NCBI RefSeq assembly: GCF_025263685.1
Contig: NZ_CP092109.1
Span: forward strand, 434,001-498,000
Direction: 5' to 3'
Length of the DNA stretch: 64,000 nucleotides
Source of the DNA: Geoalkalibacter halelectricus
GTDB taxonomy: Bacteria > Desulfobacterota > Desulfuromonadia > Desulfuromonadales > Geoalkalibacteraceae
Under the pieces are notes generated by a model. That model saw nothing but the letters and a program-made list of their open reading frames with translations. It had not been told where the DNA came from and did no database searches. The position numbers and the translations under genes are program-made. This document shows positions 1 through 64,000 of this stretch, piece after piece (position 1 is the stretch's first letter; each line of letters starts with the position of its first letter).

Positions 1-630
1 CACGTCAAGGCCCTGGGCGGCGAGATCCTCTGGCCGTTTTTCACCGAGCGCATCGACGAAAAAGGCGTTCACGGCAAGGACGGCACGCTGCTGGAAGCCG
101 ACACCGTGATCATCGCCATCGGCGAGCGTCCCGACCTCTCCTACGTGCCGCGCGACTGGCTGAGCATCAAGGGCATGATGGAGGTGGACGACTGCCGGCA
201 GGTGACTCGCGCTCCGGGTGTTTTCGCCATCGGCGACACCATCCGTCCGGGCCTGCTCACCCACGCCATCGGCGACGGCCTTGAGGCCGCCGAATACATC
301 GACGCCTATCTGAGCGGACAACCTCTGGTCGCCAAGAAAAAGCCCGAGATGGTGCCCCAGGAGTGCCTGAGCAAGGAACTCTTTCGTCCGCAGAACCGCG
401 GCCGCTTCTGCGTCATCGACGCCAAGAGCGAAACCAACCGCTGCCTGTCCTGCGGCACCTGCCGCGACTGCTCCATGTGCCTGGAAGCCTGCCCGGAAGG
501 CGCCATCCGCCGGGTCGAAAAGGACGACGGCCGCTTTGAATATGTCTCCGACGATCACGTCTGCATCGGCTGCGGCATCTGCGCCGGCATCTGCCCCTGC
601 GGAGTCTGGCATATGGAGCAGGCGGTGTAG
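1..630 (+). CDS. FAD-dependent oxidoreductase with C-terminal 4Fe-4S ferredoxin domain (5' truncated)
   Basis: The open frame begins at base 1, so the N-terminal part lies outside the window; 209 codons remain. The visible part has the end of an NAD(P)/FAD-binding fold: the GERPDL turn, then FAIGDTIRPGLLTHAIGDG, the flavin-contacting G-D motif typical of GltD-like small subunits. The C-terminal ~70 residues form a bacterial ferredoxin domain with two cysteine clusters, CLSCGTCRDCSMC...CP and CIGCGICAGICPCG, likely two 4Fe-4S centres. By family this is a cytosolic subunit passing electrons between NAD(P)H and a partner (glutamate synthase-like or other iron-sulfur oxidoreductase). Which complex it serves cannot be told because the upstream genes are missing. 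A strong terminator follows. Confidence 0.85.
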   Translation, partial: HVKALGGEILWPFFTERIDEKGVHGKDGTLLEADTVIIAIGERPDLSYVPRDWLSIKGMMEVDDCRQVTRAPGVFAIGDTIRPGLLTHAIGDGLEAAEYIDAYLSGQPLVAKKKPEMVPQECLSKELFRPQNRGRFCVIDAKSETNRCLSCGTCRDCSMCLEACPEGAIRRVEKDDGRFEYVSDDHVCIGCGICAGICPCGVWHMEQAV

Positions 631-650
631 GAACCTTGCGGAAGGAAAAC

Positions 651-691
651 AAAAAAGGCGGAGCACCTGGAATCGGGGTTCCGCCTTTTTT
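651..691 (+). terminator. Rho-independent terminator after the oxidoreductase gene
   Basis: Arms AAAAAAGGCGGA and TCCGCCTTTTTT flank a ~16-base loop and end in a T run, 20 bases past the stop codon. The A/T-rich stem ends make it potentially bidirectional, and the leftward unknown gene ends 30 bases to the right. Confidence 0.85.
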
Positions 692-720
692 CGTGGAAGT
701 ATCACAGAATTCAAAATCGA

Positions 721-1119
721 TTAAGTTCGCTCAACATAGCTGGATTCCGCGGCTATTTCCATCGCGATGATTTTCTGTGAGGGCTTGTCCGCGGGCCAAC
801 GCGTGACATTCGCATGATTGGGATTGCCCTCCACAGGTGCGGAAACCACGGCAAGGTGATGCCGCTCAAAAGTCTTGACTTGATTCTCGGCGCGCCCGTA
901 AAGGGATTTTCCGATCTGTCCGGCCACGTCCTCGCCGATGCCCCAGAGCTCCTTGTCGCCCAATCCCAGATGCCGGGTAACGGAAAGGTCGGCATAAGGA
1001 TGTGGAATGAAAGGATCGGGACGCAGCGTCTTATCGTGCCGCACATGAGATTTTTGCAGAATGTAGCGCGACAGCCACTCCTCATCACCAACAGGGGTCA
1101 GGGACTCGTCAACACTCAT
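721..1119 (-). CDS. Uncharacterised protein, third gene of the TIGR04255 trio
   Basis: A 132-aa protein of unknown function. I start it at the ATG at 1119 because that gives a 4-bp ATGA overlap with the upstream gene; the longer frame to 1281 adds a low-complexity shadow of that gene. The sequence is polar, with no membrane segment or signal peptide. Notable stretches are RHDKTLRPDPFIPHPYADLSV, where a proline-rich loop leads into DLSVTRHLGL, and SLYGRAENQV. The C-terminus holds several His and Asn residues (HHLAVVSAPVEGNPNHANV). Its position as the last gene of a coupled trio beside a type I restriction system suggests a role shared with those genes, but no domain is recognised. Confidence 0.7.
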   Translation of the reverse strand: MSVDESLTPVGDEEWLSRYILQKSHVRHDKTLRPDPFIPHPYADLSVTRHLGLGDKELWGIGEDVAGQIGKSLYGRAENQVKTFERHHLAVVSAPVEGNPNHANVTRWPADKPSQKIIAMEIAAESSYVERT

Positions 1120-1619
1120 GCCGCCATAATCCGGACGATCAGATTCATGATGACCTCGGGTATTTCGCCGAAAAAAGGTTCCGTGCCGTAAGCTTTGCTC
1201 GCGCCGATCAAAGCGGCATAGTGCAGTTCTCCGTCGGCACTCACGCTCACGGAGAGGGTTCGACGGGGCGAACGATACCATTCCAGGGTAAGCTGGCCAT
1301 CTGCTTCCGCACCGATGGTCGGCACCGGCATACCCAAGGGCAGTGCCCTGAGAAACTGTGCCGTCGAGTGAAACGCGGCCTCACTCACCGGCTCGGCGTG
1401 ATAACCGTCCCAGCCCGGTTCCTTGCATTCCGTGAATATCAGGCACAAGTCTTCAAAGACTTTTTGGCCGAAAAGTCCGAAAGCCATGGCACTTTGCAGA
1501 TGCTCGCGCCCCTTTTCCGCCTCAGCGGCCACATAACGCGCCGCTCTGCTCGCCCCTCGGGTCGGTGGCGCCACGCCGCCGGAGTACCTGCCGGTCGCAA
1601 CCGTCATTTCAAATGTCAT
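1116..1619 (-). CDS. Uncharacterised protein, second gene of the TIGR04255 trio
   Basis: A 167-aa soluble protein overlapping its neighbours by 4 bp on both sides (ATGA at 1616-1619 and at 1116-1119), so the three genes are probably translationally coupled. The N-terminal ~30 residues are basic and Ala/Gly-rich. The central part has a distinctive run, EPGWDGYHAEPVSEAAFHS followed by FLRALPLGMPVPTIGAEADG and LTLEWYR, which looks like a conserved small alpha/beta module. I associate the combination of W-D-G, alternating prolines and a D-G-x-L-x-L-E-W strand with uncharacterised partners of TIGR04255 proteins, but from memory only. No catalytic motif is evident. Confidence 0.72.
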   Translation of the reverse strand: MTFEMTVATGRYSGGVAPPTRGASRAARYVAAEAEKGREHLQSAMAFGLFGQKVFEDLCLIFTECKEPGWDGYHAEPVSEAAFHSTAQFLRALPLGMPVPTIGAEADGQLTLEWYRSPRRTLSVSVSADGELHYAALIGASKAYGTEPFFGEIPEVIMNLIVRIMAA

Positions 1620-2410
1620 TGAAAACTCCTTATAGCGTTTTCGGTGACACTACCGAAGAACACCTTGTTTTTCAGCCAGCGCATTTCATCAAGGGTGCGC
1701 ATCGGCAATCCCTGGTCGAGGGTTGGGACACGGGTCGAAAAAACATCGATGTCCAGAATCAGGCCGGGCCCCTTATCACTCCCGGCCTGCGGCGGCTGAA
1801 CGGTACGCACCACATTAACAAAGTAAGAGTGCCCGGGCACTGCAAAGGTTTCCTGATGCATGAACCCGATAAAAGGCAGATCGAAATTTCGCGGCGGCTC
1901 TGGTGCGGGCTTGATGTAATCACCCAGGTCGAAACTTCCGGACGGCAACTCAATCCGATTAATGAAACGAAGACCGATCCGGTTAATCTCGACGGGTCGC
2001 GCCATTGCCGAAAAAATTCCCCAGAGCCGTAAACCCTCCTGAGAAAAAGTGTTCCAATCCGGGTAAGGTTCGAGACGGCTGTAGACAAATCCATCGCGAT
2101 TGAATTGCACGATTTGTTTCTGGTCGGCCGTCTGAAAACGCACGCCCCTGAAACCCAGATCGCGAAATGTTTGGCGGGGCGGGCTTTCCCCCTCGATATG
2201 CAACTCATGCTCGAAGGCCCGGTGAGCATCCAGAAAGACAAAACCGGACAATTGCGGCTCCAGTGCGGCGCGCACACTGCTCTCTTCAAAAGCCGCGGAG
2301 GCATGCGCACGGATATCAATGACACTCTCGACGAGAGGGGAGCGCGCCAGGTGTGGAAACGTCTCACCACAATCAACGACAATTTTTTGAGGAGACTTTA
2401 TGTGCGACAT
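1616..2410 (-). CDS. TIGR04255 family protein (sporadically distributed family)
   Basis: A 264-aa protein with the two end signatures I know for TIGR04255: an N-terminal SPLVESVIDIRAHA strand and a C-terminal LDEMRWLKNKVFFGSVTENA helix. The middle is beta-rich (FRDLGFRGVRFQTADQKQIV, RIGLRFINRIELP). The family has no assigned activity; its patchy distribution and frequent place among mobile or defence genes are known. The ATG at 2410 is preceded by a TAGGAT ribosome site. It follows hsdR by 103 bases on the same strand and starts a three-gene cassette joined by ATGA overlaps, which points to one functional unit of unknown job, possibly anti-phage. Confidence 0.85.
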   Translation of the reverse strand: MSHIKSPQKIVVDCGETFPHLARSPLVESVIDIRAHASAAFEESSVRAALEPQLSGFVFLDAHRAFEHELHIEGESPPRQTFRDLGFRGVRFQTADQKQIVQFNRDGFVYSRLEPYPDWNTFSQEGLRLWGIFSAMARPVEINRIGLRFINRIELPSGSFDLGDYIKPAPEPPRNFDLPFIGFMHQETFAVPGHSYFVNVVRTVQPPQAGSDKGPGLILDIDVFSTRVPTLDQGLPMRTLDEMRWLKNKVFFGSVTENAIRSFQ

Positions 2411-2513
2411 CTGTGTATCCTATCAGAAGTCCTTGTGATTTTCCATCGCTCAGGTGTTGAACGGCGCTTATCCAATTTGATGAAACAGACGACGGCCATC
2501 CCCGCTCGTCGGG

Positions 2514-5504
2514 CTATTCGACCTCTTCCCTGATCTGACCATAGACCTGGTGAAGCAAATAATCCGAAGCCACGCGGTGAAAGGCTTTATCGTTCATCAG
2601 GCGAGAAAAAATCTCCTCATTGCCTTCCATGCGGTCGATGATCAGGCTTTCGAGGGCCTTGTCGAAGACAAACTTGAAATTCTCCAGTGTGTTGACCTTG
2701 GCTGCCTGGCGCAGTGATTCATCGGCCGCTGCTTCTTCTCTGATTTGATCGAAGAAAAGTTGATCGGCGGGCTTGAAGTCGGTGCCGAAGCGGTCATTGA
2801 GAATTCCGATCAACTGAGAAAGTTCGACAAACTCTTCATGGCCCTTACCGGTGCCGACTTCAGTCGGGCCTTTCAGGGGTTTGGCCTCGCCTTCGTTTAA
2901 GGCTATCGAGCCTTCGCTGATCTTCTGCAGCCGATAATACTTGAGCTTCACCTCGTCATCGAAGGTGTAGACCGGCCCGCCCTTGCGGGGCGGCAGCTTG
3001 GAATGCAGGAAGCGCAGGTAGGTGTAGAGCTTTTCCAGTTCGGAATCCTGATAGGGGATGATCTGCGACAAAAAGCCGTACAGGCTGCGGAAGCTCACCA
3101 GCAAACTTCGGAACTCTTCCTGGTCATCCTCAACCAGGTCCTTGAATCGGCTGACGGCATGATCCAGCAGGCCGTTCATGGCTTTGTGGTCGCCCGGTGT
3201 GTTGTGCGGCTTGAAGAAGACTTTACAGAAGGCTTCCACTTCCTGTTCAAAATACACATGGAAGGCATCAAGCCCAGCCTGCAGCTCATTGAGCTTCTGT
3301 GGGTTCACATCCTCGCCGAGGGGGGTTCGCTCGTAATAGGGCTTGAACGACTCGAAAATTTCGCTGGCGTCGTTGACGAAATCGAGGACGAAGGTGTCCT
3401 CCTTACCGGCGGTCGTGCGATTCAGGCGCGACAGGGTCTGCACCGCCTGGATGCCGGACAGCCTTTTGTCGACGTACATGCTGTGCAAGAGCGGCTGGTC
3501 GAAACCGGTCTGGTATTTCTCGGCGACAAGGAGCACCTGGTAATTATCACCGGCGAATTTTTCGGGTAGCTCTTTTTCCTTGATCCCCTCGTTCATGCCG
3601 ACTTCGGTGTAATTTTTTCCTTTGAAGTCCGGGTCTTCCACCGTGCCGGAAAACGCCACGAGGGTGCGGATATCCTTGTAGCCGTTATCGGCGATGTATT
3701 TGTCGAAGTGCTGCTTATAGCGCACCGCGTGCAAACGGGAAGAGGTCACGACCATCGCCTTGGCCCTACCGCCGATCTTGTGCCGAGTGTGGGTGCGGAA
3801 GTGCTCCACCATGACCTCGGTCTTCTGCGCCAGGTTGTGCGGGTGAAAACTGATGAAGCGGGCCAAGGCCCTGGCGGCTTTTTTCTTTTCTACCTGTGGA
3901 TCGTCCTCCACCGACTTGATCAGGCCGTAATAAGCCTTATAGGTCGTGTAATGCTTGAGGACGTCCATGATGAACCCTTCTTCGATGGCCTGACGCATGG
4001 TGTACAGGTGAAAGGGTGCGGAGCCGGTCGGCCCCGGCTCGTTGAAGACATGGAGAGTCTTGTATTTGGGGGTGGCGGTGAAGGCAAAAAAGCTGATGTT
4101 GGGCTGCTTGCCGCGCTTGAGCATGGTCTTGAGGATCGCTTCTCCCGCATCGTCAAGTCCCTGTGCCTCGGCCTCCTGCTTGGCCTTTTCTTTGATCCCG
4201 GTAGCGGCGAGCACCCCTTTCATCTCCGTGGCCGTTTCTCCCGATTGGGAGCTGTGCGCCTCGTCGATAATGACGGCATAGCGGCGCTCGGGTAGATCGC
4301 CGACTTTTTGGGTAACGAAGGGAAACTTCTGCAGAGTGGTGATGACAATCGGCGTGCCCTGCTTCAGGGCCTCGGCCAGTTGGGTGGAATCCTCGTCGAT
4401 CTTCTGAACCACGCCCTTCTTGTGCTCAAACTGGTAGATCGTATCCTGCAATTGCTGATCAAGCACCAGACGGTCGGTTATGACCACCACGGAGTCGAAA
4501 ACCTTCTCGTCCTTGTCGTTATGCAGACCCGCCAGCCGGTGGGCCAGCCAGGCGATGGAATTGCTCTTGCCGCTTCCGGCCGAGTGCTGCACCAAATAAT
4601 TGTGTCCCGGTCCCTTGCCACGAGCGTCGGACACCATCTTGCGCACGGCATCTAGCTGGTGGTAGCGAGGGAAGATCATGGTTTCCCTGGTTTGAGTCTT
4701 GATCCCCTTGGCCATGGCAATCTTCTTCTCTTCCACCTGCAAATGCATGAACCGCCCGATGATGTCGAGCAAGCTGTCACGCTGCCAGACATCTTCCCAC
4801 AGGTAGGCGCTGCGGTACCCCTCAGGGTTTTCCGGATTGCCCGCGCCGCCCTGGTCGCCCTTGTTGAAGGGGAGAAAGAAGGTACTGGTTCCGGCCAGCC
4901 GGGTGGTCATATAGACCTGATCGGGATCAACGGCGAAGTGCACCAAGGCCCGTTTCTTAAATTGAAACAGCAACTCCTTGGGGTCGCGGTCCTTCTGATA
5001 CTGCCCCTTGGCATGTTCGACCGTCTGCCCGCTCATGGGGTTTTTCAGCTCGGCGGTGACGACGGGCAGGCCGTTGATGGACAGAACGAGGTCAAGAGAG
5101 TTTTCATTCCTGGTGCTGTATTTGAGCTGGCGCGTTACGGTCAGGCGATTGGCTTGGTACAGGGCTGTGGTCTCGGGGTTCATGCCGCTGGCGGGCGCGA
5201 AATATGCTACCCGCAGCCGCTTGCCGAAGCATTTGAAGCCGTGTCGCAGGACGTTGAGCATGCCCTGTGAGTCGAGGGTGCGGCAGAGGTCATCGAGGAC
5301 AACTTTTTCAGCGTCCTTACCATGGTAGGCGGCTATAGGTTCCCAGAGCTTGGGTTGGGTCTGCTGGATGAAGGGGAGAAGTAGGGTCGAGTCAAGTGCA
5401 CGGTCACGGTCGAAGGTGGCGGGATCACCCGGCGCGTAACCGCCTTCGGCCACAAGAGACCGCCCCATGGCCTCTTCGAACCGTATTTCCGTGTGCTTTT
5501 TCAT
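2514..5504 (-). CDS. hsdR: Type I restriction endonuclease subunit R
   Basis: The motor and nuclease subunit of a type I restriction-modification enzyme, 996 aa, the usual length. A PD-(D/E)xK nuclease domain lies near the N-terminus: D138 in SLDLVLS and E152-L-K154 in VVTAELKNPMSGQ, followed by the Q-x-x-x-Y-type stretch HAKGQY. The SF2 motor follows: Walker A QHSAGSGKSNS (K313), DEAH box IIDEAHSSQSGE (D414), and motif VI in VQTLSRLNRT. The C-terminal ~250 residues are helical and probably dock onto HsdM/HsdS. It is separated from the hsdM-hsdS-regulator block by a 290-bp AT-rich gap, so it may have its own promoter. No frameshift or missing catalytic residue is seen. Confidence 0.96.
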   Translation of the reverse strand: MKKHTEIRFEEAMGRSLVAEGGYAPGDPATFDRDRALDSTLLLPFIQQTQPKLWEPIAAYHGKDAEKVVLDDLCRTLDSQGMLNVLRHGFKCFGKRLRVAYFAPASGMNPETTALYQANRLTVTRQLKYSTRNENSLDLVLSINGLPVVTAELKNPMSGQTVEHAKGQYQKDRDPKELLFQFKKRALVHFAVDPDQVYMTTRLAGTSTFFLPFNKGDQGGAGNPENPEGYRSAYLWEDVWQRDSLLDIIGRFMHLQVEEKKIAMAKGIKTQTRETMIFPRYHQLDAVRKMVSDARGKGPGHNYLVQHSAGSGKSNSIAWLAHRLAGLHNDKDEKVFDSVVVITDRLVLDQQLQDTIYQFEHKKGVVQKIDEDSTQLAEALKQGTPIVITTLQKFPFVTQKVGDLPERRYAVIIDEAHSSQSGETATEMKGVLAATGIKEKAKQEAEAQGLDDAGEAILKTMLKRGKQPNISFFAFTATPKYKTLHVFNEPGPTGSAPFHLYTMRQAIEEGFIMDVLKHYTTYKAYYGLIKSVEDDPQVEKKKAARALARFISFHPHNLAQKTEVMVEHFRTHTRHKIGGRAKAMVVTSSRLHAVRYKQHFDKYIADNGYKDIRTLVAFSGTVEDPDFKGKNYTEVGMNEGIKEKELPEKFAGDNYQVLLVAEKYQTGFDQPLLHSMYVDKRLSGIQAVQTLSRLNRTTAGKEDTFVLDFVNDASEIFESFKPYYERTPLGEDVNPQKLNELQAGLDAFHVYFEQEVEAFCKVFFKPHNTPGDHKAMNGLLDHAVSRFKDLVEDDQEEFRSLLVSFRSLYGFLSQIIPYQDSELEKLYTYLRFLHSKLPPRKGGPVYTFDDEVKLKYYRLQKISEGSIALNEGEAKPLKGPTEVGTGKGHEEFVELSQLIGILNDRFGTDFKPADQLFFDQIREEAAADESLRQAAKVNTLENFKFVFDKALESLIIDRMEGNEEIFSRLMNDKAFHRVASDYLLHQVYGQIREEVE

Positions 5505-5541
5505 CTCCGCCCTCTCCTGTCAAATAATAAATTGTCAGCGA

Positions 5542-5787
5542 TTTAAAGCCGCTCCCAAAAAAAATAGCGCTCAATTTAAACCGTCTAACCTGCACGCTTA
5601 CCCCGCATAGTCAAACCGCAAAGTCAAACATGGCAACTAAGAATGCATGTTTCGCCGTTTTCTCGTGCCCCCGAAAATTCCCGCTATTTTTAAACGGAGG
5701 CCGCAAAAAAATATACCAGGGATTACAGCATGTTATCTTGCAAGACCCTCATTTTTGGCGTTTAAAACCGTTTAAACGGCGTTTAAA
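5542..5787. repeat. Cluster of TTTAAA-centred repeats upstream of hsdR
   Basis: Six TTTAAA cores occur in about 250 bases: 5542, 5575, 5689, 5761, 5771 and 5782. Several carry the same right flank (TTTAAACCG, TTTAAACGG). One is a perfect 12-bp palindrome, CCGTTTAAACGG at 5768-5779, and GGCGTTTAAA repeats at 5757 and 5778, 21 bases (two helical turns) apart. The cluster fills the gap between the regulator gene and hsdR. It could be an operator for hsdR or the 3' structure of the preceding transcript; this is inference. Confidence 0.5.
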
Positions 5788-5793
5788 GGTGGT

Positions 5794-7497
5794 TTAACCG
5801 CCTTTTTTATTAAACACGCCAGAGGCCGCGTCCTGAGCAAGGCACCATAAGTGGTCCTGCCCGCTCTTGACGCTAAAGATCGTTTTATCTTTAGCCCTCA
5901 TCTCAGTCAGTAAATTTTTGACCTTATGTCGCTTTTTTTCTTCGGTCAGCCCACCGGGCAACATCGAAAAAAGCAACTCCTCCAGTTGGAGTCGCGAAGT
6001 CGGCCCGAATTGGCCGATGTGTTGAAGGACGAATTCCTTGAGTCTACCCTTTTCCAATCCCCTGTTGAGGGTATACGTCGGCCGGGTATCCGTCGCCTCG
6101 GCCACCTTGGCCGACACGAAATAATTCGGTTTTCTGCCTTCTATTAAACCAGCTTTTCTAAGCATGGTCGCAGCTTCGTCGGTGATCGGCTGGCGCTTTT
6201 GCACCCGATCGAGAAGAATGACCTTGGAAAGTTCGAGGTCTTGCCGTTCCAACAGCAGCTTGGTGTAGTTTTCATCGATAACGTGCCCGGGAATTTCGAG
6301 CACGACCTTTCCCATCTCGGATGTACAAAAATCGGGGAGAGGGAAATAGCGCCGCCGCTGGGCAATAATCATCGAATGGATACCGTGCCCCATGGTATCG
6401 ATCATGTTCAGATTAACCATTGCGTTGGCCAACCAGAGGTTCCGATAGGTGCGAGGAGTCCGTTCGCCGGAAAAGTAGTCTTCCGGCTTGCCTTCGAAGA
6501 AGTTGCCGGAATTCTCAAAAATCAAGCGATCCACTTTCTCGGTGACAATGATGCGGGCGTTCATACCGTAATCCTGATGAGCGATGCAGTTGTGCAGCGC
6601 TTCCAGAATGACCCGGGTGTCGTATTTACTCACCTCGGTGGCCAAAAGCTGGTTGTCGGGGAATATCTTGTGTTTGATGTTGCGGATGCGCCGTAGCACC
6701 TCGGTCGTCTCCAGCAGAAAGGGAGGGCCGAAATGACGATAATCGCGCTCCTCTGCCTCCAACTTCCAAGTAATCTGGGCGGGGTGCGGAAGCAGGTAAT
6801 GGCTGGCTTCGGGTTTGCCGAGAAGAAGCAGCGCGGCTCGGGTGATCTGCCCCTGAATGGTAATTTTCGCCTTGTCGAGAAATGTCGCAATGTCCCAGGA
6901 GTCGATTTCGCCGGCAAAGGTGGAATTCTGATTCTTCTCCTTGAATTTTGCCCGAGCGAGGGCAAGCGCCACAGGGTCAAGATCCGACAACCGAGCCCCC
7001 GCAAGGGCAAAGGCCGACCAGTCCTCCACCTCAACCGACTCAGCCAGAATAGCCGCTTGCCGCTCGGGGCGCATCTCAACCAGATTGTCATCGATACGCT
7101 GCCACGCCTTATCGTGCGCATAGACGGGAAGGCGCAGCTTATGTTTCGGCACATGAAAGACCCAGACAGTTTTTCCTGTGTCCTCGGCGCTCAACACCTC
7201 AATTTCAAGCCGCTCTGAATCGAGATTCGGACATTTGCCGAGGATGCGCAGTCGAATGTTTTCGGGCGTATAATCATGAAAATCCTGAATGCCGACGATC
7301 TCAAGGGTCTTGTCTTTGACGCCGATCACCATGTGCCCGCCATTCATGTTGGCCAGGGCTGAAACGTATGAGATGATGTCGTTTCCCCTGTCCCCAGACA
7401 CGGCGTGCCTCAGGTTCTTGAATTCCTTCCATTCGCACGCTTCGTTTTCAGAGGAATAGGCCATTTGAAGAAACCTTTTCAGCTCACTCTCCGTCAT
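5794..7497 (-). CDS. AlbA_2/Schlafen-type DNA-binding ATPase-like regulator (COG2865 type)
   Basis: A 567-aa protein of the kind often found inside type I restriction operons. The N-terminal ~150 residues match the AlbA_2 (Schlafen-like) domain: ENEACEWKEFKNL, then DIISYVSALANMNGGHMVIGV, the NxxGG-type core. The region ~290-400 resembles the HATPase_c_4 domain of COG2865 proteins (VILEALHNCIAHQDYGMNA and NLWLANAMVNLNMIDTMGHG). The C-terminal ~150 residues look like winged-helix segments (FGPTSRLQLEELL). The start overlaps the hsdS stop by 4 bp (ATGA, 7494-7497). The role in restriction is unproven; control of expression or nucleic-acid sensing are the usual guesses. Confidence 0.85.
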   Translation of the reverse strand: MTESELKRFLQMAYSSENEACEWKEFKNLRHAVSGDRGNDIISYVSALANMNGGHMVIGVKDKTLEIVGIQDFHDYTPENIRLRILGKCPNLDSERLEIEVLSAEDTGKTVWVFHVPKHKLRLPVYAHDKAWQRIDDNLVEMRPERQAAILAESVEVEDWSAFALAGARLSDLDPVALALARAKFKEKNQNSTFAGEIDSWDIATFLDKAKITIQGQITRAALLLLGKPEASHYLLPHPAQITWKLEAEERDYRHFGPPFLLETTEVLRRIRNIKHKIFPDNQLLATEVSKYDTRVILEALHNCIAHQDYGMNARIIVTEKVDRLIFENSGNFFEGKPEDYFSGERTPRTYRNLWLANAMVNLNMIDTMGHGIHSMIIAQRRRYFPLPDFCTSEMGKVVLEIPGHVIDENYTKLLLERQDLELSKVILLDRVQKRQPITDEAATMLRKAGLIEGRKPNYFVSAKVAEATDTRPTYTLNRGLEKGRLKEFVLQHIGQFGPTSRLQLEELLFSMLPGGLTEEKKRHKVKNLLTEMRAKDKTIFSVKSGQDHLWCLAQDAASGVFNKKGG

Positions 7498-8867
7498 GCA
7501 ACTTCCCTCCCCTCTTCAAAGGAGCGCACGTCGATCTTTCCGGTCACGGCGGCGGAGATAAGTGCCGCCCGATACTCCTGGAGCCTAGTGATAGCAGCTT
7601 CTATAGTGGATTGGAGAGCAGTCAGCTTTTCGGAGTGTTGGGTTAAAGAATCGACAATGCTCTTCTGTTCGGTTAAGGGCGGCAACAGGACCGGCAACCG
7701 ACCTAAAATAGTCGTGTTCAAGTTCTCCATTGTGGAGCCAACAGATACCAGCGACAAATATTCAGAAACGCCCCGGAATCCAAGAAATGCGTGCATAAAC
7801 CGAGGCAAAACCGAACGTTTAACCAATCGGACCCGAAGACATCCCGTCCCGCATAGCCAACCTTCTTCATTTTTGCCAACAAGGCCACACCGCCCCATTT
7901 CGCCACGGCGACCGAAGATTAAATCTCCCTCAAAAAGCTGATGCCGGGCGAGTTCATGATATTTTTCACCCGCAACCGTCCACCTGTGATCAGGGACAAG
8001 TTTGCCATTAATGATATTGGCCGGATTTATGATGGGGGTGCCATCATCGACATAATCACTTGCATGAAGTTGTGTTCCGAAGGGGCCGGTTTGCAATGAC
8101 TCGGAGACCCAACCAAGTCGTTTAACCTCCCAATGCGCCGGAATCTCCCCCAGCCACTCCACGCCGGAATCTTTCATCGGCACGCCGGGATCAAGCCCTT
8201 TGGTCACGGCTTGGCTGATCAGAGCCGTGCGCTTTTCCTGCAGCAGTTCGATGAGCCGCTGCTTCTTGGCGATGAGAGCATCAATGCGGGTGGTTTCGCG
8301 GTCGAGGAAGGCGGCAATGGTGGACTGCTCTTCGACGCAGGGCAGCAATGCGGGCAGGTTCCCGATATAATCCCAGCTCGCCCGAGGCATTTTCGCTCCG
8401 TAAGTCGATGAATCAACTATGTTGATGAAATCCTTTGAAAGCAGGTAGTAGAAAAGGTACCGAGGAACCAAGTCTTTTTGGCGAAGCACAAGGGCTTCAC
8501 CGGTGCAAAGTCCATTCGTTTGGGCATAGTAAACCTTGGCCAAATAAGGCCGAAGTTTTCCAAAAAGAACGTCTCCGGCAGAAAAGCAATTTGCAACCCC
8601 TTCCGGCTGACCTTCGGTTTCTACCCTGCGCCCCGTCCAGGATTCGATATTTTCAAGGCCGAAATACGGGCGGTCAGCCTCAGCTGACTCGACCTTTTCG
8701 TTTACAAGGCCCACCGCATATTTGAATCTCTTCAAATCCCAGTGTTCTGGAATTTCGCCAAGCCAACTCACCCCTGATTTTTTGTAGGCCGGATACACAT
8801 TCCATTCAGAACTGCTGGCCCCATCAAGCACCTTGACATCTTCAGAATCGAGCGCAGCTTCGCTCAT
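7494..8867 (-). CDS. hsdS: Type I restriction-modification specificity subunit S
   Basis: The DNA-recognition subunit, 457 aa, with the classic two-repeat layout. Each target-recognition domain opens with the same motif: SGVSWLGEIPEHWDLKR near residue 31 and SGVEWLGEIPAHWEVKR near residue 234. Each half ends with a long helix that acts as a spacer (about 188-225 and 400-448), both finishing in a similar ALISxAVTxG(L/K)D segment. The two halves would read the two parts of a bipartite target. The gene is less GC-rich than its surroundings, as is common for exchanged specificity genes. It overlaps hsdM and the regulator gene by 4 bp at each end. The target sequence cannot be predicted. Confidence 0.95.
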   Translation of the reverse strand: MSEAALDSEDVKVLDGASSSEWNVYPAYKKSGVSWLGEIPEHWDLKRFKYAVGLVNEKVESAEADRPYFGLENIESWTGRRVETEGQPEGVANCFSAGDVLFGKLRPYLAKVYYAQTNGLCTGEALVLRQKDLVPRYLFYYLLSKDFINIVDSSTYGAKMPRASWDYIGNLPALLPCVEEQSTIAAFLDRETTRIDALIAKKQRLIELLQEKRTALISQAVTKGLDPGVPMKDSGVEWLGEIPAHWEVKRLGWVSESLQTGPFGTQLHASDYVDDGTPIINPANIINGKLVPDHRWTVAGEKYHELARHQLFEGDLIFGRRGEMGRCGLVGKNEEGWLCGTGCLRVRLVKRSVLPRFMHAFLGFRGVSEYLSLVSVGSTMENLNTTILGRLPVLLPPLTEQKSIVDSLTQHSEKLTALQSTIEAAITRLQEYRAALISAAVTGKIDVRSFEEGREVA

Positions 8868-11008
8868 GCCGTCACCTCAGCCAGCATGGCAAGGATCTCC
8901 TTCTCCACGGCCTTCATGTCAGCCTCAATCTCGCTCAGGTCACGGGGTGGCTGGTAAACGTAGAAATGCCGATTGAGCGGTATCTCATACCCCACCCTGG
9001 TCTTGCCGTGATCAATCCAAGCATCGGGCACATGGGGCAAGACCTCCCGCTTCAGGTACTCCTCGCACGGCTCCACCAGCTTGTGCAGGTCGCTGTCAAG
9101 AATCGGCAGTTTTATGTCCTTCGGCAGCGGCACGTTCTCGGTGTCGCGCAATTCCGTATCAGGCTCGGGATTGCCCTTATTGTCGCGGCAGATATCGGCG
9201 CTCTCATCCCGCTCGGAGAGTGCCGAGAGCACCGCCTTCCTGATCGGTGCCGCCAATTTGAGCTTGGCTTTGGCAAGGGCCTTGTCGAGAACCTTGACGA
9301 ACTCTTCGCGGTTCTTGTACAGCTTTCCGGCATCCATGGTTTCAAGGGCCGCGATAATCTCCTGTTGCAGCTTGCGCCCCTCTTCCTCTTCCTTGGCGAC
9401 GGCTTTCTTGTCCTTGCGCTTCTTCGACTCGGCCAATGCCTGAAACGCCTTCTCGTCCCGCAGGCGCGCAATCCGCTCGGCGCAGGCCTGAAAGTTTAGC
9501 CGCAAGGGGCGCTCCACCACCATCTTGGCAAAGCCGAACTCCCGGTTGTCGAAGATCTTGCTGACGACAACCTCTTTCTCTTCGCCATCCACCCTGACCT
9601 TGGCCGTCTGGTTGTGGATGAAGTCGCCATAAATCCGGGCCAGCTCGCCGATATGATCCGGCTCGCCGTCCTTAACGTCGCCCAGCTTGTTGCGCTTGTT
9701 GCCGAGGCTCTTGCGCATCTTGACGAAGAATTTGGTGCCGTCGATCAGTTGCACCTTGCCCTTGCGCTCAGCCTTCTTCTTGTTGGTGACGATCCATATG
9801 TAGGTGAATATCCCGGTGTTGTAGAACATCTGATCCGGCAGAGCGACAACAGCATCGAGCCAGTCGTTTTCAATGATCCACTTGCGGATGTTGCTTTCGC
9901 CGGAACCGGCGTCGCCGGTGAACAGGGGTGAGCCGTTGAAGACGATGCCGATACGCGAGCCTTCCCCACCCTTTTCGGGAGGCGCATGCATCTTTGAAAT
10001 CATGTGCAGCAGAAAAAGCATGGAGCCGTCGTTGATCCGGGGCAGCCCCGGCCCAAAGCGGCCGTTGAAACCGAGTTGCTCATGCTCCTTGGTGACGACA
10101 TCCTTCTCGGGCTTCCACTCCACGCCGAAAGGTGGGTTGGCCAGCATGTAATGGAATTTTTTCTCGGGGTGGCCGTCCCTGGTTTTTCCATCGCCGAGAG
10201 TGTCGCCGTAGATGATGTTCTCGGTGGCCTCGCCTTTGATGAGCATGTCGGAACAGCAGATGGCCCAGGACTCTTCGTTGTATTCCTGGCCGAAAACTTC
10301 CAGATGCGCGCCGGGGGCGTGCTCCTGCAGGTACTCCTCGGAAACCGAGAGCATGCCGCCTGTTCCGCAGGTCGGGTCATACAGGGTGCGCACCAGGCCT
10401 TTGGTATTGAACAGGCTGTCCTCGGTGTCGTAGAGCAGGTGAACCATGAGCTTGATGACTTCACGGGGTGTAAAGTGATCCCCGGCCTCTTCGTTGGCCT
10501 GCTCGTTGAACTTGCGCACCAGCTCTTCAAAAATGTAGCCCATCTCCAAATTGGAAACGCGCTGGGGATGTAAGTCCACCCTGGTGAACTCCCTGAGGAC
10601 CAGAAACAGCCGGTTGCTGTCTTCGAGCTTTTCAAGCTCCTGATCGAACTTGTAGAACTCAAAGATTTTGCGCGCGTTGTCGGAAAAGCCCTTGATGTAG
10701 TTGAGCAGGTTCTTGGCGATGTTGTCGGGATCGCCGAGCAGCTTCTTGAAAGTGTATTTGCTTGTGTTGTGAAACTGGTGTCCGGTGATCTTGTTGAGGC
10801 GGGCAGTGACGAACTTTTCGGGCTTGCCCTTGTGCAGGGCGTATTCCTTGAGCACGGCATCCTTGGTCGGCTCCAGCACGCAATCGAGGCGACGCAGCAC
10901 AATCATGGGCAGCATGACTCGGCGATATTGAGGCGGGCGGTAGGGGCCGCGCAGCAGGTTGGCAATGGACCAGATAAAGCCGATGTGTTCTTGGTGGTTT
11001 TTGCTCAT
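8864..11008 (-). CDS. hsdM: Type I restriction-modification DNA methyltransferase subunit M
   Basis: The N6-adenine methyltransferase subunit, 714 aa. The N-terminal helical domain (residues 1-170) precedes the catalytic fold: SAM-binding motif DPTCGTGG at 211-218 and catalytic NPPF at 291-294. It is longer than minimal HsdM because of a lysine/glutamate-rich coiled segment near 540-580 and a C-terminal helical extension ending in a SEIEADMKAVEKEIL helix that probably packs on HsdS. The start is fixed by AGGAGG seven bases before the ATG. It is the first gene of the leftward hsdM-hsdS-regulator unit; 200 bases of intergenic DNA upstream presumably hold the promoter, but I could not settle on one. 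Confidence 0.96.
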   Translation of the reverse strand: MSKNHQEHIGFIWSIANLLRGPYRPPQYRRVMLPMIVLRRLDCVLEPTKDAVLKEYALHKGKPEKFVTARLNKITGHQFHNTSKYTFKKLLGDPDNIAKNLLNYIKGFSDNARKIFEFYKFDQELEKLEDSNRLFLVLREFTRVDLHPQRVSNLEMGYIFEELVRKFNEQANEEAGDHFTPREVIKLMVHLLYDTEDSLFNTKGLVRTLYDPTCGTGGMLSVSEEYLQEHAPGAHLEVFGQEYNEESWAICCSDMLIKGEATENIIYGDTLGDGKTRDGHPEKKFHYMLANPPFGVEWKPEKDVVTKEHEQLGFNGRFGPGLPRINDGSMLFLLHMISKMHAPPEKGGEGSRIGIVFNGSPLFTGDAGSGESNIRKWIIENDWLDAVVALPDQMFYNTGIFTYIWIVTNKKKAERKGKVQLIDGTKFFVKMRKSLGNKRNKLGDVKDGEPDHIGELARIYGDFIHNQTAKVRVDGEEKEVVVSKIFDNREFGFAKMVVERPLRLNFQACAERIARLRDEKAFQALAESKKRKDKKAVAKEEEEGRKLQQEIIAALETMDAGKLYKNREEFVKVLDKALAKAKLKLAAPIRKAVLSALSERDESADICRDNKGNPEPDTELRDTENVPLPKDIKLPILDSDLHKLVEPCEEYLKREVLPHVPDAWIDHGKTRVGYEIPLNRHFYVYQPPRDLSEIEADMKAVEKEILAMLAEVTA

Positions 11009-11149
11009 GGAACCTCCTGAAAAGCAATTACATCTTCCGGACGCGGCGCCCGAGAAGGCGCAATCGCGGAAAAGGTTTATCTTAAAAAATTTTTGGCGGA
11101 TATGATAGGTCTTTCAACGGGGGCCGGCACACTGAAAACGCAGCGCAAG

Positions 11150-11187
11150 AAAAAAGCGAAGCTCCAAGCCATCGGAACTCCGCTTTT
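11150..11187 (-). terminator. Leftward terminator after the small membrane protein gene
   Basis: Read on the minus strand, an AAAAGCGGAG... arm pairs with ...CTTCGCTTTTTT with one interior mismatch and an ~8-base loop, ending in a T run. It lies 30 bases past the stop of the YgaP-like gene and would insulate hsdM from it. Confidence 0.65.
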
Positions 11188-11216
11188 GTTCTGGATGACC
11201 TTCTGCCAGAGAAAGA

Positions 11217-11426
11217 TCAACTATGGGTTTCTTTCATTTTGCAGGTATTAACCCCCAACAGGTGGCTGATGGGACAGTAGCGCATCGCGGCACTGGCGAT
11301 GAGAACCACCCCGACCAGGCCGAGATAGCCGATGGGGTTGGGCAGCATGAACAGCAACCCAAGGAGAGCAATGCCGAGCAGGGTGCGGATGATTCGTTCG
11401 GTTCGCGAACACACGTTGTGCATCAT
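11217..11426 (-). CDS. YgaP-type small inner-membrane protein (DUF2892)
   Basis: A 69-aa protein with two hydrophobic helices (about 14-30 and 34-50) separated by NPIGYLG, then a CPISHLLGVNTC tail. This is the pattern of the DUF2892/YgaP transmembrane domain: an N-terminal basic RIIRTLLGIAL helix, a short Pro-Gly turn and a C-terminal Cys-Pro motif. Relatives are free-standing or fused to rhodanese domains and are linked to sulfur chemistry only by that fusion. The start is at the second of two tandem ATG codons or at 11426; GGAGG sits eight bases ahead of 11426. It is probably monocistronic. Confidence 0.85.
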   Translation of the reverse strand: MMHNVCSRTERIIRTLLGIALLGLLFMLPNPIGYLGLVGVVLIASAAMRYCPISHLLGVNTCKMKETHS

Positions 11427-11618
11427 GGCTTAATCCTCCATCGCTCGAAGGTTTCGCCACGCCTCTAAGGTTCCGGAGCGGCGCGATTTTTTGTTGCATG
11501 CCATTCGACGTTTGATTTCTGCGCCGAATTCATGACTTATTCTATCACCATTTGAGGATTTGGGAAGTCTTTGCCACGAAAAACGGCTTGCCGACGAAAT
11601 CCTCTCGAAGGAAAGCCA

Positions 11619-12002
11619 TTATTTTGACGAATCGTCCCGCGCCACCCAATCATCGATCGCTTGGGCGATGTCTTCGGAAAAATTGAGAAAGCGCAGCCCC
11701 ATGCCCGGGTCGAGATCGGAGCGACGGCTGTAGCTGCGCCGCCAGACCACCTCGCAGGTGCAGGACACCACCAGGTTGAGAGGCGCGGGCAAGGTCAGCT
11801 CGACATCAAATTGTTCGCCGGGTTGGCGGGGATTGACCGAAGCGATGAACATTCCGCTGCAACTAATGTTTTTGGCGTAGCCGAAAAACGCCTTGCGTCC
11901 GTCGTCGAGCCGCGCACGCAGCACCAGTAGGGGCTTGCGCAGGTTTTTACGGCGGTTCGCCGGGGGCCGCTCCTCGGCGATCGGTTGAGTCTTGCCGAGC
12001 AT
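11619..12002 (-). CDS. PilZ domain protein (putative c-di-GMP effector)
   Basis: A 127-aa single-domain PilZ protein. The c-di-GMP signature is visible: the arginine motif RRKNLRKP near residue 15 and the N-x-S-x-x-G motif NISCSGMFI near 45. The barrel continues with FDVELTLPAPL and CEVVWRR and ends in a helix (FSEDIAQAIDDWV). I use the ATG at 12002 because GAGGAGG stands seven bases upstream; the longer frame to 12164 adds an unlikely Cys-rich leader. PilZ proteins of this size usually act as free-standing c-di-GMP receptors on motility, exopolysaccharide or transcription targets. Neighbours give no clue to its target beyond the glycosyltransferase upstream. Confidence 0.9.
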   Translation of the reverse strand: MLGKTQPIAEERPPANRRKNLRKPLLVLRARLDDGRKAFFGYAKNISCSGMFIASVNPRQPGEQFDVELTLPAPLNLVVSCTCEVVWRRSYSRRSDLDPGMGLRFLNFSEDIAQAIDDWVARDDSSK

Positions 12003-12045
12003 GATGCACCTCCTCAGGGCCAAAGGTTGCGAAAGGCTATCTATC

Positions 12046-12085
12046 CACCCGGTGTGGGGTCGCAGCCCCCATGCTGAACAGTTAC
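12046..12085. repeat. Dispersed hairpin repeat, copy 1
   Basis: A ~40-bp unit reading CACCCGGTGTGGGG - TCGCAGC - CCCCATGCTGAA, with a GGGG/CCCC stem and a 6-7 base loop. A second copy lies at 35632-35671 in the opposite orientation but with the loop inverted relative to its flanks. Both copies follow the stop of a leftward gene, so they may act as transcript 3' structures. Confidence 0.6.
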
Positions 12086-12099
12086 GCGATAACCGCGCA

Positions 12100-13416
12100 T
12101 CAGCGCACGGGAAAATTCTGCTGCTGACGCAAAACAGCAAGATAAGCGCCAAGATCTCCGTCACTTTTCAGGCCCGCGCGAGACAGAAGCGGCGGCAGGA
12201 GATCCCAGGGGTCGCCCCACAACCCCTGTTTGTCACAGAGTTCACCGAGCAACTGGCGCGTCTTGAGCCCGTCGAACCATTGATGAAAAGCAGCAAGCAG
12301 GCGTCCCTGGTGGCCCCCGTGCTGACGGCAGAGATTGTTCCAGACCGACGCAAACCCTCGTCGGCGCAGAAAATCTTCCAGCGGCGGGCCCAGGCGCGCG
12401 GCGCCGGCGAGCAGGGCCTCGGCATCCTGGACGCCGCCTTGCACCACATCCAGCCAGGACTTGAGGATCTCGAAGGCCGGCAGGGCGTAAAAGCGCACGG
12501 TCGTGGCGGCACCGGCCTGCAATGCCGCCACGCTGGGACCGGTGCCAAAAGGCGTGCGCGCGGATACGCGCGGCGAAGGCTGCACCAGGGTGCCACGCAG
12601 TTGCGTTACGCCGACGGTTTTGGCCAACTGCTGCAGAAAGTAGAAATCCTCGCCGGCATGGCGCCGATTCATGCCGCCGACGGCTGCATAGGCACAGGCG
12701 CGACAGGCCAGGGCGCTGCCGATGCTGTGGTAGGCATAGGGCGAACCGGCAAGAGTCAATCCCAGAACGTAGTGCCGCAGGTAGAGTTCATAAAGGGTGA
12801 TGGCTTCCTGAGCGGCGGGCGTCTGTGCCGTCTGGTGAGCAAAGGGCAGGACCGCGGCACCGGCCGCGCTCCAGTGAAAATGCTCAACGACGGCCTGCAG
12901 ATAATTTTGCTGCACCAGGGTATCGGCGTCCAGGGAAACGAGAACGGGCCGCCCCGCCCAATCCAGCCGCTCCAGGGCCAGATCCAAGCCGATTTTGCGC
13001 GCCAAACCCACCCCCTCCTGCTCGGGCAGTTCCTGCCCGGGTGAGGCGGCGTCAACCCACCCCAGAGACACTTGCGGCCACAGATCCCGGGCGGCGCGCA
13101 GCATCTCCAGGGTTCTCCGGTTGTCGCGGCGCAGCGCCTCGGGCGCGTTCGGGCGGTTGTTGACCACCACCAGCACCAGGATGCGTTCCAACCAGGGTTG
13201 GGGGTTGGCTGCCAGGGCGTCGAGGGTCCGCGGCAAGGCCGCGCTTTCCGCCAAGGCCGGGATCACCACGGCGCCGCGGAAATCATGGCGCACCGTTCCG
13301 GAAATTCCCCAGGGTTCACGCACCCCGCGGGTGCGGAGGTATTTTTCCACAGCGGCAGGCATCCGGCCAGGCTCGGATTTTCGATCCAGGGGATGCTGCG
13401 GATCAGTCGCCTTCAT
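12100..13416 (-). CDS. Family 2 (GT-A fold) glycosyltransferase-like protein
   Basis: A 438-aa cytosolic protein with a GT2-type N-terminal domain: a GAVVIPALAESAALPRTLDA strand-loop, the VLVVVNNRP nucleotide-binding segment and LVSLDADTLVQQNYL, the D-x-D metal/sugar-nucleotide motif. An acceptor-side motif GEDFYFLQQLAK (the E-D of GT2 enzymes) follows near residue 265. The C-terminal ~130 residues are helical and lack membrane spans, so this is not a processive synthase. Substrate and pathway are unknown. The ATG at 13416 has a GAGG site. Downstream on the same strand is the PilZ gene, 97 bases away, which could link it to c-di-GMP-controlled surface polysaccharide, but that is speculative. 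Confidence 0.8.
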   Translation of the reverse strand: MKATDPQHPLDRKSEPGRMPAAVEKYLRTRGVREPWGISGTVRHDFRGAVVIPALAESAALPRTLDALAANPQPWLERILVLVVVNNRPNAPEALRRDNRRTLEMLRAARDLWPQVSLGWVDAASPGQELPEQEGVGLARKIGLDLALERLDWAGRPVLVSLDADTLVQQNYLQAVVEHFHWSAAGAAVLPFAHQTAQTPAAQEAITLYELYLRHYVLGLTLAGSPYAYHSIGSALACRACAYAAVGGMNRRHAGEDFYFLQQLAKTVGVTQLRGTLVQPSPRVSARTPFGTGPSVAALQAGAATTVRFYALPAFEILKSWLDVVQGGVQDAEALLAGAARLGPPLEDFLRRRGFASVWNNLCRQHGGHQGRLLAAFHQWFDGLKTRQLLGELCDKQGLWGDPWDLLPPLLSRAGLKSDGDLGAYLAVLRQQQNFPVR

Positions 13417-13480
13417 GTTGACCTCAGGGGCAAAACTCCATTATATTCGCAGAAAAAAACTCAGGAAAGCATGACGACCT

Positions 13481-13699
13481 ATGGCCTTTAATCTGAAAAC
13501 AAAAATCTGGCAGACCGGCGCACTTGATTGGTGGGGATTTATCGACGGGGAGGATCAGTACCTGGGCTCGCGTGAGTTTCCCCTGCCCCCCGAAGAGGGC
13601 GATGAGTGGATCGTGCGCGCCACCGGCGACATCTATAAAGTCATCGACGGTGAAATCCGCAAGATCGGCAAGGGCGAACCACCGCGCATGTACTGGTGA
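13481..13699 (+). CDS. Uncharacterised 72-aa Trp-rich protein coupled to an MBL hydrolase
   Basis: A small soluble protein of unknown function with four tryptophans (WQTGALDWWGF, EWIV, MYW at the C-terminus) and an acidic middle (PPEEGDEW). It reads like a compact beta-barrel fold: LDWWGFIDGEDQYL, IVRATGDIYKVIDGEIRKI. The stop codon overlaps the GTG start of the metallo-hydrolase by 4 bp (GTGA), which supports it as a real translated gene and suggests joint expression. Divergent from the glycosyltransferase gene, 64 bases away. Confidence 0.7.
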   Translation: MAFNLKTKIWQTGALDWWGFIDGEDQYLGSREFPLPPEEGDEWIVRATGDIYKVIDGEIRKIGKGEPPRMYW

Positions 13700-14319
13700 A
13701 CACCATGAGCTTGGAGGTCGTCCAGATTCCCGCCGGGCGCATGGATAATTTTTCCTACCTGGTGGTCTGCCCGCGCACCCGGCGCGCCCTGGCCGTTGAT
13801 CCGTCCCTCGCCCCGGAGAATTTGCTGGCCGAGGTCAGCAAGCGCGACCTGCGGGTGGAAACCCTGGTCAACACCCACGGCCACGGCGACCACACCGGCG
13901 GCAACGCCGAGGTGCTGCGCGCCACCGGGGCGCGGCTGGCCGCACACCCCCTGGATCTGCCCGACGCCGATATCGCCCTGGAGGAGGGCAGCCGGCTCGC
14001 GGTGGGGGAAGGCATGGTCGAAGTGCTTCACACCCCGGGCCACTCCCCCGGTTCCATCACCCTGTTCACCGGCGCGGACCTCATCACCGGGGACACCCTG
14101 TTCGTCACCTTTGTCGGGCGCGCCGATCTCGCCGGCAGCAACCCCGAGGATCTTTATCGCAGCCTGCGGCGCCTGGCGTCCTTTCCTCCCCACACCCGGA
14201 TTTATCCCGGCCACGATTACGGGCCGCGGCCCGTCTCGACCATCGGCTTCGAGCTGGAGCACAACCCCTACCTTAAATGCCCCGACCTGGCAGCCTTTCT
14301 CAAGCTGCGCATGGGGTGA
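13696..14319 (+). CDS. MBL-fold metallo-hydrolase (glyoxalase II-like)
   Basis: A 207-aa metallo-beta-lactamase fold hydrolase. The metal site is intact: NTHGHGDHTGG (H-x-H-x-D-H), HTPGHSPGS (third-site His), the bridging Asp in ITGDTLF, and the late His in YPGHDYG. Length and motifs resemble glyoxalase II-type hydrolases and related small thioesterases, but the C-terminal substrate domain of true glyoxalase II is missing, so the substrate is open. The start is either GTG 13696, overlapping the upstream stop, or ATG 13705; neither has a clear ribosome site, and coupling favours the GTG. Confidence 0.88.
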   Translation: MNTMSLEVVQIPAGRMDNFSYLVVCPRTRRALAVDPSLAPENLLAEVSKRDLRVETLVNTHGHGDHTGGNAEVLRATGARLAAHPLDLPDADIALEEGSRLAVGEGMVEVLHTPGHSPGSITLFTGADLITGDTLFVTFVGRADLAGSNPEDLYRSLRRLASFPPHTRIYPGHDYGPRPVSTIGFELEHNPYLKCPDLAAFLKLRMG

Positions 14320-14355
14320 ATCCGATCCCGGCCAGGGCTTGGCCCCAGGCCTGAT

Positions 14356-15714
14356 CTACTCCTCCAGCGGCACCGCCACCAGGCGCGTGCCCGCGATCCG
14401 ATCGTTCCAGCCGCGGCCCTCGGGATCCCGCAGTGCCAGAAAAAAGCCCGCCCCCAGCACCAGCAGACTCATCAGTCCCCCGACGCTGTGCAAAAATGCC
14501 TCGGAAAAAAGCAAACCTTGCTCCTCGCTGCCTTCAAGGCGCAACCCGAAGAGCATCTTTCCGGGGGTTTGTCCGAGAAAAAAATGAAAAGCGGTGAAGT
14601 AGCCGAAGCAGACCAGAAAAAACAGCAAATAATAAGGCAGGGAGAGGGCGGCCAGTTCGGGCAGGGACGGCAACAGGGCGGTGCCGCCGGGTGGCGCGAG
14701 CAGCCGGGTGGCGCTGAGCAGAAACAGCAGAAAGGCCCCGGTAACCAAAAACATATCGAGCCAGAAGGCACCGAGGCGCGCGACGAGGGAAGCGCGCAGG
14801 GGCGCCGCGGCCGCCTCGGAAACCAAAAGCTGTGGCGCCTCGGGGTTCGTCGGCACGCCCGCGCCGGCATCTGCCTCCGCCGGTGTTTCAGCGAGCTCCG
14901 GAGCCTGCACGGCGGCAGCAGGCTCCGGTTGATCAAAAGGGTCGGGGGCCTCCTCCTTGGCCTTGGCAGCTTTATCCTTGCGCGGCTTTTCATCCTCCTC
15001 GCCGAAATCTATTTCCCCCCAGGTGTCCTCCTGCGTTTCGTCCTGTGCAAGCGCCGAGTCAGGGGATTCCCCACCAAGATCATCGAAATCAAGCTCGTCC
15101 AGGGCTGGAAGCTCGACATCCTCCCCGGCGGGAAAATCAACCTCGCCCAGATCGGGCAACTCCGCGTGGAGATCCTCCACGGCGGAGGAATCCGCATCGA
15201 AATTCAACTCCTCGAGCGCGTCCTCGCCGGCGGCCGCAACCTCGAAAGCGACGTCGTCCGTCGCTTCGACGCGGCTGGTCTCCGCGAAATCCGCCCCATC
15301 GTCCTGAAGCAAATCCTCGAGCTCGCTGTCGGTATCCAGGTCGAATCCGTCATCTCCATCAGCCACGGAGCCTGCTCCCGAAGCCGCCTTGGCTTCGGCA
15401 CCCCCGTCTTCCTGATTCCAGTCGATGCCGAATACATCGTCTTCCTCGCCCGCACCGGCATCGATCGCCGCGGCACCGCCGACCGCCGCTGCCGCGGCAG
15501 ACCCCGACTCCTCATCCATGAAGCCGTAATCAAAATCGGCATCCTGAGGCTTGGGCGCGACCAGTCCGGCGGCCGCCGCAGTCACCTTCTCGCGATAGGG
15601 AAACAGCAGGCTGCGCAGATTGTAGCGTCCCTTGAATTCCTTGAGATCATTGCCGCATTTCTTGCAGCTTTCCAGGTAATCAAAGCTGTTGAAGCCGCAC
15701 TTCGGACACTTCAT
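14356..15714 (-). CDS. Zinc-ribbon, acidic linker and RDD-domain membrane protein
   Basis: A 452-aa protein with three parts. Residues 1-25 form a zinc ribbon (MKCPKCGFNSF...CKKCGND). Residues ~50-290 are strongly acidic, low complexity and repetitive, with recurring (V/L)(D/E)(F/L)P and L(D/E)DL patterns. The C-terminus (~305-452) is an RDD membrane domain starting ASLVARLGAFWLDMFLV and including FFLGQTPGKMLFGLRL and GRGWNDRIAGTRLV. The ATG at 15714 has a GGAGG site and overlaps the rsmE stop by 4 bp. RDD proteins are small membrane proteins of debated transport function; the acidic region may be an extended cytosolic scaffold. The combination is unusual. Confidence 0.85.
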   Translation of the reverse strand: MKCPKCGFNSFDYLESCKKCGNDLKEFKGRYNLRSLLFPYREKVTAAAAGLVAPKPQDADFDYGFMDEESGSAAAAAVGGAAAIDAGAGEEDDVFGIDWNQEDGGAEAKAASGAGSVADGDDGFDLDTDSELEDLLQDDGADFAETSRVEATDDVAFEVAAAGEDALEELNFDADSSAVEDLHAELPDLGEVDFPAGEDVELPALDELDFDDLGGESPDSALAQDETQEDTWGEIDFGEEDEKPRKDKAAKAKEEAPDPFDQPEPAAAVQAPELAETPAEADAGAGVPTNPEAPQLLVSEAAAAPLRASLVARLGAFWLDMFLVTGAFLLFLLSATRLLAPPGGTALLPSLPELAALSLPYYLLFFLVCFGYFTAFHFFLGQTPGKMLFGLRLEGSEEQGLLFSEAFLHSVGGLMSLLVLGAGFFLALRDPEGRGWNDRIAGTRLVAVPLEE

Positions 15715-16484
15715 GGTGCCTCCTTGGGTGTCGGAATACCAGGGTCCGCCGCAACGGCGCAACCGAGGTCCCCATAGAGATACTGTAAAACGCTCACCAC
15801 CGCGAACCCCGCGGTTTCGGTGCGCAGAATACGCGGACCGAAATTGACCGGAATAAAACCCGCGGCCCTGGCCCGCTCGACCTCCGCAGCCTCCAGCCCG
15901 CCTTCGGGGCCGACCAGGACGGCAGCGGCCCGAGGTTTTTGCCCCGCCAGGATCTCGGCCAAGGGTAGGCTTTGCTCCTCCCACAACAGCAGGCGCAAAT
16001 CCTCGTCACCGCACAGCGCTTCATCCAGGCCCATGGGCGCGTCGAGCCGCGGCAGGAGGGCGCGGCGGCTCTGCTGGGCGGCTTCGACGACGATTTTTTC
16101 CCACCGCTGCGCGCGGCGTTCCCGACGTTCGGGTTCCGGCCGCGCCACGCTGCGGCCGGCCAGCCAGGGCGTGAAGGCGGCCACGCCCAGTTCGGTACCC
16201 TTTTGCAAAATCAGGTCCATCTTGTCGCTTTTAGGCAAACCCTGGATCAAACGGATGGGCAAGGTCCGCTCGCGGACCGGTGCGCGGGTGATAACACGGA
16301 GGCGAACGCCCTTTTTTGTAAACTCTTCGATCCGGCAGCGACAGCAAAGACCCCGGCCATCGAGCAGCTCGACCTCATCACCCACCCGCGCCCGCAGCAC
16401 TCGGCCCAGATGGTGCTCAAGCTCGCCGCCCAGCATCACCTCAGCGCCGCGAAGCTGCTCGGCGGGGACGAAGAAACGCCGCAT
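15711..16484 (-). CDS. rsmE: 16S rRNA (uracil(1498)-N3)-methyltransferase RsmE
   Basis: A 257-aa SPOUT methyltransferase that methylates N3 of U1498 in 16S rRNA. Diagnostic stretches are the N-terminal MRRFFVPAEQL and HHLGRVLRARVGDE (PUA-like domain), QGLPKSDKMDLILQKGTELG, and the knotted C-terminal SAM site LVGPEGGLEAAEVE with LGxRILRTETA-type FGPRILRTETAG. Length is normal. It starts immediately after the prmA stop and overlaps the RDD gene by 4 bp, in the common prmA-rsmE order. Confidence 0.96.
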   Translation of the reverse strand: MRRFFVPAEQLRGAEVMLGGELEHHLGRVLRARVGDEVELLDGRGLCCRCRIEEFTKKGVRLRVITRAPVRERTLPIRLIQGLPKSDKMDLILQKGTELGVAAFTPWLAGRSVARPEPERRERRAQRWEKIVVEAAQQSRRALLPRLDAPMGLDEALCGDEDLRLLLWEEQSLPLAEILAGQKPRAAAVLVGPEGGLEAAEVERARAAGFIPVNFGPRILRTETAGFAVVSVLQYLYGDLGCAVAADPGIPTPKEAP

Positions 16485-17402
16485 TCAGTCCGCCCGCCGA
16501 TAGGTGAGACAAATCCACTCATCGCGCTCGCTAAGGCGCGGCCCTTCCAGACCAAAGGGAGCAAAGCCCCTGCGCGCCAAGGACTCCTTCTCGCGCAGAA
16601 TGCCCGAGAGAATCAAGGTCGCACCCGGCGCCAGGCGCGCCACCAATTCGCCGGCCAGGCGCACGTTTTCCTCAGCGAGGATATTGGCGAGCACGATGTC
16701 GAAACCGGCCCCCAGCTCCTCCAGGGGCCGGCTGGTGATTTCCACAGCCGCGGCCATTCCGTTGGCGGCCGCATTGTCCTGTGCGACCCGGCAGGCTTCG
16801 GCGTCGAGATCGCAGGCAACCACTTCCCCGGCGCCGAGCATGGCGGCGGCGATGGCGAGAATGCCCGACCCCGTTCCGACATCGAGCACGCGCGGCGCTC
16901 GATCCAGGGTGTCCAGGGTCGCGACCAGCGCTTCCAGACACAGCCGGGTAGTGGCGTGGGTGCCGGTGCCAAAGGCCATGCCGGGATCCAGGGTCAAGAG
17001 CGCCTCATCCGGCGCGGCGGTCACCTCTTCCCAGCTGGGGCGCACCACCAGTTTGCCGACGCGAAACACGGGAAAGTGCTGTTTCCAGCTCTCCGACCAA
17101 TCATCGCCGCTCACGGCCTCCAGGCGCGCCTCGCTCCAGCCGTGCGCGAACATGGCGCGCAGGGGGCCTAAGGCCTCGTTGATGCACTTCAGCAGTGCGT
17201 CACCATCCTGCTCGGCGGGGAAATAGGCGCGTAGCGGATAACTCTCGGGAGCGTCGGCGTCGGGATCGGGGGCGACAAAGGTGTCGAGCTGCCGTTCGAA
17301 CACCCGCACGCCCGTGGAACCCAGGGTCGCAAGCCCAGCACAGACCAGATCGACGGCAGCGGCGGGCACGCTGATATGAAGTTCCAACCATTTGTTGTCC
17401 AT
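16485..17402 (-). CDS. prmA: Ribosomal protein L11 methyltransferase PrmA
   Basis: Trimethylates ribosomal protein L11. The protein is 305 aa when started at ATG 17402 (MDNKWLELHI), the start that fits the family; a longer frame exists but adds no family sequence. The Rossmann motif is VLDVGTGSGILAIAAAMLG, preceded by the family hallmark LDPGMAFGTGTHATTRLCL and followed by an acidic ACDLD and the substrate-site LANILAE. The ribosome site is weak (AGAGAAG). It is the first gene of prmA-rsmE-RDD, transcribed away from ppsR across a 171-bp divergent region. Confidence 0.95.
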   Translation of the reverse strand: MDNKWLELHISVPAAAVDLVCAGLATLGSTGVRVFERQLDTFVAPDPDADAPESYPLRAYFPAEQDGDALLKCINEALGPLRAMFAHGWSEARLEAVSGDDWSESWKQHFPVFRVGKLVVRPSWEEVTAAPDEALLTLDPGMAFGTGTHATTRLCLEALVATLDTLDRAPRVLDVGTGSGILAIAAAMLGAGEVVACDLDAEACRVAQDNAAANGMAAAVEITSRPLEELGAGFDIVLANILAEENVRLAGELVARLAPGATLILSGILREKESLARRGFAPFGLEGPRLSERDEWICLTYRRAD

Positions 17403-17446
17403 GGATTCTTCTCTAGCAGAGACCATGAAAAAAGACAATAAAAACC

Positions 17447-17475
17447 TTGACAAAGCCTTAATGTTCAAGTCTAAT
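17447..17475 (+). promoter_or_regulatory. Sigma-70 type promoter for the ppsR gene
   Basis: TTGACA (17447-17452), a 17-base spacer and TCTAAT (17470-17475), which match the consensus at 6 of 6 and 5 of 6 positions. Transcription would start near 17482, ~90 bases before the ppsR ATG. Confidence 0.7.
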
Positions 17476-17573
17476 TCAGAACAGTTAATGAGGCCTTGGC
17501 GGCGGTGCGGCGCACGCATCGGGAAGTTATCTGGAATTCATTGCACGGAAACAAATTCAACGGATCCAGGGGC

Positions 17574-18380
17574 ATGGCGAATCTCCAACACATTTTCCTG
17601 CTTTCCGACGCCACGGGAGAAACCGCCGAAAAAACCGTCGCGGCGGCCCTGACCCAGTTTCGCGATCTCTCCGCGCGGGTACGACGCATCAGCAACGTGC
17701 GCACCAAGAACCAGGCCTACGAGGCCCTGGATCTGGCCTTGCAGCACCAGGCCCTGGTGGTCTACACCATCGTCAATCGCGAACTTGCCCAGTTGATTCA
17801 CGACGAGTGCGATGCCCTGGGGTTGCCGAGCATCGATCTGATCACGCCCCTGCTCATGCGCCTGTCGGAATTCTTCGGCATCTCTCCCCGGGAGATGCCG
17901 GGATTGCTGCACGGCGTCAACGAGGTCTACTTTCACCGCATCGATGCGGTGGAATTCACCGTCAAGCACGATGACGGCCAGGAGCTGCGCAACCTGCACA
18001 AGGCCGACATCGTGCTGGTGGGCGTTTCGCGTACCAGCAAGACGCCCCTTTCCATTTATCTGGCCCACAAGGGCTGGAAGGTTGCCAATGTCCCCCTGGT
18101 GCCGGGCATCGATCCGCCCAAGGAGTTGTTCGAAGTCGATCAGAAACGCGTGGCCGCCCTGCTCATCGACCCGCAGCGCCTGATGGAATTGCGCGCCTCG
18201 CGCCTGCGCAATCTCGGCCAGGATCCGCGCAGCGCCTACGCGAACTATGAAAGCATCGAAGAGGAAATCGCCTTTGCACGCCGCTTTTTCCGCCGTCAGC
18301 GCTGGGCCATCATCGATGTTTCCGGCAAGGCGGTCGAGGAGAGCGCCAACGAGGTTCTGGTCAAGCTGAAACTGAAGTAA
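17574..18380 (+). CDS. ppsR: Pyruvate phosphate dikinase/PEP synthase regulatory protein (bifunctional kinase/pyrophosphorylase, DUF299)
   Basis: A 268-aa regulator that phosphorylates and dephosphorylates PEP synthase or PPDK, controlling the pyruvate-PEP step. The family N-terminus [20 protein letters not shown] is clear. The ADP-binding loop is [15 protein letters not shown], followed by the usual [10 protein letters not shown] and DPxRL-type [12 protein letters not shown] segments. The ATG at 17574 follows CAGGGG; the longer frame from 17496 is rejected. It sits alone between a good promoter and the two-component pair. Whether it targets PpsA or PpdK is not decided here. Confidence 0.93.
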
Positions 18381-18445
18381 TCAAACTTCGGGTGCCGGGG
18401 CAGGATGCCGACGGCCCGGACGCATTCACCAAAGGAGTCATTATC

Positions 18446-19120
18446 ATGCGCATTCTGGTTGTGGAAGACGAAAAAAAAGTCGCCAGCTTCATCAAGCGCG
18501 GTCTCGAGGAGGAGGGCTACACGGTCGATGTCGCCTATGACGGCGACGAGGGCCTGGATATGGCAGCCCATACCCCCTACGACCTGGTTCTGATGGATGT
18601 CATGCTGCCGAAAAAAGACGGGATCACCTGCATTCGCGAGATGCGCGCCCGCGAGATCGTCTCGCCGGTGCTGTGCCTGACCGCCAAGGATACCGTGGAT
18701 GACATCGTGCAGGGGCTCGACTCGGGTTCCGACGATTATCTGACCAAACCCTTCGCCTTCGCCGAGTTGCTTGCCCGCGTGCGCGCCCTGATCCGGCGCG
18801 GCACCCAGGATCGCGGCGCCGAGTTGCACTTCGCCGACCTGCGTCTCGACCCGGTCACCCACAAGGTATGGCGCAGCGACAAGGAAATCGATCTGACGTC
18901 CAAGGAATATGCCCTGCTCGAATACATGATGCGCAATCCCAACCAGGTTCTGACCCGCACCATGATCGCCGAGCATGTCTGGGATTATACCTTCGATTCG
19001 TTCACCAACATCATCGACGTCTACATCAACTATCTGCGCAAGAAGGTTGATCGCGACTTCGACAAGAAACTCATCCACACCGTGCGCGGCGTGGGCTATG
19101 TGCTCAAGGAATCCGATTAA
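18446..19120 (+). CDS. OmpR/CusR-family response regulator
   Basis: A 224-aa regulator: receiver domain (acidic pocket E8/D9, phosphoacceptor D51 in LVLMDVMLP, T79, K101 in YLTKPFAF), then a winged-helix DNA-binding domain (VWRSDKEIDLTSKEYALLEY ... VDVYINYLRKK-type, ending RGVGYVLKESD). The closest feel is the heavy-metal CusR/CopR group, but the signal is unknown. The ATG at 18446 has AAAGGAG upstream. Its stop directly adjoins the kinase start, so the two are one unit; ppsR lies 65 bases upstream and may share the transcript. Confidence 0.93.
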   Translation: MRILVVEDEKKVASFIKRGLEEEGYTVDVAYDGDEGLDMAAHTPYDLVLMDVMLPKKDGITCIREMRAREIVSPVLCLTAKDTVDDIVQGLDSGSDDYLTKPFAFAELLARVRALIRRGTQDRGAELHFADLRLDPVTHKVWRSDKEIDLTSKEYALLEYMMRNPNQVLTRTMIAEHVWDYTFDSFTNIIDVYINYLRKKVDRDFDKKLIHTVRGVGYVLKESD

Positions 19121-19121
19121 G

Positions 19122-20537
19122 TTGTTGCTGCCCCGCTCCATCCGCCTTCGCATAACTCTCTGGTACGTTCTCACGGTGGCCCTCATCCTGGGGGCCTCCG
19201 GTGTTTTCTGGTACCTGAGCCTGGAGCGCACCCTGCGGGCGGAAATCGACGACCGCTTGCTGGTGGTCGTCGAAAATCTCGCCGGTCAAGTGCCGACCTC
19301 CCCCGAGGGGCGCGCGGAGTTCTGTACCGCCGTGACCCAGGAACCGACCCTGAGCGGCGCCGGCGCCTTGGTGCGTTTTCATGACGCCCAAGGCCTGGCC
19401 TGGTGCGATCCTCTGCCCGGCGCCCTGCCCGAAGCGGATCCGCGCGTTCTGGCCGCGGTGGCGCAACTCGGGCAACCGCGCTACCAGACCCTCAAGGGCA
19501 ACGATCACAGCCTGCGCGTCCTCGATCATCCCCTGCTGGTAGGCGGCAGGGTGCAGGGGCTCATCCAGGTGGGCGTCAGCGAGGAGCCCGCGCGGCGTAT
19601 CCTCGATCGTCTCAGCCTGATTCTGCTGATCTCCATACCCCTGCCCCTGGCCGCTCTGGCTTTGGGCGGCTGGTTTCTCGCCGACCGCGCCCTGGCTCCG
19701 GTGGAAGAGATCACCCAGACCATCAGCCAGATCAACACGGACAATCTGTCGCGGCGTCTGCCGCCGGCCGACGAACACAACGAAATCGGACGCCTGGTGC
19801 GAAATTTCAATCGCATGTTGGCGCAGCTGGAGAACTCCTTCCGGCGCATGCGCCAGTTTGCCGCCGACGCATCCCACGAACTACGCACCCCCCTGACCGT
19901 GCTGCGCGGCGAAACCGAGGTGGCCCTGCGCTGGGGGAAAAATGCCGAGGAATTGCGCCAGGTTCTCGCCTCCAACCTCGAGGAGATCGATCGCATGGGA
20001 CGCATCATCGACGATCTGCTCCTGTTGGCCAAGAGCGAGGCCGGGGAAACCCCCATGAACATCAAGCGGGTCAACCTCAATCAGCTGGTGCATGAACTGG
20101 CCGCCCAGGGCAGGATTCTCGGCGAGAACAAAGGTATCGCCGTGACTCTCGAATTGCCGCAAGACACGACCTTTTTCTGCGACGGCGATGAGTTGCGCCT
20201 GCACCAGATGCTGCTCAACCTGGTCTCCAACGGCATCAAGTACACGCCCACGGGCGGCCGCGTCGCTCTGCGCCTGAGCAAGGCCGACGGCCAGGCGGCG
20301 ATCAGCGTCAGCGACACCGGGGTGGGCATGGAAGCCGAACACTTGCAGCGCATCTTCGATCGCTTCTACCGCATCGACCGCAACCGCTCCCTGGAAAGCG
20401 GAGCGGGTCTGGGCCTCTCCATCGTCAAATGGATCGTCGAAGCCCACCAGGGCCGCATCGAGGTCAGCTCCACGCTCGGCGAAGGCAGCTGCTTCACGGT
20501 CTACCTGCCCCTGGCCGCGGCCGAGGCAAGCGCCTGA
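19122..20537 (+). CDS. Sensor histidine kinase (heavy-metal/CusS-like)
   Basis: A membrane histidine kinase of ~471 aa paired with the preceding regulator. Layout: transmembrane helix 1 (about 13-32), a periplasmic sensor of ~130 residues with two cysteines (EFCTAVTQ, LAWCDPL), transmembrane helix 2 (LILLISIPLPLAALALGG), HAMP, phosphoacceptor helix ADASHELRTPLTVLRGE, and an ATPase domain (NLVSNGIKYTPTGG, DTGVGM, GAGLGLSIVKWIV). The frame has no ATG near the regulator's stop; TTG at 19122, one base past that stop and 12 bases past AAGGA, is my choice. The N-terminal few residues are therefore uncertain. Confidence 0.88.
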   Translation: MLLPRSIRLRITLWYVLTVALILGASGVFWYLSLERTLRAEIDDRLLVVVENLAGQVPTSPEGRAEFCTAVTQEPTLSGAGALVRFHDAQGLAWCDPLPGALPEADPRVLAAVAQLGQPRYQTLKGNDHSLRVLDHPLLVGGRVQGLIQVGVSEEPARRILDRLSLILLISIPLPLAALALGGWFLADRALAPVEEITQTISQINTDNLSRRLPPADEHNEIGRLVRNFNRMLAQLENSFRRMRQFAADASHELRTPLTVLRGETEVALRWGKNAEELRQVLASNLEEIDRMGRIIDDLLLLAKSEAGETPMNIKRVNLNQLVHELAAQGRILGENKGIAVTLELPQDTTFFCDGDELRLHQMLLNLVSNGIKYTPTGGRVALRLSKADGQAAISVSDTGVGMEAEHLQRIFDRFYRIDRNRSLESGAGLGLSIVKWIVEAHQGRIEVSSTLGEGSCFTVYLPLAAAEASA

Positions 20538-20569
20538 TTCCGTCACATCCCCTCGCTCCCCCGCCCGCA

Positions 20570-20598
20570 TTGACATCCCCGGAACGGATGATTAAATA
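20570..20598 (+). promoter_or_regulatory. Sigma-70 type promoter for the degP-like gene
   Basis: TTGACA at 20570-20575, 17-base spacer, then TAAATA at 20593-20598 inside an A/T-rich ATTAAATAAT. It lies ~33 bases after the kinase stop and 33 before the protease ATG. Confidence 0.55.
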
Positions 20599-20630
20599 AT
20601 GTCCTCAGAACCATATCCAAGGAGGACAGC

Positions 20631-22022
20631 ATGCAGAAATTCCTACGAAAGGCACTGACACTCGCGGTGCTGATCGGCTTTTGCCTGCCCGGGGCGCTCC
20701 CCGAGGCGTCCGCGGCGCCACCGGATTTCAGCCAACTGGCTGAGCAGATGATGCCGAGCGTCGTCAACATCAGCACCTCGAAAACCGTTCAACGCCGCTC
20801 CCCGGTCATGCCGGGTCCGGGCGGCGACCTGTTCGATGAATTCTTCGAGCGCTTTTTCCGCGGCATGCCCGAGCAGCGGCCGCGCCAGCAGCAATCCCTG
20901 GGTTCTGGTTTCATCATCTCCGCCGACGGCTACATCCTGACCAACGATCACGTGGTCAACGGCGCCGACGAAATCAAGGTCCGCCTCGCCGACGGCCGCT
21001 CCTTCGACGCCCACATCAAGGGCACCGACACCAAACTCGATTTGGCGCTGCTCAAAATCGACACGGGCGAAACCCTGCCCGTGGCACCGCTCGGCGACAG
21101 CGACGATCTGAAGATCGGCGAGTGGGTCATGGCCATCGGTAATCCCTTCGGCCTCAACCAGACCGTGACCGTGGGCATCGTCTCGGCCAAGGGCCGGGTG
21201 ATCGGCGCCGGCCCCTACGACGATTTCATCCAGACCGACGCCTCCATTAACCCCGGCAACTCCGGTGGGCCGCTGTTCAACATGCGCGGCGAGGTGGTGG
21301 GCATCAACACCGCCATCGTCGCGCACGGCCAGGGCATCGGCTTTGCCATCCCCATCAATGCCGCGCAGATCGTGCTGCCGCAGCTGCGTGAGGAAGGTCG
21401 GGTGACGCGCGGCTATCTCGGTGTGCAGATCCAGCCCGTGACCGACGAGCTGGCCGCCTCTTTCGGGCTTAAGGAAAGCCGCGGCGCCCTGGTAGTCGAT
21501 GTCATCGCCGGTACCCCCGCCGAGGAGGCCGGACTCCAGCGTGGCGACATCATTCTGGAATTCGACGGCCGCAAGATCGATTCCCACAACGATTTGCCGC
21601 GTCTGGTCGCGGCAACGCCCGTCGGCAAGCAGTCGCGTCTCAAGATCTGGCGCGACGGCCGCACCCGCGATATGCGCATCACCGTGGGCCGTCTGGGTGA
21701 GGAAGCGCCTCCCGTTGAGCGCCCCGCCGTCGGCGAGTCGGACAAGCTCGGCCTGACCTTGGGCGAGTTGACCGCGGAGCAGGCCCGCAGGTTCGACCTG
21801 GAAGGCAAGCAGGGCGCCCTGATCACCGAGATCGAACCCGGCGGACCCGCCGCGGCGGCCAACCTGCGCCCCGGCGACCTGATCGTCGAGGTCAGCGGAC
21901 GCTCCATCAGCTCAACGGCCGAATTGCAGCAAATTCTCGCCACGGTCTCCACGGACCAGGTGCTGCGGCTGCTGGTGCAGCGCCGCGACGGCTTGTTCTA
22001 CACCACCATCAAGGCCCGCTGA
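20631..22022 (+). CDS. Do/DegP-family periplasmic serine endoprotease
   Basis: A 463-aa HtrA-family protease for periplasmic protein quality control. Residues 1-28 are a signal peptide with an ASA cleavage site. The trypsin-like domain has the full triad: H107 in TNDHVV, D137 in KLDLALL, S211 in NPGNSGGP. Two PDZ domains follow (about 275-350, starting GYLGVQIQPV, and 375-460). The Gln-rich LA loop with FFERFFRGMPEQRPRQQQ is typical of Do proteases. AGGAGG lies six bases from the ATG. It has its own promoter and terminator. DegP versus DegQ cannot be told from sequence, so no symbol is given. Confidence 0.95.
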   Translation: MQKFLRKALTLAVLIGFCLPGALPEASAAPPDFSQLAEQMMPSVVNISTSKTVQRRSPVMPGPGGDLFDEFFERFFRGMPEQRPRQQQSLGSGFIISADGYILTNDHVVNGADEIKVRLADGRSFDAHIKGTDTKLDLALLKIDTGETLPVAPLGDSDDLKIGEWVMAIGNPFGLNQTVTVGIVSAKGRVIGAGPYDDFIQTDASINPGNSGGPLFNMRGEVVGINTAIVAHGQGIGFAIPINAAQIVLPQLREEGRVTRGYLGVQIQPVTDELAASFGLKESRGALVVDVIAGTPAEEAGLQRGDIILEFDGRKIDSHNDLPRLVAATPVGKQSRLKIWRDGRTRDMRITVGRLGEEAPPVERPAVGESDKLGLTLGELTAEQARRFDLEGKQGALITEIEPGGPAAAANLRPGDLIVEVSGRSISSTAELQQILATVSTDQVLRLLVQRRDGLFYTTIKAR

Positions 22023-22032
22023 GGCACAAAAC

Positions 22033-22067
22033 AATGCCCGCCGTCCCCCTTGGGGCGGCGGGCATTT
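22033..22067 (+). terminator. Terminator after the degP-like gene
   Basis: AATGCCCGCCG and CGGCGGGCATTT pair over a short C/G loop, 11 bases past the stop codon. The 3' end has only three Ts. Confidence 0.75.
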
Positions 22068-22103
22068 CTGCCGGTCCACAGTTTCCCTGACGACGTTGGC
22101 GGC

Positions 22104-23117
22104 ATGCGCTCATCCTTTTTTGCCAGATTGGTCAACGATCCCTTCGGTGATCCCGCCCTCTACGTGCGCGTCGCCCACCGCCGCGAGGCGCTGCTGTTCG
22201 ACTGCGGCGATCTGCACCCCCTTGCGGCGCGGGACCTGCTCAAGATTCAGGCGGTTTTTCTTTCCCACGCCCATATCGACCACCTCTGCGGCTTCGATCA
22301 GTTGCTGCGCACCTTCCTCTATCGCGAGCAGCCCCTGCTGATCTATGGGCCACCCGGTATCGGCGCCCGCATCGGCCACCGCCTGGCCGCCTACACCTGG
22401 AATCTGATCCGCGGCTATCCCCTAAGCATCGAGGTTCGCGAATGGGCCGCCGGGGGGCAAGGACTAGCGCTACACTTTCGTGCCGCCGAGGGCTTCCAGC
22501 CGCAGACACCCAGGCCCTTTGCCTGTCCTGCCGGGTTGTTGCACGATACCCCCCATTACCAGGTTCGCGCTCAAGCCCTGGAGCACGGCGACATCCTCTC
22601 CCTGGCCTTTGCCCTGGAAGAAAAAACCCACGTCGCCATCCACCCCGACGCCCTGGAAAAATTCGGCTATTCGCCCGGGCCCTGGCTGAGCCGCTTCAAG
22701 GATCTGCTGCGCGCCGGCGCACCGGGGACGACCCCGGTGGACGTTCCCCGCGATGCCGGCGGCAGGGTTCGCCGCCCCCTCGCCGCCTTGGCCGGCGATA
22801 TCGCCCATTGCGAGGCGGGAATGAAAATCGCCTACGTTACCGACGCCTCGCCAAGCCGCGAGAATGCCGCAAAAATCACCGCGCTGGCCGAAAACGCCCA
22901 CCTGCTGGCCATCGAAGCGGTGTTTGCCGAACGCGACCGGCACCTGGCGGTGGAGCGCAATCACCTCACCGCCGGCCTCGCCGGCCGGCTCGCCCGCCAG
23001 GCCGGGGCGAAAAAGCTGCTGGTCTTTCACCACTCGCCGCGCTACCAGGGCGAGGCCATGCTCCTGCGCGAGGAAGCCCAGGCGGCCTATGCCGGGGCAA
23101 TCAGCCCCCTGGCCTAG
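22104..23117 (+). CDS. Ribonuclease Z-like MBL-fold hydrolase
   Basis: A 337-aa MBL-fold protein with RNase Z features: the SHAHIDHLCGFD metal motif early in the chain, YGPPGI, a long middle insertion, YVTDASPS with the bridging Asp, AIEAVFAERD, a HLT motif (RNHLTAGLAGRLA) and the final FHHSPRY. True RNase Z has an exosite arm and a more typical Ψ-loop, so tRNA 3' processing is likely but not certain; other nucleic-acid or small-molecule hydrolases remain possible. ATG 22104 is used, with only a weak GGCGG site. Its stop codon overlaps that of the convergent dynamin gene by 4 bp. Confidence 0.8.
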   Translation: MRSSFFARLVNDPFGDPALYVRVAHRREALLFDCGDLHPLAARDLLKIQAVFLSHAHIDHLCGFDQLLRTFLYREQPLLIYGPPGIGARIGHRLAAYTWNLIRGYPLSIEVREWAAGGQGLALHFRAAEGFQPQTPRPFACPAGLLHDTPHYQVRAQALEHGDILSLAFALEEKTHVAIHPDALEKFGYSPGPWLSRFKDLLRAGAPGTTPVDVPRDAGGRVRRPLAALAGDIAHCEAGMKIAYVTDASPSRENAAKITALAENAHLLAIEAVFAERDRHLAVERNHLTAGLAGRLARQAGAKKLLVFHHSPRYQGEAMLLREEAQAAYAGAISPLA

Positions 23118-24901
23118 CCCAGACTCTGCTGCAATTCCAGCAGGCGCTCGAGATGCCGTTGCAGTTGCACCTCTTCCGCCGCCGTCTCATGGCGCAGGGC
23201 GCGCTTGCGCTCCATGGCGATGCGCACCGCGTCCTGGGCGGCGCCCACGGTCTTTTTCAATTGCTCGCGCAGATCGGCGTCATAGCGCCGGAAGCTCTCC
23301 TCAAGGCTCTGGCGCAGGGCCCAACTGATTTGCTCGATATTCTGCCCGATGAGGGCCTGGTACTGGTGGCGCAGGCGTTTGACGGTGCGGTTGCGTCGGA
23401 AGCGCCTGGAGAGAAGTTTTCGGGACAGGCGCTGCCCCAAGGGATCGAGGTCGCTGATCATGACCTGAGTATTCCAGGTCGAGGGCGGCGCGAAGGCGAT
23501 GTAGGCGGCTTCACCGGCGGGCGCCTGATAGGGCACGGCAAAGATATCCGCCGCGTTGCGACGTACCTGCTCGATGAGATTGTTGCTACGCAGCTGATGC
23601 AGTTGCAGCACCTTGACGGCCTGCTCGCGCACCGCCTGGGTGAGGGTCTGCAGGGCGGGGGCGAAAAATTTGGGGATGGCGCGCTCCAGGGTCGAGCGTA
23701 CCAGCCGCTCCATTTCCTCGGGATCCTCGATACTGTCGAGATAGGTTTCGACGTCGGGCGAGATGTCCTTCAAGGCCCGCTCGCGCAGACGCAGCATTTC
23801 ATCGTGAAGATGGGCGACCAGGCGCTTGAGGTCGCCGGACAGCACGTCGGAGGCGGCCAGTTGCTCACGCTCGATTTCGGGCAGGGTCTGGTGGAATTGG
23901 TCGAGGCGCTGCTGCAACTCTTCCTGGGGCAGCTTAAGGGCACTCAAAGTCACCCGCAGCTTCATGACCGCATCGCTGAAAACATCTCCGGCCTGGCGCT
24001 TGAGAGCGGCCTGGAGTACCTGCATTTTTTCGCGGCGCAGAAAATCGATGAGGTTGTCCTCGACCTCGGCAAGGCCGCTGGCGCGCAGGCCCTGCTCGTC
24101 GCGACCCAGGCGCGCGGCCAGGGCCTGACGCGCGGATATGGGAAAAATACGCGGTCCCTCGCCCTGCGGCTCCACCTCCCGCAGATGGGCGCGCAGAAAG
24201 TTCAGGGAAGCCTGCAATTCCTGTCCGTCGAGGTAATCGATCTTGTTGAAGAGATAAAAGATGCGCGGCAACAGCGCCCGCGCCCGGCCGAGAAACTCCA
24301 ACTCCGTCTCGGTCAAGGGCGGATCGGGGGACACCAAAAACACGGCCGCATCGCAGCGTGGCAAGGTTTGCTGTGTGATTTCGGTATTGTGCCGCAGGGT
24401 GGAGCCGATGCCTGGAGTGTCGATGAGCACCACGCCCTGGCGCAGCAGCGCGGCCGGATGAAAAATCTCCACCCGGCTCACCCCGCGGCGGTTGTGGGGA
24501 TTGCCCTGCTCGCTGACGTAATCGGCGAGAACCTGGCTCAGGGGTAGCTGCGCCGAGGGGAGAAAATCCTGCGGCGGAGCCTCATCGAGGAAATAGACCC
24601 GCACCCTCAGGGCCTCACCGGCCAGAATATAGGTGGGGATGGACGTGGCCGGCAGAATATCCGTGGGCAGCAGATCCTCGCCCAACAGAGCATTGAGCAG
24701 GGTGCTCTTGCCGCGCTTGAACTGGCCCAGGACCGCCAGGTGAAAGCGTCCCTCGGCAAGCCGCCCACCCAGTTGGTCCAGATCGGCGCGCGCCGTTTCG
24801 TAGCCGGCACCGAGGTCGGCCAGACAGTCCTGGGCGCGCGCCAGGGTCTCGGCAAGGGGTTGTTCTGATCCTCTGGTAATGGACGCGGAAGGTTCGCTCA
24901 T
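23114..24901 (-). CDS. Bacterial dynamin-like GTPase
   Basis: A 595-aa dynamin-superfamily GTPase. G1 is GQFKRGKS (59-66), G2 region TSIPT with the conserved threonine, G3 DTPG (161-164), G4 NKID (219-222). The rest is long helices as in the stalk/paddle of bacterial dynamins, with a short hydrophobic/basic stretch near 470-520 (RKLLSRRFRRNRTVKRLR) that could bind membrane. Known relatives remodel or protect membranes and some act against phage. It stands alone rather than in the usual two-dynamin pair. Its last codon overlaps the stop of the convergent RNase Z-like gene (CTAG). Confidence 0.9.
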   Translation of the reverse strand: MSEPSASITRGSEQPLAETLARAQDCLADLGAGYETARADLDQLGGRLAEGRFHLAVLGQFKRGKSTLLNALLGEDLLPTDILPATSIPTYILAGEALRVRVYFLDEAPPQDFLPSAQLPLSQVLADYVSEQGNPHNRRGVSRVEIFHPAALLRQGVVLIDTPGIGSTLRHNTEITQQTLPRCDAAVFLVSPDPPLTETELEFLGRARALLPRIFYLFNKIDYLDGQELQASLNFLRAHLREVEPQGEGPRIFPISARQALAARLGRDEQGLRASGLAEVEDNLIDFLRREKMQVLQAALKRQAGDVFSDAVMKLRVTLSALKLPQEELQQRLDQFHQTLPEIEREQLAASDVLSGDLKRLVAHLHDEMLRLRERALKDISPDVETYLDSIEDPEEMERLVRSTLERAIPKFFAPALQTLTQAVREQAVKVLQLHQLRSNNLIEQVRRNAADIFAVPYQAPAGEAAYIAFAPPSTWNTQVMISDLDPLGQRLSRKLLSRRFRRNRTVKRLRHQYQALIGQNIEQISWALRQSLEESFRRYDADLREQLKKTVGAAQDAVRIAMERKRALRHETAAEEVQLQRHLERLLELQQSLG

Positions 24902-25025
24902 GGGGATGCCTCAGGCCGCAAGGGGTCAGGGATAGCAAGGTCAGGCCATGTATCCTAGCGAAAAAAGGCGCGCCTGACCACCCGTTTGATGCCCCGGCTC
25001 CGTGGTGAGCAATTCCCTGACGACC

Positions 25026-25075
25026 AAACGCCGAAAGCCGACGGGGGAGGTATCCCGTCGGCTTTCGGCGTTTTT
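25026..25075 (+). terminator. Orphan 20-bp hairpin with T tail in a 369-bp gene-free gap
   Basis: Arms at 25026-25045 and 25054-25073 pair perfectly over 20 bp around the loop GGAGGTAT, and five Ts follow. It is a textbook rightward terminator, yet no rightward gene ends upstream: the dynamin gene reads leftward from 24901. It may end a small untranslated RNA from the gap or act as an attenuator for the kinase gene starting at 25271. The gap 24902-25270 otherwise holds an 8-9 base inverted pair (GTCAGGGAT near 24925 and ATTCCCTGAC near 25012) and the 12-bp inverted repeat listed next. Confidence 0.6.
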
Positions 25076-25104
25076 GAGAGGGAGTAAAACGATGAAAGGG
25101 AGTC

Positions 25105-25144
25105 ACCATCAACAGCCCGCCTGCCACAACAAGCTGTTGATGGT
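25105..25144. repeat. 12-bp inverted repeat before the NarX-like kinase gene
   Basis: ACCATCAACAGC (25105-25116) and GCTGTTGATGGT (25133-25144) are perfect complements around a 16-base loop. It lies ~126 bases before the kinase ATG and could be an operator or leader stem. Confidence 0.5.
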
Positions 25145-25270
25145 TTCGAATATACCCCTAAGAATCTCTCCTGAACAGGTTGTTTTCCGCAAAATTACTC
25201 AGACAAGTCAGCAATCGGCACTGTGCGAATGCACGGTGCCGTCAAACTTTATTTGTGATATTTATACTCG

Positions 25271-26683
25271 ATGCGCCTAACCCTCAAACAACAGATGTTT
25301 CTGGCACCCGCCACGGTCCTGACTCTCACCACCGTTTTGGTGCTTTTTCTCCAGTACACCTATTGGGATCTTTCGGTCAAGCGCCAGGAGCAGGCCAAGG
25401 TCAGCCAGACCTTCGTCGCCCTGGCCGAGGCCGACCTGGCCGCGCAGCGCATGCAGGGGCTGGTCGCGCACATCAGCCGGCGCGGGCAGCTCGATCTCAC
25501 CGCCCTCGAAACCTTGACCGAGCTGCATTACCATCTCTCCGGTGCGGTCAGGCGCATCCTCGATTTGATGATCCTGCCCGAGAGCACCCGCGCCCTGCTC
25601 AAGCAGGCCGTGACCGATCTCGATCCTCACCACGGCTTCGACGGCGAGCGTTTCCTGTCTGCCCTGGGGCTGCTACGCCCGCAACTGGTGGCCCTGGCGG
25701 AACAATCGCAACGGCGTCGCGAACAGCTACGCGACGTTCATGTGCAGAACATCGACCAGTTGGTGGCGCGCACTGCCTTGTTGACCATCATCGGCATCGG
25801 CACCGCCATCCCCCTGGGCACCTTGCTGGCTTTGTTCTTCGCCCGGCGCCTGCTGCGCCGCATCAAGACCCTCTCCGACAGCGCCGGGCGCATCGCGCGC
25901 GGCGACTTGACGCCTCCACCCGCCCCCCAGCGGGTACAGGACGAGCTCGACGACCTCGCCGTTTCCATCAACCAGATGACCGAGCGCCTGATTCGCGTGG
26001 TGAGCACCGAGAAGCTTCTCGAGGGCGCCGAGGAAGAGCGGCGGCGCATCGCCATGGATCTGCACGACCAGTCCCTCTCGGACCTCTCCGACATCCTGCG
26101 CGCCCTGCAAAATCTGCGGGTGCGCGAGGATTGCTGCGAGGACGTCGGAAAGATCGAGGAAGATCTGCAGCGTGCCATCACCAACCTGCGCGACGTGATG
26201 GATAACCTGCATCCTCAAACGCTTGAGATTCTCGGCCTCGGCGCGGCCCTGCAATCTCATTTCGAGCGCCATCTCGACAAAGATCATCTTCCCGAGTACC
26301 ATCTTTACATATCGCCGCAGGTCGAGGGACTGGGCCTGAGCCGCCTGTGCCAGCTTTCCCTCTATCGCATCGCCCTAGAAGCCGTGCACAACGTCATCAA
26401 GCACGCCAAGGCCAGCCGTTACGAAGTATCCCTCGACCGGCGCGACGACGGGGTGGTGCTGGTGGTGGAAGATAATGGCTGCGGCTTTCGTCCTCCAGCT
26501 CCGGACGCATCCGGTGGACGCGGCCTCAACAACATCCGCGAGCGGGCGCGCGCCAGGGGCGCGCGGGTCCAGTGGGGCGCCTCGCGATTTACCAGCGGCA
26601 CGCGCTTTGAACTCACTCTGCCGCTCAACGGCGCACCGCGCCAGGAGCGCGACAAAGGCATGATTGAACATGGAACCGGTTAA
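25271..26683 (+). CDS. NarX/LiaS-type sensor histidine kinase (HisKA_3)
   Basis: A 470-aa membrane kinase. Transmembrane helix 1 is residues 8-29, a ~135-residue extracytoplasmic helical sensor follows, then helix 2 (167-190) and a HAMP region. The dimerisation domain is of the HisKA_3 class: EEERRRIAMDLHDQSLSDLS with H265. The ATPase domain has EAVHNVIKHAKA, VEDNGCGF and GGRGLNNIRERA. These kinases normally pair with LuxR-type regulators, and one follows with a 14-bp overlap. The sensor part is helical like type-IV pilin/nitrate sensors but no ligand motif such as the NarX P box is seen. Confidence 0.92.
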   Translation: MRLTLKQQMFLAPATVLTLTTVLVLFLQYTYWDLSVKRQEQAKVSQTFVALAEADLAAQRMQGLVAHISRRGQLDLTALETLTELHYHLSGAVRRILDLMILPESTRALLKQAVTDLDPHHGFDGERFLSALGLLRPQLVALAEQSQRRREQLRDVHVQNIDQLVARTALLTIIGIGTAIPLGTLLALFFARRLLRRIKTLSDSAGRIARGDLTPPPAPQRVQDELDDLAVSINQMTERLIRVVSTEKLLEGAEEERRRIAMDLHDQSLSDLSDILRALQNLRVREDCCEDVGKIEEDLQRAITNLRDVMDNLHPQTLEILGLGAALQSHFERHLDKDHLPEYHLYISPQVEGLGLSRLCQLSLYRIALEAVHNVIKHAKASRYEVSLDRRDDGVVLVVEDNGCGFRPPAPDASGGRGLNNIRERARARGARVQWGASRFTSGTRFELTLPLNGAPRQERDKGMIEHGTG

Positions 26684-27416
26684 ATTTCTTATCGCCGAGG
26701 ACAATCCGAAGGATTTTGAATTTCTTGAACGCCTGCTGCGCGAGGAGGACTTCGTCGGCTCCATCGAGCGCGCCGACAACGGCCTGGCCGCCCTCAAGAT
26801 GGCCGCCCAGGTCGAGCGCCCCCTGGTCATCAGCGACATCCAGATGCCAGAGATGAACGGGGTGGATTTTGCCCGCGCCCTGTGGGACAAGCGCCCCCTG
26901 GCGCGCATCGTCTTCTGGAGCCAGTACAAGGACGAGATGTATGTGCGCGCCCTGCTGCGCATCGTGCCGCCCGAGACGGTCTACGGCTATGTGCTCAAAT
27001 CCAACCCACGCGACCGCATCGCCGCCGCCATCCGCACGGTGCTCATCGACGAGCAGTGCTGGATCGATCCCGAGGTGCGCAAGGTTCAGGGCCGCACCGG
27101 TCACAGCCAGACCTCGCTGTCCGACATCGAGTACGAGGCGTTGCTCGACATCTCCCTGGGACTCACCGACAATCTCATCGCCCAGCGCCGCTACCTGTCG
27201 CGCCGCGGCGTGCAGAGCCGGCTCAATTCCCTCTACGCCAAACTCGGCATCGATCAGGAGCAGTTTCACAGCGAGAAATTCGGCGATGCTTTCAACCTGC
27301 GCAACCGCGCCGTGGCCTGCGCCCTGCGCCGCGGACTGGTCAACGCCTTTGAACTCGAAAACGAGGAGCAGGACTTTCAATCCTGGCTCAAACGCTTTAA
27401 ATCCAGTCATCGCTGA
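26670..27416 (+). CDS. Response regulator with a C-terminal LuxR-like helical domain
   Basis: A 248-aa regulator overlapping its kinase by 14 bp. The receiver has D10/D11-type acidic residues (IAEDN), phosphoacceptor D56 in LVISDIQMPEMNG and K in YVLKSN. The output region (about 148-195) is helical and LuxR-like in length, LSDIEYEALLDISLGLTDNL followed by RRYLSRRGVQSRLNSLYAKLGI, where the recognition helix pattern V-x-S-x-L-x-x-x-Y-x-K-L-G-I matches NarL proteins, but the scaffold helix is degenerate. A ~55-residue tail follows. ATG 26670 is preferred over an upstream in-frame TTG. Confidence 0.85.
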   Translation: MEPVKFLIAEDNPKDFEFLERLLREEDFVGSIERADNGLAALKMAAQVERPLVISDIQMPEMNGVDFARALWDKRPLARIVFWSQYKDEMYVRALLRIVPPETVYGYVLKSNPRDRIAAAIRTVLIDEQCWIDPEVRKVQGRTGHSQTSLSDIEYEALLDISLGLTDNLIAQRRYLSRRGVQSRLNSLYAKLGIDQEQFHSEKFGDAFNLRNRAVACALRRGLVNAFELENEEQDFQSWLKRFKSSHR

Positions 27417-27461
27417 AAAGAGAACGCCCCGCCGCTTGCGCGACGGGGCGTTCTCTTTTCA
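27415..27461. terminator. Bidirectional terminator between convergent genes
   Basis: AAAAGAGAACGCCCCG and CGGGGCGTTCTCTTTT pair over 16 bp with a 12-base loop. It separates the NarL-like regulator (rightward) from the DUF4139 gene (leftward), whose stop is the next base. Confidence 0.88.
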
Positions 27462-28901
27462 TCAGTCGCGCACCAGGGCACGGTATTCGAGCCGCGCCTC
27501 GCCCTCGGCCGGCACCCTCACCTCCCACACCGCCAGGTGCGCGGCTTCCTTGCGATGGGGCAGGGTCTCGGATAGAATCTCCCAATCCCCCGGCAGGGGC
27601 TCTTCAATCCGCACCTCGACCGCTTGCTTCCCGCCATTTCTCAACCTCAGCTCATAGGCTGTTTCCACCACGGGGGCTTGCCGTTCACCACCGGCAATGC
27701 GCCGAAAGTCCGTTTGTTTGCGCGTGGCGCTCAAATCAAAGGCGTTGCCGAGTTGCAGCCGCACTTTTTCGTTGCGCGGGGTGTGGGCGAGGCGGTTTTC
27801 GCCGATGAAGCGGGTGCCGCCCTCGCCGTCCTCCTGGTAAACCCTCAGGATTCCCTGCGGCAGGGGCAGACCCAGGCCGTCCTGCTCTCGATTGACGAAT
27901 TCGAGTAACACCGCCACGGGCAACCGCTCGCCCAGATCGGCAAAGCGGCCGGAATAGTAGTAGTCGGCGCCACGCAGCACATATTCCTTGCGCACCGGCA
28001 CCGCGGCGGTGCTGAACAGGGCAACCTGTTTGGTCTGTCGATCCGCGAGGCTGGTGAGGCGCGGCAGCCGGTAGAGTTGATAGTCGAAGAAACTTTCCGC
28101 GGCCATTTTATCAGCTGGCGCCGCCATGGCCGCGCGCACCATCAGCTCAGGCTGCGGCCGCAGATCCTCGGGCACGCGCCCCACCTCGCCCGCCACCAGG
28201 TGCACCCGCACCTCGTCAAAAGAGGTGCCGCTCTGATTGGTCAACGTGGCCCAACTCGAGAGCGCCAGCCGTTCACCCGCATGGTCAAGCCGGGCCGCAT
28301 AATCGGCGCGCCAGGACATCCCGCCGGTGAGATAACTCAACTCCAGATCATAGGTGCCGGCCCAGGAATTCTCCAACACCGCCACCAGAGTCGGACGCTC
28401 ACGCAGGCCCGCGGGCAGCTCCGTGAACACCAGACGGCCGGGAATTTGCGTTTCTATGCGCTCACCCACCTGCAAGACCATCCCTTCGTCGCCGTAGGCG
28501 AGAAGGGTTGCGGCCTCAACGGTTTCAGCTCCCGTCTGGGGATGAGTGCGCACCCATTGAACCTGGCGACCCACGTGGTTTTTCAACAGATTCCGCGGGG
28601 TGAGCAGGTCAAAATCAAAGAACTGCTCATGGATGCTGATTTCGCCGCCGCCCTCGCGGACCTCCAGCAGCGCAGTTTGCGGATGCATCCGCGCACTGAC
28701 GTCGCCCAGAGCCAGCCGACTGACGCCGGAAGGCAGGCGCACCCGGCGAAGGTCCTTGACCAAGGCAAGATCCTCATTGTAGATGGTGACCTCCAATGCC
28801 CGGCGATCATCCAGGCTGGTGGTGATTTCCCCTGCCCAGGAAAGCGGGGCCAGGCCCAGCAGCAGCGCCGCGAGCAACAGCGCCGATAAAATCCGTTTCA
28901 T
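27462..28901 (-). CDS. Exported DUF4139 domain protein
   Basis: A 479-aa protein with a signal peptide (MKRILSALLLAALLLGLAPLSWA, cleavage after residue ~23). The C-terminal two thirds match the DUF4139 beta-rich fold: a repeated pattern of LELSYLTGGMSWRADYAARL, WATLTNQSGTSFDEVRVHLV and, near the end, YELRLRNGGKQAVEVRIEEPLPGDWEI, the hallmark of these proteins. Their function is unknown; relatives are annotated as mucoidy inhibitor-like. GGGAGG sits seven bases before ATG 28901. It may be the last gene of the leftward DUF2589 operon (52-bp gap) or have its own promoter. Confidence 0.88.
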   Translation of the reverse strand: MKRILSALLLAALLLGLAPLSWAGEITTSLDDRRALEVTIYNEDLALVKDLRRVRLPSGVSRLALGDVSARMHPQTALLEVREGGGEISIHEQFFDFDLLTPRNLLKNHVGRQVQWVRTHPQTGAETVEAATLLAYGDEGMVLQVGERIETQIPGRLVFTELPAGLRERPTLVAVLENSWAGTYDLELSYLTGGMSWRADYAARLDHAGERLALSSWATLTNQSGTSFDEVRVHLVAGEVGRVPEDLRPQPELMVRAAMAAPADKMAAESFFDYQLYRLPRLTSLADRQTKQVALFSTAAVPVRKEYVLRGADYYYSGRFADLGERLPVAVLLEFVNREQDGLGLPLPQGILRVYQEDGEGGTRFIGENRLAHTPRNEKVRLQLGNAFDLSATRKQTDFRRIAGGERQAPVVETAYELRLRNGGKQAVEVRIEEPLPGDWEILSETLPHRKEAAHLAVWEVRVPAEGEARLEYRALVRD

Positions 28902-28953
28902 GGAGAACCTCCCGAAGTAACTGGTCAGCATGGGGTCCGACCGCGCCAGCTTA

Positions 28954-29955
28954 TCAGATCTCTCCCAATTTGTCGCCTCGCGGCTCGGCATGTCGACTTG
29001 GATCCGCGCCGGCAGACCGAAAAGAGCGCCGCCGACGCCACCACCAGTGCAATCGAGCCATGCCGAGAGAGCGCAGCAGGCGCCGCCGTCGCGACTCAGG
29101 AGGCGCATCCGCGGGCGCATCCACCAGGAATAAGCCGCGCAGGGAGGTTTTCCCCAAATCCTCGCTTTCCCTCACCACCAACTCCTCGGCCGATAAATCC
29201 ATGTGCAGAAGCAAGGGACGGGCGCCCCGGGAGGGATCGTAACAATACAGCAGAACCATCGCGACGCTCGCTTCCCGGGCGGCAAAAACCACCAGGGTTT
29301 CACGGGCTTGAAAATCCGGACATTCCTGCTCGCGAATCAGCTCGACGACACAGGGGCGCCCGGCCTTGAGCTGTTCGCGAAGCCTGTACCATTCCCTGAC
29401 GCTCTGCGCCTTGAGCCAAGCTCTGCCGCCGGGACTGGGCAAACGCAGGTCGAGTTGCAGATCCTCTAAGAAAAAATCCCCGCGCGCCGTCAGCCGTTGG
29501 CGGAGATCACGGGTTACCGACAGCGCGGGCAGCCACTGCTCGGGCAGGCCGTACAGGATGCTGCGCCACTGAATCAGACGCGCGCTGCTCGCGGTCATGG
29601 CCTCCAGCCACAGCCGCCGCAGAAAATCCCGCCCCGCGGAATCAACCGACCCACGGACCGGCGGGCGCCGGGCCAGATAATAAGCCCGCGCGCCGAGCGC
29701 GTCCGCCGTTGCCAACCAGCCTTGGGGGTGCGAATTGTGCAGCCAGAAGCGCATGCGGCGCGGCAGGCCGTAGACATCGATCATGCCGCTGAAATCCGCG
29801 CGCAGGGCGAGAACCGCCTTTTCCAGGGCCGCAGCCTGGGCCTGCTGCAACTGTTCGGTTTCCTCGGCGCCGATCAGATCCGCCGGGCAGGAAAAACCAT
29901 CGCCGCGGGGATCGAAGCGGCTGTGGATGAGGGGGGAATTTTCCCAACCGTCCAC
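28954..29955 (-). CDS. Uncharacterised 333-aa protein, last gene of the DUF2589 operon
   Basis: No confident family. It starts at GTG 29955, two bases after the zinc-ribbon stop, with no clear ribosome site, so translation is probably coupled. No signal peptide or membrane span is seen. Residues ~195-285 (REWYRLREQLKAGRPCVVEL, then LVVFAARE, VLLYCYDPSRG and a late SLRGLFLVD) recall the C-terminal half of uncharacterised papain-like proteins that carry HQVLxYGY...YDPN...RGFF, but the His and Asn of that pattern are replaced here, so any peptidase activity is doubtful. The tail is very basic (RLHWWWRRRRS). This resemblance is from memory only. Confidence 0.6.
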   Translation of the reverse strand: MDGWENSPLIHSRFDPRGDGFSCPADLIGAEETEQLQQAQAAALEKAVLALRADFSGMIDVYGLPRRMRFWLHNSHPQGWLATADALGARAYYLARRPPVRGSVDSAGRDFLRRLWLEAMTASSARLIQWRSILYGLPEQWLPALSVTRDLRQRLTARGDFFLEDLQLDLRLPSPGGRAWLKAQSVREWYRLREQLKAGRPCVVELIREQECPDFQARETLVVFAAREASVAMVLLYCYDPSRGARPLLLHMDLSAEELVVRESEDLGKTSLRGLFLVDAPADAPPESRRRRLLRSLGMARLHWWWRRRRSFRSAGADPSRHAEPRGDKLGEI

Positions 29956-29957
29956 GA

Positions 29958-30173
29958 TCAGCCGGGTCCGGCACGCCGCAGGCGCTCGGCCTCATCCAGT
30001 CCCTCCTTGAGCTTCTGCAGCGCCTCCAGGGCGGGCTGGGATTGCTCGATATCGACGGACAGCCTGAGACCGCAGCCCGAGCAGAAAAAGGGGCGCCGCG
30101 CCAGCAGCAGATCCAGAGTGGTCGCGATATGAAAACCGCAACGCGGACAGGGTAAGCCTGGAGCGGAAGACAT
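29958..30173 (-). CDS. Small zinc-ribbon protein in the DUF2589 operon
   Basis: A 71-aa protein with a two-knuckle zinc ribbon, CPRCGFHI near residue 9 and CSGCGLRL near residue 31, spaced 22 residues apart, followed by a charged helix (QPALEALQKLKEGLDEAERLRR). It starts six bases after the DUF2589-B stop, with a GGAG site overlapping that gene's end, and ends two bases before the 333-aa gene. Such ribbons usually bind nucleic acid or another protein; nothing more specific can be said. Confidence 0.75.
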   Translation of the reverse strand: MSSAPGLPCPRCGFHIATTLDLLLARRPFFCSGCGLRLSVDIEQSQPALEALQKLKEGLDEAERLRRAGPG

Positions 30174-30179
30174 AAAGAA

Positions 30180-30767
30180 CTATTCTCCGGATTTGACTTC
30201 TCGGGCGGTGATACCCTGTTCCATGAGATGAAACAGACGTGCCATACCGGCCGGCACGTCGGCCTGAGAGATGTTGATCCTTACCTTCATCTGCATTTCC
30301 GTGGATCGGCCGCCCTGCCCGGCCGGATCGCGCGCCAGAGCCGCCTTGAAGTCCATGGGCTGAAGAGCCGAGAGCTCGCGGCTGTCCGGCGCCGCCATGC
30401 CGCGACGGGCGCTGCGTTGCACATCGACGATCTTGACGAAAAAATCGACTTGCGCGTCCCTGATCTGCAACGCTGGGACAGGCAGCAAAGACAGCAGCGG
30501 AACATCGATCCGCACCCGGCGCGGGCGGCCCTGGGCATCGGTGCTTTCCTGGTGAAAGCTCGCCATGCGCAACCGCCCGAAATCATCGCTTTGGCCCTGG
30601 CCGCCCGCGGATTCGAACCCAAACTCCCGGATGAACGCGGCCGTCGCCTGCGCCGCCTGGCTCTCCGCCGCGATCATGGCATGCAGAGGCGCACCGATCA
30701 ACTGGCTCAGCGACAGGGCCGTATTATTATAGAAACCCTCCTGCCGATCTGTCTTGTTTTCCGCCAT
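30180..30767 (-). CDS. DUF2589 family protein, paralogue B
   Basis: A 195-aa DUF2589 protein. It shares an ordered set of motifs with the paralogue at 31614-32171: LSQLIGAPLHAMIAAESQAA near the N-terminus, DVPLLSLLPVPALQIRDAQVD in the middle, and the C-terminal ISQADVPAGMARLFHLMEQG. ATG 30767 follows a GGGGGAT site and is preferred over 30791. No membrane segment or catalytic motif is evident; the fold looks like a beta-sandwich core bracketed by helices. The family has no known function. Here it is the third gene of a five-gene leftward set. Confidence 0.85.
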   Translation of the reverse strand: MAENKTDRQEGFYNNTALSLSQLIGAPLHAMIAAESQAAQATAAFIREFGFESAGGQGQSDDFGRLRMASFHQESTDAQGRPRRVRIDVPLLSLLPVPALQIRDAQVDFFVKIVDVQRSARRGMAAPDSRELSALQPMDFKAALARDPAGQGGRSTEMQMKVRINISQADVPAGMARLFHLMEQGITAREVKSGE

Positions 30768-30816
30768 GACGTTGATCCCCCTTGCCGACAATAAACGAAC
30801 GAGTGGAGCGCGCGGC

Positions 30817-31587
30817 CTATTCCGGGCTCAATGCGCGCCAGGTCCGTCCTTCCTCCTCGCCCTCGACCTGGGTCCAGTGGTAATTGCGCAGACCCGCCTT
30901 GATTTTGATGGATGAGAGGGCCTCCGGTGGCAGCTCGGCCAATGCGGCGCTGCCGATTTCCGCCAATACCCGACAGTCGCCGCCTTGCGCCCAAACCTCC
31001 CGCACTTCCTCCTGCAGGGCGGCCAGGACGCTTTTGATCTCCGTTTTCTCCAGAATGCGCTGCGCCAGGCCCTTGTCGGTTTCGCCGACACGTTTCATGC
31101 GATAGAGCAGCGCGCCGCCGATGACCGGCTTAAGTCCCTGCTGAGCAGCCTCAGAGTTGAAACGCCCGGATGCATCGATGAGGTTCGGATAATTGTTCAT
31201 CAGGTAGCGCAGCACATCCTGGCGCAAATCGATGCGGAATGCCTCACGCCCCAGTTCCCTGGCCAGCTCAGCCTTGCCGAGGGAGCGCGCGCCTGTTACG
31301 GCCGTTGCCAAAAAGCGACCGGCCAGAGCATTGCTCTGCCGCTCGAACAGGGCGGCCAGTTGCGCCTCGCGCCCTTCACCGCTGCCTCCGCGCAAATCAA
31401 CGCCGCTGAGAGCGAATTTCAGATCGATTTCCACTTCCTCGATCTCCGCGCGCGGCACCGGAAAGCGCCGCAGCAGGGAATTCTGCTCATAGTAGCGGCT
31501 GATATTGCGGGAAAAAATATCCGCGGCAAAACGCGCCTGCGCGATATCCCGCAACAATGCCCCCAGGATCTGATGCAGTTCTGCCAT
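30817..31587 (-). CDS. Uncharacterised 256-aa protein between the two DUF2589 genes
   Basis: A soluble, largely helical protein of unknown function. Near residue 40 it has LLRRFPVPRAEIEEVEIDLK followed by FAL, which mirrors the P-x-P-x-x-x-I-x-(E/D)-x-x-(I/V)-x-(F/L) strand motif of the flanking DUF2589 proteins. The rest includes VLRYLMNNYPNLIDASGRF and a C-terminal beta segment SIKIKAGLRNYHWTQVEGEE. The start at ATG 31587 has an AGAGG site; the gene lies 26 bases after DUF2589-A and 49 before DUF2589-B on the same strand, so the three are almost certainly cotranscribed and perhaps co-assembled. Confidence 0.72.
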   Translation of the reverse strand: MAELHQILGALLRDIAQARFAADIFSRNISRYYEQNSLLRRFPVPRAEIEEVEIDLKFALSGVDLRGGSGEGREAQLAALFERQSNALAGRFLATAVTGARSLGKAELARELGREAFRIDLRQDVLRYLMNNYPNLIDASGRFNSEAAQQGLKPVIGGALLYRMKRVGETDKGLAQRILEKTEIKSVLAALQEEVREVWAQGGDCRVLAEIGSAALAELPPEALSSIKIKAGLRNYHWTQVEGEEEGRTWRALSPE

Positions 31588-31613
31588 AAGACCTCTTTTC
31601 CCGGGAACAAGCC

Positions 31614-32171
31614 TTAAGGTTTGGCGGCTTTGATGTTATCCGTAAGAATGTTGAGCACCTTGGCCATCCCGGCGGGCACATCGTCCTGCACCGCGTGGAC
31701 ATTGATGTCCATGGTGTATTCCACCGAGTATTTGGAATTTTTTGTCGCGGACGAATCCTTCTTGCTCGAATAGGAGGCATCGAGCTTGGCACTGAAAAAC
31801 AGATATTTGGCACTGGCGGCCAGCGCCACCTTGCCTTCGGAGGATTCCGCCGAGGTGGTCGTGGCCTCCGTCGAAGCGTTGATGCTCGCCTTGAAATTGA
31901 TGGTCATGTCGTCGATGCGGATGAAGGGAATGGGCACGATGGTCAAAATCGGCACGGTCAACTTCTCCGCGCCCCCCGGCCCTTCATAATCAAAAGTGAC
32001 GTTGCGAACCTTTCCGTCCTTGTCGAAAGCGACTCCTTCAATAAAGCCCAGGGAGGATTGAGCGGCCTTGGCCTGCGCCTCGACCGCGGCCGTCATCGGA
32101 CCGCCAATCAGCGCTCCGAAGGGGATGTTGCCCAACTGCCTGGTCGCCGTGTCCTGATTGCCGTTCGCCAT
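31614..32171 (-). CDS. DUF2589 family protein, paralogue A
   Basis: A 185-aa DUF2589 protein and first gene of the five-gene unit. Motifs: IPFGALIGGPMTAAVEAQAK, then LTVPILTIVPIPFIRIDDMT followed by INFKASINAS, then a Ser/Thr/Lys-rich loop (TTSAESSEG, SYSSKKDSSATKNS), and DVPAGMAKVLNILTDNI at the end. ATG 32171 is fixed by AAGGAGG seven bases ahead. The alternating polar/hydrophobic strands in the middle could be a sandwich surface. No export signal is seen. Function unknown. Confidence 0.86.
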   Translation of the reverse strand: MANGNQDTATRQLGNIPFGALIGGPMTAAVEAQAKAAQSSLGFIEGVAFDKDGKVRNVTFDYEGPGGAEKLTVPILTIVPIPFIRIDDMTINFKASINASTEATTTSAESSEGKVALAASAKYLFFSAKLDASYSSKKDSSATKNSKYSVEYTMDINVHAVQDDVPAGMAKVLNILTDNIKAAKP

Positions 32172-32413
32172 GGTCGCCTCCTTGCCGGTCGACGGGTTCA
32201 AGGTTCGCTCACACCCGAGTGCATATCCCTTGCTACCCTTGGAGAAAAACAGACTTCAGCTTGCATTCAGTGTAGCCGAGGCAGGGGGGGAGTCAATGCG
32301 GCCGGGCAAAATCTTTAATGATAAACAATGGAAAAAGCCGGAAAGGGAATTCGAGATGGGGGCTTAAGGGCGGTCGGGATACGGACAGGCAGCAAACGAA
32401 GGTGCCTGATTTA

Positions 32414-34645
32414 TCAGGCATTCAGCCATCGATCGAGCTTTCGGGCCAGATCCTCGGCGCGAACGGGCTTGGCCAGGTAATCGTTCATGCCCGCATCCAG
32501 ACAGCGCTGCTCGTCGCCCTTCATGGCGTGGGCGGTCAGGGCGATGACGGGTGTGTTGCGGTTGGGAGAACCGCGCCGCCCTGAGCGCAGGGCTTCGATG
32601 ACGGCGAAGCCGTCGCATTCGGGCATCTGGATGTCGAGGAGTACCAGATCGTAAGGTTGAGCATCCAGGGCGGCGAGCGCCGCGCGCCCATCGTTGACGG
32701 CTTCGGCGCGCAGGCCGAGCTTCTCCAGCATGCGCAGGGCCACCAGGCGGTTGACGGCATTGTCCTCGGCCAGCAGGATGCGCGCCGCCGCGTGGCGAGC
32801 CAGTTCCACCGGCGGCGCCGCCAAAGTATCCGCGCGCGCTGTCGCCGGTTGGTGGGCGCGCGCCAAGGGCAGCTCGAACCAAAAGCAGGATCCTTTGCCG
32901 GGGTTGCTGTGCACGCCGATCTCACCGCCCATCATCTCCACCAGGCGCCGGCAGATGGCCAGCCCCAACCCCGTTCCGCCGAAGGCGCGGGCATGGGAGG
33001 CATCGAGCTGGCCGAAGGGTTGAAACAGTGCCTGCATCTTGTCGGGGGCAATGCCGATGCCCGTATCACGGACTTCAAACCGCAGCCGAACGCGCTGCGC
33101 CTCCTGGGCGACGAGTTTGACCAGGATGCGAATCTCGCCGGCGGCGGTGAATTTGACGGCATTGCCGCCCAGATTGAGCAGAATCTGACGCAGTCGGCCG
33201 GGATCACCGCGCAGGGCGCTCGGCACGTCGGGCTCCAGATGCCAGGCAAAGCCCAGAGCCTTCTCACGCGCGCCGTGCTCCAGCAGATCGGTCACCGCGC
33301 TCAGGATGTGGCGCAGATCAAAGTCGATGGATTGCAGATCCAGGCGCCCGGCCTCGATCTTGGAAAAGTCCAGAATATCATTGAGAATGCCGAGCAGCGC
33401 CTCGCAACTGCCGCGCACCGTGGCTGCGTACTGGCGCTGCTCGGCGGACAGCTCGGCTTCCAGCAGCAAACCCGCCATGCCGATGATGCCGTTCATGGGG
33501 GTACGGATCTCATGGCTCATGTTGGCCAGAAACTGGCTTTTAGCGGCGTTGGCGGCTTGCGCTTCCTCGGCCATGCGACGGCTCTCCTCCATGGCCTGTT
33601 GGAGCCGCGCGCGATTTTCCAACAGCCGGTGGCCGGCAAAACCCAGGGCGGCCAAAAAGATCGTGGGGGCGATGAGATTGACCCAGAAGTTGACCGCGAG
33701 CCGATCCAGGCGCGGCGCCGGCCCGTAGGAGGCGAGATAAGCGCCGAGACGCCCCTCCATGTCGTAAACCGGCGTGAAGGCGACCGCATGATAATGGCCA
33801 TCCAACTTGAGTCCAAACGCCGTGCTTTGGCCGGAGCGCAGCACCTTGCGAACCTCATCGCGCGCGCCGAGCAAGGTTTCGATTTTGGCGGCCCGCGCCG
33901 AGAGGGATGGTGCCGAATGGGGCAATTCGCGCCGGGGATCCTCGACCATCCAGGTGTCCGGATCCCCCGGCCAGGGGCCGTGCAGAGGCAGATCGGCGGG
34001 CAAGGCGGCATCGAGCATCTCTCGATTGAGCAGCAGTGCGAATTCATAGCCCCCGTCCAATTCGGCGATGAATCGGCGCAGATGCTCGAACGGCAAGCCC
34101 AGTTCGACACTGCCGAGGTGCCGGCCCTGGGCATCGATCACCGGGCGCACCAAACGAAAGGCCGACATGTTGCGTCCCACCTCAAATCCGCTCAGGGGTC
34201 GCAGTTCCCGGTTGGCCATGCGCACCGCGTAACGAAAACCCAGCAGGTTGTCGCCGAATTGGCTCGGGGCATGAAAGCGTAACAGGCTGGTGCCGTCAGG
34301 CAGATGAAAATGGATTTGCCGCAAACCCTTGTCGCTGAGCATGAGGTAAGTGGCGTGGAGGCGACGATAGAGCAAGGTGCGCGCCTCATCACGCTGCTCG
34401 GGATCGACAGAGGCGACCAGCAACTCCATGACGTCGGGGAGAAGAAGGTATTCCTGCATGTAGATGTCGAGCCCCTGCTCGAACATCTGCACGGTGGCGC
34501 GCCAGGCCATGCCCTGAATTTCGGCGCGCTGCGAGAGGTAGGCGGCGATCTGCTCGTCGTTGCGCCCCTTGAGGGAGACCGCCACCAAAGCCCAGGCCAA
34601 AAGCAGGACCAAAACCAGCAGAAAGCGCTGGGCCGGCTTGCTCAT
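32414..34645 (-). CDS. Hybrid sensor histidine kinase with extracytoplasmic Cache-like domain
   Basis: A 743-aa hybrid kinase. Transmembrane helix 1 is residues 9-25; a ~300-residue extracytoplasmic domain follows ([10 protein letters not shown]-type helix, [49 protein letters not shown]), typical of dCache_3-like sensors; helix 2 is near 325-345. Then a HisKA domain ([18 protein letters not shown]), an ATPase domain ([20 protein letters not shown]) and a C-terminal receiver ([28 protein letters not shown]-type ending). No HPt or partner regulator lies nearby, so the next relay step is elsewhere. Its start overlaps the stop of the PhnD-like gene by 4 bp. Confidence 0.92.
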
Positions 34646-35523
34646 GGCGCGAAAAATTCCTGCACGGACAGCTCGAGATCAAGCAGGACCCGTTCCAGGG
34701 ACTTATAGGCACCGGGCTCGACTTCGGCAAAGCCGTGGCCTCCGACCACCCAGGAAGCCCTGATTTCCGGCGTTGCTCGCAGAAGCGCTGCCACCAGATC
34801 GGCGACCTCGGCCGCGGGCAGGGTGCGGGTGTTGACCACCAGCGCAAAAACCGGCAGGGGTGGGGTCTGGGCCAAAACCCGCACTCCCAGATGGTGGTAG
34901 CGCCGGGCCACCAGGGTTTTCATGCCGCCCGCGGCAAATTCCGCGCGGGCGATGGCGAGGGCGACTTTCTCGTGATTGCCCAGATGAACGAATTCGACCG
35001 GCCGGGGGTTGATGCCGCCTTGCGCCAGCAGCCAGGATGTCGTCAGCGGACCGCAAGTACTCAGCCGCTGGGTGGAGGCCAGGCGCAGAGGGTTGAATGC
35101 GCCCAATTGCTCCACGCTGGCCACGCCGTCGAAAGGCGCGACCAGGGCGCAGGTGTAGGTGGCGCCGGCGCCTTGCTCAAGGAAAAACAAGACCGCCTGG
35201 GCATGGGGGGCCAATTCACGCAGCAGCAGGTAGGGCAGCGGACCGACCTCGGCAAGATCAAGGCGATCGTCGACAAAATCCTGCACCACCTGGGCATTGT
35301 CGCGCGGGTAGATCAGACGAATCTCGCGCCCCAGCTCGGCTTCGAGATAATCGAGAAAGGGGCGGGTGTCGGCCACCACTTTTTCCTGGTTGACCATGGG
35401 GATGGGGGAATAGCGCAGGGCGACCGCCGGCTCGGCGAAGAGAAACAACCCCAAAATGGCTGCCAGGGCGCACCAGATCTGCGAGGTTTTCCGGAACCGG
35501 CAATGCGAGGGGCGAGTGTTCAT
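34642..35523 (-). CDS. PhnD-like periplasmic substrate-binding protein
   Basis: A 293-aa secreted binding protein of the phosphate/phosphonate (PhnD) superfamily. The N-terminus is basic then hydrophobic ([20 protein letters not shown]), a signal peptide. The mature part has PhnD-type landmarks: [20 protein letters not shown], the helix [31 protein letters not shown], and [20 protein letters not shown] with [12 protein letters not shown]. No ABC permease or ATPase gene is adjacent. It is translated just before the hybrid kinase with an ATGA overlap, so it probably acts as the ligand-binding partner of that kinase. Start ATG 35523 has GGGAGA upstream. Confidence 0.88.
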
Positions 35524-35631
35524 GCCGCTTCTCCCGTCAAAAGAGGCCGATACGGCCTGGGGCTCCGCCAAACCGGCGAACCTCGGGAAATTCTACCGGA
35601 GACCGGACAATTGTGAAAGAAAAACAATTTT

Positions 35632-35671
35632 GCAACTTTTCAGCATGGGGTCGCAGTCCCCACACCGGGTG
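35632..35671. repeat. Dispersed hairpin repeat, copy 2
   Basis: Reads CAGCATGGGG - TCGCAGT - CCCCACACCGGGTG on the plus strand. Its flanks are the reverse complement of copy 1 (12046-12085), while the loop has the same orientation as copy 1, so loop and flanks are inverted relative to each other. It lies between the stop of the uvrD-like gene and the PhnD-like gene start. Confidence 0.6.
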
Positions 35672-35681
35672 AATTTAATTA

Positions 35682-37937
35682 TCAGGCTGGCTCCAGCCCG
35701 GCGAATTTGAGCAGCAATTTCTTCGGCCCGGCGGTGCTGAAATAGACCGTCACCTTCTGATTGTCGCCGCTGCCCTCGATGCGCCGCACGATGCCAACGC
35801 CGAACTTGAGATGGCGCACCCGTGCGCCGATGCGCAACCCTTCCTCGGCATCGGGCACCACCCGCACCTCCTCGACGAACTCATCCTCGAAGGGCGCATC
35901 GGCGGCGGCTGCCGAAGAAGCGGGAGCCTGCCCCATCTGCGCGAACACCGAGGCAAGATTGTGTCCCGAGGTTTTATTCAGGGCCGGAGCTACGCTCGGT
36001 TCCGGACGATCGAGCAGCTCGGCGGGGATCTCCGCGAGAAAAGGGCTGGGCGGGTTGAACTGATAGTCGCCGTAAACCCGGCGGCGGCGCGCATGGCTGA
36101 GATAGAGCTTTTCCATGGCGCGAGTCATGCCGACATAACACAGGCGCCGCTCTTCTTCCAGTTCCTCGCCGCCGCTGCCGGCGCGGCTGTGAGGAAAAAG
36201 CCCCTCCTCCATGCCGGTCATGAACACCACGGGGAATTCCAGGCCCTTGGCGGCGTGCAGGGTCATGAGGGTGACCCGATCGAGGCTGCCGTCATAGCTG
36301 TCGAGATCGGTGACCAGGGCGACCTGTTCGAGAAAATCCTGCAGACCGGTTTCCTTGGCGCGATGTTCCTCCATGCCGGCGAGCAGCTGCTCGAGGTTGC
36401 GCAGGCGCTCCCGCGCCTCTTCGGTGCCTTCCTCGCGCAAGGCCGGGCCATAGCCGCTGGCCTCGATGAGTTCGTTGGTCAGCTCCGGATAGGGCAGGTG
36501 TTCAAGCTTGGCGCGAAAACCCTCCAACAGCTCCGTGAACTCACCTACCCGCTTGGCCGCCGCCGCGCCCAAGGCTCCCTGCGCCACGGCCAGCTTGCAG
36601 GCGGAGAGAAAACCGCCCGCCTCCTCCTCGAAGGCGGCGATGCGGCCGACGGTGGTGTTGCCGATGCCGCGCGCCGGCACGTTGATGATGCGCCGCGCCG
36701 AGATGGAATCGGCCGGATTGACCAGCACGCGCAGATAGGCGAGCACGTCCTTGATCTCCATGCGCGAGAAGAACTTGATGCCGCCGACCATGACGTAGGG
36801 CAGGCGCGCCTCGACCAGGGCCTCCTCCAGGGGGCGCGACTGGGCGTTGGTGCGGTAGAACACCGCCACATCGCGCAGGTGCCGCCCGGCCTTGCGCAAA
36901 CGGGCGATTTCATCGGCGACAAAGCGCGCCTCCTCACGGTCGTCGGGCAGGGTTTCGAGGCTGATGGACTCACCCTGGGGATTTTCCGTCCACAGTTTTT
37001 TGCCCTTGCGCCCGCGATTCTGCGCCACCACCTCGCCCGCGGCGTCAAGGATGGTGCGTGTCGAGCGGTAGTTCTGCTCCAGGCGAATCACCGCGGCCTC
37101 GGGGTAGTCACGCTCGAAACCGAGGATGTTGCCAACCTCGGCGCCGCGCCAGCGGTAGATGGACTGGTCGTCGTCGCCCACCACGCACAGATTGCGCGTG
37201 CCGTCGGCGAGCAGACGGGTGAGCTGGTACTGCACGGCGTTGGTGTCCTGGAACTCATCCACCAGCACATGATGAAAGCGTCCCTGCCAGCGGCGGCGCA
37301 CCACGTCTTCCTGTTGCAGCAGATGGACGCAGAGCATGATCAAATCGCCAAAATCCAGGGCGTTGGCCTGGCGCAGGCGCTTCTGGTAGAGATCGTAGAT
37401 GCGCTTGAGCTGCTCGCCCCAGTGGTCGTCGCGATCCACCTCCTGGGGCAGCAGTCCGCGGTTCTTGCAGCCGTCGATGGCGGCGGCCGCGGCGCGCGGC
37501 TTGAAGAGTTTTTCGCTGACGTTGAGCTCGCGCAGCACATCGCGCAGCAGGCGCTCCTGGTCCTGGTCGTCGTAGATGGTGAAGTCGCCGGTGTAGCCCA
37601 GGGCGGCAATCTCGCGGCGCAGGATGCGTACGCACAAAGAATGAAAGGTCGACACCCAGGGCAGCTCGCCGCCGCCGAGAAGCTTTTCGATGCGGCCGCG
37701 CATCTCGCCCGCGGCCTTGTTGGTGAAGGTCACGGCGAGAATCTGCCAGGGTTCCAGACCGCGCTCGCGGATCAGCCAGGCGACGCGCTGGGTGAGGGTG
37801 CGGGTTTTGCCCGAGCCGGCGCCGGCAAGAATCAGCAAGGGGCCGTCGCCGTACTGCACGGCCTTGCGCTGCATGGGATTGAGGCCTGCAAGCAAATCAG
37901 GCGAGATATTTTTTTCCTGGGTCAATTGCTTCTTCAT
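35682..37937 (-). CDS. UvrD/PcrA-type ATP-dependent DNA helicase
   Basis: A 751-aa SF1A 3'-5' helicase for repair and replication. Motifs in order: Q-motif LNPMQRKAVQ, Walker A AGAGSGKT (38-45), Ia VTFTNKAAGEMR, III-type FHSLCVRILR, Walker B VLVDEFQDTN, GDDDQSIYRWRGA, then motifs IV-VI including VTLMTLHAAKGLEFPVVFM and the late VGMTRAMEKLYLSHA. The C-terminal ~60 residues form a Tudor-like domain (GARVRHLKFGVGIVRRIEGS ... KLLLKFAGLEP) that binds RNA polymerase in PcrA/UvrD. Length is typical. Its ATG overlaps the ClC gene stop by 4 bp, an odd functional pairing. Confidence 0.95.
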   Translation of the reverse strand: MKKQLTQEKNISPDLLAGLNPMQRKAVQYGDGPLLILAGAGSGKTRTLTQRVAWLIRERGLEPWQILAVTFTNKAAGEMRGRIEKLLGGGELPWVSTFHSLCVRILRREIAALGYTGDFTIYDDQDQERLLRDVLRELNVSEKLFKPRAAAAAIDGCKNRGLLPQEVDRDDHWGEQLKRIYDLYQKRLRQANALDFGDLIMLCVHLLQQEDVVRRRWQGRFHHVLVDEFQDTNAVQYQLTRLLADGTRNLCVVGDDDQSIYRWRGAEVGNILGFERDYPEAAVIRLEQNYRSTRTILDAAGEVVAQNRGRKGKKLWTENPQGESISLETLPDDREEARFVADEIARLRKAGRHLRDVAVFYRTNAQSRPLEEALVEARLPYVMVGGIKFFSRMEIKDVLAYLRVLVNPADSISARRIINVPARGIGNTTVGRIAAFEEEAGGFLSACKLAVAQGALGAAAAKRVGEFTELLEGFRAKLEHLPYPELTNELIEASGYGPALREEGTEEARERLRNLEQLLAGMEEHRAKETGLQDFLEQVALVTDLDSYDGSLDRVTLMTLHAAKGLEFPVVFMTGMEEGLFPHSRAGSGGEELEEERRLCYVGMTRAMEKLYLSHARRRRVYGDYQFNPPSPFLAEIPAELLDRPEPSVAPALNKTSGHNLASVFAQMGQAPASSAAAADAPFEDEFVEEVRVVPDAEEGLRIGARVRHLKFGVGIVRRIEGSGDNQKVTVYFSTAGPKKLLLKFAGLEPA

Positions 37938-39772
37938 CCTTCACTCTTGTCTTCGAGGCTGCGCGTCATCAGCGCGCGGTTGTAGGCCGATACCATGTCG
38001 CGCCGCGAGATGATTCCCACCAGCCTGCGGCTGCCTTCGCCGGCGACCACGGGTAGCTGCTCGATGTTGCGGTGGCCGATCTTGCGCATGGCGTCGTCGA
38101 GATTTTCCTCCTCGGTCACGGTGATGACGTCGAGGGTGGCCAACTCCTTGATCACCACCAGGTCCATGAGATCCTTCTCGAACACCACGCCGAGAAAATC
38201 CTGCACGGAAATGATCCCCGCGAGTCGCCCTTCGGCGTCGACCAAAGGAAAATTGGTGTGGCGGGTGCCGGAGATGAAGTCGGCGAACTGCCCGAGGGTC
38301 ATGCTCTCCGGCAGCACTTCGGGATCGCGCACCATCACTTCGCCCACCTTGAGGGATTTCATGATGTTGCGCTCCTTGCCCGCTTCCAGGTCGATGCCGG
38401 CGCGCGACAGCTCCAGGGTATCGAGGCTGTCCTTCTTAAAGCGCCGGGCGATGCTGGTGCCGATGACGCAGGAGAGCATGATGGGGATGATGACCTCGTA
38501 GGACGCGGTCATCTCGAACAGCAGGAAAATGGCGGTCATGGGCGCATGGGTGGCCGCCGAGAGAAAGGCGCCCATGCCAACCAGGGCAAAGGCCCCGGGC
38601 GAGACGTTGAGGGCCGGAAAAAACATCTGCACCAATTTGCCGAAGGCCCCGCCGGTGACCGCGCCGATGTAGAGGGCCGGGGCGAACAGGCCGCCGGGCA
38701 GGCCCGAACCCAGGGTGATGGAGGTCGCCAGGGCCTTCATCAGCACCAGGGCGGCGAGCAGGTACCAGACGCCGTCGCCGTGCAGCACCCGCTCCATGAA
38801 ATGGTAGCCGTTGCCGAACACCTGGGGGAAACCGATGCCGAGCAGCCCCACCAGCAGCCCGCCGAACACCGGCTTGGCCAGGCGATGCATGCGCAGCCGA
38901 TCAAAGGCGTCCTTGACGCGGCCGTGCAACTCGATGAAGCCCGCCGCGAGTACGCCGACGATCATGCCTAGGGCGACGTAGAAGAGCAGCTCCCAGTGAC
39001 TGCCCAGGGAATACAGGGGCACGGCAAAAGCGGGAATGTTGCCGAGCAGCGCGCGCGACACCACGGTGCTCATGCCGCTTGCGACCACGATGTAGGTGAA
39101 GCTCGACAATTGAAAGGACGACAGCAGCACGATCTCCGCGGCAAAGAACACCCCGGCGATGGGCGCGTTGAAGGTCGCCGCCACCCCGCCCGACACACCG
39201 CAGGCCACCAGCACCTTGAGATGATCGCCGCTAACGCGAAAGGCCTGGCCGAACTGGCTGCCCACCGCCCCGCCGATCTGGGCGATGGGCCCCTCCTGGC
39301 CGGCCGAGCCGCCGGTGCCGATGGTGATGGCCGAGGCCGCGCCGCGGGTGAAGATGGTGCGCAGGGGAATTTTCGCACCGCGCAGGTTGACGTGCTCGAG
39401 AAAGCGCGCAAAGCCGTAGCGCATGTCCTTGGCGAAAAAAATCCCGAAGGGGATCAGCAACAGGCCGCCGATGACCGGAAAGACGAACACCAGCAGCCGC
39501 CCCCAGCTCCATTCATCATGGCTCGCACCAAGCAGGAGGAAGCCGCGCTCCAGGACCGCCCATTCGAAAAACTCGATGGTCATGCGGAAGGCGTAGTTGC
39601 ACAGCCCCGAAAGCAGGCCGATGATCACCGCCATGACCAGCATGAAGGTGTTTTCGCTGATGCGAAAGCGGCGCTGCCAGGCAGTGATCGCCTGGCGCAG
39701 CCATCCGGATAGGGTCTTGGACAGGGAGGAAAATGAAGGGCTCACGGGCTCGGAGTCGGGGCGTCGCCGCAA
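37934..39772 (-). CDS. ClC-family chloride channel/antiporter with CBS pair
   Basis: A 612-aa inner-membrane ClC protein. The membrane part (about 45-455) has the selectivity loops: GTGGSAGQEGPIAQIGG (with the gating glutamate of GxEGP), GSGLPGGLFAPALYIGA and GMGAFLSAATHAPM. Two CBS domains follow (about 470-605), LKVGEVMVRDPEVLPESMTL and LATLDVITVTEEENLDDAM, which likely bind a nucleotide and regulate gating. The frame begins with TTG at 39772; GTG at 39745 is also possible and neither has a good ribosome site, so the start is uncertain. It is divergent from the Ig-like lipoprotein gene. Confidence 0.93.
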   Translation of the reverse strand: MRRRPDSEPVSPSFSSLSKTLSGWLRQAITAWQRRFRISENTFMLVMAVIIGLLSGLCNYAFRMTIEFFEWAVLERGFLLLGASHDEWSWGRLLVFVFPVIGGLLLIPFGIFFAKDMRYGFARFLEHVNLRGAKIPLRTIFTRGAASAITIGTGGSAGQEGPIAQIGGAVGSQFGQAFRVSGDHLKVLVACGVSGGVAATFNAPIAGVFFAAEIVLLSSFQLSSFTYIVVASGMSTVVSRALLGNIPAFAVPLYSLGSHWELLFYVALGMIVGVLAAGFIELHGRVKDAFDRLRMHRLAKPVFGGLLVGLLGIGFPQVFGNGYHFMERVLHGDGVWYLLAALVLMKALATSITLGSGLPGGLFAPALYIGAVTGGAFGKLVQMFFPALNVSPGAFALVGMGAFLSAATHAPMTAIFLLFEMTASYEVIIPIMLSCVIGTSIARRFKKDSLDTLELSRAGIDLEAGKERNIMKSLKVGEVMVRDPEVLPESMTLGQFADFISGTRHTNFPLVDAEGRLAGIISVQDFLGVVFEKDLMDLVVIKELATLDVITVTEEENLDDAMRKIGHRNIEQLPVVAGEGSRRLVGIISRRDMVSAYNRALMTRSLEDKSEG

Positions 39773-39950
39773 CGGCGCCTAAAGAGGGGTTCGGGTCGGG
39801 AATTCTTCACAATTTGGGCGCGACCAGGCAAAGAACCGGAAAATTAATCCAAAAAGTCATGCTATTGTCTTTAAGCAGTGAAATCAACCCGAAAATCCCC
39901 CGTGGAGCCTGTTCATTGGCGGCATTGCCAGACACCTGAGGAATCAGCGG

Positions 39951-39980
39951 TTGACAGCCCTGGCCATGGCGGGGTATCAA
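39951..39980 (+). promoter_or_regulatory. Putative sigma-70 promoter for the Ig-like lipoprotein gene
   Basis: TTGACA at 39951-39956, an 18-base spacer and TATCAA at 39975-39980. The gene starts 50 bases further on. The -10 matches at 4 of 6. Confidence 0.45.
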
Positions 39981-40030
39981 CGGCATTGGAATCAACCAAC
40001 AAACCTTTTATTTCTCTACCGGGAGCCATC

Positions 40031-41755
40031 ATGCGCCGTTTCGCCGCTGCCTTGCTGCTGATATTGAGTTCCTGGTTCTTCGGGGGCTGCGGTGAAAGCG
40101 ACGACCCGACGGCGCCCAACACCTTCACGCCCCTCACCGCCATCGAGATTTCCGCGCCGCTCACCCGTCTCGCCCAGGGCACTTCCACGCCCCTGAGGGC
40201 CACCGGCAATTTTTCCGGTCGCTTCAATCGCGACATCACCGCCGACGTGCTCTGGTCCTCCGACAATCCAGAGGTGGCCGAGGTCAGCAATCAATCCCCT
40301 ACGCGCGGCCGAGTGACCGCACTGACCCCCGGCAGTGTCCTGATCCGCGCCGAGCTTGACGGCATCAGCGAAACCATTGAGATCTCAGTGACCGATGATC
40401 CCATCACCGGCCTGGTGATTGAGCCGGACCAGGTCGAAGTGCCCCAAGGACTCAGCAGACAACTTAAAGCGGTTGGCTCCTTTGCCGGCGGCGACCAGGA
40501 TCTGACCTTTGATGTCGTCTGGTCATCCCAGAATTCAGCCGTCGCCGAGGTTTCCAACGCTCTTGATGCCAAGGGTCTGTTGCGGGGCATAGCCCCCGGA
40601 GATACCCAGGTCAGCGCCGCTTTCGACGGGACCGAAGCGACGCTTGCGGTGACGGTGACGGAAGCACAGCTCCAAAGCCTGCGGATCGCACCCACTGATC
40701 CGACCCTGGCCAATCTGGTCATCTTTGATTTTGAGGCCATCGGTACCTTTTCTTCCGGTGAAGAACTCGACCTCACCAACGATGCCCAATGGTCCTCGGG
40801 CAACACCGCCACCGCACGCGTCGGCAACACACAGCCGGACAAGGGCCGGGTCACCACCCTCGTCCCCGGTACCACAACCATCACCGCGCGTCTTTCAGAC
40901 CTCACCGCCGTGAACAATCTCAACGTGGTCGGCTCACCGGCCGTCGGCCTGAGCCTGACCCCCAGCCAGCCGATCTTGGCCCTTGACACCAGCCTGCAAA
41001 TGGAAGCCCGCGCGTTGCTTCAAACCGGCGGCACCCGGGAGGTTTCGGAACTCGTGACCTGGACCTCATCCTCCCCCAATGTCGCCACTATCAGCAACGC
41101 TCCCGGTCAGCGCGGCCTGATTCGGGCGCAGAGTGCCGGCGAAGCGCAAATATTGGCCGTTCTGGGCGAGTTTGAGGTTGATGTGCGCCTTGTGGTCAGT
41201 GCCACCAACTTTAGCGCGCTGGAAATTGTTCCCCTCGAAGCCTTGGCGCTGCCCCTCGGTACCTCGCACATGTTCAGTGTGCGTGGGGTTTTTCCCAACG
41301 GCACACGGCAGGACATCACCCGCGACGCAACTTGGAGCAGCAGCGCACCCAACATTGCCGAGGTGCGCAACGAGGAGCCCGAAAAAGGCCGGGTGCAAGG
41401 GATGGCCGTTGGGGATACGCAGATCCAGGTTGTCTTCGGCAACCTCAATCAACAGCGCAGTCTGAGAGTTGAGAATCTCCATCTGGAAGATTTGAATCTT
41501 TCGCCGACCAACCGTCGCCTCACCGCGGGACAAACCCTGCAATTCACCGCAACGGGCCGCTTCAGCGATGGCCTGAACCGTGACCTCACCCGCGACGCGA
41601 CCTGGTCGAGCAGCCAATCCGATATTGCTGCGATCAGCAACGAACGCGCCTTTCAGGGCCTGGCCCTCGGCCTGAGGCTCGGGCAAACGCTGATCCGAGC
41701 CCGATTCAACGACGTTGAAATCGAAACGCCCCTCCTCGTTGACACTGCTCCTTAG
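40031..41755 (+). CDS. Surface lipoprotein with six bacterial Ig-like (BIG_2) repeats
   Basis: A 574-aa secreted protein. The start ATG 40031 has GGGAG upstream and leads into a lipoprotein signal (LLILSSWFFGGCGES), so Cys ~20 is probably lipidated. The rest is six tandem ~88-residue BIG_2-type repeats, each with an opening strand, a GTFS.G..(R/Q)D(I/L)T turn, a WSSSNP-like tryptophan motif, a (V/I)AEVSN strand and a closing TxxxxxDG. Repeats 1, 5 and 6 are most alike. Such proteins are cell-surface adhesins or scaffolds. It is followed 74 bases later by an outer-membrane barrel gene, likely a partner. Confidence 0.85.
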   Translation: MRRFAAALLLILSSWFFGGCGESDDPTAPNTFTPLTAIEISAPLTRLAQGTSTPLRATGNFSGRFNRDITADVLWSSDNPEVAEVSNQSPTRGRVTALTPGSVLIRAELDGISETIEISVTDDPITGLVIEPDQVEVPQGLSRQLKAVGSFAGGDQDLTFDVVWSSQNSAVAEVSNALDAKGLLRGIAPGDTQVSAAFDGTEATLAVTVTEAQLQSLRIAPTDPTLANLVIFDFEAIGTFSSGEELDLTNDAQWSSGNTATARVGNTQPDKGRVTTLVPGTTTITARLSDLTAVNNLNVVGSPAVGLSLTPSQPILALDTSLQMEARALLQTGGTREVSELVTWTSSSPNVATISNAPGQRGLIRAQSAGEAQILAVLGEFEVDVRLVVSATNFSALEIVPLEALALPLGTSHMFSVRGVFPNGTRQDITRDATWSSSAPNIAEVRNEEPEKGRVQGMAVGDTQIQVVFGNLNQQRSLRVENLHLEDLNLSPTNRRLTAGQTLQFTATGRFSDGLNRDLTRDATWSSSQSDIAAISNERAFQGLALGLRLGQTLIRARFNDVEIETPLLVDTAP

Positions 41756-41829
41756 GGTTTCACCGCCACACCGCGCCCAACCGCACCAAGGGCCATCAGA
41801 CCTTAAGCTATCAGGGAAAGGAACACACC

Positions 41830-42483
41830 ATGCCCGCACGCGTTCTCCGCTTGACACTTTTGCTGCTTGTGCTGACGGCTGTGCCCCTTCACGCAGCCGA
41901 GGAAGGGTTTTATCTCAGCGCCTGGGGCGGCGGCACCTTGCTCGACGAAGCCAAGGTGCGCGGGCAGCAGGGCAGCTTCAATGTGGATTTCGACGGCGGC
42001 ACCGCCTTCGGCGCCGCCCTTGGCTACGATTTCGCCGACCGCTACCCGCAGATCGGCCAGGGCCGCATGGAATTGGAATGGAGCTACCGCAGCAACTCCC
42101 TCAAGGACGCGCGCTTTACCGACAGTCGACTGGTCGCCGACGGCGATATCACCGTGTGGAGCCTCATGGTCAACAGCTTCGCAGAGTTTCACGGCACCCG
42201 CCCCTGGCTGCCCTACATCGGTCTCGGCGGCGGCTATGCGCGCCTCTCCGTGGACAACGCACGCCTCGCCGGCGACCCTCTCGGCGATGACAGTGACGAC
42301 GTCTTCGCCTACCAATTCGGCGGCGGGCTCGGCTACCAGATCAACAACCAACTCACCCTCGACCTCGGCTACCGCTATTTCGCCACCCTCGACGCCACCC
42401 TGCGCCTCGCCGACCAATCCAGCGTCGACTGGAATTATCGCGCCCACACCCTGCTCCTCGGTCTGCGCCTGACTTTCCGCTAG
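41830..42483 (+). CDS. Outer-membrane beta-barrel protein
   Basis: A 217-aa protein with a signal peptide (LRLTLLLLVLTAVPLHAAEE) and an eight-strand-type barrel. Strands show the alternate hydrophobic pattern and aromatic girdles: FYLSAWGGG, FGAALGYDF, MELEWSYR, WSLMVNSF, YIGLGGGYARL, YQFGGGLGYQI, LTLDLGYRYF, and the last strand HTLLLGLRLTF ending F-R. It resembles OmpA/OmpW-like small barrels (PF13505 type). A GGAAAGGA ribosome site precedes the ATG. The Ig-like lipoprotein upstream is probably cotranscribed. Confidence 0.85.
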   Translation: MPARVLRLTLLLLVLTAVPLHAAEEGFYLSAWGGGTLLDEAKVRGQQGSFNVDFDGGTAFGAALGYDFADRYPQIGQGRMELEWSYRSNSLKDARFTDSRLVADGDITVWSLMVNSFAEFHGTRPWLPYIGLGGGYARLSVDNARLAGDPLGDDSDDVFAYQFGGGLGYQINNQLTLDLGYRYFATLDATLRLADQSSVDWNYRAHTLLLGLRLTFR

Positions 42484-42508
42484 AAGAGCGGCCAGAGAAC
42501 GCAGACTT

Positions 42509-42621
42509 CCCCCAATCAAGGGACGTTGTTTCCCCGTCAACTATCTTCCTCCCGACCAACGCTTCTGTTTCAATCTTTCCGGCCCTTAGTAAACAAGGAA
42601 ACAACGTCCCCCGATTGTGGG
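42509..42621. repeat. REPIN/MITE-like palindromic element
   Basis: Two 25-bp arms (42509-42533 and 42597-42621) in inverted orientation share the core GGGACGTTGTTTCC with three mismatches outside it, separated by 63 bases. The total length is 113 bp and it lies between two unrelated genes. Two inverted REP units with a spacer are the layout of REPINs moved by RAYT transposases. No transposase is in the window. Confidence 0.6.
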
Positions 42622-42680
42622 ACTTTTCAGACTTGAACGGCGTGCTATGGTTTTAGAGTCGCATTCACAGGAGGCTTGCC

Positions 42681-44159
42681 ATGTTTCAATCCGCCGAACT
42701 CGGCCATCGCCTGGAAAAGAAAGCCTATGAGGAACAGGTGCCCCGGTTGCGCGAGGCGCTGCTGGAGGCGCAGATGGAGTTGGGAGACAAAGCGCAGTTT
42801 CCGGTGATTCTGGTGCTGGCCGGAGTGGAGGGCGCGGGCAAGGGCGAAACTCTTAAGATTCTCAATGAATGGATGGACCCGCGCTTCATCGCCGGCCACG
42901 CCCTGGGTCCCCCCAGCGACGAGGAACGCGAACGCCCGCCCATGTGGCGCTACTGGCGTCGGCTGCCGCCCAAGGGCAGGATCGGCATCTTTCTCGGCAG
43001 CTGGTACACCCAGCCGATATTGGCCCGTACTTACGAGCGCTGCGGCCATGCCGAGCTCGACCAGGCCATGGACCGCATTCTGCGTTTCGAGCGCATGCTC
43101 GCCGATGAGGGCGCGCTGATCCTCAAGGTCTGGCTTCATCTCTCTCAGCAGGCCCAGCGCGAGCGCTTCACCGAGTTGGAAAGCAAAAAAGCCACGCGCT
43201 GGCGCGTAACACCCGAGGACTGGCGCCAGCATGAGCACTACGACGCCCTGCGCCGCGCTGCCGAGCACGCCCTGCGTCAAACCAGTACTGCCGACGCGCC
43301 CTGGCTGGTGGTGGAGGGCGCCGATCCACGCTATCGCCACCTGGCCGTGGGCCAGGCCCTGCTCGCCGCCCTCCAGCAGCGTCTGGCCGCCGCGCCGCCG
43401 GCCCATTCGCGCCAGCCCGCCCCCCCGGCCCTTCCGGCCATCAACGGCCTGACCCTGGTGCAAAGCCTCGACCTTTCCAAGCAATTGGCCAAAAAGGATT
43501 ATGACCAGCAACTGGAAAAGTACCAGGGCCGCCTCAACCTGCTGCTGCGCAAACGGGCCTTTGCCAAGAAGTCGCTGATCCTGGTCTTCGAGGGCTTCGA
43601 CGCCGCCGGAAAGGGCGGTGCGATCCGGCGCGTGACCGCGGCCCTCGACGCGCGCCGATATCGGATTTTGCCCATCGCCGCGCCGAGCGACGAGGAACGC
43701 GCCCAGCCCTACCTGTGGCGCTTCTGGCGGCACCTGCCGCGCCACGGCCGGGTCGCCATCTTCGATCGCTCCTGGTATGGCCGGGTGCTGGTCGAGCGCG
43801 TCGAAGGCTATTGCGAGGTCGCCGACTGGATGCGCGCCTACGGCGAAATCAACGACTTCGAGGAGCAACTGGTGCGCAACGGAGCGATGGTGGCCAAATT
43901 CTTTCTCGTTATCGACAAGGATGAGCAACTTAAACGCTTCAAGGCCCGTGAACAGACCAACTTCAAGCGTTTCAAGATCACCGAGGAGGATTGGCGCAAC
44001 CGCGAGAAATGGGACGATTACGAACAGGCAGTGTGCGACATGGTGGAGCGCACCTCCAGCGAGATCGCGCCCTGGACGCTGATCGAAGCCAACGACAAGC
44101 GCTTCGCGCGCGTGAAAGTGCTCAAGACGTTGTGCAAGTTGTTGGAGGAGAAACTCTAA
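42681..44159 (+). CDS. pap: Polyphosphate:AMP phosphotransferase (tandem PPK2 domains)
   Basis: A 492-aa class II PPK2 enzyme that transfers phosphate from polyphosphate to AMP, giving ADP. Two PPK2 domains are fused: domain 1 Walker A AGVEGAGKGETLK (residue ~48) and domain 2 FEGFDAAGKGGAIRR (~305). Lid-region motifs follow each: SDEERERPPMWRYWRRLPP and SDEERAQPYLWRFWRHLPR, then SWYTQPI and SWYGRVLVERV. Domain 2 keeps the stricter motif set and is probably the catalytic one, domain 1 having drifted (GVEGAGKG), as is known for these tandem proteins. A REPIN-like element precedes it and a hairpin follows. Confidence 0.94.
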   Translation: MFQSAELGHRLEKKAYEEQVPRLREALLEAQMELGDKAQFPVILVLAGVEGAGKGETLKILNEWMDPRFIAGHALGPPSDEERERPPMWRYWRRLPPKGRIGIFLGSWYTQPILARTYERCGHAELDQAMDRILRFERMLADEGALILKVWLHLSQQAQRERFTELESKKATRWRVTPEDWRQHEHYDALRRAAEHALRQTSTADAPWLVVEGADPRYRHLAVGQALLAALQQRLAAAPPAHSRQPAPPALPAINGLTLVQSLDLSKQLAKKDYDQQLEKYQGRLNLLLRKRAFAKKSLILVFEGFDAAGKGGAIRRVTAALDARRYRILPIAAPSDEERAQPYLWRFWRHLPRHGRVAIFDRSWYGRVLVERVEGYCEVADWMRAYGEINDFEEQLVRNGAMVAKFFLVIDKDEQLKRFKAREQTNFKRFKITEEDWRNREKWDDYEQAVCDMVERTSSEIAPWTLIEANDKRFARVKVLKTLCKLLEEKL

Positions 44160-44234
44160 ACTCGATCTGAGCGGCCCGTAATTTCAAACAGGCAAGAGCT
44201 TGATTTTGACCATTCCGCTAAACAGTCCAAACAA

Positions 44235-44270
44235 CGATGGGCAACCGGACCAGCGTCCGATTGCCCATCG
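44235..44270. terminator. Hairpin between convergent pap and cytochrome genes
   Basis: CGATGGGCAA and TTGCCCATCG with an inner CGGAC/GTCCG pair form a 16-bp stem with a CAGC loop and one bulge on each side. No T tail, so it may stop transcription only weakly; its location between convergent ends fits a bidirectional terminator. Confidence 0.5.
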
Positions 44271-44327
44271 TCATTTACAAAGAGAGTCCGACCCGCAACT
44301 CTCAGGCTTATTTATTTTGCTACCAAT

Positions 44328-46061
44328 TTAAGGTTTAGGGCCATACACAATTTCGTACCCTTGGTACCTTTCAGCAATGGGCTCTTCCGTGTACAGCTTG
44401 ACCTCCCAGGGCCAAATAGCGTTGTAAACCCCGTCCTTGACGGCCCAGATATAATCCTCCGGCTCAAGCCCCAAGCTTCTGCGCTTGATTTCGCCGTTGT
44501 CGACATAAAACACTGAGGAGAAGACATGGGACTTTCTGGCACTACGGCCCCCATTACCACCAAAGAATGATGGGTTGTCGTCCCAGTCGTTACCATAAGC
44601 CGGCCACCCTGCAGCACCATTGAAAATATCGAGGATGGCGGTGGTGCCGCCGTGACAATTTGCGCACATGTTTTGGCGGGTGTCCTTGAGACGCAGGGTT
44701 CCATTGAAAACCTCTGTAGTTGTGCGCAGCAGGTTTGTGTTCGCAAGGCTGCCCCTGCTTCCTACGCCGTGGGCGTTGTGGCAATCAAAGCAAGCCTGAC
44801 CACCGTGGAAGGACTGTTGCTTGCCCTCGATTTCAAGGTGGATATATTCGCTCAGACGAATATCCATATCCTGCTGATGGTCGCGGCGTCCCTTGCCGTC
44901 GGCTGAGACCGCGCGGCTGCCCTCGCCCCAGGCGGGCCGGACATAATCCATGACGTCGGTATAGACATGCTCTCCGAGCACGAAACCGCGATTGTCGTTC
45001 GCACCACCGCCAAACATGGTGTTACCGTTGGTCCGGGTGTGGCACTGCTCGCAGACCATCTTGCGGTGTTCGCCGGTCAGCTTGTCCGGATGAATGATGT
45101 GTTCCGCCCGAGCGGTCCTGGCGTGCCGCGCACCGGGGCCGTGACAGGATTCGCAGGATATGCGGATATCGGCGATAAACAGATCCTTGAGGTGGTCACG
45201 TTCCCCCTCTTTGAATTCTTCCTTGGCATCGTTCCAGGCTTTAGGGTCAAAACCCGTGGTGTGGCAGCCTATGCAGCGCTCCTGCCACGAGCGGTGTTCG
45301 CTGTAATTGTTGGGGCTGGCACGCAAAACCTCCCGATCGAGTTGCACTTCGATAAACAGAAAGTTATAGCCGGCGCGGTCTTTATTGCCCGGGAAGGTGA
45401 AAAGTTTCGGCGTTCCGCTACTCGGATCACCCGGTTTATAGAGCACTTCACCAGCTAGCAGGGGCAGATTCCCATTGCCTCCCCCCGCAGCCCAAGTTTC
45501 TTCGGTCATTATTTCATAGCGGATCCCGCCGTTGCGGGTATAGGCCAGATAAGCACTTTCTACCTCGCTGCCGTCGTAATAAACGGCATAACGCTGCTTG
45601 CGGGTGGCGCCGACGACGATGGCCACGTCCTCCTCAAGGTCAAAGGTGTCTGCGGTAAGGATAAGATCATTATTTCTAAAAGCTAAAAGGCCGCCGAGCT
45701 CGTCACGATTGGCATCGCGAAAGGAATTCTCGGCGGTACTCGACCCCACCTGGTCCAGGATCATGTGTGCCAACAATTTGTCCCAATTTTCGATCGTCCA
45801 GGGGTTGACGTTTTTAAGGCCGGCATTCTGGCCCTCGAAAGCCGGGCCATAGGTGGCTTTCAGGGTGTGCCAACTATCTTTCCATTCCGAATGAATATCC
45901 AAATGGCAAAGCACGCATGAATCTGGACCGGCAAAGACGCCGGACAATTCCACCTGATCCGTAGGGACAGGCAGATCTCCCGAATCGGATCCGCAACCGG
46001 CGAGCATCAGTGGACCCGCAAGCAGCAGAGACATAATCAAAAACAAGCTTCTTTTCTTCAT
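44328..46061 (-). CDS. Hexaheme c-type cytochrome lipoprotein
   Basis: A 577-aa exported cytochrome with a lipobox (LAGPLMLAGCGSD) and six CxxCH heme sites: CVLCH, CIGCH, CESCH, CEQCH, CFDCH and CANCH. The first heme lies near the N-terminus after GVFAGPDS, the next near residue 255, the others spread to residue ~495; the segment between is ~200 residues with an ETWAAGGGNGN loop. This layout, few hemes in a large lipoprotein, fits an outer-membrane cytochrome of a porin-cytochrome system facing outside or the periplasm. It is the third gene of the leftward unit (barrel, 10-heme, 6-heme), with a GGAGG site and 129-bp gap upstream. Confidence 0.88.
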   Translation of the reverse strand: MKKRSLFLIMSLLLAGPLMLAGCGSDSGDLPVPTDQVELSGVFAGPDSCVLCHLDIHSEWKDSWHTLKATYGPAFEGQNAGLKNVNPWTIENWDKLLAHMILDQVGSSTAENSFRDANRDELGGLLAFRNNDLILTADTFDLEEDVAIVVGATRKQRYAVYYDGSEVESAYLAYTRNGGIRYEIMTEETWAAGGGNGNLPLLAGEVLYKPGDPSSGTPKLFTFPGNKDRAGYNFLFIEVQLDREVLRASPNNYSEHRSWQERCIGCHTTGFDPKAWNDAKEEFKEGERDHLKDLFIADIRISCESCHGPGARHARTARAEHIIHPDKLTGEHRKMVCEQCHTRTNGNTMFGGGANDNRGFVLGEHVYTDVMDYVRPAWGEGSRAVSADGKGRRDHQQDMDIRLSEYIHLEIEGKQQSFHGGQACFDCHNAHGVGSRGSLANTNLLRTTTEVFNGTLRLKDTRQNMCANCHGGTTAILDIFNGAAGWPAYGNDWDDNPSFFGGNGGRSARKSHVFSSVFYVDNGEIKRRSLGLEPEDYIWAVKDGVYNAIWPWEVKLYTEEPIAERYQGYEIVYGPKP

Positions 46062-46190
46062 TGGTTCTAACCTCCTTGGTTGTTGATCCCTTGACTCCCT
46101 TTGGTGCTTCCCCTTTTCCAGGTTTTTCCCGTATTCCCTATTTTTTTACATAGTGCTTTACGGGCCTGAAAGTACACCTCGGCTTCCCTC

Positions 46191-47015
46191 TTACAGGTGA
46201 CATTGGTTGCAGGTTTTGGCGTTGCTTGCGTTCTTTAGCCTCCCCGCTCTATCCCTCCATCCCTTGCCATGGGGATTAATGCCACCCATGCCGTGGCAGT
46301 TGAGGCAGACATCGCCGCCGGGGTGGCAAGATTGGCAGGTTGCCAAACTGCGCCGTGCTTCGCGGGCATGCCCGAGCGACCATTCGTGAAAACTCGGAGC
46401 AACGGTATCGGTGGTATGGCATTGGTCACAATTTCCGGCCGGTGCTCCCGCATGGAAGTTACTACCATCACGAAACGCGAAGGTGCGCGCATGGGAAGGC
46501 CCGCTCGCGCGACCGGTGCGGCCGCGGAAATCGGCGTGGCAGTCCATGCAGAAGCTCGACTCGTGGCAACTCGCGCAGAGTTGCTGGTTGGTGCGCGCGG
46601 CGATGGGATGGGTGATGTGGAAGTCGCTGCTGTGCACGTTGATCATGGCGTTGCCGAAATCGCCCTGCTCATCGGCGAAGCCGGCTTTGTGGCAATCGAG
46701 GCAGAAGCTCTGCTGGTGGCAGGCCGCGCAGTCCATGGCGCCGCTTTTGGCTTCGCTGCGGTGGTTGAGTGCCCACACCGGACCATGGGTCTTGATGGCG
46801 CCCAGGGTGGTCATCTCGCCGTACTCGGGATCGTGGCAATCCAGACACACGGCCTTGTCGGGAATGATGCTCGGGGCATCGGGCAGATGGCAGGCATCGC
46901 AGGAGATGCCCGGGAAGTAATCCTCGAGATGGGCGCGGTGGTCGAAACGCATGCCCCAGACCAGGCTTGCGCTCACCAGCAGCAGCACGAGGCTCAAGAG
47001 TACTTTACGCGTCAT
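46191..47015 (-). CDS. Decaheme periplasmic c-type cytochrome
   Basis: A 274-aa exported cytochrome with a signal peptide (KVLLSLVLLLVSASLVWG) and ten CxxCH sites: CDACH, CLDCH, CAACH, CLDCH, CASCH, CMDCH, CDQCH, CQSCH, CLNCH and CNQCH. Many distal His candidates are present (FDHRAH, FHITH, FHEWSLGH). Ten hemes in ~250 residues is dense, typical of periplasmic electron-relay partners. Start ATG 47015 is chosen because AAGGAG lies eight bases before it. It is 18 bases after the barrel gene and would hand electrons between the inner membrane and the barrel/hexaheme pair. Confidence 0.9.
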   Translation of the reverse strand: MTRKVLLSLVLLLVSASLVWGMRFDHRAHLEDYFPGISCDACHLPDAPSIIPDKAVCLDCHDPEYGEMTTLGAIKTHGPVWALNHRSEAKSGAMDCAACHQQSFCLDCHKAGFADEQGDFGNAMINVHSSDFHITHPIAARTNQQLCASCHESSFCMDCHADFRGRTGRASGPSHARTFAFRDGSNFHAGAPAGNCDQCHTTDTVAPSFHEWSLGHAREARRSLATCQSCHPGGDVCLNCHGMGGINPHGKGWRDRAGRLKNASNAKTCNQCHL

Positions 47016-47033
47016 ATCCAAAACTCCTTGCCG

Positions 47034-48275
47034 TTAAAAGAGAACGTTGAGGCGGATGCGACCGCGGTTGTAGTAATCCCACAGATCGCTCTCGATCCGC
47101 TCCACCTTGGCCTGCAGGTTGACCGCGCGGGTGATGAACACCGTGCCGTCGACCCAGAAGCGCTTGGCGGTGGTTTCGTCCTTGCCGGAGTCGATGTCGA
47201 AGAAGTTGATCTGGCGATCAAAGACATCGACCTCAAGCCCCGCGCCGGCGAGCACGCGCTGGTTGAACAGATACGAGCCGCGCGCCTTGAAGCCGCGCAG
47301 ATCCTGCCCGTCGCTGTCGCTGCGGTAAACCCCGGAGAGATAACCGGCCCAGCGCGCGGTGCGCAGCTTCTCGATACCGGCCTCAAAGACGTTGGCGTTG
47401 GAGAATTCAGGATAGATCTCGTGGGTGTAGCGGCCAAAGGCGCGCCAGCCCGGAACGATGGTGTAGTTGAGTTCGGCGAGGATTTCCTCGTACTCGTCCA
47501 CCGCGAACACCGAGAAGATGGAGGTGGCAGAGAACACCGGCAGGGAGTAGAGATACTCAAGGCGCGCGTTCCAGCGGGGATTCTGATAGTACTTGGCGCC
47601 GAGCAGGAAGTAGCTCACGCGATCGGAGAGATAATCGTACTGGGTTTCGCTGTAGAGATGCAGGGCTTCGAACAGGTCGAGTTCGGCGTTGAGGCCGAAG
47701 AGTTCCTGGCCGAGATTGCCGCCGTCCCACTTGGAGACGTAGGAGAGGCCCAGGTGCAGGCTCTTGTCGAAGAAGGCGCCGGCGATCTCGCCGCCGACGA
47801 TGGCGTCCTTGGCGTTGTAGCCCTCGTAGTAGGTCACGTCGCCACCGCCGAACACACTCAGGCGGTAGTTGTCGAGAAAGCCGTAGTCGAGACGCAGACC
47901 GTCCATGAGCGAGGCGCCCGCGGTGGTGGTGATGAACTGGCGGCCCAGCCGCGCGTCCAGGGTGTCGAGAAACAGACCCTGTTTTTCCACATAGGCGAAG
48001 TACAGCCGGCTTTTCGCCGAGGCGTTGCGCTCGCCGGCCAGATCGTCGCCGAGGCGTCCGTACATGCGAAAGTCATAGCCCTGGTCGGCGATGTCGAGGA
48101 CGTTGAGTTGCAGATACTGAAAGACCGGAACGATGGTGTGCTCGTTGGCGCTGTCGAACCATTCGACAACCGTGCTGGTGCGGCCGGATACCTTGGCCCC
48201 CAGGGCGTCGCCGACCGGCCACAGGGCCAGGGTGGCCAATGCCAGAGCGCATGTGAGCCCTTGCCAAATTTTCAT
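47034..48275 (-). CDS. Outer-membrane beta-barrel of a porin-cytochrome conduit
   Basis: A 413-aa protein with a signal peptide (LTCALALATLALWPVGDALG) and a long run of amphipathic strands separated by short turns (VSGRTSTVVEWFD, YLQLNVLDIADQGYDFRMYG, LHLGLSYVSKWDG, RWNARLEYLYSLPVF, GWRAFGRYTH, RGSYLFNQRVLAGAGLEV), ending with ARIxL-type RIRLNVLF whose last residue is Phe, the usual barrel-end signal. The number of strands (about 20) fits a porin that can thread a cytochrome. It starts at ATG 48275 with GGAGA upstream and is the first gene of the leftward cluster. Confidence 0.82.
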   Translation of the reverse strand: MKIWQGLTCALALATLALWPVGDALGAKVSGRTSTVVEWFDSANEHTIVPVFQYLQLNVLDIADQGYDFRMYGRLGDDLAGERNASAKSRLYFAYVEKQGLFLDTLDARLGRQFITTTAGASLMDGLRLDYGFLDNYRLSVFGGGDVTYYEGYNAKDAIVGGEIAGAFFDKSLHLGLSYVSKWDGGNLGQELFGLNAELDLFEALHLYSETQYDYLSDRVSYFLLGAKYYQNPRWNARLEYLYSLPVFSATSIFSVFAVDEYEEILAELNYTIVPGWRAFGRYTHEIYPEFSNANVFEAGIEKLRTARWAGYLSGVYRSDSDGQDLRGFKARGSYLFNQRVLAGAGLEVDVFDRQINFFDIDSGKDETTAKRFWVDGTVFITRAVNLQAKVERIESDLWDYYNRGRIRLNVLF

Positions 48276-48395
48276 GGTGTCTCCTTCCCTCTCGTGCAAA
48301 TGGGGTAAACGCCTAGCTGATTCCACGGGTTGAGCGTTGCGCCGCCGGGCGTTCAACCGCCAGGCTTTTCAAGCCGAACCACCTTCAGCTCGGCG

Positions 48396-48436
48396 AAGTG
48401 ACTCCCTTCGTCGGTGGCAGAAACGGAGAGTCACTT
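48396..48436. repeat. 9-bp inverted repeat upstream of the porin gene
   Basis: AAGTGACTC (48396-48404) and GAGTCACTT (48428-48436) are perfect complements around 23 bases. It is ~120 bases upstream of the barrel gene start, in the 300-bp region 48276-48575 that must hold the conduit promoter. Confidence 0.4.
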
Positions 48437-48519
48437 AACCCAGGATTTATTAATTGACATTTTAGAGAGGAGGCTAATCTGAATTCCAGATAAATAGGAC
48501 TGACAAATGAGATTGGTTT

Positions 48520-48537
48520 TGTGAAAAAAAGTTCACA
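48520..48537. promoter_or_regulatory. Palindrome of CRP/FNR-like form upstream of the cytochrome operon
   Basis: TGTGAA - AAAAAG - TTCACA, a perfect 6-6-6 inverted repeat, between the regulator gene and the porin gene. CRP sites are TGTGA-N6-TCACA; here the spacing between TGTGA and TCACA is eight, so the regulator is unknown. Confidence 0.4.
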
Positions 48538-48575
48538 TCATGAAAAAAGGAGGGGGAACGGTGGGGATTGGAGGG

Positions 48576-49229
48576 CTAGGAACCAAGGCGGCGCATGAGA
48601 AACTGCACGCATTCCAGAACCTGGCGGCCGCGCGCGGTGAGTTGATAGAGCTTCTGATCCTGATCGATGAAACCGGCCTCGCGCAGGACCTTGAGGTGGA
48701 AATTGACCTTGGTGTGATCGGAGATGTCCAGGTGCCGGCAGATCTCCATGAACCGCAGGGGCCCGCAGGCTCGGAGGCCGAATAAAATCTGCCGCCGCAG
48801 GGCATTGGCCAGGCAGTTCAAGGCAGTTTCGGTGTCCGCGGCGGCGCCACATTCCTCGAACCTGGCTTCCTCGAGAACGCGCTTGACCGCGGCGAGCAAC
48901 TCCTCACCCCGAAAGGGCTTGACCAGATAATCACTGGCCCCCTGGCGCATGGCGTCCACGGCGTTTTCCGTGGTGGAAAAGGCGGTGATCATGATGACCC
49001 TGGTTCCCGGCGCCAGCTCGCGAATGCGCGACAGGGCCTCCATGCCGTTCATGCCCGGCATGACCAGATCGAGAAGTACTACAGCGAAGGGTTCATCGGC
49101 CAGAAGCGTCAAAGCCTGCTCGGCGCGCCCCCGCCCAGCAACGGCGAAGCCCGCGCCTTGCAGAATTTCCATCATGCTTTCACGCAAATCCTGGTCGTCA
49201 TCCACTACCAAAATTTTTTCCACCTTCAT
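48576..49229 (-). CDS. Response regulator with ArsR-type winged-helix output
   Basis: A 217-aa regulator. The receiver (1-125) has D10-D12 acidic residues (VVDDDQD), phosphoacceptor D54 in VVLLDLVMPGMNG, T86-type threonine (MITAFST) and K in YLVKPF. The output (about 140-215) is an ArsR-like winged helix: LANALRRQILFGL, LRFMEICRHLDISDHTKVNF with HLKVLREAGFI, and a YQLTARGRQVLE wing. Receiver-ArsR fusions are rare. AAGGAG abuts ATG 49229, leaving no spacing; it is six bases from an in-frame GTG at 49223, a better start. It overlaps the kinase gene by 32 bp. Confidence 0.88.
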   Translation of the reverse strand: MKVEKILVVDDDQDLRESMMEILQGAGFAVAGRGRAEQALTLLADEPFAVVLLDLVMPGMNGMEALSRIRELAPGTRVIMITAFSTTENAVDAMRQGASDYLVKPFRGEELLAAVKRVLEEARFEECGAAADTETALNCLANALRRQILFGLRACGPLRFMEICRHLDISDHTKVNFHLKVLREAGFIDQDQKLYQLTARGRQVLECVQFLMRRLGS

Positions 49230-50640
49230 CTCCTTGTCGGTGCAGGGGAAAATAAAGCCTCACCTCGGTGCCGGCCGCCGTGCTGGACAATTCCATACGA
49301 CCGCCGTGCAGTTCCATGATGCCGTAGCAGATGGAAAGCCCCAGACCGGTGCCCCGGCCGACCTCCTTGGTGGTGAAAAACGGCACCATGACGCGCCCAA
49401 GGTTTTCCGCCGAAATGCCCTCGCCTTGGTCGGCAATCTTAACAACCACCTCATTATGCACCACTAAACTCTCTATGACAATGGCGGCGCCGGGCGTCGA
49501 GGCGTCCATGGCGTTGATGTAGAGGTTGAGAAAAACCTCCTCGATCTTCCAGGGAACGCCCCACACCGCGGGCAGGACGGCTTTCTTGATACGAAAATCG
49601 AATTCCAGGCGCCGGGAACCGATCAAGGTCAGGCTTGAGTCGATCAGCTCATTGATGTCGACTTGTTCGAACTGATCTTCCTTCTCGCGGGAAAAACTCA
49701 GCAATTCACGGGCGATATGAGAGGCGCGCTCGATGTTGCGCTCGATGAAGGTAAACCGTTTGTGCAGCTTGGGCGAAGCATCGTTATTCAACACCTCGCC
49801 CTTGAGCATCTCCACGTTGAGGGCGATATTGCTCAAGGGATTGTTGATCTCGTGAACGATGCCCGCGGCCAGCCTGCCGATGGCATTGAGTTTTTCCGTC
49901 TGGGCGAGACGATTCAGGCGCTCCTCCAGCAGGGTGTTTTGCTCAAGGTCGAAAACATGCAGGGCCGACATGAGAAAGTGCAGGATGACAAAGGCGGATA
50001 TACCGCGCAGCAGCTCGACGGGAATGGCCGGCGGAAAAAGAACCGTACCCGAGGGGATCAGGCCGGTCAGGACGGCGTAAGCGATGAGAGCCAGACCGGC
50101 ACCGCGAAAGCCCCGGGCGGCGCGGGCACTGGTCGAAGCCGTGGAGCGGGCAAAAGCAAACAGCCCCACCCCTGCCGCGACGGCGGCGGGGAACCCGATC
50201 AGATTGCGGCCGCGCAGGTCGCTGTAGTGAAAGAACTCGGCAAGGGAACCTACATCGTGCAGCCCCAGGGAAACCAGTGCACCCGCCAACAACACCAGGG
50301 GCGTGGCGATCAGCGCTGAGCGCCGGCGCGGATAAATCGACGCCAGCAGGCTCAGACCGAAAGCCATCAGAAACAGATAGGAGACGAGCTTCACCGTCAG
50401 CTTGAGGCCAGTAAAGAAAACCAGGGCGGGCTTGGAAAGCTCGGTCGCCTCCAGAATGACAAACAATTCAAGCCATTCGTTGCCGGCGTGCAGAAAGGCA
50501 AACAGGGCAAACAACCACAACAGGGGTGCTACCTTGAGGCGACTGGAGCGGGTCTTGACGGAAACCACGGCCACGCCCATGCTGTAGAAGGCGAGGCCGT
50601 AGAAAAGATAGAGAAGAAAAAAGTAAAGATCATCGCCCAT
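49198..50640 (-). CDS. Membrane sensor histidine kinase
   Basis: A ~480-aa kinase. The N-terminal ~225 residues form about seven hydrophobic helices (FFLLYLFYGLAFYSMGVAVV, WLFALFAFLHAGNEWLELFV, KLVSYLFLMAFGLSLLAS, ALIATPLVLLAGALVSLGLH), a multi-span sensor without a large extracytoplasmic domain. Then the dimerisation helix IGRLAAGIVHEINNPLSNIA and ATPase domain (IEEVFLNLYINAMDAS, ADQGEGI, GRGTGLGLSICYGIMELHGG). It is the NtrB-like class of kinase. Start taken at ATG 50640 rather than GTG 50655; neither has a strong ribosome site. It is cotranscribed with the ArsR-type regulator; the pair sits next to the cytochrome conduit and may control it. Confidence 0.88.
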   Translation of the reverse strand: MGDDLYFFLLYLFYGLAFYSMGVAVVSVKTRSSRLKVAPLLWLFALFAFLHAGNEWLELFVILEATELSKPALVFFTGLKLTVKLVSYLFLMAFGLSLLASIYPRRRSALIATPLVLLAGALVSLGLHDVGSLAEFFHYSDLRGRNLIGFPAAVAAGVGLFAFARSTASTSARAARGFRGAGLALIAYAVLTGLIPSGTVLFPPAIPVELLRGISAFVILHFLMSALHVFDLEQNTLLEERLNRLAQTEKLNAIGRLAAGIVHEINNPLSNIALNVEMLKGEVLNNDASPKLHKRFTFIERNIERASHIARELLSFSREKEDQFEQVDINELIDSSLTLIGSRRLEFDFRIKKAVLPAVWGVPWKIEEVFLNLYINAMDASTPGAAIVIESLVVHNEVVVKIADQGEGISAENLGRVMVPFFTTKEVGRGTGLGLSICYGIMELHGGRMELSSTAAGTEVRLYFPLHRQGDEGGKNFGSG

Positions 50641-50848
50641 GGCTGCTTGCCGCACCCCGGGGCGGTGGCCGTGCCCCGCGCCGAAGCGATCCGCCTTTCC
50701 GCTGAATATTTATGGGCGGATAATAAATCCACCCTCATGCATCATAGAGCAAAAAAGCGCTTCACGTCCAGCATCAGGGCACAACCCAACCGGCTCGGGG
50801 TCCCCGAGGGGGTGCTCGGGAACCCCGACTTGCAGGGCCTGGACGGCT

Positions 50849-51346
50849 CTAACGCCGCCCCTTCCCCTGGCGACCCTCGCCGCCGCGCGTCTTGCGGTTG
50901 TGGATTTTTTCCTCGGCCAGTTCCCGCTGCTCGGGAGTGAGCAGGCCGTGAATCTGGTGCTTCATCCGTGCGCGTTCCACCCAGAGTTCGGTTTTGGCCG
51001 CATTGCGCTCCGCCGCCAGGCCCCGCACCCCGGCCTCGTCAAAGGTTTGCGCTCTGACCATCTGGTGCAGCTGCGCGCGGCCCTCGCCGAGGGTCTGGCG
51101 GTGCGCCGCGGTGCGGGTCCGGTGCTCATCGATCAGGACCCCAATTTGCTCGCGCTGCTCGGCGCTCAGTTGCAGCTCCTCGGCAAGGCGTTGCAGGTGG
51201 CGCGCCTGGGGGTGGTCGCGGCGCTCGCCGCGTTCATAGCCGGGACGCTCCGTGTCGGAGGCAGCCTCGGCGGAAACCGCGCTCAGGGCTTGGCCGCCGG
51301 CCAGGGAGAGGCTCAAAAGGGCGATGAGAAGGATGGGCTTTTTCAT
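50849..51346 (-). CDS. Spy/CpxP-like periplasmic protein
   Basis: A 165-aa exported protein with a signal peptide (PILLIALLSLSLAGGQALSAVSAEA). The mature part is all-helical and highly charged, with LTxxQ-like motifs: LQLSAEQREQIGV and LLTPEQRELAEEK, the hallmark of the Spy/CpxP family of chaperones and envelope-stress adaptors. The C-terminus is basic (RKTRGGEGRQGKGRR). Start ATG 51346 has AAGGAG upstream. It lies in a leftward pair with the SH3 protein gene, 64 bases after its stop, and divergent from a BaeSR-like system that regulates spy in other bacteria. Confidence 0.85.
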   Translation of the reverse strand: MKKPILLIALLSLSLAGGQALSAVSAEAASDTERPGYERGERRDHPQARHLQRLAEELQLSAEQREQIGVLIDEHRTRTAAHRQTLGEGRAQLHQMVRAQTFDEAGVRGLAAERNAAKTELWVERARMKHQIHGLLTPEQRELAEEKIHNRKTRGGEGRQGKGRR

Positions 51347-51410
51347 GGGATAGTCTCCTTGATTCATGGGGCGCTGCCCCGGGTTGCTCCTTGCTTGCGC
51401 AGGGAAGGTC

Positions 51411-52121
51411 TCAGCCCGCCACCAGCGGGCGCGTGTAGTCACTCATGACCCAGCCGCGCAAGCCGCCGGGCAGTTTTACGTAATACCAGCCGGGCGCCTG
51501 GCCGATCACCTTGAGCTGCTGACCATGCCAGGTCTGTCCGATCACGCCGAAATGCAGCCCCGGGCCGCCGCGCACGTTGAGGGTCGTGGCGGACACCGCG
51601 ACCAGGGGCGCCGCGTAGGCCCCGACGGGGTAATGAGGTGCCCTGACCACCTGATAACCACGCGCCGCCGGCCGATAATAGACATTGTCATGGCGGGCGT
51701 AGAACACGCCGCCGATGCTCAGATGCACCGCGCCCACGGGCAGCGTCGCCACCACCGCGCCCACCGGCGGTGCCACCAGCACGTAACCGCCGGGCGCCCG
51801 CGTGTAATAGCGGTGGTTATGCACATAATAGGAGGTCTGATTGATCACCACCCGCTGGTGGCCGCGCGGCAATTCCCGCACCACGCGGCTTGACTGCTGA
51901 TGGCGATGGGAGCGTTCACGGTTGTCGCGGCGCTCGCGCACCACCGTGCGCCCACCGCGCCGGTCGTCCTGACGAAACTCGGTACGGATCTCCTGACGCA
52001 CCCGCTCCCCACCGCGATCGGCCCAGGCGGAGGTACTCGCGCCGGCGGCCAGGCTCGTCGCCACCAACGCCGTCAACAACACTTTGCTTAGGGATTGAAG
52101 GGACAATGTCGTCGCGTTCAT
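51411..52121 (-). CDS. Exported SH3-domain protein (DUF6515/SH3_3 type)
   Basis: A 236-aa secreted protein. The signal peptide ends at SAWA (residue ~34). An Arg-rich region (40-85) is followed by a DUF6515-like motif block, YYVHNHRYYTRAPGGYVLVA with PPVGAVVATLP and FYARHDNVYYRP, and then a bacterial SH3 domain (about 172-232) with LNVRGGPGLHFGVIGQ and WYYVKLPGGLRGWVMSDY. These occur in envelope proteins binding peptidoglycan or metals. ATG 52121 has GGAGGAG at eight bases. It is the first gene of the leftward envelope pair. Confidence 0.85.
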   Translation of the reverse strand: MNATTLSLQSLSKVLLTALVATSLAAGASTSAWADRGGERVRQEIRTEFRQDDRRGGRTVVRERRDNRERSHRHQQSSRVVRELPRGHQRVVINQTSYYVHNHRYYTRAPGGYVLVAPPVGAVVATLPVGAVHLSIGGVFYARHDNVYYRPAARGYQVVRAPHYPVGAYAAPLVAVSATTLNVRGGPGLHFGVIGQTWHGQQLKVIGQAPGWYYVKLPGGLRGWVMSDYTRPLVAG

Positions 52122-52154
52122 GGCCTCCTCCTTACGGCATGGGTTGCTCTCTGT

Positions 52155-52182
52155 CCTTGTGATTCCATCCTTGTGATTCCAT
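52155..52182. repeat. 14-bp perfect tandem direct repeat in the divergent envelope/BaeSR promoter
   Basis: CCTTGTGATTCCAT occurs twice in direct tandem (52155-52168, 52169-52182), 34 bases before the SH3 gene start and ~140 before the kinase gene. OmpR-type regulators bind direct repeats, so it could be the operator of the adjacent BaeR-like protein; the 14-bp period is longer than the usual 10-11. Confidence 0.45.
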
Positions 52183-52320
52183 GAATAACCCACAACTGTG
52201 GCGCAAATAGGGAAGAAATGAGGAAATGCGTGGTTCGCGGCGCTTTGCCGCTATATTCACCCGCGCATTTTATGCTAGGAAGAAAGCAGGAGAGACTTTG
52301 GGGAAGGACGCCAACCACCC

Positions 52321-53754
52321 ATGAGAATCGGCATCAAATACCGGGTGTTTCTCGCCATGCTCGCCGCCACCGCGACGGTGGTGTTGTGCATGTGGCTGAT
52401 CGTGCAGTGGAGCATCAACCGCGGCTTTCTGCGCTATGTCAACACCCTTGAGCAACAGCGCCTGGAGAACCTGGCGACGGATCTCGAGCAGGCCTACGCC
52501 GAGCACGGCGGGTGGGCCTTTCTCGGCGCGGATCCCCTGATCTGGGTGCGCCTGAGGGTGCGCACCCCACCGGGCGAAGCGGTGGACCCCGCACGCCTGG
52601 AACGCTTTGAGCGGTGGCGCGCCCGCGAAACTCAGGATTCGCGCAATGACCAGCGCCATCAGCCCTTCGAGCGGCGCGTGCTGTTGCTGGACGGCGACCG
52701 CCGGCCCCTGCTTGCCGCGCCAGAGCCCGCCGCCGCGGTCGATCTTCGTCCCCTGCGCCAGGCGGGCCATCCCATCGGCTACCTGGGGCTGGTGCCGCGC
52801 CAGACCACCTTCGATACCTACCAGGTTCAATTCGTTCGCCAGCAGGAACTCGCCCTGGCCCTTATCGCCGGGGCAACCCTGCTGATTTCGGCGCTCATCG
52901 CCCTACCCCTGGCGCAGCGTCTGGTGCGGCCGCTCAAGACCCTGGCCGCGGCCACCCACCGGCTGAGCGCCGGCGCCTACGAGACGCGCGTACCCGTCGC
53001 CGGCGATGATGAGTTGGGGCAGTTGGCGCGCGATTTCAACACCCTCGCCCTGACCCTGGAGAAAAACGAGGAAGCCCGCCGCCAGTGGGTCGCCGACATC
53101 TCCCACGAGCTGCGCACGCCCCTGGCGGTGCTGCGCGGTGAGATCGAGGCCCTGCAGGACGGGGTGCGCCCCGACGGGCCGGAGGCCTTGCGCTCCCTGC
53201 ACGCCGAGGTACTGCACCTCAACCGCCTGGTGGACGATCTCTACCAACTGGCCCTGAGCGATCTCGGCGCCCTGAGTTACCGCAAGGAGCGCCTGGATCT
53301 CGCCGCCGAGCTCAAGGACGCGGTGGAACTCTTCCGGCCGGCCTTCGCCGCCAAGGATCTGATCCTCGCAGCGCATATCCCCGCAGCCCCGGCGAACATC
53401 CTCGCCGACGCCGAGCGGCTGCGCCAGCTGTTCAACAACCTGCTGGACAACAGCCTGAAATACACCGAGCCCGGCGGGCGCCTGGAGCTGCGCCTGGAAA
53501 CCCAGGGGGACGCGGCTCTGATCCACATCCAGGACACCGCACCCGGCGTGCCCGCCGCGGACCTGGAGCGGCTTTTCGACCGCCTCTACCGCGTGGAAGC
53601 CTCGCGGCGCCGCGCCGCGGCCCCCCCCGGACTCGGCCTGGCCATCTGCCGCAATATCGTCGAGGCGCACGAGGGCAGCATCCACGCCGCACCCGCGCCC
53701 CTCGGCGGACTCGCCATCCACATCCGCTTACCCCTGGCGGGAGGATCCGCATGA
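52321..53754 (+). CDS. baeS: BaeS-like sensor histidine kinase
   Basis: A 477-aa envelope-stress kinase. Transmembrane helix 1 (about 10-30), a ~130-residue periplasmic domain (RLENLATDLEQAYAEHGGW, RRVLLLDGDRRPLLA, IGYLGLVPRQTTFDTYQVQF), helix 2 (about 178-200), HAMP, HisKA with VADISHELRTPLAVLRGEI, and ATPase domain ([39 protein letters not shown]). The periplasmic GYLGL...FL(R/K)QQ pattern is characteristic of BaeS. It overlaps the regulator by 4 bp and is divergent from the Spy/SH3 pair. Symbol given by homology of the pair and context. Confidence 0.82.
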   Translation: MRIGIKYRVFLAMLAATATVVLCMWLIVQWSINRGFLRYVNTLEQQRLENLATDLEQAYAEHGGWAFLGADPLIWVRLRVRTPPGEAVDPARLERFERWRARETQDSRNDQRHQPFERRVLLLDGDRRPLLAAPEPAAAVDLRPLRQAGHPIGYLGLVPRQTTFDTYQVQFVRQQELALALIAGATLLISALIALPLAQRLVRPLKTLAAATHRLSAGAYETRVPVAGDDELGQLARDFNTLALTLEKNEEARRQWVADISHELRTPLAVLRGEIEALQDGVRPDGPEALRSLHAEVLHLNRLVDDLYQLALSDLGALSYRKERLDLAAELKDAVELFRPAFAAKDLILAAHIPAAPANILADAERLRQLFNNLLDNSLKYTEPGGRLELRLETQGDAALIHIQDTAPGVPAADLERLFDRLYRVEASRRRAAAPPGLGLAICRNIVEAHEGSIHAAPAPLGGLAIHIRLPLAGGSA

Positions 53755-54425
53755 ACGAAAAAATTCTCATCGTCGAGGACGAGCCCAAACTCTCCGGGCT
53801 GCTGCGCGATTATCTGCACCAGGCGGGCTTCGCGGCGTCTGTCCTGGACAACGGCCTGGAGGTGGTGCCCTGGGTGCGCGAGCAGGATCCGCGCCTGATC
53901 CTTCTTGACCTCATGCTGCCGGGCAAGGATGGCCTGGATGTCTGCAAGGAAATCCGTGCCTTTTCCACCGTGCCGATTCTCATGGTCACGGCCCGCGTCG
54001 AGGAAATCGACCGCCTGCTGGGTCTGGAACTCGGCGCCGACGACTACATCTGCAAACCCTTCAGCCCCCGCGAGGTGGTGGCGCGGGTCAAGGCCGTGCT
54101 GCGCCGCGCCGCCGCGCCGACCCTTCAGGCCGCCGGGCTGGTTCTCGACGAGAGCCGCTACGTGGCGACCCTGCACGGGCGCGAATTGGATCTGACGGCG
54201 GTGGAATTCAACCTGCTGCACTTTCTCACCGCCAATCCGGGGCGCATCTATTCGCGCTCCCAGCTCATGGACCGCATCTACCCCGACCAGCGCACCGTCG
54301 GCGACCGCACCATCGACAGCCACATCAAGAAGCTACGCAAGAAAATCGCCGCGGTCGCACCCCAGGAAGAACTCATTCATTCGGTCTACGGGGTCGGTTA
54401 CAAATTCGAGGCGCGCGAGGCGTGA
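53751..54425 (+). CDS. baeR: BaeR-like OmpR-family response regulator
   Basis: A 224-aa OmpR-type regulator following BaeS with an ATGA overlap. Receiver: E9/D10 (VEDEPKL), D53 in LILLDLMLPGKDG, T84-type (MVTARVEEIDRLLGLELGADDY), K in ICKPFSPREV. The winged helix ends in the family pattern DRTIDSHIKKLRKKIA ... VYGVGYKFE. The phrases RVEEIDRLLGLELGADDYICKPFSPREVVARVKAVLRR-like resemble BaeR closely. It would control the divergent Spy-like and SH3 genes. Confidence 0.82.
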   Translation: MNEKILIVEDEPKLSGLLRDYLHQAGFAASVLDNGLEVVPWVREQDPRLILLDLMLPGKDGLDVCKEIRAFSTVPILMVTARVEEIDRLLGLELGADDYICKPFSPREVVARVKAVLRRAAAPTLQAAGLVLDESRYVATLHGRELDLTAVEFNLLHFLTANPGRIYSRSQLMDRIYPDQRTVGDRTIDSHIKKLRKKIAAVAPQEELIHSVYGVGYKFEAREA

Positions 54426-54458
54426 AGGCCCGCAGCGAGGATTCTTGATAATTTTGGT

Positions 54459-54487
54459 TTGACATGCACGCCGGATTGCTTTAGGGT
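54459..54487 (+). promoter_or_regulatory. Putative promoter of the first SAM-riboswitch transcript
   Basis: TTGACA at 54459-54464, 17-base spacer, TAGGGT at 54482-54487. The riboswitch starts ~60 bases later. The -10 is weak. Confidence 0.45.
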
Positions 54488-54549
54488 TTTAGGCAGATTT
54501 GTTGCAGAAAATTTCTTCCGGACTTTGGCACCATTGCCCGGAAGAAACG

Positions 54550-54687
54550 CGTCTATCATCAAGAGTGGCGGAGGGACAGGCCCTGCGAAGCCACAGCAAC
54601 CGATTCTCCCGCCCAGGCGCGGGGGGATGTCAGGTGCTAATTCCTGCACGTCGACACCTTCTGGGGCCGGCGTGGAAGATGAGGACG
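54550..54687 (+). ncRNA. SAM-I (S-box) riboswitch before a methionine/cysteine PLP enzyme gene
   Basis: Conserved blocks in order: ATCAAGAGTGGCGGAGGGAC, GGCCCTGCGAAGCCACAGCA, AGGTGCTAATTCC, and the closing GATGAGGACG. P1 pairs CGTC (54550-54553) and CATC with GATG and GACG (to 54687). SAM binding would favour the terminator hairpin at 54728 and stop transcription of the PLP genes when methionine/SAM is plentiful. It is one of two such riboswitches in the window. The region 54426-54790 otherwise holds the promoter and terminator. Confidence 0.92.
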
Positions 54688-54727
54688 GAGCCCGCAATGC
54701 CAGCCAAGGCATCTTGTTGTTTGCGCG

Positions 54728-54763
54728 CGGCCCCTTCCCCATCGAGCGGGAAGGGGCCGTTTT
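54728..54763 (+). terminator. Riboswitch-controlled terminator
   Basis: GGCCCCTTCCC and GGGAAGGGGCC pair over 11 bp and end in four Ts, between the SAM-I aptamer and the gene start. Confidence 0.85.
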
Positions 54764-54790
54764 CGTCACCGCAAGCGACAGGAGATCCGC

Positions 54791-55942
54791 ATGAGCCAGT
54801 CCAACTCCCCGAGCCTCGAAACGCGCCTGGTGCAAGTCGGCGTCGGCCACGACGAGCGCACCGGCGCCATCAGCTTTCCCATTTATCCGAGCGCCACCTA
54901 CCGCCACCCCGGCGTCGGCGAATCCACCGGCTTTGACTACACCCGCTCGGGCAACCCCACGCGCAAGGTGCTCGAGGAGGCCCTGGCCGATCTCGAAGGC
55001 GGGGCGCGCGCCTGCGTGTTCGGTTCGGGCATGGCGGCGCTCACCACCTTGTTTCTACATTTTTCCGCCGGCGATCACCTGGTGGTGTCCGAGGATCTCT
55101 ACGGCGGCACCTACCGGGTGCTGGCCCAGGTCTTCGACAAACTGGGGCTTGGCGCCAGCTACGTCGACACCACCGACACGGCCGCCGTGGCCGCGGCCAT
55201 CGGCCAGCGTACCCGCGCCCTGCTGGTGGAAACCCCGGGCAATCCCCTGCTCGGCGTCGCCGACCTAGCGGAACTGGGCGCCTTGTGCCGCAAACACCAA
55301 CTGCTCTACATCGTCGACAACACCTTCTTGACCCCGCTGCTGCAACGCCCCTTTGATTTCGGCGCCGACGTGGTGGTGCATTCGGCCACCAAGTATCTGG
55401 GCGGCCACAACGATCTGTGCGCCGGGGTGCTGGTGGCACGCGACGCTGAACTGGGCGAGCGCCTCTACTTTCTGCAGAATTCCACCGGCGCCATCCTGCC
55501 GCCCCAGGACTGTTGGCTGCTGCTGCGCTCCCTCAAGACCCTGGCCCTGCGCCTGGAGCGCCACCAGGCCAACGCTCAGCGGCTGGCCGAGTGGTTGCGT
55601 ACCCATCCGCGCGTCACGGCGGTGTATTATCCGGGCCTCAAGGATCATCCCGGCCACGCCTTGTCGCAACGCCAGGCCAAGGGCTTCGGCGGCATGCTCT
55701 CTTTTCGCGTCGACAGCCCCGCCGTCGCCCGCCAGGCCCTCAAGCGCCTCAAGCTGATTTCCTTCGCCGAGAGCCTCGGCGGGGTGGAATCGCTCATGAC
55801 CCTGCCGGCGGTGCAGACCCACGGCGACATCCCCGAAGCCGAACGCCTGCGCCTCGGCATCTGCGAAAGCCTGCTGCGCCTGTCGGTGGGCATCGAAAAC
55901 GCCGAGGACATCATTGCCGATCTGGCGCAAGCCCTGGGGTGA
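54791..55942 (+). CDS. Cys/Met-metabolism PLP enzyme (cystathionine gamma-synthase/beta-lyase type), first of two
   Basis: A 383-aa fold-type I PLP enzyme of the Cys/Met metabolism family. The N-terminal [35 protein letters not shown] and GMAALTT blocks are standard; the PLP lysine is K201 in [13 protein letters not shown], with VDNTF preceding. Family members include cystathionine gamma-synthase (MetB), beta-lyase (MetC), O-acetylhomoserine sulfhydrylase and methionine gamma-lyase; I cannot separate them by eye. The SAM-I riboswitch and the adjacent second copy suggest the pair performs transsulfuration from homoserine esters to homocysteine. ATG 54791 has AGGAG upstream. Confidence 0.9.
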
Positions 55943-55948
55943 GTATCA

Positions 55949-55996
55949 GTCCCATGAGTCCCATGGGACCTATGGGTCCTATAGGACTCATGGGAC
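55949..55996. repeat. Nested palindrome with 9-nt tandem period between the two PLP genes
   Basis: Arms GTCCCATGAGTCC (55949-55961) and GGACTCATGGGAC (55984-55996) are perfect complements; an inner GGACC/GGTCC pair lies between. The whole segment also reads as 9-nt units of the type CCCATGGGA/CCTATGGGT, so the frame would code a collagen-like Pro-Met-Gly string, but no start supports translation. It sits 7 bases after one stop and 24 before the next start. Confidence 0.55.
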
Positions 55997-56019
55997 CAAT
56001 AAAAATAAAGGATAAAACC

Positions 56020-57165
56020 ATGAAGACTTCCCTTCGACCCGCAACGCTGCTCGTTCACCAGGGGCGCGACCGCGATCCGGCGACGGGGGCGGCCAACATT
56101 CCCGTGTATCTGGCCTCGACCTACCATCACTTCGGCGGGAAACCCGGCGCCTACGATTATGCGCGCAGCGGCAATCCGAGCCGCGACCAGGTGGAGGAAG
56201 CCATCGCCCTGCTGGAGGGCGGGGTGCGCGGCTTTGCCTACGCCTCGGGCATGGCGGCCGTGGGCGGCGCCCTGGCGCTGCTCAAAAGCGGCGACCATGT
56301 GATCGCTCCCGACGATCTCTACGGCGGCACCTACCGCTACCTGCACCTGGTGCTGCCCCAGCAGGGCATCAGCGTGAGCCTGGTCGATATGACCGATCCC
56401 CAGAAGGTCGAAGACGCCATCCGCCCCGAGACCCGCGCGCTGTTTCTCGAAACACCCTCCAATCCCCTGTTCAAGATCACCGATCTGCGCGCCCTGGTCG
56501 AGATCGCGCGGCGCCGCGGCCTGCTCACCTTGCTCGACAACACCTTCATGACCCCCTTGCTGCAACCGGCGCTGCCCCTGGGCATCGACGTGGCCATCCA
56601 CAGCGCCACCAAGTTTCTCGGCGGCCACTCGGATTTGCTCGCCGGTCTGGTCACCACCGCCGACCCCGAGATTGGGGCGCAGCTCAAACGCTTCCAGAAC
56701 GCCATGGGCGCCACCCTGGCGCCCTTTGACTGCTTTCTGCTGGCGCGCGGCATCAAGACCCTCAAGGTGCGCCTGGAAGCCGCCCAGGCCGGTGCGCAAC
56801 TCCTCGCCGAGCGCCTCGCCGCGCACCCCCAGGTGGCACGGGTCTACTATCCGGGACTCGCCGCGCATCCCGGTCGCGATGTTCACTTCGGCCAGGCCGC
56901 GGGCCCGGGCGCGGTGCTGTCCTTTGAACTCAAGGAAGCGACGCGCGTGGCCCGGGTTCTCGAGCGGGTCGAGTTGCCCATCATCGCCCCGAGCCTCGGC
57001 GGAGTGGAAACCATCCTCACCCATTGCTGGAGCATGTCCCACGCAGCGATCCCCGCGGAGGTAAAAAACCAGCTCGGCATTCGCGAGAGCCTGTTGCGCA
57101 TCTCCACCGGCATCGAGGATCCCGAGGATCTGTGGGAGGATCTGGTCCGGGCTCTGGAGGACTGA
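56020..57165 (+). CDS. Cys/Met-metabolism PLP enzyme, second of two
   Basis: A 381-aa paralogue of the preceding enzyme. Landmarks: [67 protein letters not shown] and PLP lysine K198 in VAIHSATKFLGGH. The end, LRISTGIEDPEDLWEDLVRAL, is close to the first protein's [21 protein letters not shown]. The pair likely supplies complementary steps (for example gamma-synthase then beta-lyase) but the assignment is open. ATG 56020 has AAAGGA 7 bases upstream; a longer frame through the palindromic spacer is rejected. It shares the riboswitch-led transcript. Confidence 0.9.
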   Translation: MKTSLRPATLLVHQGRDRDPATGAANIPVYLASTYHHFGGKPGAYDYARSGNPSRDQVEEAIALLEGGVRGFAYASGMAAVGGALALLKSGDHVIAPDDLYGGTYRYLHLVLPQQGISVSLVDMTDPQKVEDAIRPETRALFLETPSNPLFKITDLRALVEIARRRGLLTLLDNTFMTPLLQPALPLGIDVAIHSATKFLGGHSDLLAGLVTTADPEIGAQLKRFQNAMGATLAPFDCFLLARGIKTLKVRLEAAQAGAQLLAERLAAHPQVARVYYPGLAAHPGRDVHFGQAAGPGAVLSFELKEATRVARVLERVELPIIAPSLGGVETILTHCWSMSHAAIPAEVKNQLGIRESLLRISTGIEDPEDLWEDLVRALED

Positions 57166-57182
57166 GGCCAGGGCGGCGGCGA

Positions 57183-57211
57183 TTGACAAGCGGCGGGCAT
57201 TCCGCTAGAGT
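57183..57211 (+). promoter_or_regulatory. Sigma-70 type promoter for the metX transcript
   Basis: TTGACA at 57183-57188, 17-base spacer, TAGAGT at 57206-57211. The riboswitch aptamer starts 30 bases later. The gap 57166-57474 is otherwise filled by the aptamer and terminator. Confidence 0.6.
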
Positions 57212-57240
57212 TCCTCACTGCAACACGACCTGCAGCGCAT

Positions 57241-57379
57241 CGTCTTTATCAAGAGTGGTGGAGGGATAGGCCCTTTGAAGCCACAGCAACCGGCCCGTCG
57301 CCGCTTCGGCGCCAAGGGGTGCCAGGTGCTAACTCCTGCTTGCCGTCAGCAGTGCGCGACGGCGGGGAAGATGAGGACG
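57241..57379 (+). ncRNA. SAM-I (S-box) riboswitch before metX
   Basis: Same blocks as the first copy: TATCAAGAGTGGTGGAGGGA, GGCCCTTTGAAGCCACAGCA, AGGTGCTAACTCC and GATGAGGACG, with P1 ends CGTC (57241) and GACG (57379). Loop sequences differ from copy 1, so the two are old paralogues rather than a fresh duplication. It should switch metX off when SAM is plentiful. Confidence 0.92.
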
Positions 57380-57413
57380 GAGCCCGACGATACCTGCTCG
57401 CACGTATTCCGAC

Positions 57414-57454
57414 GGCCCCTTCTCATCCTCCATGGGAAGGGGCCTTTGGTTTTT
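57414..57454 (+). terminator. Riboswitch-controlled terminator before metX
   Basis: GGCCCCTT and AAGGGGCC with a partly paired inner stretch, followed by CTTTGGTTTTT. The metX TTG start lies 21 bases after it. Confidence 0.78.
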
Positions 57455-57474
57455 CGCCAGCAAAGGGTTGGACA

Positions 57475-58590
57475 TTGACCTCATCCGTCGGCATCGTCAC
57501 AACGCACCAGATCACCTTCGACACCGAACTGCAGTTGGAAAGCGGCCGGGTGCTCGGACCCATCACCCTGGCCTACGAAACCTACGGCCACCTCAACGCC
57601 GCGCGCGACAACGCCATCCTGGTCTGCCACGCCTGGACCGGCGACGCTCACGCCGCCGGTCGCCATCACCCCGACGACCGCAAACCCGGCTGGTGGGACG
57701 ACATGATCGGCCCCGGCAAGGTGCTCGACACCGAGAGCTATTTCGTTGTGTGCTCCAACGTCATCGGCTCGTGCAAGGGCTCCACCGGCCCGACCAGCAT
57801 CAACCCGCGCACCGGCAAGCCCTACCGCCTGAGCTTTCCGGTGATCATGGTGCGCGACATGGTACGCGCGCAAAAGCTGCTCATCGACCACCTCGACATC
57901 AGCTCCCTGCACTGCGTACTGGGCGGCAGCATGGGCGCCATGCAGGCGGTGGAATGGAGCCTGCTCCACCCTCGGATGGTGCGCTCCATCATTCCCATCG
58001 CCGGAACCGCACGCACCTCGCCCATGGCCATCGCCCTCAACGCCGTGGCGCGCCAGGCCATTTTCAACGACCCGCTGTGGAAGAAAGGCAATTACCGCCC
58101 CGAGCACCCCCCCGCCGACGGCCTCTCCCTGGCCCGCGCCATCGGGCATATTTCCTTTCTCTCCGACGCCTCCATGCAGATGAAATTCGGCCGGCGCTTT
58201 TCGGCGCGCGACGGCCAGTTCGACTTTTTCGGCAAGTTCGAGATCGAGCGCTACCTCGAATACAACGGCAGCAACTTCCCGGCGCGCTTCGACACCAACA
58301 GCTTTCTCTATCTGGCCAAGGCCCTCGACCTCTACGACACGGCGTGGAACTTCGACTCCCTGGAGGAAGCTCTGGATCTGATGCAGTGCCCGTCCCTGTG
58401 GTTCGCCTTCACCTCGGATTGGCTCTACCCACCCTATCAGACCGAGGAGGCCGTGCGGGTTCTGGAAAAACTCGGCAAGCCGGTGCGCTACCACCTCATC
58501 GACTCGGATTACGGCCACGACAGCTTTCTCGTCGAACCGGAGAAATTCACCGACCTGATCCGCGACTTTCTGGCGCGCCCCCAGCCCTGA
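57475..58590 (+). CDS. metX: Homoserine O-acetyltransferase
   Basis: A 371-aa alpha/beta-hydrolase fold acyltransferase that makes O-acetylhomoserine from homoserine, the activated ester used by the PLP enzymes upstream. Diagnostic segments: [37 protein letters not shown], the nucleophile elbow [13 protein letters not shown] (S152), FTSDWLYPP with the catalytic Asp and DYGHDSFL with the catalytic His. The start is TTG at 57475, seven bases after AAAGGG; a GTG much further up at 57319 lies inside the riboswitch and is rejected. Whether acetyl or succinyl donor is used is not certain, but the MetX fold is clear. Confidence 0.93.
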
Positions 58591-58594
58591 GACG

Positions 58595-58632
58595 AAAAAA
58601 AGAGCGAACTCCGCGAGGTTCGCTCTTTTTTT
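58595..58632. terminator. Terminator between convergent metX and the small Cys-rich gene
   Basis: AAAAAAAGAGCGAAC and GTTCGCTCTTTTTTT pair over 15 bp, with a 9-base loop and a long T tail. Works in either direction. Confidence 0.9.
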
Positions 58633-58657
58633 GCGTCGCACCTGAAATTTCCCCAGG

Positions 58658-58843
58658 CTATTTTTTCCCGAACAGCTCCAACTGGCGGCCCGGCGGCTTT
58701 GCCACCTTGAAGGGCCGGGCCACAAAGCGCGGGCAGTCAAGCAACAGCACCTTCTCGCTCTGACGGCAGGTGCGCACGCAGCGTCGGCACAGGGCGTTGG
58801 GCTGCTCGGTGGGCAGCGGCTGTACGTTTTTGTCCTTGGCCAT
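58658..58843 (-). CDS. Small Cys-rich protein, 61 aa
   Basis: A short protein, MAKDKNVQPLPTEQPNALCR and onward, with cysteines in the pattern CRRCVRTC...DCPRF, which could bind a metal or an iron-sulfur cluster. The C-terminus is basic and hydrophobic (RQLELFGKK). Start at ATG 58843 is by length and pattern; no strong ribosome site is seen. It lies between metX and the chemoreceptor gene in the opposite direction. I do not recognise the family. Confidence 0.6.
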   Translation of the reverse strand: MAKDKNVQPLPTEQPNALCRRCVRTCRQSEKVLLLDCPRFVARPFKVAKPPGRQLELFGKK

Positions 58844-58973
58844 GGCGGCATTTTCCGCCGAAGTCGCGGGGAAAGTAAAGAGGGAAAAATAAAAGGGATT
58901 GCCTGAGAGATTAGGAAATGTTAGGATTTCACCATTTCCTTCATCCAATTAAATTTTCTCAGGCGGGTGGCCC

Positions 58974-61367
58974 ATGATCAATAATCTCAAGCTGCGGTCG
59001 AAACTTCTCCTGGCCCTGATCGGCCTCTCGGTCGTGCCCCTGGCGCTGGCGCTGCTGATCGTATCATCCTCCATGGAGAAGATCATCGACCACAACCTGC
59101 AGTCGCGGCTCAACGAATCGGCGCGCTTCATCCAGGAGAGCATGGAGGACAGCCGCCGCGAGACGAGCAACTACATCCGCATGCTCGCCCGCGACGTGGA
59201 TCTGATCAATTCCATTCTCTACGCCCCCTCCCAGGATGAGATGTTCGAACTGGGCTCGGCCATGGAAGACGCCATCAACCTCTTCAACCTCGACCTGATT
59301 CAGGTGGTCAACCTGGAAGGGCGGGTGCTACGGCGCCTGACGGCGGAAAACTTTGCCCACCTCCCCGTTTCCCCGGTGGGCGATCTGCCCCTCTACCTGC
59401 AAGCCCGCGAGGAAGGACTAGCCAGCGGCATCGCGGATCTTGAGAACCAGTTGGCCATCATCGCCGTCGTACCCATCGAGTACCACCGCCGGCCCCTGGC
59501 CTACATGATCGGCACGGTGTTTCTCGATGAGCGCTATGCCCAGCACATGCGTCACCTCAGCGGCGCCGAGGTGGCCTTTTACCACCACGAGGACAGCACC
59601 CGGGTGTGGTCATCCGCGGCCAGCTTTCGCGATCTGACCTTCGCCGAGATTCGCAACCGCGACCTCTGGCACCTGGAGCGCGGCGGACTGCCTTACATCG
59701 CCGCCCACATCCCCTTTCCTTCCGCCGATGAGACGCCCGAGGGAATGCTCATCGCCCTGGATCGCTCGGAGATGATCGCCGCCCGCCAGGGTCTGCAGCA
59801 GCTGGTGCTGGCCACCATGGGCGGGGTGGGCATCGTCGCCGTGCTGGTCGGCGTGGCCATCAGCCGCGGCATCGTGCGGCCGCTCAGGCAGGTGGTCGGC
59901 AACCTGCGCGAGATCGCCGAGGGCGAGGCCGACCTGACGCGACGCCTGGAGGTGCCGAGTCGCGACGAGGTGGGCCTGCTGGCGGAGAATTTCAACCGCT
60001 TCCTGGCCCGGCTGCGTGAAACCGTGCGGCGCACCCTGGAGGTGCGCGACCAACTCGGCACGGCCACCGACAGGATCCGCCAGAGTTCCCAGGCGGTCAA
60101 CAAGGGCACCCTCCAGCAATCCCAATCCCTGGAGGAATCCCACCAGGCCATGCAGAACATCGACGCCACCGTGGCCGGCATCGCCGAGAACCTCTCCAGC
60201 CTGCTGCTGGCGGCCGAGGGCAGCTCCTCGGCCACCTTGCAGGTGAGTTCCACCACCGAGGAGATCGCCGCGCAAATGGAGACGGTGTTCAGCAAGGTGG
60301 AGGATCTGATCAGCTCCCTGAATGAAATGTCGACCTCGAGCCAGCAGATCACCGACAGCCTGACCAACCTCTCGGGCTCGACCCAGGAGACGGCCGCTTC
60401 GGTAACCGAACTCGATGCCGCCATCAAGGAAATCGAGCAGGCCGCCGAGCGCACCAACAGCTTCTCCCAGGAGGCGGTCCAGGAAACCGCGCGCGGCAAA
60501 CAGGCGGTGGACGAGAGCATCGCCGGCATCCAGGCCCTGTGCGAAACGGTGGAGCGCGCCACGGGGGTGATTCAGGATCTGGGCAATCAGTCCCATGCCA
60601 TCGGCAAGATTCTCACCGTCATCGACGAAGTCGCCGACCAGACCGGGCTGCTCGCCCTCAACGCCGCCATCATCGCCGCCCAGGCCGGCCAGCACGGCCG
60701 CGGCTTCGCCGTGGTGGCCGACGAAATCGGCGAGCTCGCCGAGCGCACCGCGGTCTCCACGCGCGAAATCGCCGCCATCATCAACACCCTGCAATCGGGC
60801 ACCCGCGAGGCCGTCGATACCATGACCACGGGCAACGAGAAGGTGCGCCAGGAGGCGGATAAAGCCCGAGTGGCGGGCGAGGCGCTGGAAAAGATCCGCC
60901 TCAGCACCCTCAAGTCCTCCGAGGAAGTGCGCGGCATCGTGCGCGCCACCCAGGAGCAGGCACGCGGCAGCCAGCAGATCACCAAGGCCGTCAACATCAA
61001 CACCGACACCCTGATGCAGATCGCCGCCGCCATCAAGCAGCACAGCCACGGCATCCGCCACCTCAACACCACCGCCGAGGACATGCGCGAAATCGCCGCG
61101 CGGGTCAAGGCCGGCACCAGCGAGCAGACCGTCGGCAGCCGCCAGATTTCACAAAACATGGAAAAAATTCGCGGCATGATCGAAAATATCAACGACGCCA
61201 CCCGCGCCCAGAGCGAGCGCAGCCACCAGGTGGTGCAGGCGATGGTGAGCATGCGCGAAATCGCCGAGGGCAACGTGGCGCGCACCCAGGAGCTCGATCA
61301 GGTGGTGGAAAGCCTCTCCACCCATGCGCGCACCCTCAAGGACGAAATCGGCGCGTTCAAGGTGTAA
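58974..61367 (+). CDS. Methyl-accepting chemotaxis protein with an atypical signalling tip
   Basis: A 797-aa chemoreceptor. Transmembrane helix 1 is residues 11-31; a ~240-residue extracytoplasmic sensor follows (NLDLIQVVNLEGRVLRRLTA, PIEYHRRPLAYMIGTVFLDE), resembling a Cache-type ligand fold; helix 2 is near 280-300; HAMP near 300-352; then the long coiled signalling domain. The hairpin tip (residues 555-577) reads DQTGLLALNAAIIAAQAGQHG. Compared with E. coli Tsr, F373, N376, E385, R388 and E391, key CheA/CheW contacts, are all replaced (D, G, I, Q, Q). The protein may couple to a different kinase or act as a non-signalling trimer member. Confidence 0.93.
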   Translation: MINNLKLRSKLLLALIGLSVVPLALALLIVSSSMEKIIDHNLQSRLNESARFIQESMEDSRRETSNYIRMLARDVDLINSILYAPSQDEMFELGSAMEDAINLFNLDLIQVVNLEGRVLRRLTAENFAHLPVSPVGDLPLYLQAREEGLASGIADLENQLAIIAVVPIEYHRRPLAYMIGTVFLDERYAQHMRHLSGAEVAFYHHEDSTRVWSSAASFRDLTFAEIRNRDLWHLERGGLPYIAAHIPFPSADETPEGMLIALDRSEMIAARQGLQQLVLATMGGVGIVAVLVGVAISRGIVRPLRQVVGNLREIAEGEADLTRRLEVPSRDEVGLLAENFNRFLARLRETVRRTLEVRDQLGTATDRIRQSSQAVNKGTLQQSQSLEESHQAMQNIDATVAGIAENLSSLLLAAEGSSSATLQVSSTTEEIAAQMETVFSKVEDLISSLNEMSTSSQQITDSLTNLSGSTQETAASVTELDAAIKEIEQAAERTNSFSQEAVQETARGKQAVDESIAGIQALCETVERATGVIQDLGNQSHAIGKILTVIDEVADQTGLLALNAAIIAAQAGQHGRGFAVVADEIGELAERTAVSTREIAAIINTLQSGTREAVDTMTTGNEKVRQEADKARVAGEALEKIRLSTLKSSEEVRGIVRATQEQARGSQQITKAVNINTDTLMQIAAAIKQHSHGIRHLNTTAEDMREIAARVKAGTSEQTVGSRQISQNMEKIRGMIENINDATRAQSERSHQVVQAMVSMREIAEGNVARTQELDQVVESLSTHARTLKDEIGAFKV

Positions 61368-61407
61368 GACCCGGCGCGCCACAACCCACAGCAGGCAGCT
61401 CCGAACC

Positions 61408-62187
61408 TTGACCTCCAAACGCCTTGACATCATCGTTCTGGGTTCGGGCACCTCGACGGGGGTGCCGACCCTGGGCTGCTCCTGCGCGGTGTGCATCTCG
61501 GGGGTGGCCGAAAACCAGCGCACCCGCTGCAGCCTGCTGCTGCAAAGCGGCGGCTGCAACATCCTCATCGACACCGCCACCGACCTGCGCCAACAGGCCC
61601 TGCGCGAGGGCATCGGCCACCTCGACGCGGTCCTCTACACTCACACCCATGCCGACCATGTCAACGGCATTGACGATCTGCGCGCCTTCAACATGAAAGG
61701 TGGGCCGCCGATTCCCATTTATGGAGACGTGGCGACCATCGCCGGCATCCAGCGGGTGTTCGCCTACATTTTCGACGACAACCTTGAGCCCGGCTATCGC
61801 CCGCGTCTGACTCCGCACGTCATCGAAGGCCCTCTCAACCTGTGCGGCCTGCCCATCCTCGCCGTGCCCCTTCAGCACGGCGAAGGCATGTCCCTGGGCT
61901 TTCGCGTCGGCCCCTTCGCCTATCTCACCGATTGCAGCGCCATCCCCAAAACCTCTCTGCCGTTGCTGCGCGACCTGCACACGGTCATCATCGACGGGTT
62001 GCGCTTTCGCCCGCACAACACCCACTTCAACATCCCCCAGGCCGTGGCCGCCATGAAGGAGTTGGCCGTCGAGCGCATCATCCTCACCCACCTGAGCCAC
62101 GACATCGACCATCACCGCGACGCCAAGATTCTGCCGCCGGGCGTCGAATTCGCCTTCGACGGCCAGCGGCTCTCCTTTACCCTCTGA
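61408..62187 (+). CDS. PhnP-like MBL-fold phosphodiesterase
   Basis: A ~259-aa MBL hydrolase. The PhnP-type cysteine cluster [11 protein letters not shown] near residue 25 (structural zinc) is followed by the metal motif [36 protein letters not shown] with the bridging Asp, and the final His in TLSHDIDHH-type [11 protein letters not shown]. This set matches PhnP and related phosphodiesterases. No ATG or ribosome site is evident; TTG 61408 is chosen as the best start, 40 bases after the chemoreceptor stop. Not next to other phosphonate genes, so the substrate is unknown. Confidence 0.8.
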
Positions 62188-62281
62188 GACGCCGGATCCA
62201 GGGTCTTGCCGATCCGGCAGGATTGGTTATAATCATGCAAATCTCCTGAGCATCATTGGGTTTTTTCCTTTCGAGGCGGTC

Positions 62282-64000
62282 ATGAAGGCTCCCGAGCTGT
62301 CCCGCATCCGCAATCTCGGCATCATCTCGCACATCGATGCGGGCAAAACCACTGTGTCCGAACGCATCCTCTTCTACACCGGCGAAATCCACAAACTGGG
62401 TGAGGTCCACGAGGGCACCGCGGTCATGGACTGGATGGCTCAGGAGCAGGAGCGCGGCATCACCATCACCGCCACCAGCACCGCCTGCCGCTGGCGCGAC
62501 CACTGGCTCAACCTCATCGACACCCCCGGGCACATCGACTTCACCATCGAGGTCGAGCGCTCCCTGCGGGTTCTGGACGGGGCGGTGGCGATTTTCAGCG
62601 CCGTGGAAGGGGTGCAGCCGCAAAGCGAGTCGGTGTGGCGCCAGGCCGATCGCTACCAGGTGCCGCGCATCTGTCTGATCAACAAACTCGACCGGGTCGG
62701 CGCCGACGTGGACGCGGTGATCGAGCAGATCGGCGCCAAGCTCGCCGCGCGCGCGGTGCCGATGCAGCTGCCCTGGGGATTGGAGGGGGAGTTTCGCGGG
62801 GTCATCGACCTACTGACCCTGGAGGCGCTGAGCTTTGACGAGCAGGATCTGGGCGCCGGCGTCAGCCGCGGCCCGATTCCCGCCGAACTGCAGGAGGCGG
62901 CCCTGCGGGCGCGCGAGCAGCTGATCGAGGCCGCCGCCGATTTCGACGACGAGGTGTTGGCCGCCTTTATCGACGGGCAAGCGCCGCCGGTGGAAAAAAT
63001 TCGCGCCGCGCTACGTCGCGGCACCCTCGCCTGCCGCATCCATCCGACTTTCCTCGGCGCGGCGCTGCGCAACAAGGGCATCCAGCCGCTGCTCGACGCA
63101 ATCGTCGACTATCTGCCCTCACCCCTGGAAACTCCACCGGTACCCGCCCGGGAACCGGAAACCGAAGCCCTGGTCGAACTGCCCTGCGACCCCGAGGGTC
63201 CGCTGTGCGCCCTGGCCTTCAAGGTGCTCTCCGACGAGGGGCGCAAACTGACTTATCTGCGCCTCTATTCCGGGCGCCTGGCCGCGGGCGACGTCCTGTT
63301 CAACAGCACCCGCGGCGGCGAAGACCGCCTGGCGCGGCTGTTTCTCATGCACGCCCACAAGCGTGAACGCATCGACGAAGCGCGCGCCGGCGACATCGTG
63401 GCCGCCACCGGCCTCAAGGATGTCCTCACCGGCGACACCCTGTGCCGGCGCGAGCGGCCCTTGCGGCTCGCCGGACTCACCCTGCCCGAGCCGGTGGTCT
63501 CGGTGGCGGTGGAGGCGCGCGCCGTCGCTGACCGCGAGCGGCTGGCCCCGGCGCTGGAAAAACTCCAATGGGAGGATCCCACCTTTCGGGTGCGCGAGGA
63601 CGCCGAAACCGGCCAGACCATCCTCACCGGCATGGGTGAATTGCATCTGGAGGTGGTGGTGGATCGGCTGGCCCGCGACTTCGGGGTGCAGGTCAAGACC
63701 GGTCGTCCCCAGGTGGTCTACCGTGAAACCCTCACCCGCCTGCGCCGCCACCATGAAATCTTCGACCGCGAAATCGACGGCCGCCGCCAGTACGGCGAGG
63801 CGCGCTTGCTGCTCGAACCTCTGGGGCGCAACAGCGGCCTGGAGATCGTCCTGGCGCCCGAGGTCGTCGAAACCCTGTCCGGCGCCTGGCGCGCCCTGGT
63901 CGAGGAGAGCCTGCGCCAAGCCTGCGGCGGCGGCGTGCGGAGCGGCTATCCCCTCACGGATGTGCGGGTTTATGTGGAAGAAGCGCCCCTGGTGCCCGGC
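62282..64000 (+). CDS. Elongation factor G paralogue (3' truncated by the window)
   Basis: 573 codons are visible, no stop before the edge. G1 [20 protein letters not shown], the switch I motif RGITITAT, G3 [21 protein letters not shown]4 NKLDR. Domains II ([19 protein letters not shown]...) and III/IV start ([29 protein letters not shown]) follow. The sequence differs enough from canonical EF-G (NKMDR, FHIDFT order) to fit an EF-G2/FusA2 paralogue often found in Geobacteraceae, whose role is unclear. ATG 62282 has GAGGCGG upstream. The gene is separated from the PhnP-like gene by 94 bases. Confidence 0.9.

What the first reader, a model, noticed from the sequence alone, without database searches (positions are those of the whole stretch)
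28954..32171. Five-gene operon built around two DUF2589 proteins, with a third protein sharing their P-x-P strand motif
Seen: five leftward genes with gaps of 2 to 49 bp (DUF2589-A, 256 aa, DUF2589-B, zinc ribbon, 333 aa). The 256-aa protein carries FPVPRAEIEEVEIDL, which lines up with VPIPFIRIDDMTINF (A) and LPVPALQIRDAQVDF (B). Inference: the three core proteins share one fold and may form a hetero-oligomer; DUF2589 has no known function. The zinc ribbon and a degenerate papain-like 333-aa protein would be accessory parts. A membrane-shell, storage or defence role are all open.
Basis: partly seen in the sequence, partly recalled or inferred. Interest (0 to 1): 0.72.

Follow-up and report, generated by a model that had tools for sequence, protein, structure and literature searches.

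The report
Mobile five-gene DUF2589 operon
A compact set of five uncharacterised bacterial genes behaves as one movable unit, and its relatives often sit beside genes for cell-wall-cutting enzymes, which suggests an undescribed machine that handles such enzymes.

Summary
In detail: five leftward genes (DUF2589-A, 256 aa, DUF2589-B, zinc ribbon, 333 aa) with gaps of 2-49 bp. A Chitinophagales genome has the same five in the same order; the first four recur in three further loci outside this genus. A same-genus genome lacks exactly this unit: its flanking genes are 15 bp apart. The 256-aa protein founds a family unknown to Pfam; in 395 Bacteroidota genomes all 20 copies found lie within 164 bp of a DUF2589 match. 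Cell-wall hydrolases were recognised beside the cassette in 11 of 30 representative loci, eight looking leaderless; none of 124 distant genes matched the same families. Proteases, a phospholipase and nucleases occur too. The window has none of these. Best reading, inferred: a horizontally mobile multi-subunit module that carries or exports neighbouring leaderless enzymes; the fast-evolving 333-aa protein fills the variable slot. The literature search found one paper naming DUF2589, once.

The parts
31614..32171 (-). DUF2589-A, 185 aa: N-terminal helix, P-x-P strand, beta-rich body, C-terminal helix (weak model)
   Evidence: PF11655 1.8e-27; dN/dS 0.04-0.07, lowest of the five; model
30817..31587 (-). 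256-aa protein, founder of a family here called M256: N-terminal helix, P-x-P strand, helical middle, C-terminal strands (weak model)
   Evidence: 28 rows aligned; beside DUF2589 in every whole-genome hit; remote DUF2589 kin; model
30180..30767 (-). DUF2589-B, 195 aa
   Evidence: PF11655 1.5e-19; hhalign to the A family 99.8%
29958..30173 (-). zinc ribbon, 71 aa
   Evidence: Four cysteines kept in 4 of 4 members; family in 10 of 45 sources
28954..29955 (-). 333-aa protein, fast-evolving fifth gene; no conserved catalytic Cys/His
   Evidence: Four of 45 sources: three of this genus and one Chitinophagales; dN/dS 0.37-0.43; alignment
32269..32296 (-). probable operon promoter TTGACT-16-TACACT, conserved in three congeners
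   Evidence: consensus scan alone is not significant (2 found, 0.9 expected in the region)
28902..32413 (-). extent of the unit missing in a same-genus genome, between histidine kinase (32414-34645) and DUF4139 gene (27462-28901)

Best explanation
Shown: the five genes are one discrete unit, present or absent as a whole within the genus, found in the same order in another phylum, and part of a wider class of DUF2589 operons whose commonest core is DUF2589 plus M256 plus either DUF2589-B with a zinc ribbon or a helical protein (c3). Inferred: the DUF2589 and M256 proteins co-assemble through their shared N-terminal helix and P-x-P strand into a hetero-oligomer whose job is to carry, hold or export an enzyme encoded next to it. 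In many relatives that enzyme is a cell-wall hydrolase without an evident signal peptide (muramidase, amidase, lysozyme, endolysin), which cannot reach its substrate unaided, or a protease, phospholipase or nuclease. The likely use is antagonism or controlled lysis. In the window the variable last slot is taken by the 333-aa protein, probably an adaptor or cargo, not an active protease.
For: Unit: empty site in a same-genus genome, same five genes in Chitinophagales, promoter conserved in three congeners. Mobility: DUF2589 in 3 of 58 relatives, own genome included, all of this genus, 10 of 395 Desulfobacterota, 28 of 395 Bacteroidota; Desulfobacterota rows need at least 5 label changes in a tree of 40; plasmid copies in Vibrio, Burkholderia, Streptomyces and Smac51. 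Core partnership: M256 in 17 of 395 Bacteroidota genomes, all among the 28 with DUF2589, 20 of 20 copies within 164 bp; 3 of 297 Desulfobacterota, all beside DUF2589. Hydrolases: 11 of 146 near genes, in 11 of 30 representative loci, against 0 of 124 far genes matching the same families (p 0.001); endolysin PHROGs are frequent in the near top 25 and absent from the far top 25; close same-strand spacing in several, e.g. -17, -4, 9, 71 bp; eight of 11 show no N-terminal hydrophobic stretch.
Against: In 19 of 30 representative loci no cell-wall hydrolase was recognised, the window among them. The hydrolase families were defined from the near set, outputs were capped at 25 families, and two of the 11 loci are related Vibrio plasmids. 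Three of the 11 hydrolases have hydrophobic N-termini (L082, L101, L102), and in L101 the gene faces the other way. No signal-peptide predictor was available. No direct link to export: no fold match, no pore or exporter recognised. The one published note is on an archaeon, where DUF2589 genes rise on lactate (PMC3949148, one passage), which a cell-wall role does not predict.
Confidence: 0.33

Rival explanations
1. An anti-phage or stress-triggered self-killing system: the DUF2589-M256 complex senses or gates, and the neighbouring hydrolase, protease, phospholipase or nuclease kills the cell.
For: Patchy, mobile distribution; effector-like neighbours: subtilase and Exo_endo_phos (L070), patatin (L077), trypsin (L073); plasmid copies.
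Against: No PADLOC hit for A, 256, B, 333, or for A, M256 and c3 of L079; only weak zinc-ribbon hits (E 0.017 and above). No sensor domain recognised. Whether the operons lie in defence islands was not surveyed.
Confidence: 0.2
2. Effector and adaptor genes of contractile injection systems (type VI or extracellular), with DUF2589 as loading factor.
For: Leaderless cell-wall hydrolases are plausible cargo; in L060 tail tube and sheath genes and a weak DUF6760 match lie about 3.5 kb from a DUF2589 plus peptidoglycan-binding operon.
Against: Sheath hits in 13 of 38 DUF2589 genomes and 4 of 20 without (p 0.21); sheath close to DUF2589 in 1 of 38; 25 of 38 carriers have no sheath hit.
Confidence: 0.12
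3. Domesticated prophage lysis cassette, in which the DUF2589 proteins do a holin-like job.
For: Endolysin-type enzymes by PHROG; matches on virus-labelled contigs L009, L010, L011, L099.
Against: No PHROG hit at E 0.1 for A, B, zinc ribbon, 333 or c3, and only phrog_4999 at 0.0017 for the 256-aa protein; one of 50,697 phage records matches A, an unverified 4-kb gut scaffold.
Confidence: 0.12
4. A structural or storage assembly (shell, filament or membrane coat) or envelope-maintenance machine; the neighbouring enzymes are incidental.
For: Several DUF2589 paralogues per operon; strongest purifying selection on A; archaeal DUF2589 genes respond to growth substrate (PMC3949148, one passage).
Against: Recurrent hydrolase neighbours of unrelated families.
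Confidence: 0.18

Closest known systems
PF11655 (DUF2589)
   Same: Two of the five proteins are full-length members.
   Different: The Pfam entry is a single domain of unknown function; the operon, the M256 partner, the zinc ribbon and the neighbours are not part of it.
Phage lysis cassettes (holin plus endolysin)
   Same: Endolysin-type enzymes, mostly leaderless by eye, beside small partner genes in some relatives.
   Different: No holin recognised; most carriers here are cellular genomes and plasmids; one to three DUF2589 genes plus M256, c3 or zinc ribbon per operon. The window has no endolysin.
Contractile injection system effector loci
   Same: Variable hydrolytic genes after a conserved core; in one genome near sheath and tube genes.
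   Different: 25 of 38 carriers have no sheath hit.

Membership tests
PF11655 DUF2589 (A and B) | Match above the curated cut-off (23 bits) | tested here: met
   A 97 bits, B 71.3 bits
PF11655 DUF2589 (256-aa protein) | Match above the curated cut-off | tested here: not met
   No DUF2589 hit at E up to 1; only remote similarity, first 14 non-member hits of its profile are DUF2589 at E 0.0039-0.096
Zinc ribbon | Two paired-cysteine knuckles | tested here: met
   C9, C12, C31, C34 in 4 of 4 members; no Pfam ribbon family reaches its cut-off
Papain-like cysteine peptidase (333-aa protein) | Conserved catalytic Cys and His | tested here: not met
   No invariant C or H in 4 relatives
Papain-like cysteine peptidase (333-aa protein) | Papain fold | tested here: inconclusive
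   No hit in Pfam, NCBIfam or PDB sequences; not modelled; the resemblance is recalled
Known anti-phage defence systems (PADLOC 2023) | Core proteins match a model | tested here: inconclusive
   No hits for A, 256, B, 333 or c3; zinc ribbon only at E 0.017 and above
Contractile injection system effectors | Adjacency or co-occurrence with sheath genes | tested here: not met
   13 of 38 carriers versus 4 of 20 non-carriers (p 0.21), close to DUF2589 in 1 of 38; in the window's genome the sheath hit is at 1.33 Mb, the operon at 0.46 Mb
Phage lysis cassette | Endolysin beside the core | tested here: inconclusive
   Cell-wall hydrolase recognised in 11 of 30 representative loci, not in the window
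Phage lysis cassette | Holin-type membrane protein | not tested
   One ORF of L008 with hydrophobic stretches (7669-8208) has no PHROG hit; no systematic test

The most novel reading that the evidence does not exclude
DUF2589 paralogues and M256 build a new kind of protein delivery or release device, independent of phages and contractile systems, that moves leaderless cell-wall hydrolases and other toxin-like enzymes across the membrane and is swapped between phyla as a cassette with interchangeable last genes.
Probability: 0.22. Interest if true: 0.88.

Novelty: categorically new. Interest (0 to 1): 0.6.

Why it matters
DUF2589 is a family without function; searches of the held library found one paper naming it, none with PF11655 and none with 'DUF2589 domain-containing'. 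This work turns a single domain of unknown function into a defined multi-gene module with a new partner family found only beside it, a mapped presence/absence boundary, a minimal gene set and a concrete, testable client: the neighbouring leaderless hydrolases of relatives. If it exports or releases them, it would be a new route for protein delivery. 'Categorically new' here means that no known kind fitted in the tests made, not that a mechanism is proven.

Tried and rejected
Structure: two AlphaFold jobs with 5 and 4 rows gave weak models. Foldseek against PDB had no match at E 0.001 or better for either (best 0.13 and 0.32); VIA-align best Z 3.5 and 7.5, within its stated background. Rows for a SecB-like chaperone, SciW and PR-10 at Z 2.4-2.5 for residues 88-170 of A were not taken as evidence. 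The A profile hit a haemolytic lectin in PDB sequences at E 0.59, c3 only chains at E 0.14 and above, M256 and 333 none. A pore-forming reading was not pursued.

hhalign between M256 and DUF2589-A (E 0.00057, probability 29.6%, score 33.1) beat reversed (14.0) and all 60 column-shuffled decoys (highest 15.9), but 1 of 60 ten-column block shuffles scored higher (40.4) and another 31.4; so the order of elements adds little, and I lean on the profile ranking. There 37 reversed DUF2589 ORFs still score against the DUF2589-A profile at E up to 5, a sign of compositional bias, while the M256 profile's best reversed non-member hit is 0.27, itself a reversed DUF2589.

A link to contractile systems was tested and not found in general. 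PADLOC gave nothing usable. Viral-contig scans with M256 queries found nothing. Plasmid searches with the window's A, 333-aa and 256-aa proteins found nothing. The 333-aa profile found no other solid relative in 148 Desulfobacterota genomes (own genome apart, one hit E 0.003 with an inner stop). No Rfam match in 26000-36000, no tRNA in the window. A spaced promoter pattern matched nothing, not even the known site, probably because I mis-set the elements.
Full report
WHAT IS THERE. Five ORFs lie head to tail on the minus strand at 28954-32171 with gaps of 26, 49, 6 and 2 bp. The first and third are DUF2589 proteins (PF11655); the 256-aa and 333-aa proteins match no Pfam or NCBIfam family above cut-off. 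The zinc ribbon keeps four cysteines in 4 of 4 aligned members. The genome is close to Geoalkalibacter (L007, with a 77% identical 256-aa protein, is a Geoalkalibacter MAG). A sigma-70-like site at 32296-32269 and a TTTATCATTAA block upstream of it are conserved in three congeners; the consensus scan alone is no evidence (2 found, 0.9 expected). dN/dS rises from 0.04-0.07 for A to 0.37-0.43 for the 333-aa gene, against 0.17-0.28 for the neighbouring kinase (dS 0.9-1.7, so approximate).

THE UNIT IS DISCRETE AND MOBILE. A same-genus genome without a DUF2589 hit (G001) has orthologues of the upstream histidine kinase and the downstream DUF4139 gene with match edges 36 bp apart; by reading the sequence, 15 bp separate stop and start. 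DNA similarity to the window ends at 32423, ten bases inside the kinase gene, and resumes at 28787, inside the DUF4139 gene. In another genus of the family an ORF that reads like an aldo/keto reductase stands at the site (no family search). Insertion or loss cannot be told apart from these four genomes alone. DUF2589 occurs in 3 of 58 relatives, own genome included, all in this genus, 10 of 395 Desulfobacterota and 28 of 395 Bacteroidota. The same five genes in the same order occur in a Chitinophagales MAG, identities to the window 53% (A), 38% (256), 44% (B), 44% (Zn) and 24% (333). In a tree of 40 A-type proteins the 11 rows that I labelled Desulfobacterota need at least 5 label changes; two branches are long, and the window's own placement relative to the Chitinophagales row is an open fork, so its donor is unknown.

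A NEW PARTNER FAMILY. I call the 256-aa family M256. Of 45 sources (window and 44 loci, nearly all fetched because they carry DUF2589) 28 hold it. Free of that bias, whole-genome searches found it in 17 of 395 Bacteroidota genomes, all among the 28 with DUF2589, and its 20 copies (21 matches, two being pieces of one gene) lie within 164 bp of a DUF2589 match; in 3 of 297 Desulfobacterota genomes, again beside DUF2589. Two main arrangements appear: A-M256-B-zinc ribbon (window, L007, L068, L008, L009, L069, L084; L010 breaks off after B), and A-M256-c3, where c3 is a protein of about 190 aa (19 loci; L091 has A, c3, a second DUF2589 and M256). c3 shows no profile similarity to M256 or DUF2589-A and was found in 17 of 38 DUF2589 genomes, 20 copies. 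Other operons lack M256: A-B-zinc ribbon-DUF2589 (L073, L082, L089), and forms with a protein of 84-94 aa that looks alike in L060-L063, L074 and L100-L102 (partly by reading).

IS M256 A DIVERGED DUF2589? The profile built from M256 rows alone has 14 DUF2589 proteins as its first 14 non-member hits among 4604 ORFs, of which 75 are labelled DUF2589 (E 0.0039 to 0.096); the best M256 hit of the DUF2589-A profile has E 0.00056 and is its best non-member; against reversed sequences the M256 profile's best non-member has E 0.27. The aligned part is the N-terminal helix and the P-x-P strand. Against this: 1 of 60 block-shuffled decoys beats the hhalign score, reversed DUF2589 sequences score against their own profile, and the models are weak. 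The M256 model has a helical middle (residues 71-200, block pLDDT 70-91) that the DUF2589 model lacks. I conclude that a shared N-terminal module is likely and a shared whole fold unproven.

NEIGHBOURS. I picked 30 of 50 sources by hand as representatives, dropping near-duplicates and fragment loci. Gene calls are a greedy choice of long ORFs and miss some real genes, the window's DUF4139 gene among them. ORFs of 110-1000 aa within 2.5 kb of the cassette form the near set (151; five dropped before counting: two antisense ORFs in the window and three DUF2589 genes, leaving 146), ORFs at least 4 kb away the far set (124, window excluded). Cell-wall enzymes near: muramidase in L009, L062 and L100; Amidase_2 in L008; GH25 in L082; peptidoglycan-binding proteins in L060 and L090; endolysins by PHROG in L103 and L077; and, by annotation, mutual similarity and a count of two SLT members, transglycosylase-like proteins in L101 and L102. 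That is 11 of 146 near and 0 of 124 far (phmmer, run on all 151 near rows; Fisher p 0.00097). The families were defined from the near set, the lists are cut at 25 families (of 171, 128, 59 and 121), and L101 and L102 are kin, so this is an indication, not a clean test. Endolysin PHROGs are frequent in the near top 25 (phrog_1224 in 4 members) and absent from the far top 25. By a hydropathy look, not a signal-peptide predictor, eight of the 11 lack an N-terminal hydrophobic stretch: L008, L009, L060, L062, L090, L103 by number, L100 by reading, L077 if its ATG is the start; L082, L101 and L102 have one. Other enzymes nearby: a subtilase 8-11 bp after c3 and an Exo_endo_phos protein (L070, with homologues at the same place in L072 and L085), patatin upstream (L077), trypsin (L073), Exo_endo_phos (L074; L008 by reading). 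L084 and L089 carry a small protein with an HG...STC pattern that I recall from clan CD peptidases; no call supports that name. In the window the next same-strand gene after the 333-aa gene encodes DUF4139 and belongs to the flank; the window itself has no recognised hydrolase.

MECHANISM. Shown: a discrete, patchily distributed multi-gene core under purifying selection with a variable end. Inferred: co-assembly of the DUF2589 and M256 subunits, and service to the enzyme next door. Enzymes that cut cell wall but lack a leader need an exporter or lysis; a like argument was made for archaeal hydrolases and sheath genes in PMC12352652, where the association had P 0.059 (passages read). Here carriers are not significantly richer in sheath genes (13 of 38 against 4 of 20, p 0.21), so a contractile system is not the general answer, though in L060 tube and sheath genes stand about 3.5 kb away. 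I put 0.33 on carriage or export, with defence, structure or storage, lysis-cassette and contractile-effector readings as rivals.

LITERATURE. DUF2589: one paper of 5.39 million, one passage, on Archaeoglobus genes AF0414-AF0417 up-regulated on lactate (PMC3949148; passage read). PF11655: none. 'DUF2589 domain-containing': none. Four combination searches on hydrolase cargo, gene neighbourhoods and lysis listed no paper that I could see to be about this system (listings only). The library lacks most subscription journals and bioRxiv.

Noticed in passing
L060 1134-4374 and 7943-11764: Contractile-tail genes (gp19-like tube, sheath, weak DUF6760) about 3.5 kb from a divergent DUF2589 operon that ends in a peptidoglycan-binding protein overlapping DUF2589 by 4 bp.
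   Followed up: partly
L095 9337-9630, L096 9062-9349, L097 9004-9294, L098 3786-4073: ORFs of about 95 aa with only the DUF2589 N-terminal part (the L095 one runs to the contig end).
   Followed up: no
L011 5971-6828: A 61-aa DUF2589 fragment next to a toxin-like ORF without Pfam hit on a virus-labelled contig.
   Followed up: no
L010 2956-4956: DUF2589-B shortened to 160 aa, followed by an ORF that reads like an integrase.
   Followed up: no
L009 (MT839761.1): A gut scaffold deposited as 'Bacteriophage sp.' (UNVERIFIED) carries A-M256-B-zinc ribbon plus a muramidase; none of its six ORFs of 60 aa or more in that operon reads like a phage structural gene.
   Followed up: partly
L084 7631-7996, L089 11597-12025: Homologous small proteins after the cassette with a His-Gly and Ser-Thr-Cys pattern, no Pfam hit.
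   Followed up: no
near set of 30 loci: Two-component genes are common close to the cassettes (HATPase_c in 6 and Response_reg in 5 of 146 near genes, neither in the far top 25); the window's upstream neighbour is a hybrid histidine kinase.
   Followed up: no
window 32315-32325: TTTATCATTAA block upstream of the promoter, identical in three congeners, possible regulator site.
   Followed up: no
L142 7210-8331: In a related genus an ORF that reads like an aldo/keto reductase occupies the same site between kinase and DUF4139 gene, so the site may be an insertion hot spot.
   Followed up: no
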